From: Sialis fuliginosa
Lineage: Eukaryota > Arthropoda > Insecta > Megaloptera > Sialidae
Direction of reading: 5' to 3'
DNA: 64,000 nt
Assembly: GCA_961205875.1 (NCBI GenBank)
Contig: OY540812.1
Location: 30,079,098-30,143,097, forward strand
Shown: positions 1 through 64,000 of the stretch, piece after piece
Layout of the letters: every line of letters starts with the position of its first letter
How positions within the stretch are numbered: position 1 is the stretch's first letter
Made by a program: the position numbers and the translations under genes
Notes under the pieces: model-generated
Seen by the model: only the letters and a program-made list of their open reading frames with translations
Database searches by the model: none
What the model was told of the DNA's origin: nothing

Positions 1-39
1 CTGCTACCCCGGGCCCTCGAGCCTCTAGTTACGGCCTTG
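1..39. mobile_element. hAT-like element, terminal fragment
   Basis: The segment ends in CTAGTTACGGCCTTG, close to the terminus TAGTTACGGCCCTG seen at 803-816 and TTAGTTACGGCCCT at about 53081-53094. It is read as the right end of a hAT-type element that starts before the window. The opposite end and target duplication cannot be seen. Confidence 0.45.
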
Positions 40-539
40 GACGGAGCATTGATCACGTAACCCAGATAAGAATCTGTTATCTCTAGAGATTACAGTAGAT
101 TATATAACATCTTCCAAGAATGCTTTAATTATTCAAATATGTTTACAAACATTTCCTAAATTAAATGTTCTGATCTTTATATCCATTAAATTATGCTATC
201 CGTGTAAAAACATGTTAACTAAATTAAAAGGTGTTGAGTTTCTCTATAACTATGTAGTTGTAATGGGTTCATATTTAAACACAATTTCCATATCTTTCAT
301 TTCATGAATTATGTAGTTAACATAGTTTGGCATTTAATCTAAATATATCAAATAGTTTGTCTTCATTCACTCACTGACTCATCAACACCCAGCCCAAACC
401 CCTGGATCTAGAAACATGAAATTGTCTTTCTTATATAATTATGACATGAGCATCCACTAATAAAGATTTTAATAAGTGAGGGGGATACACACATACACCA
501 ACTTCAAAAAAGAAGAAAATTCGACAGTGTATATTTTTT
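40..539. other. AT-rich stretch, nothing recognised
   Basis: No convincing coding, RNA or repeat structure was seen. The last few bases form one copy of the target duplication of the hAT MITE that follows. Confidence 0.5.
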
Positions 540-547
540 AATGTAGG

Positions 548-816
548 CGCAGGCCCTTGCGGTAGCGTAAAACTTTTATTTTTATTTGGTTCTTGAAAAT
601 GTTATATATATTTTGATTTATCATTCATGAAAATAAAGTTAATAGGAAATATATATAAAAAAAACCTGAATTTGTCGACTAAAAAAAAAAAAAAGTCATT
701 AAAATCTAAATTAGAAAGAAATATAGTACATTTTTCCAAGTAAGGATAAAAAAAAAAGGTCTTCAATTTTTCATATTTTTTCATATTCTTGCCCCGAGCC
801 TGTAGTTACGGCCCTG
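548..816. mobile_element. hAT-type MITE with 8-bp target duplication
   Basis: A 269-bp insert is flanked by perfect 8-bp direct repeats AATGTAGG (540-547 and 817-824), the target-duplication length of hAT elements. The right end reads TGTAGTTACGGCCCTG; the left end CGCAGGCCCTTGCGG is only loosely its inverse. The interior is A/T runs without coding sequence, so it is a non-autonomous deletion derivative. Confidence 0.65.
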
Positions 817-900
817 AATGTAGGTATGTTCGGACATTACTCCAACAAATATGCACCGATTTGAATGATTTTTTTTTGTCTCAAAGAGTAAAAAAAAACT
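817..900 (+). repeat. Dispersed repeat fragment (TTCGgACATTACT family)
   Basis: The stretch TATGTTCGGACATTACT...AAATATGCACC...TTTGAATGATTT recurs with small changes at about 22264-22312, inside the CCGACTTCAAAAAA family. This is a fragment of that family, into which the preceding hAT MITE inserted. Confidence 0.6.
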
Positions 901-1102
901 AAGAACACTGAAAAGTATATAATAATTAAATTTTACAAGTTTTGAAGTAGGTGCCAAGCCAATAAAAATCCTTTTTAGAAAGATTTTAAAAACTGTAAAA
1001 TTTAATTATCAGTTATTACCATATTCTCTAATTTAATTTTAATTTTAGTAATACAATTCTAGATAACATATAATGATTATTAATTCAGTATAATCATTAG
1101 AA

Positions 1103-1594
1103 CAGCGGTTATTAAACTTATGTAGTCTAGGAACCCCCTTTTTCAACAATTATTTTACTGGGTTATTTTAAGAAAATTTTACAACCCTATATTTTTGCTC
1201 CATACTTACAAGTTTTTCTTTTCAACTGCAATGACCTTTGTTTTTTGCACTACAATTCTTTTTTTTTGTTTTAACAAATGCAATAACTTTTTTCTGCTCT
1301 ACATTTCTTACATTTTTTGCATTTACAACGGCAATGGGTAATGATCTTTTTTCCACACATTTTAATGTTTTATTTATTTATTGTACATTTTTTCAAATTA
1401 GCTTTTACAACTGCAGAAATAAGCTACTACTACACACTAAAATAACTCCTGCCTCCCTGACAGAAAAACAAAGAAAGTCGTTAGATAGTAACTAATCATT
1501 GGTAAATAGAAATGTAAAAGTACTTTAATTTATGCCAAACTTGTTTCACGGACCCCCGGCCAAAGTTCCACGGGCCCTAGTTTAAGAACCGCTG
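1103..1594. mobile_element. hAT MITE with CAGCGGTTnTTAAACT termini
   Basis: The termini CAGCGGTTATTAAACTT and AGTTTAAGAACCGCTG are inverted and of the classic hAT CAG..CTG kind. Flanking octamers CATTAGAA and ATTTAGAA match at 6 of 8 positions. The interior has poor copies of the roughly 50-bp unit that forms the array at 33.2-33.5 kb. A small 85-codon frame inside is this low-complexity sequence, not a gene. Confidence 0.7.
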
Positions 1595-1687
1595 ATTTAG
1601 AACAATAGTTTGTGCATGTAGTGAAATATTTAAAATTATTATGCATGTACCTATAAATATACCAATAAACATTCAGGAATTGTTGAG

Positions 1688-3231
1688 GACATTAAAATAA
1701 TTGTTTTTTGTTAATAAACCCATGTCCACAAACGAACCGCTCCAGCAGTAGAGTAAAAGAAAGGAAACCGCACAAACCAATGGATTTTTCCTTTTGCTTG
1801 ATTTTTTTGTAATTTGGGAAAATGATAGTTCAAACTGTGCTGATCAAAAGTTGTAATGGGCGCAACTTATGAAAACCCATAATTTCTGTTCTAGGGGGCA
1901 TCGCAACATTTTATGTTTATTTTTAGGTTTATTTCCTAAAGGATCAACTTTTACAAAATTCCGCAAAGGATAAAAAATACTTAAAACTAGCCAGACAATA
2001 AAACAAATATTTTTAGAATATTTTATATTATATTTGCTAAGTTGACCCTTTAGGAGATAAAAAATAAAAATAAATATAAATATAAAATCATGTAAGGTCA
2101 TCGAGGCAAATAAGGCCCACCTTAATTACAAATGTTATATTTCGGATAATAAATAATATGTATTAAAAAGGCTTTGTTAATGGTAAACTTTGGTTTATTA
2201 TTAATCTAAAGAAGTGCGAAAATCAACATTTCTTAAATGATTTTTTCATTTTTAAGACATCTTTAAAAAAAATAACTTTGGGCCTTTTTAAACTATGGTG
2301 TTATAACAAAACCACTTAACTAAATTAAATATTTTCAGATAATTATAAAGTTATTTTGTATGGGAACTATGTTTAAATCAACATTTGGCGTAATGTTTGC
2401 TTAATTACAGCTAATAAATAAACAATTAATAATTTTATTTTAATATTTATTTTTTATACATAACGTGCCGACGCAGCATTCATATCAAATGCTAAACTCT
2501 CGCCAGACCACGTTATTTCTTTTGATTTTTTTATAGAATTATTAGTAAATAAAAATTACATATCAATCTAGAACAAAATATGAATATGTGATCATAGATT
2601 GTAATAAGTAATAAAAAACCAAATCATAAATTTGGTGGGCCTTATTATCCCTAAGATACTTCGGTAATTTTTATTTTATTTTATAAAGCAAAAACAATAG
2701 AAATCAACTTGCACCATAAACTTTAAGGATCAAACTAGTACCTGAACAAATAAGAAACAGAAAATACATAAAAAAATTTAACAAAAATTAAGATTATTTG
2801 TTGATTGTTTTTATAAAATTGAGCATTCGTCACCATCTCTCGCAACAAACTCAGAGGTACCGAAAAGTTAACGCGGCGAAAGACTATAAGCTTTATATAA
2901 TATCTTTTATGTGTACATAAAAACCCAGACCGATCCAACTATTGCAAATGTATTTTTTTTTCACATGGACCTTATTATACCCTGGGCCTTATTTGCCACA
3001 GGTACCTTTTTAAACATAAATTGTTTGCCCCCTGGAGTAGAAATTATGGATTTTCGTAGGTTACGGCCTGTACAACTTTTGATCAGCACACTTTGAACTA
3101 TCATTTCCATAAAAAAAATTCAACAAAAAAGCAAAATTAATTGCTTTTTGTGGGGTCCTTTCTATTGTTCTACTGCTAGAACGGCTCGTTTGAGGACATG
3201 GGTTTATTACCAAAAAGCGATTGTTTTAATT
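1688..3231. mobile_element. Fold-back element, family P, copy 1
   Basis: Arms of about 210 bp at 1688-1902 and 3023-3231 are inverted copies; shared landmarks are ATAAACCCATGTCC, GCAGTAGA and TGCTGATCAAAAGTTGTA. A second copy lies at 31330-32300 and a partial arm at 47560-47700. No coding capacity is visible. The middle contains another inserted element (2106-2997). Confidence 0.7.
2106..2997. mobile_element. Inserted element with GGCAAATAAGGCCCA termini
   Basis: GGCAAATAAGGCCCA at the left and TGGGCCTTATTTGCC at the right are perfect inverted ends. The flanking family-P sequence resumes after it: CATGTAAGG on the left and GTACCT on the right are contiguous in the uninterrupted copy near 32215. 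An extra GGTGGGCCTTATTATCC motif lies inside at about 2633. The superfamily is not determined. Confidence 0.55.
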
Positions 3232-3235
3232 TTTT

Positions 3236-5185
3236 TAAGTCGGTTTTATTTTTTTATTAAACAGTTTTTGATTATAAGTTTATTTCCATAACTGACAAAA
3301 TAATCTTGTATTAGAATAAAAATACTTGTGTATCGCGATCTAAAAATAGTGATTTCAGAATAATAGAACAAATGGTATTAGATTTTATATATTTTATAAA
3401 TGGTCATAAAAACAAATTAAACTTGGGCGAAGTCGTAGATGGATCATTAATTTAACATAAATATAAATGTCAATAATCAATTAAAATGCTAATGGACAAT
3501 TTTTATACATTAAAAATAATACATTTCACTAATTTGATAAATTGTTTCAATATTTACATGTCATATTTGTAAAGTAATACATAGTTTACCCATCAAAAGT
3601 AACGAAAAAAATTGTTATGTTCCACCCTTTTAAAGACAAACAAAACTTTTGTAAACAATCAATATGGGGCTCGTTTAACCGCTGCGGTTGTGTGTGGGGG
3701 GGGGTACTCGCCCGCTTCAAAAGAAAATCATTTTTAATGACAAAATAAATTCCAAATACATGGTACGTATATTATTGCATAGCAATTAATACAATAGATT
3801 TAATAATATGTTTTCTTAGAATAATAATAAATAAAAACTTTGTACATCGATTTCGTATTTATTTAATAACAATTTTAAATGTAATAAATAGTGTCTCATT
3901 ATCATTACTTCATTGTTTAATATGTACTGACTTTTAAGACTGGCTCGCCTGCGCTCGCTCGGCTTTTTTTATAAGTTTTTTAATTAATCTAAAATAATTA
4001 AACATATGTACATTTGTAGGGAATTTCATAACGAATTAAATGGTATATTTTTTATTCGAATTTCAGAAGCCCCGATATTTCAGAAACACAACATTCCTGT
4101 AAATTTTTATCTTTAATACACGAGTAATTAGGTATTTTATAAAAATTATATCTCACTTAGGAGCTCAATATGAAAAAATGTTTTTTGAGAGTTGTTTTAG
4201 AGATAAAGAAAATAAATTTTTGCCAAAATTTGGTACAATTTGGAGTATAGAGAAAAAAGTTTTAATGGTGTTTTTGGAAAATACGACATCTTAAAACAAA
4301 TGTAACTTTACAAGTTTTAGACCAAATTAAAAAATGTATAAATATTTGGAAACTACATAAAAAATAGCATAAAATGACCTATACCGGAAGTATTTTGGTT
4401 GAAACCAAAATATTTGGCGGCAATTTTAAAATCGACTATTTTAACAAAAAAACATACTTAATGTTTTGGTACCGCATTCGGTCAAAATTGAATACTCAGC
4501 TCTGAAACTGATTTCAAATGAAAGTTCAATAAAAAATGAAGAGAATGAGCCTTATAACATGCATAATAAGGGATGCTTCGAAAAATAAGGTACTCTCGAA
4601 AAAAGTATAATTTCACTCGATTTCAAAACTTTAAAAAATTATAACTCGACCGAAAAAAGGGGGAGGGGAAAAGTTTTTGACAAACATGTTTATTTGATAT
4701 GTACTTTAAGAAAAAAAATCGAGAGCAAAATCGGTAACATACATGCGCCCTGTTTTTAAAAAAGAACTCCTGGAAATGCTCATATACAATATACATGTAC
4801 ATTATTTTACTTCTTGTACTACATATCCATACGTATATATATAGATGTAATTTCCCTTTCACCCTGTTGTATAATTAGGATGGAATGTATGTAGAAATTG
4901 CCAAAACAGAATATTTGAGATATCAACAAAAAAAATGTTATTTTCGACCGCACTCTGGATAAATTACACCAGGGGGTGGGGGTAGAGGATGTAATACGGG
5001 CGGTGTGATTTCTGGAAAAATGTGCTACTTTTTTGTGCGTATAAAGAAAATCTGACATTTTTTCCAAATATTTTTTTATACTTACTTATAAAAAATTAAG
5101 GTACGATATATTTTTTTACTTTTTCACGTCAGTGTGCTGGTTTGTATAACTGTATAATGTATAGTTGTAATTAATACTTTTTAAA
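3236..5185. other. AT-rich stretch without recognised elements
   Basis: It holds homopolymer runs, a G9 run near 3697 and a locally GC-rich phrase CGCCTGCGCTCGCTCGGC near 3948. Short open frames at 4623-5067 have biased, low-complexity translations and no motif. Probably old decayed repeats. Confidence 0.4.
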
Positions 5186-5188
5186 ATA

Positions 5189-5258
5189 TTTTTTACTCAA
5201 ATTCTGTAATTTCAAAAGAATTTATTTTCTTTTGAATTTGCAGAATTTGAGTAAAAAA
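5189..5258. repeat. Short perfect hairpin
   Basis: TTTTTTACTCAAATTCTG is followed about 35 bases later by its inverse CAGAATTTGAGTAAAAAA, and TTCAAAAGAA pairs with TTCTTTTGAA nearer the centre, giving a nearly continuous stem of about 30 bp. It is probably the core of a decayed fold-back. Confidence 0.6.
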
Positions 5259-6016
5259 CCAAATTTCATTGACAATTTTACCGAATTATCACTGATAGTG
5301 AAAAAATTAATAAAAATAATAATAATATAAATATAATTATTAGGGGTGTACCGGATAAATGTACCGGTAGATATAACTCAAAGTGCCCACTGGCCAGACT
5401 GGCCCCATACATCCCTGGTCTAAATAATCATTGTTTGATACTGGAAATCGATAATACGTATAATACTAAACCGGGTATCAAATTTGAGTACTGTATCACA
5501 ATGGGTTTTGAAAATATTAAATAAAAACTATTTTGAAACAAAATCTTTGAGAGTCTGTAGCTCCTTCAGGAAGAGTTTTCGGACACATGTTTATATGAAC
5601 GTTTTTGTTTAAATTTTTTTTCTTGATAAACTGTTCAAATTTATTCCACCTACATAATATAATTTAATTAAATAAATAGTAATATATTGGTGCTTTAATT
5701 TCGAGTAGTAGGCATTCTTTTATCTGTAAAAATGTACATATACCATCTTCTCTATTATGAATATGTCTAAATGCTGTTTGTGATTTATCACATTCATAAT
5801 TTGACACTAGAAATGTAGGTAATTAGATTCGATCAAGAAGAACGCATGATATACAAACAATTTAAAACAATAGATCTTACGAATCTGTAAAAATTACAAG
5901 ATTTGTAAAAAATAACATATTTTTATAATATAATGTAGGACTATACACCTCTAATATTTAAGATATACCATATAAAATAATGGTATATTAATTTAAGATA
6001 ATAATCTATGTAGAAA
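5259..6016. other. AT-rich stretch, nothing recognised
   Basis: Contains the motif TGCCCACTGGCCAGACTGGCCCC near 5381 as a small GC-richer island; otherwise no repeat or coding signal was noticed. Confidence 0.35.
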
Positions 6017-6171
6017 CCATACATATATTGTACAAGTCTTGAGGCTTCCGCGGTGGTCTTGATATGGATAGCCCTGAAGATGCCACTGCAATATGTGACG
6101 AAACGTTGGCTGATAACACGACCAAACCGACGCGGCTTACACCCAGAAGCCAAGATCCATACATATATTGT
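6017..6171 (+). mobile_element. 125-bp retroposed insert with 15-bp target duplication
   Basis: Direct repeats CCATACATATATTGT at 6017-6031 and 6157-6171 exactly flank a 125-bp, GC-richer insert. A long duplication with no inverted ends suggests target-primed retroposition. Inside, CTGAAGATGCC (about 6073) and CGAAACG (about 6099) are spaced like the hammerhead core CUGANGA...GAAA, a combination found in Penelope-like terminal sequences. The possible stem II (CAC/GTG) is short, so activity is doubtful. Confidence 0.6.
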
Positions 6172-6629
6172 TTTAATTATTATTATTAATTAAAATAGAA
6201 TTTTATTTTTGCTTAAAATAAATTCGTCGATCAACTGTTAATTAAAGTTTGTTCCACCTGTTATGACTCATCCTGTATCAGTCAGTATAGAGCCAGTTTC
6301 AGAGTTTTGTAGTTCTGATATTATTATTTTTATCCGCTGTACTCGGAAACGGATATAAGCGATACGGATATTACTCTGATAAAATTTCTGCGATGTAAAA
6401 AAATAATCGGATGAATGATTTTTATAGAAACCGATTCGGAAATTTATTTTTGTTATTTCAATATTATATGATTTAATACACATATTTTTTTATATCAGAT
6501 GTTATTAAAGCTTCCTCGGTGAACCTGAATGTGTATTGAAAACTTTTAGAAAAATAATTAATTAGTTATTAATCATAACTTAATTCGTTTTAGAAGGTGT
6601 ATGAATGTCCTTCATATATAAAATGACTA
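6172..6629. other. AT-rich stretch, nothing recognised
   Basis: No coding or repeat structure stands out. The 71-codon frame in this region has no recognisable domain. Confidence 0.35.
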
Positions 6630-7262
6630 GAATCTATACCTTTTACAGTATAAATTCACATTTATGAAACACAATTTCACATTAAAGAAAACTGATTTCA
6701 CACAAATGAAAACAGAATTCACATATAGGAACATTAATTTTTTTAAGTGTAGAATTAATTTCAACAAAAGAATACATGTGTAAAGGTTTTTTATTCCTTA
6801 TTATATTAACCCTAGGACCTTGCACAAGGGTTTCACAAACTTAAAAAGATCTTCCTGGCGCAATGATGCAGCATAATATCGTTCGAGATATCTTCCAAAA
6901 TACGCATTCAAAATTCTAAAATGATTGGTGCTTGATTATTAGCACATATATAGTTTTGCTAATGTGGCAATTATATTATGCTGCATCATTACGCCAGGAA
7001 GACCTTATTGAAATGTAATATAATTAACATGTATATTTAATATTATAAGGAATAAAAAACTTGTAAATCCGCATTGATTTGTTGATATTAATTTCACACT
7101 TGATAAATTAATTTTTCTATATGTGAATTCTGTTTTCATTTGTGCGAAATCAGTTTTCATTAGTGTGAAATTATACATATTTCATTTGTATGAAATCTGT
7201 TTTCGTGAATGTGAAATTATGTTTCATAAGTGTGAATTTATATTGTAAAAGGTATAGAATAT
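6630..7262. mobile_element. Fold-back element built from TTTCACA/AATGAAA subrepeats
   Basis: The outer arms read GAATCTATACCTTTTACAGT...and its inverse ending GTAAAAGGTATAGAAT. Further in, GATGCAGCATAATA pairs with ATTATGCTGCATC. The arms consist of roughly 22-bp variants of AATTTCACA..AATGAAA. The whole 0.63 kb is palindromic about a centre near 6935, and no protein is encoded. Confidence 0.75.
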
Positions 7263-8710
7263 TAATATTTTGGTGTGGGGGAGGAAGTTAGACATTATCA
7301 ATAAATCGTATTTTAGTACTAATGTAGTTTGTATTACAGGATGTCCAGTTTCTGGAAGGTTTCATAGCACAAGTAAAGGAAAAAATCCGAAAATGTTTAC
7401 TTTCTAATTCTGTTTGAAATTATTACGCGAAAAACTGAATTTTGAACATGAAGACAAGTCCATTGTCTAAAGTCTGCGTAGCTAATTTTAATTACGGTAC
7501 GGAACACTCAGGGCGTGAATTCTACTCGCACTTGTCCGTCTTTTTTTAAGAGACAAGACTTACTTCTCGTCTCGTATGCAACCCTAATAAAATGTTTCTC
7601 ACTCATTAAAATTTAAAAACAAAAATTTACCCCCCCCCCAATTTTTTTAAATAAAAAAAGATAAATCTTAGAGGCGCCCATTTGCACTACAATACATTCC
7701 ATTTTTGGGCTATAACAATTTAATGTATTGTTAATAAATTTATTGTTTGTGTGTGAGCATTTACTGTTTTGAAAAATCCTTGAAGAAAAGTTTTCTCCTT
7801 AACAAAGAAATATCTAAACACTTGAACATACAATATAATATTTATTGTAAAAGTTTTCAAATATATACGATTATTACAAGAATGTCAAGTAGTGTACCTA
7901 CTACGTATGTGGGTAATACAGGGCCGAAGTTCTGATTTTTGTGGCCCTTTAAATATAATGATATGCAAATATGTATAGTTTCAAGTATTTGCCTACTTCT
8001 CTCTTTAGATGTCATTTACAATTGGTCATGTATCTCTATTTAATTAAGTAGCGTTATAAAAATAAATAAAATAAAATGGACCCCCCCCCTAAAAAAAGAA
8101 TAATTAAAAGTTATAAAATTAAAGCAAATTCGATAATACAATTATTTTATTTTATTTGGCTGGAGAGGGTAATGAAACACACCCCTCCCCCTCCCCCTCC
8201 AAAAAAAAAAATATAAAATTAAAGCAAATTAAATTATACAAACGCAAACATTATTGCGCAAAACAAAATTTTAATGCTCAAAATACAATATATTTAATGC
8301 TTATAAAAAGTACCTATATTAAATATTGCACGCTTAAAAATACTACTCGTTAATATCGCGCAGTTCTAATAATGTCAAGTAATTCTAATTTGTTAGATCA
8401 CAAAAATTCATAATTTTATTAAAATAATACACATGTTAATATAGTTTATAATTAACCGATAAAAAACTAGGTAAAAGAAAAATTGAACTAAACAGATTTC
8501 TTGTAGCATGTAAGCAAAGCTTTTAACCGGTACACATCCTTTATTTTCATTAAAATACCCTTTGTACATAGGAACGTTAGCCTCGTCATAAAAATATTTT
8601 TATGAAATGATTATAACTATGTTACCTGTGTTATTTTATGTAATATGCGGACGTTATATTGTCTTTTATAAACCCGTAAGGACTTTTAAAATGAGAATCA
8701 CGTTAAAAGA
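7263..8710. other. AT-rich stretch with homopolymer tracts
   Basis: C9 and C8 runs occur near 7630 and 8083. A phrase with TATAAAATTAAAGCAAATT occurs twice (about 8111 and 8211), suggesting a small local duplication. A common element end resembling TACAGGATGTCC is at about 7336. No gene is supported. Confidence 0.4.
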
Positions 8711-8776
8711 TCTCATATAGTTTAATAAGGATTGAAATTGTAGTATATTATTTCAATCCTTATAAAACTATATGAG
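8711..8776. repeat. Perfect-arm hairpin of about 66 bp
   Basis: TCTCATATAG...AAGGATTGAAAT faces ATTTCAATCCTT...CTATATGAGA with a loop of about 11 bases. It stands alone, without neighbouring element ends that I can see. Confidence 0.7.
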
Positions 8777-8823
8777 ATAACAGGTTTTGTTATAATAATC
8801 AAAGTTATTAAAAAAATAAAAAA

Positions 8824-9525
8824 GCCAAGTGCGTGTTGGGCACGCACATGATAGGGTTTCGTAGTCATTCTTACTACGACTTATAACTTTTTTTTAGATT
8901 TTTGAATTGATAGTTTAGAAATTAGAAGGGGGGACGCTCTGATAACGACATTTAAAAGTAAATATATCGTGACTGAAGGGTTAAAATCAAAAGTTCATTT
9001 GACATTTTTTGTTTCATTTTAGGAGACCTATCTAAAGACACCCCACTCAATGGGGTGTGTGGAAAAAAAATGTGAGTACAATTTTCAGTCTATGGAAAGG
9101 GGGTCCAAAACATTTTTGAATGTTCGTTATAATTTTCATTGAAAGTACTTATTAAAAGCGACGTTCTCGAATGTTTTCAGATTTTTTATATCGATAGTTT
9201 AGAAAATATAGGGGGGGGGTAGGCGCTTTGATAACGACTTTGAACGTAAATATATCGTTGCTGAAGGGTTAAAATCAAAAGGTTCTAAAACATTTTTTGT
9301 TGCATTTTAGGAGACCTATCTTAAGACACCCAATTTAATGGATTAAGTGAAAAATATCTGTGGAAAGGAGGCCCAAAAAATGTATGTTTTTTTTCAAAAA
9401 TTTCATAATTTCTGTTGCTAGGTAATATCAAATTTCATCTTAATCGGTATAAAATTTATATAAACAGACGGACAGAGCAAAACTATAAGAGTTTCAAGTT
9501 TTCTACGAAATCCTAAAAACATCTA
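8824..9525 (+). mobile_element. Dispersed family X element (CCAAGTGCG type), copy 1
   Basis: Starts with CCAAGTGCGTGTTGGGCACG and ends in a phrase with GACGGACAGAGCAAAACTATAAG. Other copies are at 37006-37845 (same strand) and about 34015-34780 (opposite strand). The middle holds direct repeats of about 280 bp whose landmarks are TATCGTGACTGAAGGGTTAAA and TAGGAGACCTATCT. It encodes no protein. Similar CCAAGTGCG..GGGTTCCGTA repeats are common in Lepidoptera. Confidence 0.7.
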
Positions 9526-9556
9526 CTGGAAAAACGGAGAAACTGTGGTTTCTTAT

Positions 9557-9698
9557 TGTTAGTTACTTAAACTAAAATTATACACCTTAACCACAATAAA
9601 CAATGTCACTCGACACGTGTTTCGCCTTCACAAGAAGTCCTCATCAGAAGCCTAACAGTTCCAGACTGATACAGTCTTGGTCAAACTTTATATTTATA
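9557..9698 (-). mobile_element. Penelope-like element 3' untranslated region
   Basis: Directly follows the stop of the GIY-YIG coding fragment. Its terminal part (AAGTTACTTAAACTA-like, then ATACACCTTA.CCACAATAAA) recurs at about 60353-60405, showing a shared 3' terminus. It contains the hammerhead-like motif listed separately. Confidence 0.6.
9608..9652 (-). ncRNA. Hammerhead-ribozyme-like motif in Penelope-like terminus
   Basis: Read on the minus strand: CTGATGAG, then a 16-base arm-loop-arm with CTTC/GAAG pairing, then CGAAAC, then the self-complementary ACACGTGT ending in GTC. This is the order of the hammerhead core CUGANGA..stem II..GAAA..stem III..cleavage triplet. Stem III has almost no loop, as described for the small hammerheads of Penelope-like elements, which can act as dimers. 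Stem I is weak (about four pairs, two of them G-T). Activity is not shown. Confidence 0.45.
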
Positions 9699-10100
9699 CT
9701 AAAAGAGCTTATCTCGCTTCAATGATTCTGACCAATCAACTGTAAGGTCTAGAAGGACTGAAGCTGGGATAGGTCCGTTTCCACTATTAAAAATCCTAGT
9801 CTTATCCCTCAAGATTTCTAAGCTTTCTGCTGCGTCCAATTGATTATTATTACTGCATGTTTTAATTAGTTTTAAATTACTTATATCTGTTGTGTGATTT
9901 AATGTAGTCATATGATGAGCTACGCTGAATTTATCAACCGGGTTGTATTTTAGGTGAGCCATGTGCTCTTTAAATCTAATGTTTATTGATTTCCTAGTTT
10001 GTCCTATGTAACTTATATCGCAATTTAAGCAGTTTATTTCATAAATACCCGATTTTGCATTTAATTCTGTTTTATCTTTGGAGTTACCTAGAAGAAACAT
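9699..10100 (-). pseudogene. Penelope-like retroelement: C-terminal GIY-YIG endonuclease fragment
   Basis: The 133-codon frame carries SGIYEI (residues about 17-22) and SYIGQT (about 30-35), the two signature strands of the GIY-YIG nuclease, followed by R (about 41) and FKEHMAHL (about 43-50) and an HH pair near residue 62. This arrangement is typical of the endonuclease at the C terminus of Penelope-like reverse transcriptases, where it nicks target DNA for insertion. The two cysteines before YIG (C24, C27) fit the CxxC preceding the motif in this group. Upstream, at 10100, the coding sequence stops abruptly and an unrelated repeat (family Y/W) begins, so the reverse transcriptase is missing and the copy is 5'-truncated. 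The N-terminal Met is arbitrary. Confidence 0.85.
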
Positions 10101-10250
10101 CTGCCAAATGACTACATAGTGCTTTCTCGTGCTAAATTCATCGAATAATTTTAATAAATACCGAAAAATATTAATTCTAAATTTTTCTTAATATGTACCT
10201 GATTATTCTTTTCTAAATTTAAATATTTTTGCTATACCTACATACGTCAA
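10095..10250 (-). repeat. Dispersed family Y fragment
   Basis: Contains CATCTGCCAA..GTGCTTTCTCGTGCTAAATTCA and a TTTTTCTTAATATGTACCTGATTATT stretch (in pieces) matching, inverted, the tail of the copy at 59380-59570 and, same way round, 55260-55450. It abuts the truncated Penelope-like element. Confidence 0.6.
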
Positions 10251-10913
10251 GATGATATATTTAAATGTCAAATCGCGTGTATTTCAAAAATTGCCGATGG
10301 CTAGAATTTCAAAGGGAACAAGATCTTGCAAAAGGAGAAATATATTCATAATGGAATATTTTACTACAAAAGTTGTGGTATCATTTTTTATAGAAAATAT
10401 AATTCTCTACAAAAAAGTATCTATAAAATTTTCACATAACATGCGTCGTTCTTGAGAAATTTTGAATAAATAACAATTTTGGGATACCAGCTCCCTTTCT
10501 AATCGATTTTTTTTACACATATGACATGTGGTATTGGTATTGATATTGGACAACAATTTTTTTTCTACTTTGAGAAATGATCACATATCCTTTGGGTATG
10601 GCGAAGGAGTAAAATGGTATGACAGATTTTTAGTTAATAAGCAAATCGAATATTGGTTCTAGAGTTCTAAGAAATTGTATTTAAATTATAGGGGCAACAT
10701 GATAATGTTTCATCATAAGGGATAGGTTGATATGGTATAAGTAGGAATTATTTTGAATTTAAAAAAAAAATCAGATAGAGCGATCTTTCTCTTATGCCCC
10801 CTCATATACCATCGCCTATGATATTACCTTTCTTTTATGTCCTGTATTACAGCCTAGCTAACAAAATTTTCTAGCTTGTAAAAGCACTTTTAAACGGGGT
10901 ATCAAAGTTATAT

Positions 10914-11062
10914 AACAGTTTTCTTGGAGTTTTTGACAGATAGTTGCAAGCATAGGAAGTAAAAACCCAGGTATGTAAAGTATATTTACTAATCTTAAGT
11001 AAAAACGGTAAAAACTAACTTACTGCGCATGCAACTGCCTGTCAAAAACTACAAGAGAACTG
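10914..11062. repeat. Small fold-back (CAGTTNTCTTG..TTTTTGACAG arms)
   Basis: The left arm (CAGTTTTCTTGGAGTTTTTG, then ACAGATAGTTGCA) and the right arm (TGCAACTGCCTGTCAAAAAC, ending AGAGAACTG) are inverted over about 40 bp, with a loop of about 70 bases. A miniature element of unknown type. Confidence 0.6.
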
Positions 11063-12836
11063 ACATATAGAATATAATACAAAATTTCAATTTTTATAAA
11101 TATAAATTAAGTAGAAAAAAAGAAACATGCAAGACATATTCATTTAGTAGTTGAATCATTTATAGGACAAAGAAACTCATTGATAGTGTAGTAGTTTTTA
11201 ATTATAAGTAGATTTTTTTTTTTTAAGTTCCGGGGGTAACTTTTTTATATCGTCGGAGATTTTATTATAAATTTGGATTATTTGATTATTTGGACCTTTT
11301 TGTACAACGTGTTGGTACAAAGTATTGATTAAGGTGGTAATACATTTTCTTTGCCTCTTGTAAAATATTCGTGTTTATATTTATTGTTTTCGAAAAGAAA
11401 ATAATGTTTTTTTTTTTGCAAAAAAGCACATTCAAGAATATAAACATATATCGTATGATGTAAGAATACCTAACTGTTTGAACAATTGATATGTTTGCAA
11501 TTTGATACCCCATGCTTGCAAGCTAACACATTTTTGCTAGTTACTTAATACAGAATATTACTTTTTTTAAATTATCGATGAATAAAAATTTAAATATTGT
11601 TCCTCTCAACAAAATAACCTCAAATAAAAATTGTAGGTACTTCTACTGACAATGAGAGTGTCTTGATAAGGGCCATTAAGTGACAGCATTTTCATTTACG
11701 AAAGAGTCATTTTAAAATTAATTAACTAACGTTTTATATATTATTTTATGAGTTTAATATACCGTCATAAAGCCACTTAGGTACGATATTACTTAAAAAA
11801 AACATCTTTTACGTAAAAGTTAAGGTTGTTGTGTAGTTAATAATTGTATTCTTTAAAAACTTTTCAATAATTGATAATTATATTAATATATTAAAATAAT
11901 TTATAATAATATTAATTAAATAATTTGAAATATTTATCTACTCTATTAAAACAAAAGTTTTAAATTATTAAAAATAATTTTTCTTCCTCTCCATATCGTA
12001 GATACGAGAAGATTTTTTCAAAATATAATTAATATAATAATAAAATATTTTTTTCAAAAATAATATCAAACTTTTATAGAAATATATATAGTACATTTGG
12101 AGCCATCTGTTTTCTAATAGACGAACTATTAAATCTAACTAGTTGTTCTTAACTCTGCTATAATTAAATTAAATTAACATAATCGATAAATTACGGGTCC
12201 CTAATACGCGAGACTTGAATCGCCTTTGATAAATATTTTAATAATGAATTTGAACCTATGTAAATGTTCAGGTTCGTTTCGATTCGATTCGCATCCCGGA
12301 TTGTTACAAAACAACATTTTAATTTCTATTAAATAAATAAATGATAACAACATCTGACCGTATGAAAAGACCCTAATGACATTACAAAAATATGACTTTA
12401 TAGCCAATTACGTCCATCCCCCATTGTAGAACAACAATACAAAGGGTAAAATGGTTATTAGTGTTTGTTAATATAACAAAGAGACACCGAAAAATATATA
12501 TAGAGAGAGACAGCGGTGGAGTCAGACAATACATTTGCATTTTGTAATTAGCATACTGATTTGAACATTTAATTTTAATTTAGTTTTGCCGATTAAATAG
12601 CAATCGTATATGAATCCATCTTGCTAAAGGAATTATACACGAATTTAATGTTGTTAAATGTATTTAATGACGGTAAGCTTTTCATTAAATTCTAATGAAG
12701 ATTTAAAGTGGTGGTTTTTGTGAATAATGCGTTAACACATATGTGTCCAGGGCTGGATTAAGGAATGAGTTAATTGAACTTGTAATATAGTCATATAGTC
12801 AAGTCAATTTAGATTTTTAACCCTTTGTTGCCGGAT
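11063..12836. other. AT-rich stretch, nothing recognised
   Basis: Short frames at 11286-11513 and 12201-12407 show no domain. A GA-rich phrase AGAGAGAGACAGCGG lies near 12505. No element boundaries were found. Confidence 0.35.
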
Positions 12837-12934
12837 TTAAAGTACTGGTACCAGTTTTTGGTCGCTTTAAGAGCAAAGTATACTGTTTTTTCGGGATTGG
12901 TGGGCTTCTTTTTTGTAATTCTCATGAACTCATA

Positions 12935-14172
12935 TCTTAAGGATGTATGGCAGGTATTTAATTTCAACTAGAAATAGTTGAAATTTGGAGAAGTTACTCC
13001 TTTATAAATCTTAAGTACTCACACAAAATTTCAAAAGGTTTTACAACATAGTTTGAAAGTTATTATTTTTTTAAATTAACATGGGCTCTTATGGCAAAAT
13101 GGTGTATTTACAGTTAAAGTCCAATAAAACACATGGTTCAAGCATCAAGAAAAATCTGAAATTTTCATAACACGTCACTTACATATTTAGTAACAAGTTT
13201 CATAAAAAAAATTATATACATACAGAACTAAATTGTGAGAAAAAAAATAATTATTGGTGAAAAATATTTTAAAAAAAAAATGGCGTACTGAAATGTAATG
13301 ATTTGTTTTTATTATATATTTTTTCATATATGTAAGCATATGAAGTACTAATATTGTTATTTTCATTACATTTGTATGTTCCACATATATATGTTCTAAA
13401 TAGTGTTATTTAAAAATATTTTAATTTATGTCATTTATAACAATAAAATACTTCTTTTGTTTTTATATCTGACAGATGAATTCAGAATAAAATTTTTTCG
13501 TATTATCAACACAAATATTAATTTTTTGGCTAAAATTTTAAAATAACAGTCAATAATGAGAAATAAGGTTTTAAACAAAAGTATTTTTATAGTTTATGTA
13601 GTGTATAAACCAATTTGACTTTCTTATAAGCATTTAAAGTGAATAATTCATAATTTGATTTTGATCATTCATTGCATCTAGATTTATATTATTTTTGACT
13701 CAGACTGTACGTGCCATACATCCTTAATATAAAAAAATCTAGGTTTTGGTGCGTATGTACGTGAGATCATCACGCCTAAACTACTGGACGTATCAAAGCC
13801 ATTTTCAAATATAATTGAAATAAATATATTTACAAAAAATGGATCCGGTAGAATCGGGTAGATGGTGCAGGTCTAGATATTTACGAAAATGTATATTTAT
13901 GGTCTGGTTTGGCTCATATTCAGAGTATGTATGTACAAAATATTTTTATGTACAAATACTTCCGGTAGGTGGAGTTAGGAGTCTCGCATCACTATTTCTA
14001 TATTTATATGGTTAGGATACGTCAGATTAGGGAGTTATTTTCCCCCTAAAACTCCCACCCACATGGTATTTTTCCCGCCGGATCTAATGAAACTAATTAC
14101 AACCCTTCGGCTTCGTACGTGATAGGGGGTGAAATATTAACTTCCGTGCGAATCCGAGCCGGGTACGCTAGT
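12935..14172 (+). mobile_element. Non-autonomous Helitron inside TA-MITE
   Basis: Starts TC (12935) after a host A and ends CTAGT (14168-14172) before a host T, the hallmark of Helitron insertion between A and T without target duplication. The last 40 bases include CGTGCGAATCCGAGCCGGG, an imperfect terminal hairpin before CTAGT. The phrase ATCATCACGCCTAAACTACTGG is typical of short non-coding insect Helitrons. The 5' part is itself interrupted by a TTAA element. Confidence 0.6.
12941..13723. mobile_element. TTAA-flanked element with GGATGTATGGCA ends
   Basis: GGATGTATGGCA at the left faces TGCCATACATCC at the right, each bordered outside by TTAA (12937-12940 and 13724-13727). TTAA duplication is the piggyBac signature, although the terminal bases are not the usual CC[C/T]. 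The 783-bp interior is A/T-rich and non-coding. Confidence 0.6.
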
Positions 14173-14455
14173 TACTAATAAACAAATACCTCTTTACTAA
14201 ATCAATTTAATTACCAAAGTCCGCAAATATAGTTTTTTTTTTAATTATAGCCTTTTATTTTGTTCATATTTTTTTTCCAATAATGGACACTTGCTAATGA
14301 TAACAAAATAATAAGTACTAGTAAACAAAAGTTAAAAAATAATGAATCGTATAATTTGAACCAATGTTAATGTTAAGCAGATACTATCATAATATAATAA
14401 TTAATTAATAGATTACACTAATAAATTACTTTAAGTCCACCATTTTGACACCCTA

Positions 14456-16139
14456 ATATTGTTGTTAACAGTGTATGAATAATTTAAAATGCAGACTATA
14501 AAAAATAAATAAAACTATTTTTAGTAAAATCCATATAAATATAATTTAAAGGGAAAATTTAATTTTGAATTCGTGCGTAGCTTCCCAATAGTTATAAAAT
14601 ACATTAATTATAAGTCATTTAAATAAATCTTAATACTAGACTTTATGAAGAACATTTTCAGACCTTTCCGAAGTATATTATAGATTAGTAATTTCAGTGT
14701 ACCATATCGCCAAACACAAGACTCGAAGCCAAATATGTATGTATGAACATATTTACCGTAACATATTTAGATATTGCAATGGATACAGAAAATTACTATA
14801 TCTAATGAATAGACTTGTATGTGTAGTTCACGAACGAACTAGTTCAAAAGAGTGCTCCCACTCGAAAACTAGAGGAACTTGTTCGTATGCGCTCCGCTGT
14901 TTTAGTTCAATAATTCCCGATACACTTCAAATACACTGAAAAAAAATGAGATTGTATGATTTTTATGTTTAATAATATTTACCTTTGCAATACTTTATTA
15001 CCAATTTTGAATTTATTTTACTAAAGATATATTATATTGATTTTTTTTGTTCACATGAATACAATATGTCTGTCAAAAGCAAGGGATTTTTGTATTATTT
15101 TATGACAATCAACAAAAAAGAATGTCACAGATTTAATATGAAATTGAAATATATTGCTTAAATAAATTGTTATTTATTGTATAGACAATAAATAATGTAT
15201 CATTGAAAATGTTTCATAATTTTCATATATATCGAGGGTTCAATTTAAAAAAAAAATTATTGCAAATATATAGGTACATTTAAAAATATCGATCTTGTCT
15301 ATAAATTAATAACGAATTAAAAACTGCAGCAGTTTACATTTCTATAGTTTGATGAAAAATAGTAATACAAAATTACTAATTAAACAATTATAGGTACATT
15401 AAAAATCCAACAATCCAATATATCTATATATCATATATATGTATATCATATTAGTCCGGAAAAAAATTATAAGAACTAAAAGAACTAGAAGAACGAACTA
15501 GTTCATTTAAGACCACTGAACTATAGGGAGCGCTCTCTGTCATGAACTAAAATGCCCAACACTACTAGTGAACTAAAAGTCCGATTAACCCCATTTTTAA
15601 TTTTTTGAAAAGTCGAATAAATGTACTACAATCAATTATAACACATTCTTGGTCATAAATAACTTTATACCTATCAATAAAGCTGTCGAACTCAAAATTT
15701 TGCATTTTTAAAGTACATTTTTTTACACCAGTAAAAAATTCTACGTTGTTTACATAATAAAATTCGATTTTTTGTAGATACCTTTTTTAGTAAAGCAGGA
15801 CAAAATAGGTCCTTAATTATTCAATCATCGCAAGCATATGACCTAGTTTTTAAGTAAACAAATTTAAATCACAGAAAACTTATATGTGCATTTATAAAAT
15901 TAAACTTTATGATACCTGTATCTTCAGCGCATTCAGAAACTTATACTAACTAAAACTCAAATCTACAACCTGTCTTTAAGAGTTAAACCAACTAGAAATT
16001 CTAGAATGAACATTGCAAATTGTATAGACTGTCGACTAACATTCAGATACAAAATCTAAAACCGTGAAATTGATAATCATTATTGTTACTACTAATATGA
16101 AATATCTAGTCTAGCTAATTCTTCAGCTTTTGAATTACA
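14456..16139. other. AT-rich stretch with GAACTAGTTC-rich repeat pieces
   Basis: ACGAACTAGTTC occurs at about 14831 and 15493, each with a nearby GAGCGCTC/GTGCTCCC phrase, and the second ends TGCCCAACACTACTAG, like a widespread AGTGTTGGGCA element end. The two pieces look like remnants of one family but a full element could not be delimited. The 80-codon frame at 14697 is made of this repeat. Confidence 0.4.
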
Positions 16140-16149
16140 TATTACAATA

Positions 16150-16380
16150 TCCACATTAATATTATAAATTTATGCAAAAGTGTATCTGTCTCTCCATCTG
16201 TTTGTTGCCTTTTCACGGCTAAACCGCTGAACCAATCTTAATGAAATTTGGCAGCTTGCATCGTGAGGAAGGATATTGGCTACTTTGTATCCCGAAAAAA
16301 TATTAGATAAAAAAATTAGTGTGTGAGATTTGTACGCGCGACCTGTTTTATCGACTCATAACAGAAATCTGTATTACCTG
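16150..16380 (+). mobile_element. Helitron-like fragment lacking its 3' end
   Basis: The phrase TTTCACGGCTAAACCGCTGAACCAATC..ATGAAATTTGG is typical of short Helitrons, and TAACAGAAATCTGTATTACC (16361-16378 region) matches the segment just before the Helitron terminus at 26361-26376. The terminal hairpin and CTAGT are missing here. Confidence 0.5.
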
Positions 16381-17384
16381 ACTTTCTTCTTCATCACCAG
16401 CTTTATGTCTGACAGGGTTAGGTAGGAGTAACCTAACTTTTTCAAATAAAATCAATTAATTTAACATTGCCAGTATATCGGAAGTCCCATTTTAATCCAT
16501 CACCCCCCTTAATTTTTTTATTTATCAATTAAATCAAAAAATGTTTCGAATAAAATGGCGTTATTCATTTTTTATTTGATGGACGTCTTCAAGGTCAAAT
16601 AGGGTCAAAATTAAAAACACAATTTTTCGAAATCAAATACTTTTTTCTTGAAAAAAATACGGATAGTTCACAAGTGCTAGGCCAATAACCTCAAATGTAC
16701 CAAATTTGGGTTTACTATTGAATTTTTTTATTGTCACGATAAATATTTTAAATAGGTTTCTTCTCCCCCCCTCGGGGAAATTATATAAAAGCCCTCTACA
16801 CTCAATAAAAAATAGCTCTAAAAATAAAAATATCGAAAGGGAGTTAAATAATAAAGTTTATTCTACCGATTATTTTGAGTTTAAACTTTAAAGATAGAAA
16901 TATTCGATCTAAGATTTTTATGTAAAATCTTGTAAGAAATAGGAAAATCAAATTTATTGTTTTATGTTATTAAAGATGCATACAAATATTTGTTCTCCTT
17001 TTCAGATTACGTAAAATATGTAAATTATATGTTTGTAAGAAAATATGAAGGAAAGTCCGCATAATGGAAAAAACATAAAAATTAATTGGACATTTTTCCA
17101 GTGAGGCAAAAAATAATAAAATTATTATTATAAATGATGACATCGAAACCTTTGCGAAATATATTACAGGTGCTTAAAGAATGACGTCATAATCATTTTT
17201 TCTTCTTCTTTTTTATCATCAATTCTTGTCCACTGGATAGAATTGTAGACAGCTCCTTCGTATATTTTGTAATTTAGTTGTATAGAAGTAATTGGGAAAA
17301 GTAATGAACCGATCATAGCAAGTTTTGACGAACAAGGAGGCTGTGTTCATGGAATTTTGGGTCAAGAAAACATTACCATTTAAG
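16381..17384. other. AT-rich stretch, nothing recognised
   Basis: No coding or element structure was recognised before the hAT-like end at 17385. Confidence 0.35.
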
Positions 17385-17664
17385 CCAGTGGTGTCAAATA
17401 AGTTAACCGCGGGCCACAAGCGGCCCGTAAGACTCTAGAATGCGGCACGTGGTCTGAAGCTTGCTTAATTTTATTAAAATAATAAAACAGAAGTTAAAAA
17501 ATATTGCCAATATTCTAGTAATTTTTTAAAAATAATTATTCTGATTATTAATTTTTTTTTGCTAATTTTTGTAAAATTACTATCTTTGATAAATTAGTTA
17601 TTTTCGAATAAACCTATGTAAAAACGTTTTTATCTGTAACTAATAAACGTTGTGTAACTACCAA
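17385..17664 (+). mobile_element. hAT-like end (CAGTGGTGTCAAA) fragment
   Basis: CAGTGGTGTCAAATAAGTTA followed by GCGGGCCACAAGCGGCCCG is the common hAT terminus plus its subterminal hairpin. No matching right end was found; the fragment is probably cut by the Helitron at 17665. Confidence 0.5.
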
Positions 17665-18480
17665 ACTAGCGCATTGAACCCGGTGTTACCCGGGAATATT
17701 AATTTAAAATAACATAAAGTAATCATGTCCACCCAACATGCTCACCAAACATGCTCACCCAACGTGCTCACCCAACGTGCTCACAACACACAGTTCACCG
17801 CGAATTGGTTTTTCCGGCTTCATGAAATTTACACAAAATATCCACAAATTATACACCTAAACTTAACCTAGCTATTAGTGAAAACCGGAATAAAATCCAT
17901 TCAGTAGTTATTGAAAAAATCGAGTAAAATTATATTTTCAAACATCCAGGAAACACCAGGTCTTGTCTTAGAATTTGTATGAAAATCGAAAATAAATAAA
18001 TAGATAGGTTAGTAATAATCATAATAATTAATTTCGATATTTTACCTTTCTTGGAAGTGAAATGTTTCTTTATTTTTTATTATGTTTCAATTTTTAATTA
18101 ATATATTTCGAAATATTTAATTATTAGCATGTGTCAAAAATCATTTATTTATTCGACAAAATATTTGAAAGAGACATAACCATAGTGACCTAAATTAATA
18201 AAATACTGAAACCGTAAACTATAGAATTCTATATTCCATGGCTACTGTGTTTTTATATAAATGGCAGTTGTATGCTCTGACATCATGAAAACAAAAGACG
18301 ACTTGAAAAAGATTCTTTTTAGTCTTTTGATGTTAAATCTTAGGTTTTCATAAAATATTTTTAGTCACGATACTGCTCAGAAAAATTATCTAGCTATTGG
18401 TGAAAACCGCATTGAAATCGGTTCAGTAACTCCCGAGTCTATAAATCACATACAAACGAACATTCATTTAACAAATATTT
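17665..18480 (-). mobile_element. Non-autonomous Helitron, reverse orientation
   Basis: On the minus strand the segment ends CCCGGGTAACACCGGG (hairpin), a short spacer, then CGCTAGT followed by T. Further in, ACCGCATTGAAATCGGTTCAG and a related ACCGGAATAAAATCCATTCAG are internal Helitron-like phrases. A run of TGCTCACCCAACG-type repeats sits near 17740-17785. The 5' end is not defined. Confidence 0.55.
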
Positions 18481-18856
18481 TAAGACCAGTCCAAAGTTCG
18501 TATGATTTATTTTATAGTTCCTAAGTACTATGTCGCCAAACATGAGACTTTTTTACCCAACCGGTATATCATCTGTACATCATTTATAAATATTAATTTT
18601 TATAACATTGTCAAAACTGTAATTTTTTATTAATTTTTTTATCCGTTAAAAATGAATTATTAAATATTCTTTTCATCTTTCTGTCTGTAATAAATGCTAT
18701 TGAAACCTTAATTAGTTTAAACATAATTTTGAATAATCATTGAACTGGATATTTTTAATTATAAATGTTATTATGTACTACTTAACCACTTATCAAATTT
18801 CACTCGCATTTAGTTCGTAAAGAAATATACAATATTTTAAACTCACCATATTATAC
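18481..18856. other. AT-rich stretch, nothing recognised
   Basis: No repeat or coding signal was recognised. Confidence 0.35.
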
Positions 18857-19833
18857 AGGCTGTCCAAGATAAACGTGAAATGCATGGAAATTTTCTAAAT
18901 GATAGTAGATACAGATTTGGTTAAATGAGATTAACTATTTGTAAGGAAAGGGTGAGTATTACTGCATCAAAAAATATTAATAATTATATGTGGTTTAGGC
19001 AGTATACCCAAAATCTGAAAATTCGGAAATTCTTTAAATGGCTATAACTTTTTTATCAAAGTAGATAAGTGCTTTTTGTTTGCGGTTTCTTAAAGCACTT
19101 TTTATGTAGAATTGATTGGTGTATTTAGAACTTTTAAATCACTTTAAGTTTCTGAATTACAAGTCCTAATTTTAGTTTTTTTCTTATGGGCCACTAAGTT
19201 GGATATAGTATATTTGAACGTGTTTTCTACACTACTTTACAACGATATGTCACTTGTTATATTTATTTTCGAAAATAATTCGAAGTACTAAGTACTAGAC
19301 TTTATTTCGCTTAAGAATGCAGTGGTTGCCGGGGTTTTGACGGTATAAATCGTGCATTTTACCGTCAAAAACCACTGCATTCATAAATGAAATAGAGTAT
19401 AGTGACATTTATAAAGTATTTTATTACTAACATTTAAATAAGCCACGAAAAACAACAATTGTTAAACAAAAATCATAATAACAACAATCAAAATAACAAA
19501 TGAATATTTGAAACAATGTTCTTACTCTTTTTCGAAAATAAATATGAAATATGAAATCTTTGTAAAGTAGAGTAAAAAACACGTTTAAATATGCTATATC
19601 CAGCTTAGTGATCCATAAGAAAAACTAAAGTTAAGGCTTGTAACTGAGAAACTAAAAGTGATATAAAAATTCTAAATACACCAATCAATTTTACACAAAA
19701 AGTGCTTTCCAAAACCGCAAACAAAAAGTACCAATTTACTTTGATAAAAAAGTTATAGCCATTTAAATAATTTCCGGATTTTTGGGTATACTGCCTAAAC
19801 CACATACAATTAGTAATATTTTTTGATATAGTA

Positions 19834-20746
19834 GGGGAGACCGGGGGAATCGCGTCACCTTAAGGAAAAACGATTTTTTCTATACTTTAAAGTAACATAA
19901 CACTTTAAATAAGCGGACTATTTAGTTATACAGTTTCTCACGCATTGTACAAATACTTTAACAAAGCTTAATTAAGCGAAGTTTTAACGTTATTTAAAAA
20001 TAAGTTTAAAAAGACCACAGTGACGCGATTGCCCTGGTACCGGGGTAATTCCGCCACACCCTGATTTGTTTAGCTGCCGCAATTAGGATTGAAGATAACT
20101 TGTTCAATGCTATACATTAAAACTGCCATCGGTTGTTTTTGAAGACGTACTCGAAGTTCCGGGAACTTCTGGTAGGGCATCTGGACTATAAATTGCCATT
20201 TCTTCAGTTTTATTAGTTTGGAGTAGGTTTCTGCTATCGGTTATTGAGCCTAGGTCTACGTTATTTTGCCCAAGATAGAAGACCTCTTCAACTTCTTGAT
20301 CGTCAATAACTAGAGGTTCTAAGTTTTAATCTGAGAGGATTTACATTATTGCCCTAGCTATAATGGCGCCATTACCCCGGTATGACAATATGGCGAATGA
20401 TCTTAATTCACAACTAGTGAAGACGCTTACACATAAAAAATATAACACATAAATGTAACTGAATATTAATTGAATGCGTACGCATACTAATTACGGCTAT
20501 AAATTAACAAAAAAAGACACTTAACTCGATTTATATATAAGTCACAAATTATAACGAAACAGTAAAAAACAATATTTTCTGCGATAATAACTACACTTCT
20601 CTAATTAGAACCTTGATAATACTGAAGCAGTTTCTTCTGTTGGTCACTAAAGTACAGCATTTATCGCGACCTCTCCACCGACTATCGTTTGCTGTTTATA
20701 TAGGGGGCGGCATTACCCCGAGTGGCGCCATTCCCCCGGTCTCCCC
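19834..20746 (-). mobile_element. TA-flanked element with GGGGAGACCGGGGGAAT ends
   Basis: Ends GGGGAGACCGGGGGAAT and ATTCCCCCGGTCTCCCC are perfect inverse copies, with TA on both sides (19832-19833, 20747-20748). Removing it restores the fold-back arm (GATATAG-TA-ATACTCAC against the inverse left arm). The end motif recurs inside as GGTACCGGGGTAATTCCGCC and GGCGCCATTACCCCGGT, probably transposase-binding sites. A TA duplication fits the Tc1/mariner/pogo group. A short minus-strand open stretch is listed separately. Confidence 0.7.
20122..20322 (-). pseudogene. Short acidic coding remnant, possible transposase C terminus
   Basis: On the minus strand about 65 codons are open up to a TAG, reading an acidic, Ser/Thr-rich peptide (DDQEVEEVF near its start, PEVPGTSSTSS near its end). 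Base composition is richer in G+C than the surroundings. It lies inside a TA-flanked element and could be the tail of its lost transposase. No catalytic motif is present, so the call is tentative. Confidence 0.3.
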
Positions 20747-20855
20747 TAATACTCACACTTTCCTTACAAATAATTCATCTCATTTAACCGAATATGTATC
20801 TCTTACCGTTTAGGAAATCCCCATGCATTTCACGCTTATCTGAACAACCTGTATA

Positions 20856-21188
20856 AATATGTATTTATTAATATGTATTATACAATGAAAATATATTATA
20901 AATTGAAACATTCTATACGTTATTTTATTTACAAAAAATAAAATTTGATAATTTTTAATGTTCTGTATCAAAATCGAAAAAAGGAATACATGGACAACAC
21001 TGATTGTCTGTCACAATCTCAATTCAAAATAAAATAATGGAATGAATTGAAAAAATATACGGTAAGGGACACTAATACGCAAGGCTCGATTCACACATGA
21101 CAAATTGTTATCTGTATGTCTGTTTGTTTTGACTTGACACAAAAGCCTAAGATCCTAGATTTGTTCAAGCTAGATTCAACATATAAGG
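20856..21188. other. AT-rich stretch, nothing recognised
   Basis: No repeat or coding signal was recognised. Confidence 0.35.
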
Positions 21189-21190
21189 TA

Positions 21191-21734
21191 CTGGCACCAG
21201 TCTTGGAAAAAACACTAGTGTTGGACACTTGTTTAATTAAATGTACTAAATTAGAAATGTTTGTTGATATTTGATTACTACCATTACTGAATCAAATTCT
21301 ATAGACACTTAACTTAACTGTAAAACAGCTTAATTTGATGACAAAAAGTCAATGGGTGTCAAAATGGTAGACATTTAAATTATTTAATTATTAGTGTAAT
21401 CTATTTATTAAATATTATATAATCATATATATATATAAATCAAATTTTACAATTATTTATTTTATCACATTTGTGTCGTAGTACTTTTTATTTGGTAATC
21501 ATTAGCAAGTGTCCATCACTGGGTGCCCATTACTGGTTTTGCATTGTCCATTACTAAATAAAACATATAAACAAATTAAAAGGCTTTAATTTTAAAAAAA
21601 GCTTTTTTTGCGAACTTTGGTAATTAAATTGATTTAATAGAGAGGTAGGTACTTGTTTTATTAGTAACATGAGTTCATGAAAATTACAAAAAAATTGTAT
21701 AACTTGCTTTTAAAGTGTTCAAGGCTGGTGCCAG
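21191..21734 (+). mobile_element. TA-MITE (CTGGCACCAG family), complete copy
   Basis: CTGGCACCAGTCTTGG at the left and CAAGGCTGGTGCCAG at the right are inverted ends bordered by TA on both sides. The 544-bp interior is non-coding with landmarks GTTGATATTTGATTACT, AGCAAGTGTCCATCACTGGG and GTAACATGAGTTCATG. It is the uninterrupted relative of the copy carrying the LTR element at 39.5-43.2 kb and shows that copy's empty site. Confidence 0.8.
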
Positions 21735-21736
21735 TA

Positions 21737-22196
21737 TGATAATTGACTTTGATAGGCCCTTTATTTTATAGTTGATTTTGATTTGATTTTCGAAATAAAC
21801 ACGGACGAACCCGCGGGGAGTTTTTAGTTTATTAATAATATTCCTCAAGAGTGCAACAATACATATTAAAACTTTTGGGTTAAATGAAAATGATTAAATT
21901 TAATAGTACACCTCTGTAGCTCGAAACCCTTTGTATATTGACGATGCGGTATCTCGCGTTTTCATAAAATATGTAAGTTGAACCACAATTGTAGCTCTAA
22001 TACGTTCCCACAACTCCCGAATATAAATTACAAAAGTTTGCACAAAAAGTAAGTATTGTATTTATCAATATTCAACATTTATGTAGAAAAAACTCTACCT
22101 GCTATATACATTGTTGTTTGTTTTTGTAACCAGATCCGTATTGAGGTATAAATTATTCAGATGAATGGATTTTACTAGATTCTTTGAATTATTTAT
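21737..22196. other. AT-rich stretch with a decayed Helitron-like hairpin
   Basis: AAATAAACACGGACGAACCCGCGGGG near 21797 resembles the terminal hairpin phrase of the Helitrons here (compare 61763), but CTAGT does not follow. Nothing else was recognised. Confidence 0.35.
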
Positions 22197-22197
22197 T

Positions 22198-23548
22198 AAC
22201 CGACTTCAAAAAATAGTGGGTTCTCAATTTGGCTGTACCTATATATTTTTATATAACATACTTGTATGTTCGAACATTACTACGATAAATATGCACCTAT
22301 TTGAATGATTTGTTTGAATTTGAAAAGCCTTCGAAGGTAGTTACTCAAAGGTACCTTAAATTACCACAACAAATGTAGCACACATCGATAAAAACAAGTA
22401 CAAAATTAGAGCCTATTTAATGCTAATTTAGTACGTAAAAAAACTCTTTTATTAAAAAAATTATTAGCGAGTGAGCCAGCTTAAGATTTAAGCCAGCACA
22501 CTCAAGTATAATAAGGTCAAATTTTAACAAAACAGGTGTCAAACATTTAGTGCTAATTTATAACCCTCATTAGACAATTCGTAATTTATCAATGTGTTCG
22601 AAAATAAGCATGAGTGGACGCTGACTTAAGACTTACATTAGCAAACATGCGTCAAATTGATCGCTCGAATACGAAATTCGCATAAACATATATAAAAAAT
22701 GACCTTGGAGCGATTAGTTGTATTTTAGCGCATATGTGCTAGCTTAGTGTTTAAATTAGCACACATCTTTATCGAAAAAACAACCAAAATGGTGTACTAA
22801 ATTAGCGCACATTTAGTGCTAATTTCGTACGATCTTAAAACTTACATTTTTTTTAAATTATGAGCAAGTGTGCTAGGTTAAATAATAAAGTTAGCATTTT
22901 CACGTAAAATGATTTTTAATTTGTCAAAATTAAGCGTTAAGTTATAATTTTTTTTAAGTTCGTACGAAATAAGCACTAAATGTGCGCTAATTTAGTACAC
23001 CACTTTGGTTGTGTTTTCGATAATGATGTGTGCTAACATAAACACTAAGCTAGCACACATGCACTAAAATACAACTAATCGCTCGAAGGTCATTTTTTTC
23101 GTAGTAGAATTTCAATTTTGAGCGATCAATTCGACGCATGTTTCCTAATTTAAGTCTTAAGCCAGCGCCCACTCATGCTTATTTTCAAATACTTTGGTAA
23201 ATAATTGCTTATGAATTGTCTAATGAGGGTTATAAATTAGCACTAAATGTTTGACACCTGTTTTGTTATTTGACCTTATTATACTTGAGTGTGCTGGCTT
23301 AAATCTTAAGCTGGCACACTCTCGCTCATATTTTTTTTTAATAAAAGAGTTATATATTTTTTTACGTACTAAATTAGCATTAAATGGGCTCTAATTTAGT
23401 ACTCTTCTTTTATCGATGTGTGCTACATTTTTTGTGCTAATTTAATGTACCTGCTACTCAAAAGGGAAAAATAAAAAACATTTTAAGAAAAAATAAAACC
23501 TACTTAAAAAAAAACTAAAAACATAAAAACACAGTTTTTGAAGTCGAT
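22198..23548. repeat. CCGACTTCAAAAAA family element, interrupted
   Basis: ACCGACTTCAAAAAATAGTGGG at the left and TTTTTGAAGTCGATACCG at the right are inverted ends of a repeat family widespread in Lepidoptera. The middle, TGTTCGAACATTACT..AAATATGCACC, recurs at 830-870. A 1.1-kb fold-back is inserted in it. Confidence 0.6.
22350..23454. mobile_element. 1.1-kb fold-back transposon with 8-bp target duplication
   Basis: Arms of about 540 bp pair around a centre near 22900: GGTACCTTAAATTA..TGTAGCACACATCGAT at the left against ATCGATGTGTGCTACA..TTTAATGTACC at the right. Octamers TACTCAAA lie exactly outside (22342-22349 and 23455-23462). The arms contain many copies of GTGCTAATTTA/TAGCACACAT and TTAAGtCTTAAGCCAGC. 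Nothing is encoded. Eight-bp duplications fit hAT- or P-type transposition. Confidence 0.8.
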
Positions 23549-24049
23549 ACCGAGCCGAGATGATGGGGCATTACTAACATTTCACCACGGGCCTCAACCT
23601 TCCTTAGTCAGACACTGGCTGTTATAATTGTTAATTCAGTCGTTTCTTTGAAATATTCACTGACCTTATGAACGCGGCTTCCACTCATAAGATAAGAATG
23701 ACTTTAAAAAACTTGCATCGAAGAATAAAAACACATTTTATGTTTTTGTACTAATTTTTGGTTTGTGAATTTCAATTTGCAATATTTTAGAGTTCCTACA
23801 AAGAAGAATCGAATTTCAGTAGGCTCGACGATGGTTTTATTTATTAACCCTCTGCAAACAAACTTCACTATAAAATTGAATTTTTTATATATGAACATTT
23901 TTATAATGCAAAGAACTTAAGCATCAGCATGATTTTCAATATCATAAATAGCATATCTTCTTTCTTTTTAACATGTATTATAAAGTTAAGAATTGATCGG
24001 AAAAATATATTGTATAAAACGTATTGATCCTCGTGTAAAGCGAGATAAG
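23549..24049. other. AT-rich stretch, nothing recognised
   Basis: Short frames at 23704-23898 and 23901-24131 (minus) are low-complexity and show no domain. Confidence 0.35.
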
Positions 24050-24820
24050 GTATAGGCATCAGACCTGGCCCTTTTAAGAAAAAGATACACAGTTTTTTGA
24101 AATTGATGAACTTCTTTTTTGTAATTCTCATGAACTCATGTTACTAATCTTTATATTATTATTAAATCTATTTAATTACAAAAGTCCGCAAATAAACACT
24201 AAACTCCAAAATTAAGGGATCACTAATTTTTTTCAATCTTTTTAGGTATTTTTAAATGGCTGTATCTCTGAGAAAATGGCCAGTTTTAAAGCTTGAAAAG
24301 TTCTTGTCTTCGAATCATTTGTTGAAAAATTTTATTATCCTTAAGGATAATATCCTTTTTGAAGATGAAACGCCGAAAAAAAAATTTTTTAAAAATTTAA
24401 ATAATGTATAATTTTGAGAAGCTCTACAGGACTTGAGAAATTTTTTTGGTCAAATCAAATAAAGGATGTTTGTAGATCAGACTTTTTTCTTTAATTTACT
24501 TTTTTTCTATTGCTGTATGACCTTTTTTGACCAAGTTATTTACAATCAATGCTGAAATCACACATTTTACTTTGAGCACCTATAACTAGGAAACAAAAAA
24601 TTTGAAACAATGTAAAGCAGATGCTATGATAATATAATAATTAATAAATATATTACACTAATAATTAGTTTAAATGTCCACCATTTAGACACCCACTAAC
24701 CGATTGTCATCAAATTAAGCTGTTTTACAGCTTTCAAATATCAACAAGTATTTATATTTTAGTATATTTTATTAAACAAGTATCCAACAACACTGGGGTA
24801 TGATTCAAGATTAGTGCCAG
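24050..24820 (-). mobile_element. TA-MITE (CTGGCACCAG family), degraded copy with insert
   Basis: A worn left end (TATAGGCATCAGACCTGG) and a right end AAGATTAGTGCCAG-TA bracket family sequence (TTTTGTAATTCTCATGAACTC; GTCCACCATTTAGACACCC). From about 24203 to 24595 it carries foreign sequence starting CTCCAAAATTAAGGGATCA, a phrase resembling the CTCCTCAAAAAAATTAAGGGA stretch at about 58371. Confidence 0.65.
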
Positions 24821-24823
24821 TAC

Positions 24824-26279
24824 CTTATATCTTTGTAAAGGAATATTTCACATCAAAAATTTACAACCTTATTGTATATAGTTTTCACCAATATGCATCC
24901 TACTGGAAATATTTTGAAAAAAATATAGTATACTGTCAGATTTTGAAGATTTTTTTTACATATGACCATTTACTAGCTAGAACTTACAACAAACCAAGTT
25001 TCATTTAAAATTTAAAGTGTTTGTTTTGATCAAATTCGGAAATATCAAGTAAAAATTTTGAAATCAGAATCTAAATTTTATAATAAGTTTTCGGAAATGT
25101 TTAAATAGCTTTTTTTTCGTTCATAGAAAATTATATATAATTATAATATATAAATAAATAAATAAATTTGTTTTTTTCAGAAGTAAATTTGTTACAGCAA
25201 AATAATTAATTTTATTACGTTTATAAATATGTTAGATATATTCAATTAGTTATTATATAAGTTACATAAGTCATTTGAATCATTATTATGTAAGTTTTAT
25301 TTGGTATAAAAGCCAATGAAATTTCAAAACAAATATAGTACAAAATCAGTAGCCAATCAACATCAATAAATCTATCAAACATCAATAAAATCATCAATAT
25401 CAAGAAATTCTCAATACAAAATTAAATAATACAATCTCAGGGGGAGGCCAATGCCCCGTTTTCCCTCCTTTCCTGACGCCCATGCTTCCTCCTATCCTTT
25501 AGATATGTCGAATAAGAAATAGATAGACGAAATTTGATAATTTACATAAAAACCATGATTTTATTTTGTACATTTTTCGCTGCTATTGTAATTTAGTATA
25601 ATTTTTTACACATGTTATAAATGTCTTGTATATAATGCCCGAGTCGCTGATTACAAATTCACAACGCTCAACTCCCTATGGACTATCGCTCGTGAAAGAT
25701 GTATGGCATGCTATATATTTACCCGACAATATTGCAAACTGTCAGAAAAAAAGTACCGCCCCACCCCCACCCCCCTTCGGGCTTTACAAACATTTATCGT
25801 TTGCGAAACATGTGGATATTTTTATTGGGGATATATTCAATATTTGATGTGTCTTTTTGAGTTAAATGAAATATACTGTTATAGGTAGGTATATATTATT
25901 TTTAATGAAAAATATTTTTTAATTTGTATAAACTTCCATGTTTAGATATATTTTTACTCTTTTCTGCACACATGAAATATACTTTATAATAAAATATACG
26001 AGGAAAACTATTTTAAATAAAAGTTGTGAAAAACAGAGATGTGGTTGCTCTAGTTACGTTACTTTGGAAGTTATGAGATAATCTGTGTTTGTAAGTACTA
26101 CTCTGACGGAAGTTTTTAAACATCCTGTAGCTCAGAGGGTGTTGAAGATAAACCCCACCTTCCCGTACAATTTTTTACTCACAATGAACCAAAGAATCAC
26201 CTCTTAAAATATCTGTATCCCAAACCGGACCACCCTGTATATTTAAAAAGATAAAAAATTGGTGACTGTATTTTTGTAC
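24824..26279. other. AT-rich stretch with a possible decayed promoter-like segment
   Basis: GGTATAAAAGCC at about 25303 is followed by CATCAATA/ATCAATATCAA-type repeats to about 25425 and a GC-richer phrase with GGGGGAGGCCAATGCCCCG near 25440. This could be the remnant of an LTR but no partner was found. The rest shows no structure. Confidence 0.3.
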
Positions 26280-26406
26280 GCGCGATAAGTTAGGTTAATT
26301 TAGTGACATCTAGCGTGAAAATGTGAAAGTAAAAACTTGTTTTATTGACACCATCATAACAGAAATCTGTATTACCACGCGGACGAAGTCGCGGGTAACA
26401 GCTAGT
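26280..26406 (+). mobile_element. Helitron 3' terminus
   Basis: Ends ACGCGGACGAAGTCGCGGG (terminal hairpin), six bases, then CTAGT (26402-26406). This is the canonical Helitron end and in wording is very close to Lepidopteran Helitrons. Upstream similarity to the 16.2-kb fragment supports extension of the element to the left. Confidence 0.7.
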
Positions 26407-26792
26407 ACTATATATATTTCATATACGTGTATAAGAAAGTGTATAGTAAGTAAACTGTATAAAATGTAATTAATATACAAACTTTCTTAATAAAAAACAA
26501 ATTAGTGAAGTTGTAATTCGAAAGTAATCTCCATGCACGTATACATGTCTATATTAACCTACGGTATAGAAAAATTACCATAGTAATTTAAATGAAATAT
26601 TTAAGGTACACAAAGAAAACGAAAGACTAGATTTACGTAGGTATAGCAAAATAACAATTTCAAATTATTCTAAAGTAAATATTTGTATTTTATTTTACCT
26701 CAGATTGAAAATTAAAGCTTCAATTGCGTTTAATTGAAAACAAATAAATATGTTGAGGAACTTTATTTAACTTAAGTGTATTTGTTATAAGG
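26407..26792. other. AT-rich stretch, nothing recognised
   Basis: No repeat or coding signal was recognised. Confidence 0.35.
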
Positions 26793-26794
26793 TA

Positions 26795-27343
26795 CTGGCA
26801 CCAGTTATGGCCACTGTAAGAGCAAAGTTTACTGTTTTTGTGATTGACGGGTTTCTTTTTTGTCATTATCATGAACTCATGTTACTAATAAAACAAGTAA
26901 CTCTTTATTTAATAAATTTAATTACCAATGTCTGCAAATATAGTTTTTTTTTAATTATAGCCTTTTATTTTGTTTATGTTTTTTCTCTAGTAATGGATAA
27001 AGTAAACTCAGTTAAGAGCACGCAGTGATGGACACTTGCTAATAATTACAAAATGATAAGTACTACGACACAAAAGATATAAAAGAAATAATCGTCAAAT
27101 TTGAAACAATGTAAAACAGTTGCTATGATAATACAATAATTAATAAATAAATTATACTAATAATTAGTTTAAATGTCCACCATTTTGACACCTATTGACT
27201 GATTGTCATCAAATCACGCTGTAAGAGAGTTAAATGTAGGTATATAGATTAATATTCAGAAATGGTAGTAATCAAATATCAACAAATATTTCTAATTCAG
27301 TACATTTAATTAAAGAGTAGCCATTGCTGGGGTCATATCCAAG
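26795..27343 (-). mobile_element. TA-MITE (CTGGCACCAG family) copy
   Basis: The left end TA-CTGGCACCAGTTATGG is intact. The right end is worn to ATCCAAG-TA. Family landmarks are CATGTTACTAATAAAAC, GTGATGGACACTTGCTAAT and AATGTCCACCATTTTGACACC. It is in the opposite orientation to the 21.2-kb copy. Confidence 0.75.
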
Positions 27344-27393
27344 TACCTTATAGGGTCAATCCATATGAACTGGTCCAGCACTGGTTGCTCGAT

Positions 27394-29009
27394 CATTCTA
27401 AAAAAAATTGATTTTTTGTGTGTAATTACCCTAACATGTTGGTAGTTCGAAACGACCATTATTTTAATTTTATTGTTTTTTGTTTTCGCGTGACGGCCAT
27501 ATTTGTTCTACAGGTCGCAGCATTTTTTGTACTTTAATAGGTTTGCGGAAACTAAAATACATATCTCAGCTTCTATCAAACCTTTCAACATCAGAGTAAA
27601 AGCAAATTATTCAGAATAGAACGGGCTATAAGATTATTTCTAGACATTTTCACCTAAATATTATCCTAAAGGGTGAAGTTTCAGCCTTAATTCTTAGTTC
27701 TATTTTTGAAAAAATCCCATTTTCAAGGGGATGTTTTTGCAAGAAGGGGATAAGTTAACAAGTCAAATTATTTTTTACAAATAGGTGGGTACTAGTTGTA
27801 TTCATACACCAAAGTTCAACTCTGAGACTTGCCCCCCTTTATTTTAAGAAATTCTCAAAATTTGAAAATTCGAGAAAATGGCACTTTTCAAAGCTAAATA
27901 ACTCTGGTGGGGGACCAGATAAAAATCTGAAATTTTAGCCCATAATAGTACTACATAATGGAATTACGTACCAAAAATTTTGAGATTGAGATTTAACTAC
28001 AGGCAGTGGTATTGCAACCACAATATTCAATAGTTCATATGTTAATACAGTGTCAACATTAATATAATATCTATTACTATCTTTTTTCCTCTTGGAAATA
28101 GAAGAATGCTTGAATGAAAAAAAAAATTGTATTTTTTCTGAATGTTTTTAAAATCTCATTTTTTATTTTCTGTCACTTCCGGTGGAACCGGAAATAATGT
28201 CAACTTTTGTTTTTCAAAGGTTACACCCTATATATATTTTATTCTTAGATAGAAAATTAGGTCAGCTTTAAAAATTTATAACACATATAATAACTTAAAG
28301 TAACTCATAACAAAGATATAACATGTTTTAATTATCATTGAAACAAAATCACAACATGTATACGCTCATTAAAACATGCATTTTTGTGGTTGCAATACCA
28401 CTGCTTGTAGTCAAATCTCAATCTCAAAATTTTTGGTACATAATACCATTATGTAGTACTATTATGGGCTAAAATTTCAGATTTCTATCTGGTCTCCCAC
28501 CAGAGTTATTTAGCTTTGAAAAGTGCCATTTTCTCGAATTTTCAAATTTTGAGAATTTCTTAAAATAAAAGGGGGCAAGTCTCAGAGTTGAACTTTAGTG
28601 TGTGAATACAACTAGTACCCACTTATTTGTAAAAAATAATTTGACTTGTTAACTTTTCCCCTTCTTGCAAAAACATCCCCTTGTAAATGGGATTTTTTCA
28701 AAAATAGAACTAAGAATTAAAGCTGAAATTTCACCCTTTAGGATAACATTTAGGTGAAAATTTCTAGAAGTAATCTTGTAGCCCGTTCTATTCTGAATAA
28801 TTTGCTTTTACTCTGATGTTGAAAGGTTTGATAGAAGCTGAGGTATTTTAGTTTCCGCAAACCTATTAAAGTACAAAAAATGCTGCGACCTGTAGAACAA
28901 ATATGGCCGTCACGCGAAAACAAAAAACAATAAAATTAAAATAATGGTCGTTTCGAACTACCAACATGTTAGGGTAATTACACACAAAAAATCAATGTTT
29001 TTTAGAATG
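27394..29009. mobile_element. 1.6-kb fold-back element with arms over 600 bp
   Basis: CATTCTAAAAAAA..TTGATTTTTTGTGTGTAATT at the left faces AATTACACACAAAAAATCAA..TTTTTTAGAATG at the right. The inverted identity continues through CGTGACGGCCATATTTG, TTCTATTTTTGAAAAAATCCC and GGCAGTGGTATTGCAACCAC. The spacer is about 350 bp and itself contains CTTCCGGTGGAACCGGAA. No coding frame is present. Confidence 0.85.
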
Positions 29010-29065
29010 GCGAAGCAAACTTTTAATTGCATTCGCGCTCAAGTAAATTCTTTATAATACCGGAC
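29010..29065 (+). repeat. Dispersed repeat fragment (ATTCTTTATAATACCGG)
   Basis: The segment with AACTTTTAATTGCATTCGCGCTCAAGTAAATTCTTTATAATACCGG (in pieces) matches about 54797-54850. It borders the fold-back at its right end and is likely part of the insertion target. Confidence 0.5.
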
Positions 29066-29189
29066 ATCATACAGCTCCTTCGTTTTTTGTTGTAAGTGTA
29101 TTTGTGCGTGTGTATGTATGTTTAGGAGCATAGGGACACAAGATGGAGTGGGAAGTTGCTGATGTACCATTCATAATAGGAGAAAACGA

Positions 29190-29345
29190 ACAGGGTGGCC
29201 GAGATAATAGGAAAATAATATTTTTTAGTAAAATTGTATAAAAATTCAAATGGTTAACCAATGCCAGGCAATTTATCTGAACATCGGTTTTTATTTAAAT
29301 TGTTCAATAATTAACTACCACACATTTACTTGGCAGATTTTTTTT
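29190..29345 (+). repeat. Dispersed family Y fragment
   Basis: ATTGTATAAAAATTCAAATGG, then TTAACCAATGCCAGGCAATTT and TTTTTATTTAAATTGTTCAA match the tail of the family-Y copy at 59430-59570. Confidence 0.65.
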
Positions 29346-29925
29346 TATACTTGCTAAAAATAGTACATACATTCATTTTTGAATAAATCGCGTCGCCGCT
29401 ACAAATGGCGGCGAAGTCATAACTCTTATTGAAGTATATTTACGCTACTCTAACTGTATACGAAAAATAAAAAAAAATACAACATATTATTTACCAACTG
29501 TTATAAAGTAAACATTACTAATAATAGATAGATAAACAAATCATGTCATATTTGATATGTCATTTAAATATTCATTATCAATGCATCATGAATTTCCATT
29601 TAATTAACGGTATTTGTATTACCAGAGCTGGTTTTAAAACACCTATTGCTCTAAAATGTATTAAATATTCCGAATCCAAACAAAAAGAGACGAACTTTTT
29701 AATTGATTTATTATATTATCAGTCTACGGGGAGGCATTTTTCAGGTGACCCTTAACAATTATTCCCTGGGTGTCTGTCAAATAAATATCCTAGAGAAAGA
29801 GGGGTAGGAAGGTGAAGGCCTTTATTTGTATCATGAAATATCTTGTAGATAAAAGTGGTTCCAAAAATAATATCTCGGAATAAAAAATTCTTGAAAGTCT
29901 AAAATCTCGAATTAATTTGTTAGCA
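29346..29925. other. AT-rich stretch, nothing recognised
   Basis: A small GC-richer phrase CGCGTCGCCGC..AATGGCGGCGAAG lies near 29390. The 70-codon frame here shows no domain. Confidence 0.35.
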
Positions 29926-29953
29926 GAAGTTCTTAAACTTATATGGTCTAGGG

Positions 29954-30110
29954 CAGCGGTTCTTAAACTAGGGTCCGATATACTTTTGCTGGTTGTCCGT
30001 GAAACATGTTTGGTATAAATAAGAGTACTTTTACATTTCTATTTATCTGTGATTAATAAGTATCTTCTTTAAAAGGGGGTCCCTAGACTACATTAGTTTA
30101 AGAACCGCTG
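29954..30110. mobile_element. 157-bp hAT MITE
   Basis: CAGCGGTTCTTAAACTAGGG and CTACATTAGTTTAAGAACCGCTG are inverted ends. Octamers GTCTAGGG (29946-29953) and GTCTATGG (30111-30118) match at 7 of 8 positions. Inside are GTGAAACATGTTTGGTAT and other landmarks of the same family in which it is inserted. Confidence 0.75.
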
Positions 30111-30167
30111 GTCTATGGAACAATTTTTTTCACAGAAAAACAAAAAAGGTCGTTAGATACTAATTAA

Positions 30168-30900
30168 GGGGAGGTTCTCATCAAGCACGACCAAAAAATC
30201 GATTTTTTTTTTTGCTTAAAAAGTTGGCAAATGTCTCGTAGAATACGCTCGTGAAACCCGTTTTGCCGAATTCAATTTTTATACACACATACACACACAT
30301 ATATATATGTGTGTGTATGTGTGTATATATACATGTTGTACTAAAACTTTAAACACGTATTTCTCGAAACCATGTTTTCTGAGACGGGCGGCAAGATATC
30401 TCAAAAACTACTATAGATATCGATATGAATTTTTTTTTTATTTTAAAGATAATTAAATTTTCTGGATCTTGAACTAAAATCATAATTTTACAATCATTAT
30501 TTTTATTGTTACAGCACTTTTTAGAGCCAAAAAAAGTGCGAAAAATTTTATTTTTTTTTGCAAGTCCGCCATTTTGTTGATTTTTAACTTTTCTTAATGA
30601 TTTTAGTTCAAGATCCAGCAAATGTCTTCTATTTTATAAAAAACTTTGATTTTTTGATTTCAGACAAAAATTGGATGCGTTACCTTGCCGCCCGTGGAGG
30701 TGTTTTTTTTTTCGATGACTATCTTTGAATGCATATAACTAATAAACTATTCGGTATTTTTGTTCATAAAAATTTGTAAAAGTAGTTAATAACATACTTA
30801 ATAAGTACCAAAAAACTTGACTACTTTATTTACTTCCTTCCATAAGAAAAAAAATCGCGAAAATCACGTAATTTTTGGGTCGCTAGATGAGAACCTCCCC
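30168..30900. mobile_element. TTAA-flanked MITE with GGGGAGGTTCTCATC ends
   Basis: GGGGAGGTTCTCATC and GATGAGAACCTCCCC are perfect inverse ends bordered by TTAA on both sides (30164-30167, 30901-30904). The interior folds back: GGATCTTGAACTAAAATCAT (about 30462) faces ATGATTTTAGTTCAAGATCC (about 30597). A CA/TG palindromic microsatellite lies at 30282-30331. TTAA targeting suggests piggyBac-type transposition. Confidence 0.75.
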
Positions 30901-31305
30901 TTAATGATTGATAAAAAGAAATGTATAATTACTTTTATTTATGTCAAACATGTTTCACGGACCCCCGGGGATCCGCGGACCTTAGATTAAGAACCACTGT
31001 GTTAGATTACTTGTTAAGTTTAGGTTTTTCAAAAAAAGGTTTTAATGAAATATTCGTGTTTTTATGTAGAATAAGATTATTAAATAAAAACTATAGGTTC
31101 ATTTTAAAAAAGATGATGTTAACCGTCAAATAACCTTGAAGGCCACGCTAAAATATCAAATAAATATTAATATTCGATTTCTCCCTCACAACCAAACATT
31201 TTTTTTAAATATGCGTTGGTTTTAAGATAAAAAATTGTAACTATTCCAGTAAAGTTTTGAAACAACTGATATTAATTATTGTTATATGTAATTAAATTAA
31301 ATACA

Positions 31306-32300
31306 GGATGTCTCGTAAACATACCGATTAACTTTCGGGAGTTATCAAGGACATTAAAATAATCGCTTTTTGTTAATAAACTCATGTCCGCAAACGAGCC
31401 GTTTTAGCAGTAGAACAAAAGAAAGCAATGAATTTTGCTTTTTGGTTGAAATTTTTTGTAACTTTGGGAAATAATAGTATAAAGTATCAAGGTTATAATG
31501 GGTGCAACCTACGAAAATCCATAATTTCTATTCTAGATCAGAGCTTCTTAAAGTGGTGAGCCGCGGTCCCCTATTATAGTTAAATAAGTTTAAAATATGT
31601 ACTTGCTTAAATAATAAATATGAAACTTTTTTTAAATACTGAAATGTTAAAATGATTATATTTTTACAAAGAACTGCATTTTAATTTCAAGCGTTATTTA
31701 TCTTTAAATCAAGCATTCTAAACTGTTGGCGCTAATCCTAAATTCTTCCTTTACGGCTAGATAGCACCACAGTTGTACAGGAGTGTATATGAAACAAAGA
31801 AATTTTATTTAACCAGCCTGGTTTGCAAAAAAAAATTAGGGGGCCATGGGTTATCAATTTGATTTGAAGGGGAGCCGCGACATAAAAAAAGTTTAAGAAT
31901 CACTGTTCTAGAACATACTATGTTTATGTTTATCTCCTAAATGATCAATTTTTAGAAATTTTTGCAGATATTAAAAAGTTTTTAGAATTAGCCAGACAAT
32001 GTATAGAAATATTTTTTAGAATTTTTTATAACATTTATTAATTTTATAAAAAAAGTGCCCTACCAAAAAACTAAAAATAGCACCAAAGATTCTAAAAAAA
32101 AATATTTGTATTCATTGACTAATTCGAAGCACTTCTTATTCTTTGCAAATTTTTCTAAAAGTTGAGCTTTTAGGAGAAATAAATAATTATAAAAATAAAT
32201 ATAAACATAAAATCATGTAAGTACCTATTTAACATAAAATGTTTGAATGCCCCTTGAAGCACAAATTATAGATTTTCGTAGGTGACAACAGCTTCACAAA
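31306..32300. mobile_element. Fold-back element, family P, copy 2
   Basis: AGGACATTAAAATAATCGC..CATGTCCGCAAACGAG..GCAGTAGAACAA matches the left arm of copy 1. The inner segments TTTAGAATTAGCCAGACAAT and TTCATTGACTAATTCGAAGC are inverted to each other. A hAT MITE is inserted at 31539-31905. Confidence 0.65.
31539..31905. mobile_element. hAT MITE (CAGAGCTTCTTAAAGTGG ends)
   Basis: CAGAGCTTCTTAAAGTGGTG..GCCGCGGTCCCC at the left and GGGGAGCCGCGAC..AGTTTAAGAATCACTG at the right. Flanking octamers TTCTAGAT and TTCTAGAA match at 7 of 8 positions. 367 bp, non-coding. Confidence 0.75.
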
Positions 32301-32715
32301 AAAAAAATGCGGAACCAAAAAAAGCGACATATATATAGCATTGTAATATTAGTCGAGTATAGTAAAATTCTGATTTTTTTTAATTTTCTGCTTACCATTT
32401 TGGATTAAGCCAACTTGGAAAAATTCAACCTACAACCCAAAATTCAAGCTCAAATAAATAAAAAACTAATAAACAGAAAATTCCAAAAATTTGGATTTCG
32501 GCTATGCTCGACCAATACTACAATGCTATATAGATCGCTTTTTTGGTATCACACACTTTTTTTATTTATTTTGGAAAAATTCAACCTAAAACCCAAAATT
32601 CAAGTTCAAATAAAAAAAAACTGGTAATCAGAAAATGCCAAATATTTAGATTTCGACTATGCTTGACCAATACTACAATGCTATATAGGTCTCTTTTTTG
32701 GCTCCATACTTTTTT
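32290..32715. repeat. Three-copy repeat, two direct and one inverted
   Basis: Two direct copies of about 145 bp (from about 32418 and 32576) share GGAAAAATTCAACCTA, CCAATACTACAATGCTATAT and a C-T-rich end. A partial inverted copy at about 32308-32365 shows ATAGCATTGTAATATTAGTC. Together they can form a cruciform with alternative pairing. Confidence 0.65.
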
Positions 32716-33180
32716 TGTGTAGCTGTGTTATTATTAAACACGTAAAATATTTCTAGTACCTAAATCCTAGTTATAAATAATCACGCTAATATCGGGGTTT
32801 TATAATGTAATTACAATCGGCGATTAATCCGTCTATTAAAAATATGTGCATACTTTTATCAGTCGATATTTACTTCCGTTATTGAAACAATGGCTTATAA
32901 CCTTTGATTAATAATCATTGTACAAAATTCTCGAAATTTTTTAATAACGTCATTAAAGACAACATGATTATTAAATATTATAGCGTATGATATAAAATTA
33001 TTTTCCGTGCATTCTTCAAGGCACTAGCTTTTGTTTGATATCTCATCAGTCAGTAGTCGGGATAGGATATTTTTTTCGTTAGAAAACATTCTCACATAAA
33101 TTCCTCAAAAATATTTCGTATATTTTCTTATACTACATAATATACAGAATGGGCCAAAAATCACGAAGGTCTGAAATTTA
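32716..33180. other. AT-rich stretch, nothing recognised
   Basis: A phrase GGGCCAAAAATCACGAAGGTCTGAAATTT at about 33149 resembles the terminus of the TA-flanked family at 43.8 and 49.1 kb, but stands alone. Confidence 0.35.
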
Positions 33181-33505
33181 AATAAAAAATAGGTTATTGC
33201 AGTTGTAAAAGCAAATACTGTAAGAAATGTAAAGCAAAAAATAGGTTATTGCAGTTGTAAAAGTAAAAAATGTAAGAAATGTAGAGCAAAAAATAGGTTA
33301 TTGCAGTTGTAAAAGCAAGAAATGTTAGAAATATAGAGCAAAAAAAGTCATTGCAGTTGTAAAAGCAAAAAATGTTAGAAATGTAGAGCAAAAAAAGTCA
33401 TTGCAGTTGTAAAAGCAAAAAATATAAGAAATATAGAGCAAAAAAAATAGGTCATCGCCGTTGCAAAAACAAAAATTGTAAGTATGGAGCAAAAAAATAA
33501 GGTTG
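33181..33505. repeat. Minisatellite, about six units of 50-53 bp
   Basis: The phrase TTGCAGTTGTAAAAGCAAAA starts at 33197, 33249, 33301, 33351 and 33401, with a diverged unit near 33454, giving periods of 50-53 bp. Each unit also has AAATGTAGAGCAAAAAA. Poor inverted versions occur inside the hAT MITE at 1.2-1.4 kb and at 48.6-48.8 kb, so the array grew inside a MITE. The minus-strand frames here are just the array read through. Confidence 0.85.
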
Positions 33506-33589
33506 TAAAGTTTTCTTAAAATAACCCCTGCTTGTTTTGAAAATTCATTATTTTGGAAATTATCTGCTGGAAAGTCATTAAAAAAAACA

Positions 33590-34020
33590 CTCAGTATATT
33601 ATGTAGTATAAAAAGTATTGTTAATTTTTTCGAATTCGAGATTTTGATGGAAATATCCAATTTGATCTATCTAATTACATTCTGACTATTTTCGCCATGC
33701 TGCCTGTGTGTCTGTCTGTAAACTCAAATACGGCAAATCGTAGATTATATATTATATAGATATTATATATTAAGGATTAATTTTCATCTGGGGAAGAAAA
33801 CCTCCTATTTTTAAAAACCATCATTTGAATTTTTTCTAATTATTTTTGAAACAGTGCGAATTAGTAAAACAATTCTTTAGAAAATATTATTATCTATAAT
33901 TATTATGTCCCATTAAATTTTTATCATTTAGCCAGAAATATTTATTTTATAATTACAACTAAAAACACACACACATTCTCAGTATAATATGTAGGTATAT
34001 AAGAATGTCCCGTGGCACTC
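33590..34020 (+). repeat. Dispersed family Z copy
   Basis: TTTTTCGAATTCGAGATTTTGA, TTCTGACTATTTTCGCCATG and GGGAAGAAAACCTCCTATTTTT match the copy at 35620-36355, and both end in a TATAAGAAnGTCCCGTGG phrase. No coding capacity. Confidence 0.6.
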
Positions 34021-34785
34021 ATGGCTGCTTTTTAGGGTTACGTAGAAAACTAGGAACCTTTATAGTTTCGTCATGTCCGTCCTCAAAAAATTTATTAATT
34101 TAATTATTAAATACAATTTATTCATTAAGATTAAATATGGTATACGAACAAAGACTGATAACCCAAAAACAGAAATAATAAGATTTTTGAAAAAAAATAT
34201 TTGGACCCTTTTTCCATAGACTGAAAATTATATTAAAAAAAAAATCACTTAATCCATTAAGTGTAGTGTCTTTAGATAGGTCTCCTAAAATGCAATAAAA
34301 AATGTTATATGACCTTTTGATTTCAACCCTTCAGTCACGATATATATGCGTTCAAAGTCATTATCAGAGCGCCCCCCCCCCCACCTGTATTTTCTAAACT
34401 ATCAATATAAAAAATCTGAAAAAATTCGAGAATGTAGCTTTTAATTAGTACTTTCACTGAAAACTATAACGAACACTGTCAAAATTATTATAGACTGAAA
34501 AGTGAACTAACATTTTTTTTCACATATCCCATTGAGTGGGATGTCATTGGATAGGTCTCCTAAAATGCAACAAAAAAATGTTAAATGACTTTTTGATTTT
34601 AGCTCTTCAGTCACGATATATTTGCATTTAAATGTCGCTATCAGAGCTTCCCCTCCCCTCTAATTTTTAAACTATCAATTCAAAAAATCTGAAAAAATTT
34701 CAAACGTAGCTTTTATTTAGTATTTTCACTGAAAATTATAACGAATAGTATTAAAATTATTTTTGACCTCCCTCCCAGTTCCGTA
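34021..34785 (-). mobile_element. Dispersed family X element, copy 2 (reverse)
   Basis: On the minus strand the order matches copies 1 and 3: TGACTGAAGG..TTTAGGAGACCTATC units occur twice about 300 bp apart, and the plus-strand left end has AACCTTTATAGTTTCGTCATGTCCGTC. A short foreign stretch interrupts near 34090-34170. Confidence 0.6.
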
Positions 34786-35204
34786 CACCACATTTAAAAC
34801 GTGAAATACCATTATTTCACCTACATATTTTATTTTTTCCTTTTTTCGTTTTTTTTTTTTGTTAGAATAATTTGATTTAAAGAATACACATAAAAATTTT
34901 AGTATAATTTTTAAAATGTATAAAAGTAAAAAATATAAAAGTATAGAAAAAAGATATTCGAGAATTGAGTCTTTTATCAAATACGGTTTTCAAAGAATAG
35001 AAAAAAGATAGTACATTGATTGAATCTGAAGAATGGACAGACACATTTTTTGTCAAAAAAATATAAGATAAATTTAGAATTTCTATAAAAAGAATACTCG
35101 ACAAAGGAATATCTTTTCAAACTTGTTTTAAAGTTTAAAAAAATATTCAAGAATTATTTGTAAAAAAATTCATATTTTTGTTGAAAAATAACCAACTAAT
35201 TCGA
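34786..35204. other. AT-rich stretch, nothing recognised
   Basis: T-rich and A-rich runs; the minus-strand frames 34726-35104 are low-complexity and show no domain. Confidence 0.35.
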
Positions 35205-35619
35205 ATCGAAGATACAAGAAGCTTTGTGATCGTTTTAGATTGAAAAAAAAAATGTTCTCTGATTTCAAAATTTTAAATTGATCTTTCCGTTTCACGTCAA
35301 GACAAACACTTTTCGTTCCGAATCTGTCTGTCTGTCCATCCGTTCGTTTATTGAAACTAGGTCGGATGGTTGGGTCTGGCTTGAGGACGGTCTCATATCA
35401 AAATCATCAAAATCGTGTGTAAGGGGAAGGAGTGACATCCCAAAATATTTATTTTTTCAAGATATCTCAAGAACGACACATATTACGTGAACATTGTATA
35501 GAATATTTTTTGTAGAGCATTAAATTTCCTATAATATGGGTCTACAACGTTTGTTGTAAAATATTCCCTTACAAAGATTTATCTCAATTTATTTTTAAAA
35601 ATCGTGTTTTGTTTTTACT

Positions 35620-36357
35620 TTCTTATACCATGTATACCGAAATATACATTAGTATAAGTAAGTATAGTGAAGCCGATTTTTTTCGAACTCCGGATTTTGA
35701 CGGAATTATCTATTTTGACCTTCCCTGAATCCATTCTGACTATTTTCGCCATGATGTCTGTGTGTCCGTTTGTCTGTCTGTCTGTCTGTAAGCGCTGTAA
35801 CTCAAATACGACAAATCGTAGAAGGGTGATATTTTATATTTAAGATTTTTGGCTGGGAAGAAAACGTCCTATTTTTGAAATCGATCTTTCAACCGGATAC
35901 GGATGTTTACCTACGTCGATTTTTTAATTTTTCGAATTACTCTGAAACAGTGCGAAATAGAGAAAAATGGTCAAGTTAGATAATATCTATATCTATAATT
36001 TATGTTCTATTCATTTTTTTGTATAAACCAATTTTTGAAAAAAAAATTTATTATAATTCAAATGGTTCATAACAGAGAAAAAAATGTATGGGGAATAAAT
36101 TATAGATAATAACATACTCGACATTTTTTATCTATAACATTTTCTTCTTATTTCAAAAATAATTCAAAAATCCAAAAATTTACAAGAGTAAACATCCGTT
36201 TTCAGTTATTACGTTAAAAAAAATCACTTGTTATATAAATATAAAATTATTCATTTTGTTCTTTCTTGTTAGTTTGTTAGAAATGTTTTAATAAACAAAG
36301 AATCACGTATACAATTCACTTTAGGTTAGGTTAGGTTAGGTATAAGAAAGTCCCGTG
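35620..36357 (+). mobile_element. Family Z element inserted in family Y
   Basis: ACTTTCTTATACC at the left and GGTATAAGAAAGT at the right are inverted ends; removal restores continuous family-Y sequence. It contains a TCTG microsatellite (35770-35795) and TTCTGACTATTTTCGCCATGA shared with 33590-34020. A (TTAGG)4 run sits just before the right end. A phrase with CCACGGACTTTCTTATAC at about 51583 is another, inverted end. Confidence 0.6.
36321..36340 (+). repeat. (TTAGG)4 telomere-type run
   Basis: Four exact TTAGG units, the usual insect telomere repeat, lie inside a dispersed element. The run is too short to mark a telomere. Confidence 0.8.
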
Positions 36358-36660
36358 GTTCCCAAGGCAGATAATTTAAAATTGATATTTACCTTGATAT
36401 ATTAACTCTCATTTTGACGTTTGCATAAATTTAGATTTATATTGAAATTGTCAAAAAATTAAAAATATACGAAAAAATAATCAGATGCGTCTTTCGAACA
36501 AATATTTTTTAGTAAAATTGTATAAAAAATAAATGGTTAACTAATTCTAAACAATTTATCTGAGCATCGGTTTTTATTTAAATTGTTCAATGATTAATTA
36601 TCTTTGGTAAATTTAGCACGAGGAAGCACTGTGCATTTACTTGGAAGATGTTTTTCTTTT

Positions 36661-37005
36661 AGACATTCTTATTTTTGTGAATTTTCAGAAATAAACATGA
36701 ATGATGGGTGAAATTTTTTTATGAGACTCAATTATTAAATTTATTTAGTTTTACAAAAACCGTCTTGTCTGGTATGACCTCCCTCTCCCCTGATATATGT
36801 GTGTAATATGTACATTAATATTTATAAGTATATTTTTTAAATAAAAAAAAACAACATCAAAGTTTAATTTGTTTTCGTTCTTAAGATTTATAAAACTTTT
36901 TAAAATTAATTAAAACTTCCATCACCTATCTTTACAAAGTATATTTACGATAAAAACCAAAAGAAAGTAGTTTAAGATGTACATTTTTTTAAACTAAAAT
37001 AAAAC
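36661..37005. other. AT-rich stretch, nothing recognised
   Basis: No repeat or coding signal was recognised. Confidence 0.35.
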
Positions 37006-37845
37006 GGCCAAGTGCGTGTTGGGTACGCATATGATAGGGTTCCGTAGTCATTCTCACTACGATTTATAAAAAAGTTATTCCAAAATGTTTCAAAAAATTT
37101 TTTTTGACAGTGTTCGTTATAATTTCCAGTGAAAGTACTAATTAAAAGTTACATTCTGATTTTTTGCATCGATAGTTTAGAAATTAGAGAGGAGGACGCT
37201 TTGATAACGACATTTAAAAGTAAATATATCGTGACTGAAGGGTTAAAATCAAAATGTCGTTTAACACTTTTTGTTGAATTTTAGGGGACCTATCTAAAGA
37301 CACCCTACACTTAATGGATTATGTGAATTTTTTTTAAATATAATTTTCAGTCTGTGGAAAGAGGGTCCAAATTTTTTTTTTCAGATTTTAGTCATAGGAG
37401 AGGTGGTCCAAAAAAATGTTGACAGTGTCTATTATAATTTTCAGTGAAAGTACTAATTAAAAGCTACATTTTTAAATTTTTTCAGATTTTTTATATTAAT
37501 AGTTTAGAAAATAGAGGGGGGACTCTCTGATAACGACTTTGAACGCAAATATATCGTGAATGAAAGGTTGAATTCAAAAAGGTCATATAACATTTTTTAT
37601 TGCATTTTAGGAGACCTATCTAAAGACACCCTACTTAATTGATTAAGTTAACTTTTTTAATATACTTTTCAGTCTATAGAAAGGGGATTCAAAAAAAATT
37701 TTTTTTTCAAAAATCTTATCATTTCTGTTTTTGGGTTATCAGTCTTCCTCCGTATACCAAATTTCATCTTAATCGGTATAAAATTTTTGAGGATGGACGG
37801 ACATAGCGAAACTATAAGGGTTCCTAGTTTTCTAATCGATTAAAC
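37006..37845 (+). mobile_element. Dispersed family X element, copy 3
   Basis: Starts GGCCAAGTGCGTGTTGGGTA, followed by GATAGGGTTCCGTAGTCATT, and ends in GACGGACATAGCGAAACTATA. It contains repeats of about 280 bp marked by ATAGTTTAGAAA..GATAACGAC..GACCTATCTAAAGACACCC. This is the fullest of the three copies. Confidence 0.7.
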
Positions 37846-38265
37846 ACAAATTTTAAACGAGAAATGCAAACTGTTTTTCATTTATTAGGATATTTATTTA
37901 TTTATTGTCTATCTGAAAAATAGATATTATACTAATCAAGTATTTTTAATCTGTGGGGGGGAGAGGGAGCATGTGGTTAAATGATACAAGCTTTAGATTG
38001 TTAAAGAAATAACTGTTTAATGTTTTTATTCCAATTACAATTTTAACGTAAATCATCATTTACCCTCTTCTCGATTAATAATTATTCATTATAATACAAA
38101 TAATTTCAACTTCAAATATAGATACAAAACTTATATTATTTTATAAAGAACCGTCGGTAAACCCGTAGTAGAAAACTATACTCTCTCTATCTGTGTATCT
38201 TTTATAACTAAACACTAAACTTGAATTTAATTAATATTATCAAATACTAAAAAATTCTAAATGTC
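37846..38265. other. AT-rich stretch, nothing recognised
   Basis: A G-rich phrase GGGGGGGAGAGGGAGC lies near 37957. No gene is supported. Confidence 0.35.
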
Positions 38266-38266
38266 G

Positions 38267-38312
38267 CAACACGTTTCAACTTCACGCGAAGTTCTCATTA
38301 GGTGATAATTTT
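38267..38312 (-). ncRNA. Degenerate hammerhead-like motif (Penelope-type terminus)
   Basis: On the minus strand CTAATGAG, AACTTC..GAAGTT (a six-pair stem II), TGAAAC, GTGTTGCGAC. The layout equals the motif at 9.6 kb but the invariant CUGA has become CUAA, so cleavage is unlikely. It suggests a relic of a Penelope-like terminus; no coding part is nearby. Confidence 0.4.
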
Positions 38313-39229
38313 TTTTTAAGCGACACATTTAATTTTAATAACATACCTTCCTAAAAAAATATTTATTTTATTTTATATACTTCAACTTATAAAGAAAATA
38401 TTTTTATAATTTAATAAACATTAAAAAAAATTAAAGGATATGAACTGTCCTCTAAATCTTTTATTTATTTCTATGATTATTTAATCATAAAAATACACTT
38501 TTTTTGTACCATATCAAAAAAAACATAAATTATAATAATAAACAGGGTCTTTGATAAGTAGGGAGGAAGGAGTCTTGGACAGTCATAGGGTCCTTAAATA
38601 ATAATCTTACAGATTTTTATTAGAGTTGAATCTTTTTCTTTTTTTCCAAAAATCTTCCAGGCGATAGATTTAATTTTATTATATATTTTTACATTTTTTA
38701 GGCCCAGATTTAAATGACCATAATGACCCCCCACCCTCTAATAGGGCCTGATTATACGTATCATATACTTAAATTAAAAAATATATAAACAATTTTACTT
38801 ACATATGTTTTTTCATTTTCTTCTTTGCATATATTTTAAAATTTACATATAAAAAATTAAATGATTTATTATTATTTTTATTACTAATGTGGTGTTTTTT
38901 ACTACCGTGTTCTGAAACTTTTAGATATGTTTTTTTTATTTTTTTTTATTACATTGATATATTTTTTTATTATAATTTATTTTATTAATACTATAATTGA
39001 ACAGTTACATTTATATTATATACACTAATTAATCAAAATGTTTTAAATAAATATATATTACCCCCTATATTTTGTTAAGTTCAAATTAAAAAATCAATTT
39101 TATTTATATCCAATTAAAATTACATACACAAAATTAGAGTAACCTTATATTATTTACGCATTCATTTATTTCATCACAATTCCAACCAAATAAAACAAAA
39201 CACTATTTACTAGATGACAAACACATCGC
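38313..39229. other. Very AT-rich stretch, nothing recognised
   Basis: Dominated by A and T runs with no element ends or coding signal. Confidence 0.4.
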
Positions 39230-39239
39230 ACAGTCTAAT

Positions 39240-39440
39240 TGTAACGTATATTATAGTAGTAGAGAGGTTACGGGGGTACGAGCGCGACCGACCGGCTGAC
39301 AGCTATGCGAGCAACTGGTCGCTTGTTGCTACAGCTTGGCGTCTTCCAGTCTAACACTGCCGGACAAACTCGTGCGATTGTATGACGTCATATCGCCACG
39401 GTGTACTACAGTAGGTACGGGTGTGTGGTTATGTAAAGGC
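39240..39440. promoter_or_regulatory. GC-rich island with CRE-like TGACGTCA
   Basis: About 200 bp with many CG dinucleotides (GAGCGCGACCGACCGG, GTGCGATTGTATGACGTCAT) in an otherwise AT-rich setting. TGACGTCA at 39385-39392 is the palindromic CREB/ATF site. It could be a promoter or first exon of a gene whose remaining exons lie outside the recognisable sequence, or a foreign element. No TATA box or coding frame supports either reading. Confidence 0.3.
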
Positions 39441-39568
39441 GAGTTAACATGTTCTATTTTTACAAAACAATGAAATTGGTGTAAAGTACTGACACCAGTC
39501 TTGGACAATGCCCCAGTGTTGGATACTGATTTAATTAAATGTACTAAATTATAAATATTTGTTGATAT

Positions 39569-39905
39569 TGTTGTGAACCGCACGCGTTGTATAGCCACGC
39601 GCTTGGATTATTGGCAAGTCATTTCCACAATGACAATTTGTTTCCCAAGCGCGTGTAAAAACGAATACTTTGCATAAATGTCGGCTATATAACGGTGCAT
39701 GAAAATATGACAAATCAGTGATCTTGGAAGGAATTATTGATCTACGTCTGTATATTTTAATCAAATAAAGTAAGGGTATTTAAAATTAAATTTGTTATAT
39801 CTATTTTTGCACCTTTTCTACATCATCAAGCTCCCTGGCCAACGTAGACACCGTAACTCACACCAGAGTATTAAGTTGTTGATTTTAGGCAACTAGGTCG
39901 CAACA
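39569..39905 (+). mobile_element. 5' long terminal repeat
   Basis: 337 bp, beginning TGTTGTGAACCG and ending TCGCAACA, so the ends form the short inverse TGTTG/CAACA. By eye it is identical to the repeat at 42517-42853. TATATAA at 39686-39692 and AATAAA at 39764-39769 are a plausible promoter and polyadenylation signal. The preceding ATAT repeats after the 3' LTR, giving a 4-bp target duplication as in Ty3/Gypsy elements. Confidence 0.92.
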
Positions 39906-39913
39906 ATATATTT

Positions 39914-39923
39914 TGGTGTCAGG
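39914..39923 (+). other. Primer-binding site, tRNA-Leu type
   Basis: TGGTGTCAGG, eight bases after the LTR, is complementary to the 3' end expected of a tRNA-Leu (..CCTGACA plus CCA). Complementarity ends after about ten bases. Confidence 0.6.
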
Positions 39924-40069
39924 TGAAAAGGGTTTGTGAATCAAACTCGAGTGCAAGTAGAGAAAAGCAAGTTTTTTTTTGAAGACTCTGAAGAAAGAAG
40001 AATCCTGCCAAAGAAGACAGAAGTGCACAAGTAAGTGTAATCCCAAATCACTCCTTATTATCATATCCC

Positions 40070-42313
40070 ATGGTGATAAGTACCCGGAACACTCCGAGAG
40101 AAAGCCTGCCTGGTGACCAGCCTGAAGAATCTAACCAGTCTGAGGAACCTGCAGAGATAGAAGAAAACAACATGAGTAAAATAAGCCTGGAACTAGCCAG
40201 CAGAATTATTCCTGAATTTGATGGGACGACCGACGAACTCGACAGATTTTTAAGTGCTTGCGACGTCTGCTTCAATGGGATTGAGGTAGGACAGATACCA
40301 ATCTTATTTGAAATAGTAAAAGGCAAATTGAATAAAGAAACGTATAGTTCAATACAACATCGACAAATTACTGGATGGACCGAATTGAAATCACATTTAC
40401 AATCTCATTTTATGGATCGGAGAAATTTAACCCATCTACAATCCGAATTCGTCAACACGCGGCAAGGAAGAAACGAAAGCGTCTCTCAGTATGTTCAGCG
40501 CCTAGAAAAGACGGTCAACGCCTTAAGAAACATTTCCACAGCCGGAAAATCGGGCACGGGTGTGACTGCAATTAATGACTTAATTGCGTCACAGGCACTA
40601 AACGTTTTTTTAGAGGGTCTACAACAACCTCTAAAATTAATGGTAAAGGCTCGAGGACACAACTCTATCGATGAAGCGATTTCCACAGCCCTAGCCGAGG
40701 AGGAATCAGTTAAGAGAGATCAGAGACCACAGCAAGATTTCCGTATTGACTATAGCGCTTCAAAATCCGTTCGTCTCGCTCGAAACGTACGATGTAGTTA
40801 TTGTAATAAGTTTGGGCACTATGAGAGAGAATGCAGAAAGAAAAGAAGAGAAATACGAGTTCCAAAAAATTATCCTGCAACGAGTACAACCAAGGTGAAG
40901 GATCTAAAATGTTACACAATTGCACATAAAGAAGACTACGACAGAGTTGAAATAAAAATGAGAGAGATGGAAACAGGAACAGCATTATTGTTCTTGGATT
41001 CGGGTGCCGACGTCAGCATTATGAAAATTTCTGACCTCGACAACAATACAGAGCTATGCACGAAAGAAAATTTAATCTTGAAAGGGATAGCCAAGGAAAA
41101 AATCAAGACACTAGGACGATTTTACGCCCACATGAAAATCGGAGATACAGAACTCATACATCCTTTCTATGTAGTGAGTCATGATTTTCCACTCGCGTGT
41201 CAAGGCATATTAGGGCGAGATTTTTTCAATAAATATGGTGTGGTTATCAACTACAAGAAACATGTATTGGAAGTCGAAAGTGAAGACATCAAATTACGAT
41301 TACCAGAACGTGCATTGCCCCCGAAAAGCGAAGTGCTGGTATCAGCATTCACGAGTTCTACATGTGAAGGTGTGTGTGAAACACGAGAACTCACACAAGA
41401 TGTATTTGTCGGCAGATGTAACAGAAACGCCCTAATGAAGAAATCCCTTACTACGGAAAAATGTAATAAGGAAGTAGAAGCCGCATTATTAGAAATATGC
41501 GAAGAATACAACGATATTTTTGTTCTGGAAGAAGATTCGCCGAGTTTTGCGGAGAATGTGACACACACAATAACACTCAAGGATGGAGCGTCATTTTTAA
41601 ACGTCAACCCTTATCGGATACCAGAGGCCCATAAGGACGAAATCAACAAGCAATTAAAGGATACGCAGAAACAATCAGGGAAGCCGGATACAAATACAGA
41701 CGTACTCAGCAGAAGGTACATGCTAGATACAGAAAAATTTAATTGTCAGCACAAATCAGCTGATCAAGCAACCTGTAATGTTATTGCAGAAGTGAGAGGT
41801 TCTCTAAAAGAAAGAGATAGCGAGGCGGTCGCGTGCTGTGTGTCGCGCGACGTATCAGATTTCAAAATATGCAGTAAGGTCGTACAAAAACTGCAGAATC
41901 AGGATGTTGGTTCCGTATGTACAGTAAGCAAAGGCGGCAAGAATATATTTTATTTGATATCCAGGAAGAAGAAAACGGATATGGGACAGCCGCAGATACT
42001 GCTTAAATGTTTTCAAGTGTTAAGAGAACTCGTAACAAGGAATAAAATAAACAAATTATGTATGTCTAAACCAAATCTATTAGACAATAATTTAAATTGG
42101 CACGAAATAAAGAAAATGTTGTGCTACGTATTTAAGGAAACAGAAGTGAATTTACTCATTCATGATGACGAACACTTCAGAAATTCTTTCGAAGGAACTC
42201 AAGGACCAGCACCGATACCAAGGATATGGAGATGGACGGTCGGGACTATGCTACGTGCGACGAAACAATCCGCACCAATACAACTAAATCCCTGCCAAGT
42301 TTTGGAGGCTTAG
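40070..42313 (+). CDS. Gag-protease polyprotein of Ty3/Gypsy-type element, pol core deleted
   Basis: One open frame of 747 codons; Met35 is an alternative start, since Gag-like sequence begins there. Residues about 35-230 are a retrotransposon Gag domain (RIIPEFDGTTDELDRFL at 45-61). Residues 242-255 form a CCHC zinc knuckle (C242, C245, H250, C255). Residues about 300-390 are an aspartic protease with the catalytic DSGA at 310-313 and ILGRDF at 380-385. Residues about 470-529 resemble the linker and N-terminal edge of reverse transcriptase (NPYRIPEAHKDEI). Then, after a junction near 530-537, TNTDVLSRR is the usual last motif of RNase H. All polymerase motifs, the RNase H active site and the integrase core are missing, yet the frame stays open. 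Residues about 584-698 resemble a macrodomain. The last 40 residues (FEGTQGP..PRIW) may be a remnant of the integrase zinc-binding motif. The product should form particles and self-process but cannot copy itself. Confidence 0.85.
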   Translation: MVISTRNTPRESLPGDQPEESNQSEEPAEIEENNMSKISLELASRIIPEFDGTTDELDRFLSACDVCFNGIEVGQIPILFEIVKGKLNKETYSSIQHRQITGWTELKSHLQSHFMDRRNLTHLQSEFVNTRQGRNESVSQYVQRLEKTVNALRNISTAGKSGTGVTAINDLIASQALNVFLEGLQQPLKLMVKARGHNSIDEAISTALAEEESVKRDQRPQQDFRIDYSASKSVRLARNVRCSYCNKFGHYERECRKKRREIRVPKNYPATSTTKVKDLKCYTIAHKEDYDRVEIKMREMETGTALLFLDSGADVSIMKISDLDNNTELCTKENLILKGIAKEKIKTLGRFYAHMKIGDTELIHPFYVVSHDFPLACQGILGRDFFNKYGVVINYKKHVLEVESEDIKLRLPERALPPKSEVLVSAFTSSTCEGVCETRELTQDVFVGRCNRNALMKKSLTTEKCNKEVEAALLEICEEYNDIFVLEEDSPSFAENVTHTITLKDGASFLNVNPYRIPEAHKDEINKQLKDTQKQSGKPDTNTDVLSRRYMLDTEKFNCQHKSADQATCNVIAEVRGSLKERDSEAVACCVSRDVSDFKICSKVVQKLQNQDVGSVCTVSKGGKNIFYLISRKKKTDMGQPQILLKCFQVLRELVTRNKINKLCMSKPNLLDNNLNWHEIKKMLCYVFKETEVNLLIHDDEHFRNSFEGTQGPAPIPRIWRWTVGTMLRATKQSAPIQLNPCQVLEA
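41819..42163 (+). other. Macrodomain-like segment (TARG1/OARD1 type) within the polyprotein
   Basis: Residues about 584-698 follow the order of the small TARG1/OARD1 macrodomain family, which binds ADP-ribose and removes it from proteins. Visible landmarks are AVACCVSRDVSD (586-597, in place of the first strand and loop), a variant of the F-KK/LQ helix at 598-609, VGSVCTVSKGGKNIFYLISR (613-632) for the central hairpin, a helix LLKCFQVLRELV (644-655), MSKPNLLDNNLNW (665-677) for the ligand loop, and IKKMLCYVF (680-688) before the last strand. Judged from what I know of the family, the catalytic Lys after YLI is Arg632 and the catalytic Asp of the GCGLD loop is replaced by Asn673 with the glycines lost; a neighbouring Asp672 exists. 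The fold may persist with ADP-ribose hydrolysis lost. It is placed where Gypsy elements have the RNase H-integrase connection. Confidence 0.6.
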
Positions 42314-42503
42314 GAACCAGTTCAACATCGGTCGCAAATCCATGAAGCCTTGCATATTTATCTGAATAATTACATTTTATTATATTATTTTTGTATATGT
42401 TACAGATATTATGACGACCTGGAGAACTGATTTGTCTTAATCGCCTTACCTCACTTAAATCAATTTTCGTTTTTTTTGCATCATTGGGGACAATGACAAA
42501 TTT
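42314..42503 (+). other. Non-coding tail between frame and polypurine tract
   Basis: 190 bp with no envelope-like frame. It probably corresponds to the collapsed remainder of pol and the 3' untranslated region. Confidence 0.6.
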
Positions 42504-42514
42504 AAGGGGGGAGG
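42504..42514 (+). other. Polypurine tract
   Basis: AAGGGGGGAGG ends two bases before the 3' LTR, the expected place for the plus-strand primer of an LTR retrotransposon. Confidence 0.8.
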
Positions 42515-42516
42515 TA

Positions 42517-42853
42517 TGTTGTGAACCGCACGCGTTGTATAGCCACGCGCTTGGATTATTGGCAAGTCATTTCCACAATGACAATTTGTTTCCCAAGCGC
42601 GTGTAAAAACGAATACTTTGCATAAATGTCGGCTATATAACGGTGCATGAAAATATGACAAATCAGTGATCTTGGAAGGAATTATTGATCTACGTCTGTA
42701 TATTTTAATCAAATAAAGTAAGGGTATTTAAAATTAAATTTGTTATATCTATTTTTGCACCTTTTCTACATCATCAAGCTCCCTGGCCAACGTAGACACC
42801 GTAACTCACACCAGAGTATTAAGTTGTTGATTTTAGGCAACTAGGTCGCAACA
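42517..42853 (+). mobile_element. 3' long terminal repeat
   Basis: Same 337 bp as the 5' LTR with no difference seen, followed by ATAT (42854-42857), the second copy of the target duplication. TATATAA is at 42634-42640 and AATAAA at 42712-42717. Identical LTRs imply a recent insertion. Confidence 0.92.
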
Positions 42854-43221
42854 ATATTTGATAACTGCCGTTACTGAATCATAATCTATAGACACTTAAC
42901 TGTAAAACAGCTTAATTTGATGACAAATCGGCCAACGAGTATCGAATTATTAGTGTAATCTATTTATTAATAATTATTATATTATATTTAAAAAATTTCG
43001 ATTCTTTATTTTATAACTTTTGTATCCTAGTACCTATCATTTTGTAATCATTAGCAAGTGTCCATCACTGGGTGCACATTACTGATTTTGCTTTGTCCAT
43101 TACTGGAGAAATAAAACAAGAGGTACTTGTTTTATTAGTAACATGAGTTCATGCGAATTACAAAAAGAAGTCCATCAATTCCAAAATATACCCTACTTTT
43201 AAAGCGACCAAGACTGGTGCC

Positions 43222-43342
43222 AGTACCTTATGTGTATGCAAGTAGCAGATTGAGTGATTTTATTCTGTAGGCTTTCGTGGCGGTTGTCCATATAAATTTG
43301 TTTTCTGGACTTGTCGAATTCCTTTTTTTGACATTTTGACTC
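43222..43342. other. Short unassigned stretch
   Basis: Sequence between the TA-MITE and the next MITE; nothing recognised. Confidence 0.35.
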
Positions 43343-43345
43343 TTA

Positions 43346-43458
43346 GAGCCCGTTCACACGCAGTGGCAATACATTTCATATAAGAGTGTTCACACGATAC
43401 ACGGCCGACCATATACAGCAGTCGACTGTGTGCATTACGACGCCGTGTGAACGGGCTC
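43346..43458. mobile_element. 113-bp Harbinger-like MITE
   Basis: GAGCCCGTTCACACG and CGTGTGAACGGGCTC are perfect inverse ends bordered by TTA on both sides (43343-43345, 43459-43461). A three-base TTA duplication and GT(T)CACAC-type ends fit PIF/Harbinger. The interior is relatively GC-rich (ACGGCCGACC, CGACGCCG). Confidence 0.75.
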
Positions 43459-43461
43459 TTA

Positions 43462-43829
43462 GGCTAGATTCTTTTTTAGATTTGTTTCTGAAAAGAGTAG
43501 ATTGGGAAACATATTTTAAGAAGGTCGTAACATGAGAATCTGAAAATCAAAAAAGGAAATTTGACAACTTGAAACCAAGATTTTTTTAGTTGTAGGGAAT
43601 TTATTATTTTAAAAATCAGGAAAATAAATATAACAACCCCAAAAATTGTCTCATAGTTTTTATTGAACAAAATATGTACAATAGTTTTCTAAATGATAGC
43701 ATAATGCTTCCCCGTGATAAATTCTGCAAATAGAGATATCTTCGTATATAAGCCATTCAAACTTTTTTTTATAGAAAATGACATTTAATCAATTAACGAT
43801 TTTATTTTATTTTAGGAAGTAAATGGAGA
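43462..43829. other. AT-rich stretch, nothing recognised
   Basis: The 64-codon minus-strand frame here shows no domain. Confidence 0.35.
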
Positions 43830-43831
43830 TA

Positions 43832-46337
43832 TGGGTCAAAATCACCAAGGTGACGAATTTCGAAATTTAAAATTCTTTAAAAATTAGTACATCATGGAAA
43901 TCCATAAAATAACTTACATTGTACACCGTAACATCAATAATTACTGTGTAAAAGAAGCGCGCAAAATTTTCACATTTTAATTATTTATCCTGGATTCCAA
44001 ACAGACTGGGTGTATTATGATATCATTCAGGGAACGTATATCAAAATTTGGATATTTTTGTTAAAAATACAAATTTGATGTAATTCACTTTGGAAATACG
44101 GTATTGCAATAAATATTAAATAAAATATATTTAAAGCTGTACTCTACATTGTCGTATGTTATTGTATTTTAATAAAATGTAATATTTATGAAGCACTTCT
44201 TAAAATTTCCAAGATAAAAGTTCTGTTTATTTATCATTGGTTTAAGTTTGATCGTTTAATTTTTTTCTAGGAAATTGTTTGCTATAGTATTTAATTTTAA
44301 TAATAAATGAAGCAGATATATTTTATCTTGAATTTACTAATAATATTTTTATGACGTTCCCATAAATGACGAAACATTCACTGAATGATCACGGCGTTCA
44401 CGAAGTGACAAAAGCGTTTCCTAAATGACATAGGTAATCAATTTTTGTATAAAAGAAACATCACGTGGGTTATTAGGAACTTTATTTTGAGAATTTAAAC
44501 TCTTAAATTTACATCAAACATTATAAAGAAATATAAACTATGCTAAAAATCAACTTTTGCAGTGAATTATTGTAATAAAACGTACTGCAAGTACCATACA
44601 TTAAAACCTTTAGATAATATTATCATTGATCTAAGGGTTACTTGAGTATTTTAAACAAAAAAAAGAAGATATTACTACTCGTTCATAAACAGTCACTGAT
44701 AAATTTTAACAACAAATTAAAATAAAGAAATAAAACAAACTCTAACATTAATTAAATAATAGCATGTATTTAAATAATTATGTAATAATAAAATCAGCTA
44801 AAACTTCTCATAAATATCCATATCATTATCAAAATGATAGCATGCATTGTGGCTTACTCCCTTTATTGAATGGGGCTTAGGAAGAATTTTTAAGACTTGC
44901 TCGTATGTAACATAGGATATATCTTTATAGTCAACTTTAAAGTCCCTGTCATTATTACGCAGAGATTTTAAGAATGTCACCTTTATTTCTCCCTCATCGT
45001 CTACACAAGTTCCAGCAATAGCAACATATCTATAGAACACATTCTTATTCGTTGGAACATTAATCAATAAAAATGTTCCAGGTATTATTTTGTTAGGATG
45101 GATATTTTCTTTAAAATCATCTGTATAAGACGTGCCTTGTATTAGCTTTTTGGCGTTGTTTTATGTAAGCGGCGCTATTTTTATTGATAATTTTTTTGGA
45201 AGTCTTTTTCTTTTTTAGTTCTTCAGGCTCCATGTTTCTATGTTAAATCTAAAACAAATGTAAATACCTGTTACAGCAAGTTAAACTCTTTATTTAAAAT
45301 CGGAATTTACAGTCGCTTGTTATATACTCTTGATTCTACTGCTACTTTAACAAAAGATGTTGTTCCAGATAGAAGAAGCAGTAAGAAACTCCATCTTTTG
45401 AAAATTCAGCTTAGATTCTATTACATTACGTTGAAAAAACTAGAGCGGTAAATTTAAACTCATTACAATCACAACTACAACAATTTATATTATTATTAAC
45501 GTAAATTCACGAAACAAAGGTACTTAACGGTTAAATACTAACAAAAACATCATTACGGGAATGCACGTCATTTTCGACAACGCTCTCGAAATGACTGTTC
45601 CCGAAATGATTTTTCGACGTTTCGTATTGTTTAAAATAGTCGTCGGCCATTTTGGACGCTATTATGTGACACCGGCGACAATAGAACAGTATTATGTTAT
45701 GAAATTACGACTAACTATCTTCACTTATAGTTATATTAATGACTTGGAGGCGTTCCCGTTATGATGCTCTATTGATGTACGATACCAAAATAATGAACTG
45801 AAATAAACTTACCAACTAAATTAATTAAAAACCACCATAAAACAATCGAACGCTGTCTACACTTAACAGATTACACCACGTGACTGCACAGTAGTGCCTC
45901 GTACGATGTAACTGAGTACTACTTTTTTGACAGAATAGAGTGCGTTCACGAAGTGACCTACAAACTGCCGGACAAAGTTTTACGTAAAAAATAAATAAAG
46001 TAACTTACATTTTCTTTTACTTATAATTGTGGTTATGATATTATGATACAAGTGTATCAAACATGTTTGAAAATTTAATTTTTAAATTAGTATTTCATTG
46101 TTTTATGAACATTTCTTATACAGAATTACGTATTGGGACGCGTTCCCAAAATGACTTTTTCACTAGTTTCATGAGAAAAAAAAAATGTTCTAACATTATT
46201 TTGCAAAAAACAATGAAGGGTTTAGATATCATTAACCAAATCCAATAGTTAAAGATAATTGCAATCCAACTATTCCAAGGTTTTATTGGGAAAAATAGTG
46301 TCGGAACCAAATTTGCCACCTTGGTGATTTTGACTCA
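43832..46337 (-). mobile_element. 2.5-kb TA-flanked DNA transposon, family F, copy 1
   Basis: TGGGTCAAAATCACCAAGG and, inverted at the right end, TGAGTCAAAATCACCAAGG start the terminal repeats, which continue TGgCGAATTT/TGGCAAATTT. TA flanks both (43830-43831, 46338-46339). The motif GCGTTCCCnnAATGAC and variants occur at least seven times (for example 44354, 44394, 44413, 45581, 45595, 45749, 45951, 46139). A coding remnant lies at 44798-45233. The TA duplication points to the Tc1/mariner/pogo group; the transposase catalytic part is absent. Confidence 0.75.
44798..45233 (-). pseudogene. Transposase-tail gene remnant of family F
   Basis: The last 89 codons read a compact beta-rich domain: VPTNKNVFYRYVAIAG, then EGEIKVTFLKSLRNN, then DISYVTYEQVLKILPKP near the C terminus. 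This YVA..V.FL....D.s.v....I..iLP.P pattern occurs at the C termini of many insect transposon proteins, but I cannot name the family with certainty. The same frame continues upstream without Met (about 20-30 codons including TSYTDDFKENIHPN). A second frame upstream starts with MEPEELKKKKTSKK at 45233 and needs a one-base shift near 45165 to join, so the gene is broken. Neither DNA-binding nor DDE motifs are present. Confidence 0.5.
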
Positions 46338-46339
46338 TA

Positions 46340-47355
46340 TATCTTCGCAAGGGAACATTTTACTGTATACCTTTTTTAAGTAAATTTAATGCTCTACAAA
46401 AAAGATTCTATGTTATTTTCACGTAACATGCATCGTTCTTGAGATATTTTGAAAGAAATAACAACACTAGGGTTGTTCAGTCCCGATGTATCTAGTAGTT
46501 AGTTTTTTTTTTATATAAATTTTTAGTTGGCTTTGCCAATGTAAAAATTTTTGTTTAAAAATAACAAGTGTGAAAAATTCAATATAGAAAATACAGTAAG
46601 CAAAATTTGTGTGTTATTATTGAACAGTATCCAAATAATTATTTAATTTAATATTGACTGATATCTCTACAAGTTTCTTCATCAAGTTGACTTTTATAAT
46701 CCAGAACAGCCAATATCGAAGGAAATTTTATATACCTACAACTAGTGTTATCATAGTGGTTACGAGATAACTCGTCCTAGGCATACCGTACAAGGGTATT
46801 ATCCAAGACTGGTGCCAGTACCATAGTTTGTTTAGTTTTGTATAAAATTTTAAATTATACCTACTTATAATTTAAATTTTATGGTCGAGTAGGAGAGTAA
46901 TAATATTTGATTATTATCATTATTATTAATTGGTTTGGTATCATATCATGTTAAACCAGTTTACAAGTACATTTCATTAACGACCGGTCGATAGAAACGT
47001 CAGCCTGTAAAACTACCCTTAGTTAGTAGTGGTTTCTCTTTGTTGAATGGGGTAGTTCTACGCCGTGCAATGAGATTGGATGCTTTTAGAACACAGAGAC
47101 GGCGGTAGATTTAATTATCGTCGGTGTATTTCCCTCTTTTTAAAAAATATTAATCAACAGGGACGTCTTTAAACATCGGTTGTAAATTTTTAGTAAAGTT
47201 ACACGCCGGGAATAGAGTGCGTTAAATTCGAGACGAAATTATCTTTATTTATAAGTCGGTTATAAAAGATTATTATCATTAAATAATAGAACACATTACA
47301 TTTATACTATTTGATATTAATCAATAATTAAAATTCGAAGTCTCTAATATAAAAA
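46340..47355. other. Unassigned stretch with a structured segment near 47 kb
   Basis: A TA-MITE end (CCAAGACTGGTGCCAG-TA, 46807-46822) stands alone, so a truncated TA-MITE lies here. From about 46980 to 47260 the sequence is richer in G+C (GACCGGTCGATAGAAACGTC; CCGTGCAATGAGATTGG) with ACTACCC/GGGTAGT complementary. I do not recognise it. Confidence 0.4.
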
Positions 47356-47710
47356 AGAAAATATTTTTTTATTAAAAAAAAAATTATTTTTTATTTTCTA
47401 AAAAAATGCCGATCCAAAAATCTAAAGAAATGTCATGAAAACTAAAAATAATAATTTATTTGCATTATTTGGTTAGTTCTAATCGCTTTTTACTCTTTGC
47501 GAATTTTTCTAAAATTTGTTTCTTTGGGAAATAAAAATAAATAAATAATACATATTTCGGTGCACCTGGAGCGGAAACTATGGGTTTTCGTAGGTTGCAC
47601 CCTATACAATTTTTATCAGTATACTTTGAATTATCATTTCTCCAAATTACAAAAAAGTTCAACCAAAAGGCAAAATCCATTGCTTTTCGCAAGGTCCTTT
47701 ATAATTATCA
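47356..47710. repeat. Family P fragment (right arm)
   Basis: CACCTGGAGCGGAAACTATGG, TTTTCGTAGGTTGCACCC and TTTGAATTATCATTTC match the right arm of the copy at 3023-3231. The outer part is lost near 47705. Confidence 0.6.
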
Positions 47711-48560
47711 TTGAATTTTTTATCGTCTTATATTCAACACATTCCGTCCCTGACACACAGACACACGTACACAAACGTTCACAAATAGTGTTGTATTTAA
47801 CACATGAAAGGTTCAAATAATTAAAAAATACGACCATTTAATTTTACAATTCAAACACAAATGTCCTTTTGTTCATTGAAAAATTCTCGAAATATAAAAT
47901 TTATTTTTAGAAATTCATTAGTGTTATGTTTTATCACACTTATTACTTAAATATCTTCTATATCACATCTAGCCTAGATAAACATAAAAAATAATACAAA
48001 CTATTTACGTCTTCCCCGGGGGTATTAGGGGGTAACTTCGAGAACACGATTACAACGAAAATATGTCAAACTTCGAAAGATTATATCTCTGGAATATAAA
48101 CAGCTTTTGTATATATATATAACCGACTTTTAATATTTCACCTCCCCCCCCCACGCGTCTTATTTTATCGGACGGGAGAAATCCTATGGATATCTAGGAA
48201 TTATAGGGGAAAATCTATCCCCTATCTCGCATAAAATCCGAGTTTTTTACCATTTTGATTATTCATTAAATAGCAAAAAAAACGCCAATTGATGGTGTGT
48301 ATACATAGTTCCATTTATAATAAAACTAGTTTTAACCCTCCATCCCTCAATCCTTAAATACAGCAACATAAAAAGTTGGGCTATTTTTTATTAGTACTTA
48401 CTTAATTAATCATTAATATTACATATTTTCTATAAGAAAAAAAGTGACAATATCGTAGTTCTACATTATTAGTTGCGGCGTAGTTGCTAAGTACTGCGCC
48501 CCATTGTCTCTTTAAATATCAATAATAAATAATAAATAATAGGTGTATCGCAGACTCCTA
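47711..48560. other. AT-rich stretch, nothing recognised
   Basis: C-rich run near 48145 and ACCGACTTTTAATATTTCACC near 48122, perhaps an eroded CCGACTTC element end. No gene is supported. Confidence 0.35.
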
Positions 48561-48860
48561 AATGTTTCCAAATGGTCCACATATATTTTCAAATTTCCAA
48601 GGGTTATTTTAAGACTTTTTTTCAACTGCAAATACCTTCTTTTTTTGCTTTTTTACTCTACACTTTGTATATTTTTCTCTTAGAAATTATAGTGACTTTT
48701 TTGCTCTACACTTACATTTTTTATACTTGTAATTTTTCAACTACATAAATAAGCTTTTACAACTGCAGTTTTCATTTGTGGAACTGCAGAAACAAGTTAC
48801 AATTACCCACTAAAATAACCCCTGCAAATTTCGTAACAAACAATATCTATTTAGTTTATT
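48561..48860. repeat. Remnant of the minisatellite-bearing hAT MITE family
   Basis: TTTTTCAACTGCAAATACC, TTTTTTGCTCTACACTTACA and TTTTACAACTGCAG are inverted variants of the 33.2-kb unit, as also seen in the MITE at 1103-1594. No intact ends remain. Confidence 0.5.
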
Positions 48861-49114
48861 TTGACTGTATTGAGTTCTACAGAAATTATTTAATGAAATA
48901 TTTCTTTATCAAAAACTTCAAGTTATATTTTATAAATGAAGTATAAAATTATACTAAATATATACTATACTATAAATATATTATATTTCACTGTATTGCT
49001 AATACTATGTAGAGCTACACCCCCTCCCCCCTTCACCTAGTGAATTGGAATGACTTCGACACGTTTTACAATACGACAGATTTTCAAGATGAAACGCCAA
49101 GGAGAGTGTGCATA

Positions 49115-50182
49115 AGGCACAAAATCACGGAGGTGGCGAATTTCAAGTTTGATTTTTTGATGAAAATAGTTTCATGATATGACTTTAAAAAATAGCTAAG
49201 ATCTTTGCAACACTAGTCATTAAACATTATTTAAAAGGAGCAAGTTAAGAATTATAAATTGTTGAAATAAGAGTAATAAATGAGCAACGCGTAAAATGAG
49301 CTTAAAATAATATCGAAAGTACAAATAGACATTTCAATTTTATTTAAATACCTATATCAAATAAGCCTTAATTAAATTATAAATATCAATTACAGACATT
49401 ATTCTGGAGACGTCACAATCATTAAGGGAACGCGTTTCATATCGAAGAACGTTCCCCGAATGACTTCTTAAAATGTTCCCTTAATGACTTTTTTAAATGA
49501 ACGCGTTCATGGTCAATGAACAGCGGATTACAATAGTTTTAGAGAAATGTACTTCGATATCATGTTATTAATCATTTTAAAACAATTAAATGCGTTCCCC
49601 TTATGATGCTGTTTTGGGGTACGGTGTTTAAATACTGAATCAACAGGTACTTACCACTTAAATCGTAATAATTTTTCCGGAGAAAAACGATTGACAGCCA
49701 TTAACACTGAATTATCTAACACGACTGCTTGCTAACAGCACCTAAAATTGTTCATAGAAACTATTTCGTTTAGTTATTGTTCCGTTCACTGATATGGTGC
49801 GTTTATTGGCGGACAAACTTTTAACTAATTTTCTATTTGAAATTAATTATATTATTAATGCCAGTTGAAAATATAGTTTTGTAGAACAATGAATAAAGCT
49901 TTCAAGAACGTTAAAACAGTTAAAAGCATAAAAACTTTTTTTTTAAGTACAGGTTGCTTTTATTTTCGGATTAGCACTTACGGACACGTTCCCATGATGA
50001 CTTTTGCTACTTATTTTAATTTTTAATGCGTTAAATTATTGAATTTCGAAGTAAATTAATTTAGGTAACATTAAAACTGAACAATACGACGAATTTGATG
50101 TATTTATTTTAAACAATAAAAAATGTTTTTATCATTTTATGAGCTACCATAGCAAATTCGCCACCTCCGTGATTTTGTGCCA
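49115..50182. mobile_element. 1.07-kb TA-flanked DNA transposon, family F, copy 2
   Basis: AGGCACAAAATCACGGAGG at the left and, inverted, TGGCACAAAATCACGGAGG at the right continue TGGCGAATTT; TA borders both sides (49113-49114, 50183-50184). The termini differ from copy 1 in the outer bases but share AAAATCACnnAGGTGGCGAATTT (in its parts), and GTTCCCnnAATGACTT-type motifs occur at about 49423, 49450, 49474, 49591 and 49988. Nothing is encoded. Confidence 0.75.
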
Positions 50183-50184
50183 TA

Positions 50185-51985
50185 AACGTGAGTGAGCGAT
50201 AAATGCGTACAAGTCAGTTTAAGTTTTAACTCGATGTTAAGCTACGTGTTTTATATACGGTTTATGCATCAAAATAATACATTTGATTATTAATTTAATA
50301 CTTATAGCTTTATTTATTTAATTCGCATGATTAATGAAAACAAATGAAGTTTCACTTCAACCGTGCGCTTATGTAGGTAAGGCACACACCACTTTTTTCA
50401 TATACTAATGTTTTTAGAGTAAATAGTAAGGATAGAAAAAAAATTGTTCATAAATCATTAGGTATACATATAATTATTATAAATAAGTAGGTATATACTT
50501 TTTTAAATCTTTCTTAATGAGGGCCTGTGCGTTTGCATGATGCAAACAAGGTATATGGACAAAGCATATACCTACCTGCCCGGCTTTCAAATATTTTCCA
50601 CTCAAATATTTCACTGGATATGACGTCACTACCGGAAAATCGATCAAATCCATGTACTGACATAACAATTACAAAAACGTGCATTATTCTATCAGTTTTC
50701 AAACAAAGTATATGTTTACCGAAATTTTCACATGCAATAAACATTTATCAAAAATAATTGAATTTACATATGTACAGGGTGTGAATAAAAAAATCCTAAA
50801 AATGCTGAAAAGTATATAATTAGACCAGAACATAATAGCGCAGTCGTTCGAAAAATTACTCCGATTGAATTTTTTGTTTTTACCTTATTGGGGAGGTTGG
50901 TCCGAATATAAAAGTGCAAGGTGCTAGTCGGTATCTTGGTCGAATATTATTTAAAACGCGAAATGGCCCCACAACAAGAAAAAATGGTTTTTTGAAATCA
51001 AAATTTTTTGTATCATCTTTAGGCCTTTTTGTATAAAAAAATCGTTACACTCATACATGTAAATCTATTCCTTTATTTGTTATAAATTTTTTAAAGTTCA
51101 TCAAACCTTGAATTTAGGTATTTTCAATTATGAAAATATACACATATACTTTAAAACTAATATTATTATACTTAATAATTTCATTTATAATCTTTCGAAT
51201 CTCTAATAGTGAAAGTCCCATCAAAATCAGATCAGTAGTTTTCTTGTCATGTCGAAAAAGAAAAAAAAAGAAAAACAAATATCATAAAGGGTTGATTGAA
51301 CCCATTTTAGCCAGTATTAAATAAGTACCCTTATAAGGTTTTTAACAGCCTTGGTGTTTTTGAGTAAAAATATTATTTTCTGCCGACTTTTTATTATGTT
51401 TAAATATTCTACTGCAGCAGAGTCAATTTATTAATTACATAATTAAAACTACTGCAGGGCTGCAACCAACATATTTTACTTAAAATTTAATTGAAATTTA
51501 TTAGGCTACAGGACAATTTTATAAAATTATAAAAATATATACCTCGTAAACCAGTAGTTATTAAAAAAAAGCTGCTATGGCTGCCACGGACTTTCTTATA
51601 CGCTGTACGAGATTTAATTATATAAAACAAGTATTTCTAGCGAACTTATAAAAAATAGAAAAAATGACTGCAACATAATAATAGGTACTCTTTACAACTT
51701 TTATCCAAAACATTTTTTTTTTATTCGCAACATTTCAAAAATAACTTCGGAAAATGACACTTTTTTAAGAATTTTTTTAGAATATTATGAAATATTGACA
51801 CTCATTTAAAAAAAAAATTCTTTTAAAATAAATATAAAACAAAATGGTGACTTTAGCGTTGCTACACTGAGTGAATCTTTTTTGTTATGTACTCTTCTGC
51901 GGAAAACAGAACTTCCATGGATCAACATCCAGAACAAAAAAAAACATTCTCGTTATTTACATGAGTTTTTCCATCGAAGTACACA
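50185..51985. other. AT-rich stretch with one common element end
   Basis: ATGTACAGGGTGTGAATAAAAA near 50770 is the widespread TACAGGGTGT element end, and the following 170 bases are GC-richer, but no partner end was found. A family-Z end lies inverted at about 51583. Frames at 50477-50757 have no recognisable domain. Confidence 0.35.
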
Positions 51986-51991
51986 CGATTA

Positions 51992-52293
51992 TTATAAAAT
52001 ATCGATTTTTGCAAATTTTGTATCACTTTGAACAAAAATATGTATTAATATATGATGTAATAAATTACATCTATGTTTAAAGTCTTTCATGCATAAATAA
52101 CATTTATATTTCTTCAAATTCACACTCTGGATAGTAGATCTTGACTTATAGTTAATTGTTTTATTAACATTGCTTGAATTTAAATATTTATCACTGTTAT
52201 CTGTTGCTTCAAACACTAAGATAATATTCTTTTTGATGATTTGTAATGTCGGTGTCTGTCAGATTTTCTTCTTTAACTTCCAAGTCTCCCTGG
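51992..52293 (-). pseudogene. C2H2 zinc-finger coding fragment, frameshifted
   Basis: On the minus strand a fragment ends in one C2H2 finger, YKCYLCMKDFKHRCNLLHH plus ILIH: C-x2-C, x12, H-x3-H with F and L in their standard places. Before it is a Ser/Asn/Lys-rich linker. Further upstream, after CAG at about 52294, the phrase GDLEVKEENLTDTDI reads in a frame one base off and runs into TGA at about 52212. This is typical of the acidic region preceding fingers in insect zinc-finger genes. CAG could be a splice acceptor. No conserved TGEKP linker or second finger follows. It is a decayed exon or retro-copied piece rather than a working gene. Confidence 0.45.
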
Positions 52294-52309
52294 AAAACGA
52301 CAATTTACA

Positions 52310-52795
52310 ATTCGATATAATGTATGTTATTTAACAGTATAATGTTAAAAATTAACGTTACTATAAAGGGTATTTTATATTTTTAATTAAGTTTATCAGA
52401 ATGTATATTATCAACTTACGTACTTTATAATTACTACAGGTATTCATCAAATATTTGTATTGTAAAGAAAATCATGGAAATAGTACTGGATTGATAACTC
52501 AATGTTAAAAACCTGTCCCACGAAATAGCTAGGGCAATAAATGTACCGCAACTTCTTTGTCTAACGATCTCTGATTAGCTAACAGCGTGAACTGAGAGGT
52601 CATAACTCTATGTAATTTAAATATTAGATTCGCACCATTGACATGATTGGACTAATTATAAGTAAAATAAGACTGTCTTAAGAGGCCAACAGGTTTCATA
52701 GACACCCCCTCCCCCATCACAATTTAATAAAAACAAATCAAATATATAACCGAAACAGATTATGCGCCAACAGATAGTCAAAATTCAAATTTATC
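52310..52795. other. AT-rich stretch, nothing recognised
   Basis: No repeat or coding signal was recognised. Confidence 0.35.
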
Positions 52796-52799
52796 AATT

Positions 52800-53097
52800 T
52801 ATTTGCGGGGCAGCAAGTGATCGAGGGGCCCCTTATAAAAAAAGGTCTAAACAATTTTGATGTATGTGACTATTTCCGAAAAAAATAGAAGTTTTTCAAT
52901 AAAAATGTAAATGCTTTAAATGTTTTAAAAATATTTTTTTTTGGGGTTTTTGTTCTTGAAAAATTTTCTCCGTGTTGAATCATAACGAGTGTAACTCAAA
53001 ACTTTTTTATCCGATTTCGTAAAAAATATCTTCCTTATTCGGAGGTCCTCTATGCTCGGGGGCCCCGGCTATCCCGGTATTAGTTACGGCCCTTTAC
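52800..53097 (+). mobile_element. hAT-like fragment with TTAGTTACGGCCCT end
   Basis: The GGGGCCCCTTATA..GGGGGCCCCGGC interior and the ending GTATTAGTTACGGCCCT correspond to the termini at 1-39 and 803-816. The left end is not recognised. The last 30 bases form the start of the tandem unit that follows. Confidence 0.45.
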
Positions 53098-53795
53098 AAG
53101 TCACATACTTCTATCCCACCTCTGTCCAACACTTAAAACCTATTTTTGCTATTGGTATGTGTCGCGATGGTAGAAATTTAGAAAAATCGATTCAAAAAAT
53201 CAAAGATCGGAGCTTTAAAAAATGATTTTTCGATTAAATCAAGTTGAGATCGGAAACCCTAAATTTAAATTATTAATTACAGTAGATTTGGACACCCCGT
53301 ACCAATCATGGCTATCCCGGTATTAGTTACGGCCCTTTACAAGTCACATACTTCTATCCCACCTCTGTCCAACACTTAAAACCTATTTTTGCTATTGGTA
53401 TGTGTCGCGATGGTAGAAATTTAGAAAAATCGATTCAAAAAATCAAAGATCGGAGCTTTAAAAAATGATTTTTCGATTAAATCAAGTTGAGATCGGAAAC
53501 CCTAAATTTAAATTATTAATTACAGTAGATTTGGACACCCCGTACCAATCATGGCTATCCCGGTATTAGTTACGGCCCTTTACAAGTCACATACTTCTAT
53601 CCCACCTCTGTCCAACACTTAAAACCTATTTTTGCTATTGGTATGTGTCGCGATGGTAGAAATTTAGAAAAATCGATTCAAAAAATCAAAGATCGGAGCT
53701 TTAAAAAATGATTTTTCGATTAAATCAAGTTGAGATCGGAAACCCTAAATTTAAATTATTAATTACAGTAGATTTGGACACCCCGTACCAATCAT
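53067..53795. repeat. Three tandem copies of a 243-bp unit
   Basis: Units start at GGCTATCCCGGTATTAG at 53067, 53310 and 53553, spaced exactly 243 bp, with no difference seen between copies. Each begins with about 30 bp of one hAT end (TTAGTTACGGCCCT) and continues with sequence of a second hAT family (GGAGCTTTAAAAAATGATTT; AGTAGATTTGGACACC) also found inverted at 58190-58325. The array therefore spans a junction between two elements. Confidence 0.92.
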
Positions 53796-53907
53796 TGGAC
53801 GGTAGATGGTATATCCAATAAGATATTTTTCCGAAAAGCCGCGGGGCCCCCAGAGACGCAGGGCCCGTAGCATTTGCTACTCCTGCTACATGGTTAATCC
53901 GGCCCTG
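53796..53907 (-). mobile_element. hAT (CAGnGCCGGATTA family) terminal part
   Basis: The third tandem unit runs on into GGCCCCCAGAGACGCAGGGCCC..TAGCATTTGCTACTCCTGC and ends GGTTAATCCGGCCCTG, the inverse of the start of the element at 58083. Only this end is present. Confidence 0.65.
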
Positions 53908-54125
53908 CATATGCCCTACAATGAGCCACAGTGGGTATTATGAAAAACAACTTCTTCATTTTTACTAAACATAATTTAATTGATTATCGACGTTATTGTT
54001 AATTATAGAAAGTGTTACCTACACGTTTCAACGGCACACATTGCAGGTTCTTTATTTTTACAAGAATTTTTTCCGACTCACGGGTTTCCAAAAATCAATA
54101 TTAATTAATATTAAAAAATTACTAA
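53908..54125. other. Short unassigned stretch
   Basis: No repeat or coding signal was recognised. Confidence 0.35.
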
Positions 54126-54611
54126 ACTATAACCGATGTAATAAAACCGGGTGTAAAAGTCCATGTAACCGGCACTTTACACCCGACATAACTAATCGGG
54201 TTTAGTTATGCTATTCCTCTTGGTCTACGGGAATAGCATAAGTAAACCGGAATAGAGCAGGAATAAAAATGCGTGTAAACTGCATGGACACAGTTATACC
54301 TATTTAGCCAACCTCAAAAAATATAAGTATCTACGGAGTGTGGGGATTTCATCGTAATGCACTTCGCATTAACATTTGAAAAAGCGTCGTCTGTTAAAAT
54401 ATGGTTAAAACACCTGAGATGAAGAGATGGAAAATAAAAGAAACGTGATTCGTGGGGCATAAAAGAGACAAAATATTTTTGAGATTTCTTGTTGGTACAC
54501 CATCGAACTTAAAGCGTATTTCAAATCGGAATTATAATTCCAGCTGACGTCACTTATTCTCGTATGTGTAAACACCACCACTTGAAACGGTTTTATTACA
54601 TCGGTTATAGT
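54126..54611. mobile_element. MITE with ACTATAACCGATGTAATAAAACC ends
   Basis: The left end starts ACTATAACCGATGTAATAAA and the right end is its inverse, TTTATTACATCGGTTATAGT. The interior repeats the phrase TAAACCGGAATA and GTGTAAAC; the copy after the right end (CCGGAATAAAAGCGCTGTGTAAAC) suggests the true border may lie about 40 bp further. TGTAAAC-type ends resemble Harbinger elements. The superfamily is uncertain. Confidence 0.55.
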
Positions 54612-55254
54612 TAAACCGGAATAAAAGCGCTGTGTAAACGTACTCTATGATGACGACGCATGCGCGTTAAGTAAAAAATCAGCGATTTAAAATAAGTTGT
54701 CACAAGTGTACCTCATAAAATGCATATAATTAACATTACAACTGCTTTAGAATCCCGAACAAATTAACAACGATTTGACACCTCGCAGATAGCGTAAGCG
54801 AAAAGCAAATTAACTTTTGCACTCGAGCAAATTCTTTATAATACCGGGCATGAATGGTTCATTTGATAACAACTGTTTTATCAAATAAGTAAATACATAT
54901 CTGGCATTTTAAACTTTCCAGAATTATGCAAACAATGTAATATTCCCTGAAAGACGACTTGCAATAAAACCACGACAAAAGACAAAATAAAAAACATAGA
55001 ATGAATACAACAGACATGCAGAAATCTCTTGTGCCAACATACCTTATATACTTTAGTACAAATTTAAATAAATATACATTTTATAGCATTTTATACATCC
55101 TTTTTTCTTTGTGATAGAAAGTCATTTAAATAGTGTTTATTTTAATTATAATTTAAAATACATACATTATACAATCTTTTAGTTAAAGTAATATCATACA
55201 TTATTTATTTTATATTCCCTTTTCCCAGTTTAAAAATATAAGAAAAATATAAGA
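54612..55254. other. Unassigned stretch with a dispersed fragment
   Basis: TTAACTTTTGCACTCGAGCAAATTC..TATAATACCGG at about 54808-54845 matches 29023-29060. The remainder is AT-rich without recognisable structure. Confidence 0.4.
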
Positions 55255-56000
55255 AAACATCTGCCAAGTAAATGTATAGTACTTCTCGTGCTAGATTCAC
55301 CAAAGGTAATTAATTATTATTGAACAATTTAAATAAAAACTGATAGTCTTCAGATAAATTCCCTGGAATTGGTTAACCATTTAATTTTTATACAATTTTA
55401 CTAAAAAATATTAGTTCGAAATTTTTCTTAAGACGCACCTGATTATTTTTTCGTATATTTTTAATTTTTTGATAATTTCAATCTAAATCTAAATTTGTGC
55501 AAACGTCAAAATGACATTTAATATGTCAAAGTTAATATCTATTTAGAAAAAAAAACATGATTTTTTTAAATTAAATTAAGATAAATCTTTGTAAGGGAAT
55601 ATTTTACAACAAACGTTTAGATCTATATTATAGGAAATTTAATGCTCTATAAAAAAGATTCTATAAATTTTTTACGGAACATGTATCGTTCTTGAGATAT
55701 CTTAAATAAATAAATATTTTGGCATGTCACCCCTCCCCCTTACACCCAATTTTGATGATTTTGAAATGGGACCGTTCTCAAGCCAGACCCAACCATCCAA
55801 CAAAGTTTCATTAATATCGGTTCAGTTGTTCATGAGTTATGCGTGTGACAAGGGTTCTGGGGCAGACACACGGACGGACGGACGGACGGGCAGACAGACA
55901 GACACGGAACGAAAAGTGTTTGTCTTGACGCGAAACAGAAAAATCAATTTAAAATTTTTGTCTCATTCTAAAACGATCACAAAGCTTCTCGTATCTTCGA
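55255..56000 (-). repeat. Dispersed family Y copy (reverse)
   Basis: It runs from AACATCTGCCAAGTAAATG through TTGTAAGGGAATATTTTACA and ACTTTTCGTTCC (inverted) to CTTCTCGTATCTTCGATATTG, in the opposite direction to the 58800-59570 copy. The ACGGACGGACGG/CAGACAGACAG microsatellite belongs to it. The 117-codon frame at 55724 is this repeat and has no domain. Confidence 0.7.
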
Positions 56001-56695
56001 TATTGCCAGGAAGCAATGTATGTATAAGAAAAATATTATGGAACATGGAAGTCATGTATAGTTCTTCATACCGTTAATTTTTCGATTTTATCTATTCAAA
56101 CTTATAAATATAACGATAAATTATAAAATAATTAAAAATATGATAAATGAAAACATATTCACGAAAGCATTATAAATGTAAATAACAAACACAAAATCCC
56201 AAGGGGTCGATATTTGCCCTTTATCGCCACCAACGATGCTATCAATGAAAATTATAAACGCAATTATGTACATACACCCAAATACAATGCATTCGACCGG
56301 TCGTACTACACCGTGATTTTGACAAGGATAGACAGCGACAATGGTGCAGTGAGTGGTGGTGTTTGGAACTACACAAAAGCGACCTTGATGATCCGAATAA
56401 GAAAAGCTCGGCTCTTGAAGGCGAGAGCTTTAAAAGCCAAGAGCTGGCTGTAATGGAGGCTTCGTAGTGTTATGTAAATTATGTATTGCTAATGATACAA
56501 TACGAGAATGTAGTAGTATAATGGAAACGTCTTCGGTACATGCAAAAGTTAATAGTGTGAAATTTGACACATTGCGATGAGTAATGGAGACTTATTCGGT
56601 ACATTCAATAATTTAATTTAATATGAGACGAATGCATAGAATAAACGGTAATGGTAACTTATTTTGTAAATACAAAATAGTAGTAATTATTTGTT
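56001..56695. other. Unassigned stretch, slightly GC-richer at 56.2-56.5 kb
   Basis: A 79-codon plus-strand frame at 56214-56453 (with DNGAVSGGVWNYTKA) lies in a stretch of more balanced base composition, but shows no domain, splice context or start consensus that would support it as a gene. Confidence 0.3.
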
Positions 56696-56696
56696 A

Positions 56697-56806
56697 TTAA
56701 TATACTTTTTTTCAAAAAGTGTGAATTTTGATAGTTCTTGGTAATTGGGGCGTACTAAGTACAGTACGCCGCAATTACCAAGAACTGAAAAAAAAGTATA
56801 TTATAT
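56697..56806. repeat. Strong hairpin with TTCTTGGTAATTG stem
   Basis: AGTTCTTGGTAATTGGGGCG and CGCCGCAATTACCAAGAACT pair over about 24 bp around the self-complementary GTACTAAGTACAGTAC, and outer TATACTTTTTTT/AAAAAAAGTATA extends the stem. It has no obvious element ends. Confidence 0.7.
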
Positions 56807-57316
56807 TGTATGTAGTTACATATGTACTTACAAAAACTACCGTTTTATATCGATATTGATGGTTTAAAAATTGTTTATTTCGACTTAACATGAAAATGGC
56901 TGAACTGATTTTGATGGGATTTTTACTGTTAGAAAGCTATTGATCCTAGAACAATTTAGGCTATATAATAATTGAACTAGACAGACCTATATTAAGGAAA
57001 ATTTTCTAATAAAAATATATAAATCAAAGATATCTGTGATATTAATGTAATTTAACCAACAATTTGTATTAATTTTAGTGTATAAAAACTAAGGGATGTG
57101 GGGGCACTGTGATGGGTCGTAAAATTATTGATTTTGTCATTATTTTTTTTAATTCATTATTTTAGGATTAAGTGAAGGATATGTTATTAAGGATACTTTG
57201 AACTGATTACACACATTTTCAATGAAAAATATTTTAAAATTTCCAAGTTTTAAAATACAATATGCTGGTCCATAAAAAAAATCATATCCGCATGATACAT
57301 TGAATATCTCGAAGCG
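56807..57316. other. AT-rich stretch, nothing recognised
   Basis: No repeat or coding signal was recognised. Confidence 0.35.
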
Positions 57317-57724
57317 GCGTTTACACTATGTAGCAAAACCTGCTATATAACAAAAGTTATATAACTCTTCCTATAAATACGAAAACGGAAAAATGTCAAA
57401 TGTTACATGTAGCATTTTTTGGTGCTACATATAGCAAGATTTATGTTTTCCATCCAGAGTCGGTAAAGATCGTAGAAAAAATAGCTACATGTGACTTTTG
57501 CTATATGTAGCAAGTGTTACATGTAGTTTTGGTTCTCTAGAATCTGCTATATGTAGCAGTTTCTCTCATTCGAGTTCGAGCGGTGACTACGTGTTGGTGC
57601 AGACGTGAGTGAGCAGACTGTTTTGACTCTACCACCATAGACATAGAGCATGGACTGTGTATCTGATTCGAAAACAGTCTTAAAAAAATAGATAAAGCAT
57701 CGTTGGGATATACCTGTCTTTATT

Positions 57725-58042
57725 TCAACAGGAATGTAACATTGAGCTAAAAGATAGATATATTCCAACGATATCCCCAGCTCTCTCACTGTTGTCAATC
57801 GAATTCTCACTAGTCATTCGTAAGAAGTTCTTGAAACTACCGTCACATCTTATTTCATTTCTCAACGACGGTTCTTCGCCAAAGTCATCTGCATTTAAGT
57901 CTTTCAGGAAATCACTTCCACTGTATTTTTCTTTAGCTAATAACGACGGCCGAACCCAAAACCTACGTTTCCTTCTATGATATGCCAAAAATACCGTAAT
58001 AGCTGCCGCTATTATTAAGTCTTTCCTCCTTGATATCTTCAA
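57725..58042 (-). pseudogene. Harbinger transposase N-terminal fragment
   Basis: The frame opens MKISRRKDLIIAAAI and continues RRKRRFWVRPSLL (about residues 23-35), YSGSDFLKDLNADD (about 40-53) and CDGSFKNFLRMTSENS (about 66-81). The RRFWVRP..L followed by FKNFLRM..E signature is the N-terminal region of PIF/Harbinger (HARBI1-like) transposases, just before the DDE nuclease. After residue 81 the similarity stops at a deletion, and the catalytic domain is absent. The 105-codon product cannot be an active transposase. A repressor role is conceivable but unsupported. Confidence 0.7.
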
Positions 58043-58082
58043 TCAGACTGGAGATAATATAACTTTTGCTACATGTAACACG

Positions 58083-58629
58083 CAGTGCCGGATTAGCCAT
58101 GTAGCAGGAGTAGCAAATGCTACCAGCCCCGCGTCTCTGAGGGCCCCACGGCGAAAAAATATATATGTTTGGATTTACCACCTACCGTCTACTAATGGTT
58201 GATATGCAGTGTCCAAATCTACAGTAATTAATAAATTAATTTTATGGTTTCCGATCTCGATTCAATTTTATCGAAAAATCGATTTTTAAAGCTCCGATCT
58301 TTGATTTTTTAAATTGATTTTTCTAAATTTAAGAAAAGTTTGTCTGTAAATGTGGTGTTTTATTATACACTCCTCAAAAAAATTAAGGGATAATTCAAAA
58401 AAAGCAAAAAAAAGCAAATTTTCAAACAGTTATATCTCCGCGAAAAATTATTAGATATGAATGATCCAAAGTTCATTCAAAAGCTTGCACTTTCTAATTT
58501 TTTTTCTTTTTTTGGGGTGACACTATTGATTTCCACCCCGGGTGTCATCCCTCTCTCCTAGTGACGCCACTGTCAAGGGCTTCATTATAATATTTGCTAC
58601 AGGCCCCGCGCTGGGTTAGTCCGGCACTG
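58083..58629 (+). mobile_element. hAT MITE with perfect 8-bp target duplication
   Basis: CAGTGCCGGATTAGCC and GGGTTAGTCCGGCACTG are the inverted ends; GTAACACG flanks both sides exactly (58075-58082, 58630-58637). The interior shares GTAGCAGGAGTAGCAAATGC and GGTTTCCGATCTCGAT with the tandem array region at 53.1-53.9 kb, inverted. From about 58371 a CTCCTCAAAAAAATTAAGGGA phrase resembles the insert at 24.2 kb. Confidence 0.88.
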
Positions 58630-58799
58630 GTAACACGGTATCATTTGAGTACAATTTGGAAAATATAGCAAATGTTATATAGCAGATTTTACTACATTGT
58701 GTAAACGCGGCTTGAAGTGGTGATTCATATGAAAAAATGTTTTTCTTAATCTGTATATGTATATGAATGTACTTATCGTTAAGCATATCCGTTTTTGCT

Positions 58800-59570
58800 T
58801 CCTCGCAACATCGAAGATACGAGAAGCTCTGTAATCGTTTTAGATTAAGACAAAAAAAATGTTCTCCGAATTCAAAATTTTAAATTGATCTTTCCGTTTC
58901 ACATCAAGACAAACACTTTTCGTTCCGTATCTATCTGTCTATTCGTCCGTGTATCCGTCCGTCTGTGCCTTGAATCATTGTCACACACATAACTCATGAA
59001 CCACTGACCTGATATTGTTGAAACTCGGTCGAATGGTTGGGTTTGGCTTGAGGACGGTCCCATTTCAAAATCATCAAAATCGTGTGTAAGGGGGAGGGGT
59101 GACATTCCAAAATATTTATTTTTTCAAGATATCTCAAGAATGACACATGTTACGTGAAAATTTTATAGAATATTTTTTGTAGAGCATTATATTTCTTATA
59201 ATATGGGTCTACAATGTTTGTTGTAAAATATTCCCTTACAAAGATTTATCTCAATTTATTAAAATTCGTGTTTTGTTTTTCTAAATTGATATTTGCTTGG
59301 ACATATTAAATGTCATTTTGACGATTGCTTAAATTTAGATTTAGATTGAAATTGTCAAAAATTAAAAATATACGAAAACATAATCAGGTGCGTTTTAAGA
59401 AAAATTTAGAACTAATATTTTTTAGTAATATTTTATAAAAATTAAATGGTTAACCAATTCCAGGCAATTTATGTAAACACAATCGGTTTTTATTTAAATT
59501 GTTCAATAATTAACTACCTTTGGTGAATTTAGCACAAGGAAGCACTGTACATTTACTTGGCAGATGTTTT
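58800..59570 (+). repeat. Dispersed family Y, most complete copy
   Basis: From CAACATCGAAGATACGAGAAG through GTTTCACATCAAGACAAACA and GGTCTACAATGTTTGTTGTA to AAGCACTGTACATTTACTTGG. The same order appears inverted at 55255-56000 and, interrupted, at 35205-36660. No terminal inverted repeats or coding frame were seen, so the class is unknown. Confidence 0.7.
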
Positions 59571-60085
59571 TTATTAATTGACATAAAATTTTTTGACCCA
59601 TCACAGTGGTGTTCCCCTTAATGGTTTCTATTTTTTTCGATATACGATACGTAATCATGAAAAATAAACAAGTACTTACATACAATTTGCATTATTTCCA
59701 AACGCATTATTTTATTTAAAAGACGCTTATAAAAGTACGTGTAAAGGAATTTAAAAATAGAAAATAAAAATATTAACAAAAGATGCGAGAACGCAAGCAA
59801 TTATTATTTTTGGTAATCAGGAGCTACTTAACAAAAGAAAACCTAGTTCCAAAACGTACCCATCAGTGTTGCGGCTATACAAGACAGAGATGGGTAGAAC
59901 TAGAAAGAGCACAGGTAGAAAACAACAACAGAACATGTCATATCGAGCTGTCACTAACGATAACGATGTAAAAGGGAAAGAGAGGGAAAATAAATAAATA
60001 GTGCAACCGAATGTATGTGTATGCGTAAATTATGTTATTTATATTATGTACCCAGCTGATTTTCATCTATGAAAATAAACACTAA
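59571..60085. other. Unassigned stretch
   Basis: A GC-richer patch at 59860-59960 (TGTTGCGGCTATACAAGACA) is not recognised. The 62-codon frame across it shows no domain. Confidence 0.35.
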
Positions 60086-60089
60086 AGTA

Positions 60090-60345
60090 CTGGCACCAGT
60101 CTTGGCCGCTTTAAGAGCAAGGTATACTGTTTTTTGGGATTGATGGGCTTCTTTTTTGTAATTTTCATGAACTCATGTTACTAATAAAACAAGTACCTTT
60201 TTATTTAATCAATGTAATTACCAAAGTCCGCAAATATAATTTGTTCTACGACATAAAAGTTATAAAATAAAGAATCGTAATATTGTAAACAATGTGAAAC
60301 AGATACTATGATAATATTATTGTTTTGATAATATAATTGTTGTTA
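60090..60345 (-). mobile_element. TA-MITE (CTGGCACCAG family), truncated copy
   Basis: TA-CTGGCACCAGTCTTGGCCGC opens the element; family sequence continues through CATGAACTCATGTTACTAATAA and stops near 60340, where a Penelope-like 3' terminus begins. Confidence 0.7.
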
Positions 60346-60349
60346 TTAA

Positions 60350-60405
60350 ATTAAGTTACTTAAACTAAAAATATACACCTTATCCACAATAAAACAATCG
60401 CACCT
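60350..60405 (+). mobile_element. Penelope-like 3' terminus fragment
   Basis: AAGTTACTTAAACTAAAAAT and ATACACCTTATCCACAATAA match the end of the element at 9557-9610. It is read as a very short, severely 5'-truncated insertion that interrupts the TA-MITE. Confidence 0.5.
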
Positions 60406-61305
60406 AATAGCTCAAACTATCTTTAGCATTACCTAGAAATTCTACATAACTTTGTTAAAAAATATATAGGGTGTTCCATTTGAAATAGTTGAGAAAAATA
60501 ACTTCGAAGTTCTCAAAATTTGAAAATTAATTTTGAACACCCTGTACATGGTAGCTCTAAGATATTTAAACAGAAGTACCCACCAACCTCCTACAATAAG
60601 GTCCATATTTAATTTCGTCTTCAAAGCTGCGGCCGCGGAAGTGGTGAATTTTTAAGTGGAGTGACATAAAAGTCAATTTTTTTGAAAAATATATTATAAC
60701 GTCTAAACCGGACATCAGATGGGGCTAATATTTTTGATAGGAATAAACATCCCAAGAGAAGTGTTAAATATGCAAAAATAATCAGGGCATTCCATTAAAA
60801 AAAATTACCTTAAGCGTGCCACATTTTTTTGTAGCACCCGGTATATTTGAAAATAATTTCTATGTATGCGCATTTACCCACAGTTTACATTTGCATTAGA
60901 AAGATTTTTTTATCTGTTATGGTCTACGAGCTATCGAACTTCCACACACTATTGCCCCACACTGTATAATAGATTATATTATAATATAATATTTCTGAAA
61001 TATTTTACTAGTTTGATAATAACAACTCAGTCTGTTTATGAACAATTTTTATGACACATATTGTTAGTAATTATAATTTTTAAATAGTTTACCTTCATGT
61101 TGAAAAATACTTTAAAACACAAAACTGGCTATAAATACGAGTAACAATATATGGATGAATGGTGTAGGCGCTGGGAATAGTAACATTATTTGTACATTTC
61201 ACACTTTGCAAGCAGTCCACAAAATGTTTAACTTCACGGAGACGATTGTTTTGAAAAAAAAAATTATAAACATGTAGGTATGAATAAAAAGCAAAAGAAT
61301 ACAAA
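60406..61305. other. Unassigned stretch with TATAGGGTGTTCC element end
   Basis: TATAGGGTGTTCCATTTGAA (60467) and TTTTGAACACCCTGTAC (60531) are inverted about 85 bp apart, a small MITE or nested ends of the TACAGGGTG type. The GC-rich AAGCTGCGGCCGCGGAAG lies near 60625. Nothing else recognised. Confidence 0.4.
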
Positions 61306-61635
61306 TTTTATATTTCATCCCCTGTCACGTATGAAGGGTTGTAATTAGTTCAAATCGATCCAGCGGAAAAAAATACCAGAGAAATGGGGGTTTTAAGGAG
61401 AAAAACAATTTCGCACAGGAGCCGACATATTTACGATTTTATAAAATGAATAAAAAGCACAAAAATATAAATTGAATACTTCACCCCTATCACATATGGA
61501 AGATTATAATTAGTTTCATTCAATCCAGCGGGAAAAATACTACGGGGTTAATTCACCAACTTAAAACAATAATATTTGTGCTGACAACACAAAAATTTAA
61601 TAGAACGCGGGCGAAGCCGCGGGAATTCCACTAGT
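61306..61635 (+). mobile_element. Helitron 3' part with internal duplication
   Basis: Ends ACGCGGGCGAAGCCGCGGG (terminal hairpin), nine bases, CTAGT (61631-61635), then T. Upstream, two diverged units of about 165 bp (AAAAAGCAAAAGAATAC..AATCGATCCAGCGG and AAAAAGCACAAAAATAT..CAATCCAGCGGG) are tandem. The Helitron at 14.0-14.17 kb has a related TAATTACAACCCTTCGG segment, inverted in wording. Confidence 0.65.
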
Positions 61636-63475
61636 TTAAAATATATGAGTATATAATTTACTAACATCTTATATTGATTAATTAGGTCTGGCACGTATTA
61701 AGAATAAATACAATTAATATTTCTAAAAAAAAATGTATGCAAATTAAATAGTTTTAATTTCGAAATAAACGCGGACGAATCCGCGGGAAATGTAGTATAT
61801 AATTTATTTACCAAGCAACATGATAAAATATTAAGAACCAACGCTCTACGATGACATGAAATTATGTGTAGTATTTTTTCGCGTGCTTTTAGTAAAGCTC
61901 GGGACTCGACCTTTATACAGAGCAAACGCAAGTTGCGGGCCACAGATGTTCAACAGGGATAGCAGAGTTCTATAAAGTATATCCATTAGAATGATTGATA
62001 TGTCGCGCTGTGTACAATGCCAAACACAGGCCCGGTTTAACCGCAATACCAATCATATACAAGGGGCTTGAAAATTTTATCAATAGGGTCTTTTCTTACG
62101 CGGATTTGAAGTTACGCGGTGCGATTTTTCATGCAAATTCAGGGATTTTCCGTTTCGGAGTATCAAATGAAAGCTGATAATTCAAGGAATTTAAATATCT
62201 TAACGTTTTATTATTATTAAAATCTTAATTTAACAAGATTTCGTATCAATTCACAAACGGTTCCGAGTTGTATTTTCAGATAGTGACGATAATTCTGATG
62301 AAAAAAGTAAAAAAAATTGTTATTTTTCAATCAAATTAAATGGCAAATAAACTTATTTTATATTAAGTTTTATATCAATTTCTTTCAGATTTTAAAACTA
62401 ATTTTCTATGTGTTTTCCTTCTCCAAAAAATGTGTTCGCTCCTTGCCTCATTCAATTTTGCGATCAAAAGTGTAGGGATTCTATTTTAGAGATATGTACA
62501 TACATACAAGCGACTTGCTTTAGACCCTAACATTTTAACTCAGGTCGGCCCTGGTTGTGTGGATTAAATATGTAAGGTACCGATCATTCCGTTTGATCTC
62601 ATTCAGTATAATATTTATACCCTCGGTCACGCAGATGACATGTGAGAGTTAATAAAGTGTAAGCTGGTGGATGTAAATATGATTTTATTAATCGAAAAAA
62701 AACTACTATCGCGATATTATAATTTTCTAATTTACCCGGAAATATTATATATACAATTTTTAGGGTTCCTTGAAAATAAATACCCTATATATTATCGAAT
62801 CTCTTTTGTCCCTCTGTCCGTCTATAGCATAACTCAAAAACTATCTAGATTACAGGTGTGGAAAACTTTTCTTAAAAATTTGTGCAGTTTATGTATCCCT
62901 TTATATATAATAATATATAAATAATTTTTAAAGGTGTGACATGTATATATTTTTGAAATCAGCTCAAGAAGACTTGTATGCTGATACCCCACTATAAATA
63001 ATATATAAATTTTGAAAAAGTTCAAACACAAAAACGTACAAAATCGTATTTTAAAAACATTTATAAAAGATTTCTTAGTGACATTGTAAAGTACTTACAT
63101 AAAAAATCGACAATTAAAAAAAAGTCTACCATATACCTGTCATCTACAGCAGTAGCACACTTAGAAAAAAAATCGGGGAGGTCAATTTTTTTGTCATTAT
63201 ATGTAATTTTCATACTGTGTATTAACAAATTCTTGGGAGAGGTTATAACCCCTAAAAAAAACACTGGGCTACAATTCTACAGGTTATCAATGAGTGAATT
63301 TTGTTTTTTAAATGTGTTTATAGCCGTTCTAAAAAAAAAATTTTTTTATTTGAAAGAGTGACCGCAAAAAGGCTATTTTTAGCCTATTTTTTGGACCTTG
63401 CTAGCAACCTGTGGAAGAAATATAAAAATTTGTTACAGGTACCAAATTACTCGTCATTGAAAACCAGAGTGAGTA
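61636..63475. other. AT-rich stretch with eroded repeat phrases
   Basis: AAATAAACGCGGACGAATCCGCGGG near 61763 is a Helitron-like hairpin without CTAGT. TTAGGGTTCCTTG..CTCTGTCCGTCTATAGC near 62760-62830 is a common insect repeat phrase. No gene is supported. Confidence 0.35.
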
Positions 63476-63479
63476 TCGC

Positions 63480-64000
63480 TTTTCGTTTTTCGAAAATTTC
63501 AAAAAATTACCCCTATTCAAAGGTTGAAATTTTTTTTTTAAATTCCGAAAAAAATATTTTAAGTGCTTCAAGTCATGGAAAATGTAGAATAACTATATTA
63601 TATTAGTCCCAATGAGAAAACAACCCCTACGAGGGGTAAAACCACCCCTAATCAGAAGGAGATAATGAAAATTCTTAAAAAATAAAAATAAAATACTTGT
63701 GTTTAATATTTTTTTTACAAAAGGCTCAAGACAACTTATCCTTATAATCTTTTAAAAAAAATGGATTGAAATTCACCCCTTTGAAGGGGGTGAAATCATC
63801 CCTTAAGCTTTAAGAAATATAGAAATATTTTTCTAAACATCCGAAAAAATATATTTAAATATACTTAAATTCAAGAAAAATGTAGAATATATATATATTA
63901 TATTAGTTCCGATGAGAAAATAACCCCTACGAAGGGTAAAACCACCCCCAATCAGAATGAGACAATGAAAAATCTTAAAAAATAGAAAAGAATACTGGTA
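63480..64000. repeat. Tandem array of about 300-bp units, running off the window
   Basis: TATTAGTcCCAATGAGAAAA at 63601 recurs as TATTAGTTCCGATGAGAAAA at 63901, exactly 300 bp later, and ACCCCTACGAnGGGTAAAACC follows both. The bases before each (TCCGAAAAAAATAT..GAAAAATGTAGAATA) also match. At least two partial units are visible; the array continues to the right. Confidence 0.75.

Follow-up and report, generated by a model that had tools for sequence, protein, structure and literature searches.

A TARG1/OARD1-type macrodomain between RNase H and integrase in several Gypsy families of Sialis fuliginosa, and its divergent form in a short LTR element

Here we show that several related Gypsy families in the genome of the megalopteran Sialis fuliginosa carry a macrodomain of the TARG1/OARD1 type between the RNase H and the integrase of their polyproteins. 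One such domain lies in a short LTR element within the stretch of 64,000 nucleotides that was analysed (contig OY540812.1; hereafter the window). An earlier note, made from the letters of the window, had proposed a macrodomain inside this one polyprotein. Its claim can be extended, since the module belongs regularly to several Gypsy families, in one of which the pocket motifs are kept. From the comparison of these families we think it rather likely that the macrodomain is old, was captured once in an errantivirus-like Gypsy lineage, and is probably a hydrolase in one branch and non-catalytic in the branch to which the window copy belongs.

The window element is a 3.3-kb LTR element whose two LTRs are identical over 337 nt, and the paired LTRs, target-site duplication and polypurine tract of LTR retrotransposons are all present (Table 1). 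The end of its 5' LTR agrees with the stop points of the alignments to L002 and L007, two further copies of the family, and with LTR matches elsewhere in the genome. Apart from the Gag and protease matches, Pfam returned nothing convincing for the frame downstream of these two domains and no env match within the frame. Reverse transcriptase (RT), RNase H and integrase are absent from the window copy by Pfam, and with them the protease-RT-RNase H-integrase order of Gypsy/Ty3 (Metaviridae) pol genes.

Table 1. Parts of the LTR element in the window, with positions counted from the first letter of the window.
Feature	Position	Strand	Basis or remark
Target-site duplication ATAT, left copy	39565..39568	.	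flanks identical LTRs
5' LTR (TGTTG...CAACA), 337 nt	39569..39905	+	identical to 3' LTR
Single open frame gag-protease-macrodomain, 773 codons stop to stop	39992..42313	+	first ATG 40070
Gag (PF03732)	40340..40624	+	Pfam E 1.1e-8, residues 117-211
CCHC zinc knuckle	40790..40840	+	PF00098 14.4 bits, under curated cut-off 20.8; CCHC spacing visible
Retroviral-type aspartic protease (PF00077)	40952..41248	+	E 7.8e-5, residues 321-419
Left deletion junction, RT start joined to RNase H end	41673..41674	+	alignment to L006
TARG1/OARD1-type macrodomain, pocket motifs lost	41765..42160	+	profile, PDB matches, model, motif columns
Right deletion junction, integrase of long relative absent onward	42174..42175	+	L006 similarity ends 42174
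C-terminal frame tail after junction, no family match	42175..42313	+	Pfam
Polypurine tract adjoining 3' LTR	42504..42516	+	sequence, by eye
3' LTR	42517..42853	+	identical to 5' LTR
Target-site duplication ATAT, right copy	42854..42857	.	flanks identical LTRs

The segment at 41765-42160 encodes a macrodomain of the type of TARG1 (terminal ADP-ribose protein glycohydrolase 1, also OARD1 or C6orf130). The 37 OARD1 rows of the profile used here were gathered with a query containing the window sequence, but all of them either are named as OARD1-type proteins or match Macro, and the window sequence was left out when they were realigned. Of the 2083 pieces into which the window divides in six frames, the profile singled out this frame alone, at 41.8 bits (E 1e-11); the runner-up had 7.8 bits. 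Applied to the domain itself, the profile scored 46.2 bits against 12.4 for the best of 5000 shuffles and 3.2 for the reversed sequence, and the shuffles rule out a chance similarity to OARD1. The match covers positions 7-148 of 151, which correspond to frame residues 592-723. Identity between the window domain and OARD1 is 20-27%, and all five matches at E<=1 in a phmmer search of PDB sequences were TARG1, the best at 1.8e-6. An AF2 model that took in OARD1 alignment rows reached a pLDDT of 82, and its eight best Foldseek matches in the PDB were all TARG1 (TMq 0.75-0.79); the model made from the single sequence without an alignment (pLDDT 46.5) was too poor for use. The profile search and the structural comparison that the earlier note had called for thus both lead to TARG1 (best TM 0.79), with Pfam Macro silent. 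The match begins 54 nt upstream of the start that it had given to the domain (41819..42163).

Pfam-A yielded no Macro match for the window domain even at E<=10, a miss that is uninformative because a fragment of human TARG1 itself (103 residues) barely passes the Macro cut-off, with just 22.7 bits against 22. NCBIfam and PHROGs gave no match for the domain either. In a protein database, the domain together with its tail had no match at E<=0.01 in 22 candidates of about its own length and none at E<=10 in 87 candidates measuring roughly 577-1836 aa; this search requires shared 5-residue words, and its null result is no proof of absence elsewhere. Viral contigs searched with the window domain, the gag-protease part and the domain of L013, a Gypsy locus described below, contained no confirmed relatives.

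Alignment to a long relative in the same genome, L006, indicates that the window copy arose from a longer LTR element by internal deletion. Window 41419-41674 corresponds to L006 3385-3130 (86%) and window 41673-42174 to L006 1991-1490 (95%), and the approximately 1140 nt that lie between the two blocks in L006, from RT to RNase H, are missing in the window copy with the frame kept. The L006 frame continues past the macrodomain into H2C2 and rve, and the integrase is missing in the window after 42174. Because the two blocks differ in identity, either the window copy or L006 is probably a mosaic. The LTR pair of L006 is 99% alike to that of the window element, spans 9.1 kb and encloses gag-protease, RNase H, macrodomain, integrase and an env-type frame. 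The env-type frame follows directly after the integrase, is 618 aa long and matches both Baculo_F (E 2.2e-53) and solved fusion proteins (E 1.3e-33). Envelope proteins of errantiviruses are of the Baculo_F type, and we regard the parent element as errantivirus-like because the long relative has such a frame.

Searches with the gag-protease part returned five near-identical short copies, including that of the window, and the one long relative, and all six carry the macrodomain. In each of the five short copies the two LTRs begin 2947-2949 nt from one another, and one deletion structure is common to all. This shared structure, together with the lack of RT, RNase H and integrase, agrees with the earlier description of the window copy as non-autonomous. 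A second deletion derivative was found in another family: in L023, gag-type sequence leads into macrodomain and integrase without RT and RNase H.

The 392-Mb assembly was searched for further relatives. The window domain as query gave 18 places at E<=0.001, and coelacanth OARD1 (P0017) gave 35 places at E<=0.01, part of which were looked at singly. The matches include host-type OARD1 loci with introns, such as C14:8128488-8129171, at 48-50% identity. The Gypsy loci comprise family A (L013, L014, L015), family B (L017, L020), family C (L018, L019, L021), family D (L022, L023, L024, with L028 close to it) and the window family W (L001-L006 and the broken copy L007, which has a stop codon inside its macrodomain). 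When 12 Gypsy macrodomain frames (L006, L013, L014, L015, L017, L018, L020, L021, L022, L023, L024 and L028) were run against Pfam, RT, RNase H and/or integrase families were named in all 12 and Macro in none; of two host-type stretches, one had a Macro match and one had none. A genome-wide search with Pfam Macro returned seven places, none of them at the Gypsy macrodomain places found with the OARD1 query. With Pfam Macro naming 0 of 12 frames, macrodomains of such Gypsy elements have probably been overlooked in other genomes as well.

The place of the domain within Pol is constant. RNase H, macrodomain and H2C2 follow one another in this order in all 11 distinct loci whose RNase H and H2C2 share a frame, and the earlier note had rightly placed the domain after the RNase H of a Gypsy-type polyprotein. 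The spacer between RNase H and H2C2 measures 176-303 aa in the macrodomain frames of these 11 loci and 83-99 aa in 20 of 20 control Gypsy loci; macrodomain signal was absent from all 20 control spacers (best -1.1 bits). The controls were the 20 best H2C2 matches among 150 scored of 524 candidates, and they represent about six spacer groups, several of the loci coming from one family. A comparison of the two tables showed 10 of the 150 H2C2 places adjoining a macrodomain place found with the OARD1 query. An ordinary connection region of Gypsy elements is ruled out by this spacer control, and what the earlier note had named as fatal to its proposal, a clear match to an ordinary connection or integrase region, was not what we found.

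A tree of the RNase H and integrase backbone joined the 6 macrodomain rows in one branch apart from 8 others, with support 100/99; the outgroup of 8 covers about four or five families, one row (L053) is only 37% filled and L013 sits on a long branch. L017, whose RNase H lies in a neighbouring frame, was for that reason dropped from the backbone tree. The tree of the macrodomain alone, made unreliable by long branches, did not unite the Gypsy copies and placed the window pair next to vertebrate OARD1, with little support and on a branch 2.5 changes per site in length; a single Gypsy origin of the macrodomain was not rejected (AU p 0.34).

Comparison with OARD1 separates the families by their ADP-ribose pocket. 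Of the 31 motif columns in which OARD1 is conserved to 90% or more, the window copy keeps 8, against 12 of 36 other conserved columns (no bias, p 0.60), whereas L013 keeps 21 of 31 against 15 of 36 (Fisher p 0.049), a bias that points to a kept pocket in family A. Lys84 and Asp125 are the catalytic residues of TARG1, and these motifs line its pocket. The window copy has a gap where OARD1 has the MGAGIA loop; Lys84 is replaced by Arg, KPTY by MGQP and Asp125 by Asn, and the IGCGLD motif is also replaced. The alignment therefore upholds what the earlier note had read from the letters, namely the loss of the catalytic Lys and Asp and of the glycine loop; its R632 and N673, numbered from the ATG at 40070, align to Lys84 and Asp125. 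Both residues are kept in three of the eight Gypsy rows (L013, L017 and L020). The loss of Lys84 and Asp125 marks the window domain as a divergent relative and not a TARG1 enzyme: it resembles TARG1 in the profile positions covered, the predicted fold and the order of strands and helices, and differs from it in its low identity, its fusion into a Gypsy polyprotein and the lost pocket motifs.

Three of the family comparisons show clear constraint on the macrodomain; for the window family the result is borderline, and in family C no constraint was seen. The ratio pN/pS was 0.09 in family A (L013/L015; bootstrap 0-0.45), 0.20 in family B (L017/L020; bootstrap 0.13-0.29) and 0.35 in family D (L022/L028; bootstrap 0.25-0.48), with silent sites near saturation in families B and D. 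For the window copy and L006 it was 0.29 (bootstrap 0.08-0.82; p 0.039), an estimate with a borderline p that rests on about 14 changes; with slightly shifted borders the same pair showed 5 silent and 7 replacement changes (dN/dS 0.34). No constraint appeared in two family C pairs, each with 1 silent and 3 replacement changes (dN/dS 0.72), or in two pairs of short window-type copies, each with 0 silent and 2 replacement changes. The test for purifying selection proposed in the earlier note has a split outcome, borderline in favour between the window copy and its long relative and against it between the short copies. In a simulation of unconstrained drift, open frames survived in 0 of 2000 runs at 1.1 hits per site, in 4 at 0.55 and in 19 at 0.3.

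These observations would fit the following course of events. A host OARD1 copy was probably captured once by the ancestor of the errantivirus-like lineage. In the branch of L013, L014 and L015 the macrodomain probably still binds and hydrolyses ADP-ribose, going by its motifs; the family A domain could take ADP-ribose off the element's own RNA or DNA ends or off Gag/Pol, and host ADP-ribosylation would thereby be undone. In the window branch catalysis and probably also ADP-ribose binding appear to have been lost, and the fold, if active at all, would serve Gag-Pol in contacts with nucleic acid or protein. As to the short copies, RT and integrase of long relatives most likely mobilised them in trans, since their LTRs are identical and RT and integrase are missing. 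More specifically, and tentatively, an ADP-ribose hydrolase may have been part of Pol since the ancestor of the lineage and have protected element cDNA or RNA ends or Gag/Pol from a host block, while in later families, after the pocket had gone, the fold would have taken on a structural or nucleic-acid-binding role within Pol. The window domain has a net charge of +9, which would fit nucleic-acid contact weakly; the charge says little because host OARD1 is similar (+8) and because macrodomains from the remaining Gypsy families lie close to neutrality (-2 to +1).

The main rival for the domain of the window family, somewhat unlikely in our judgement, holds that it is a dead passenger, kept only by in-frame internal deletions and now drifting. 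The few motif columns kept, the replaced catalytic Lys and Asp, the changes in the two short-copy pairs, all of them replacements, and the stop in the L007 macrodomain would all agree with such a passenger, and the short copies are young, with little time for decay. What speaks against drift is the pN/pS of 0.29 between the window copy and L006 and a frame that has stayed open despite divergence to 20-27% identity, an outcome that the simulation did not produce once at 1.1 hits per site; both of these selection arguments bear on the long parent and not on the short copies. Several independent captures of OARD1 by different Gypsy families at the same place are improbable: the macrodomain tree lacks a single Gypsy clade and sets the window pair and L013 apart from the others, but that tree is unreliable through its long branches and does not reject one origin, the families tested share the RNase H-H2C2 position, and the backbone forms one well-supported clade.

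Compared with the single capture that we prefer, two further readings carry little weight. An active ADP-ribose binder or eraser directed by the window copy against host PARP signalling is highly improbable. TARG1 homology and the predicted fold speak for it, and viral macrodomains with catalytic mutations are reported to be able to retain ADP-ribose binding (PMC12632316). Set against this are the deleted glycine loop, the replaced KPTY and IGCGLD motifs, the changes of Lys84 and Asp125 to Arg and Asn and the 8 of 31 motif columns; an ADP-ribose-dependent role of the window copy is unlikely because the pocket motifs are gone. The interference with PARP-linked defence or DNA-damage signalling that the earlier note had suggested would therefore hardly apply to this copy. 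That the segment is no macrodomain and merely a usual connection or spacer region of Gypsy elements, a thought that the missing Pfam Macro match might encourage, is in our view disproved by the match to the OARD1 profile together with the spacer control; the TARG1 matches in the PDB, the fold and the faint Pfam score of human TARG1 itself also contradict it.

Some arthropod Gypsy polyproteins may carry OARD1-like stretches. The long relative resembles errantivirus-like Metaviridae (Ty3/Gypsy elements with env) in its gag-protease, RNase H, integrase and Baculo_F-type env, and departs from them in having a macrodomain inserted after RNase H and ahead of the integrase; the window copy further lacks RT, RNase H, integrase and env. 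The cellular enzyme TARG1 is reported to take mono-ADP-ribose off acidic residues as well as off the terminal phosphates of DNA and RNA, and to bind RNA oligomers (PMC8053099). The uptake of ADP-ribose-related domains by retroelements has precedents. Open frames with macrodomains have been described in fish epsilon-like endogenous retroviruses (Basta et al. 2009, as cited in PMC4977317); these too are retroelements with an acquired macrodomain, but they are vertebrate Retroviridae with additional open reading frames, unlike the in-frame pol module of the Gypsy lineage seen here. Gypsy elements of Ectocarpus have a NADAR (NAD/ADP-ribose) domain at the Pol N terminus, with matches that are almost all bacterial, and the authors suggest possible horizontal transfer (PMC12477816). 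The Ectocarpus elements and those described here both have a conserved ADP-ribose-related enzyme domain in Gypsy Pol, whereas the domain family, the place in Pol and the host, a brown alga, differ. Among the literature matches listed, from a collection with few subscription papers, no title or abstract reports a TARG1-type domain in Gypsy elements, and none was met that places one between RNase H and integrase.

ADP-ribose signalling is accordingly a candidate battleground of hosts and Gypsy retroelements, and this one genome offers a series of macrodomains from motif-kept to motif-lost. Among the 50 matches listed from the predicted viral structures of BFVD, many of them nameless, no retroelement was named. 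The macrodomains of insect-associated RNA viruses, which are not retroelements, nevertheless resemble the window domain in predicted structure, with TMq values of 0.76 for a Frankliniella flavi-like virus and 0.78 for VP8 of Kadipiro virus.

Divergence between the window copy and its 9.1-kb relative is uneven about the left deletion junction, the two sequences differing by 14% on the 5' side (41419-41674) but by 5% on the 3' side (41673-42174), a contrast that suggests a mosaic origin of one or the other. The window copy is also not the sole shortened element, as a family D copy (L023), whose frame lacks both RT and RNase H, is a second deletion derivative with the macrodomain retained. The spacer separating RNase H from H2C2 reaches 303 aa in family A (L013), and its stretch of about 140 aa following the macrodomain found no match in Pfam.

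Among the host-type OARD1 loci, the first exon of a second copy (L009) closes a longer open frame, which spans 483 aa or more and gave no match in Pfam; this copy could be a fusion, a duplicate or a TE-adjacent copy.

Features located in the window and at related loci of the same genome
Feature	Position	Strand	Details
Stretch C-terminal to macrodomain, ~140 aa	L013 residues 642-780 of frame L013:193-3423	(-)	family A spacer
Baculo_F-type envelope frame, 618 aa	L059:1967-3823 = C14:1980866-1982722	(-)	immediately 3' of integrase of the 9.1-kb relative
Second host-type OARD1 copy (L009)	C2:2872471-2872968		
Family D copy (L023)	C9:3083717-3087016		908-aa frame: gag zinc finger, macrodomain, integrase
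GIY-YIG-like endonuclease fragment	window 9702-10187	(-)	PF01541, 20.3 bits, slightly under cut-off 22.6
32-nt inverted repeat	window 43342-43373 + 43431-43462		arms 81% complementary; contains GAGCCCGTTCACACG; total ~120 nt
~320-nt unit, two neighbouring copies	window 37104-37722		matching pieces 74-85% alike

Elsewhere in the window, the GIY-YIG-like fragment may stem from a Penelope-like element, and the inverted-repeat unit (43342-43462) resembles a small non-autonomous DNA element.
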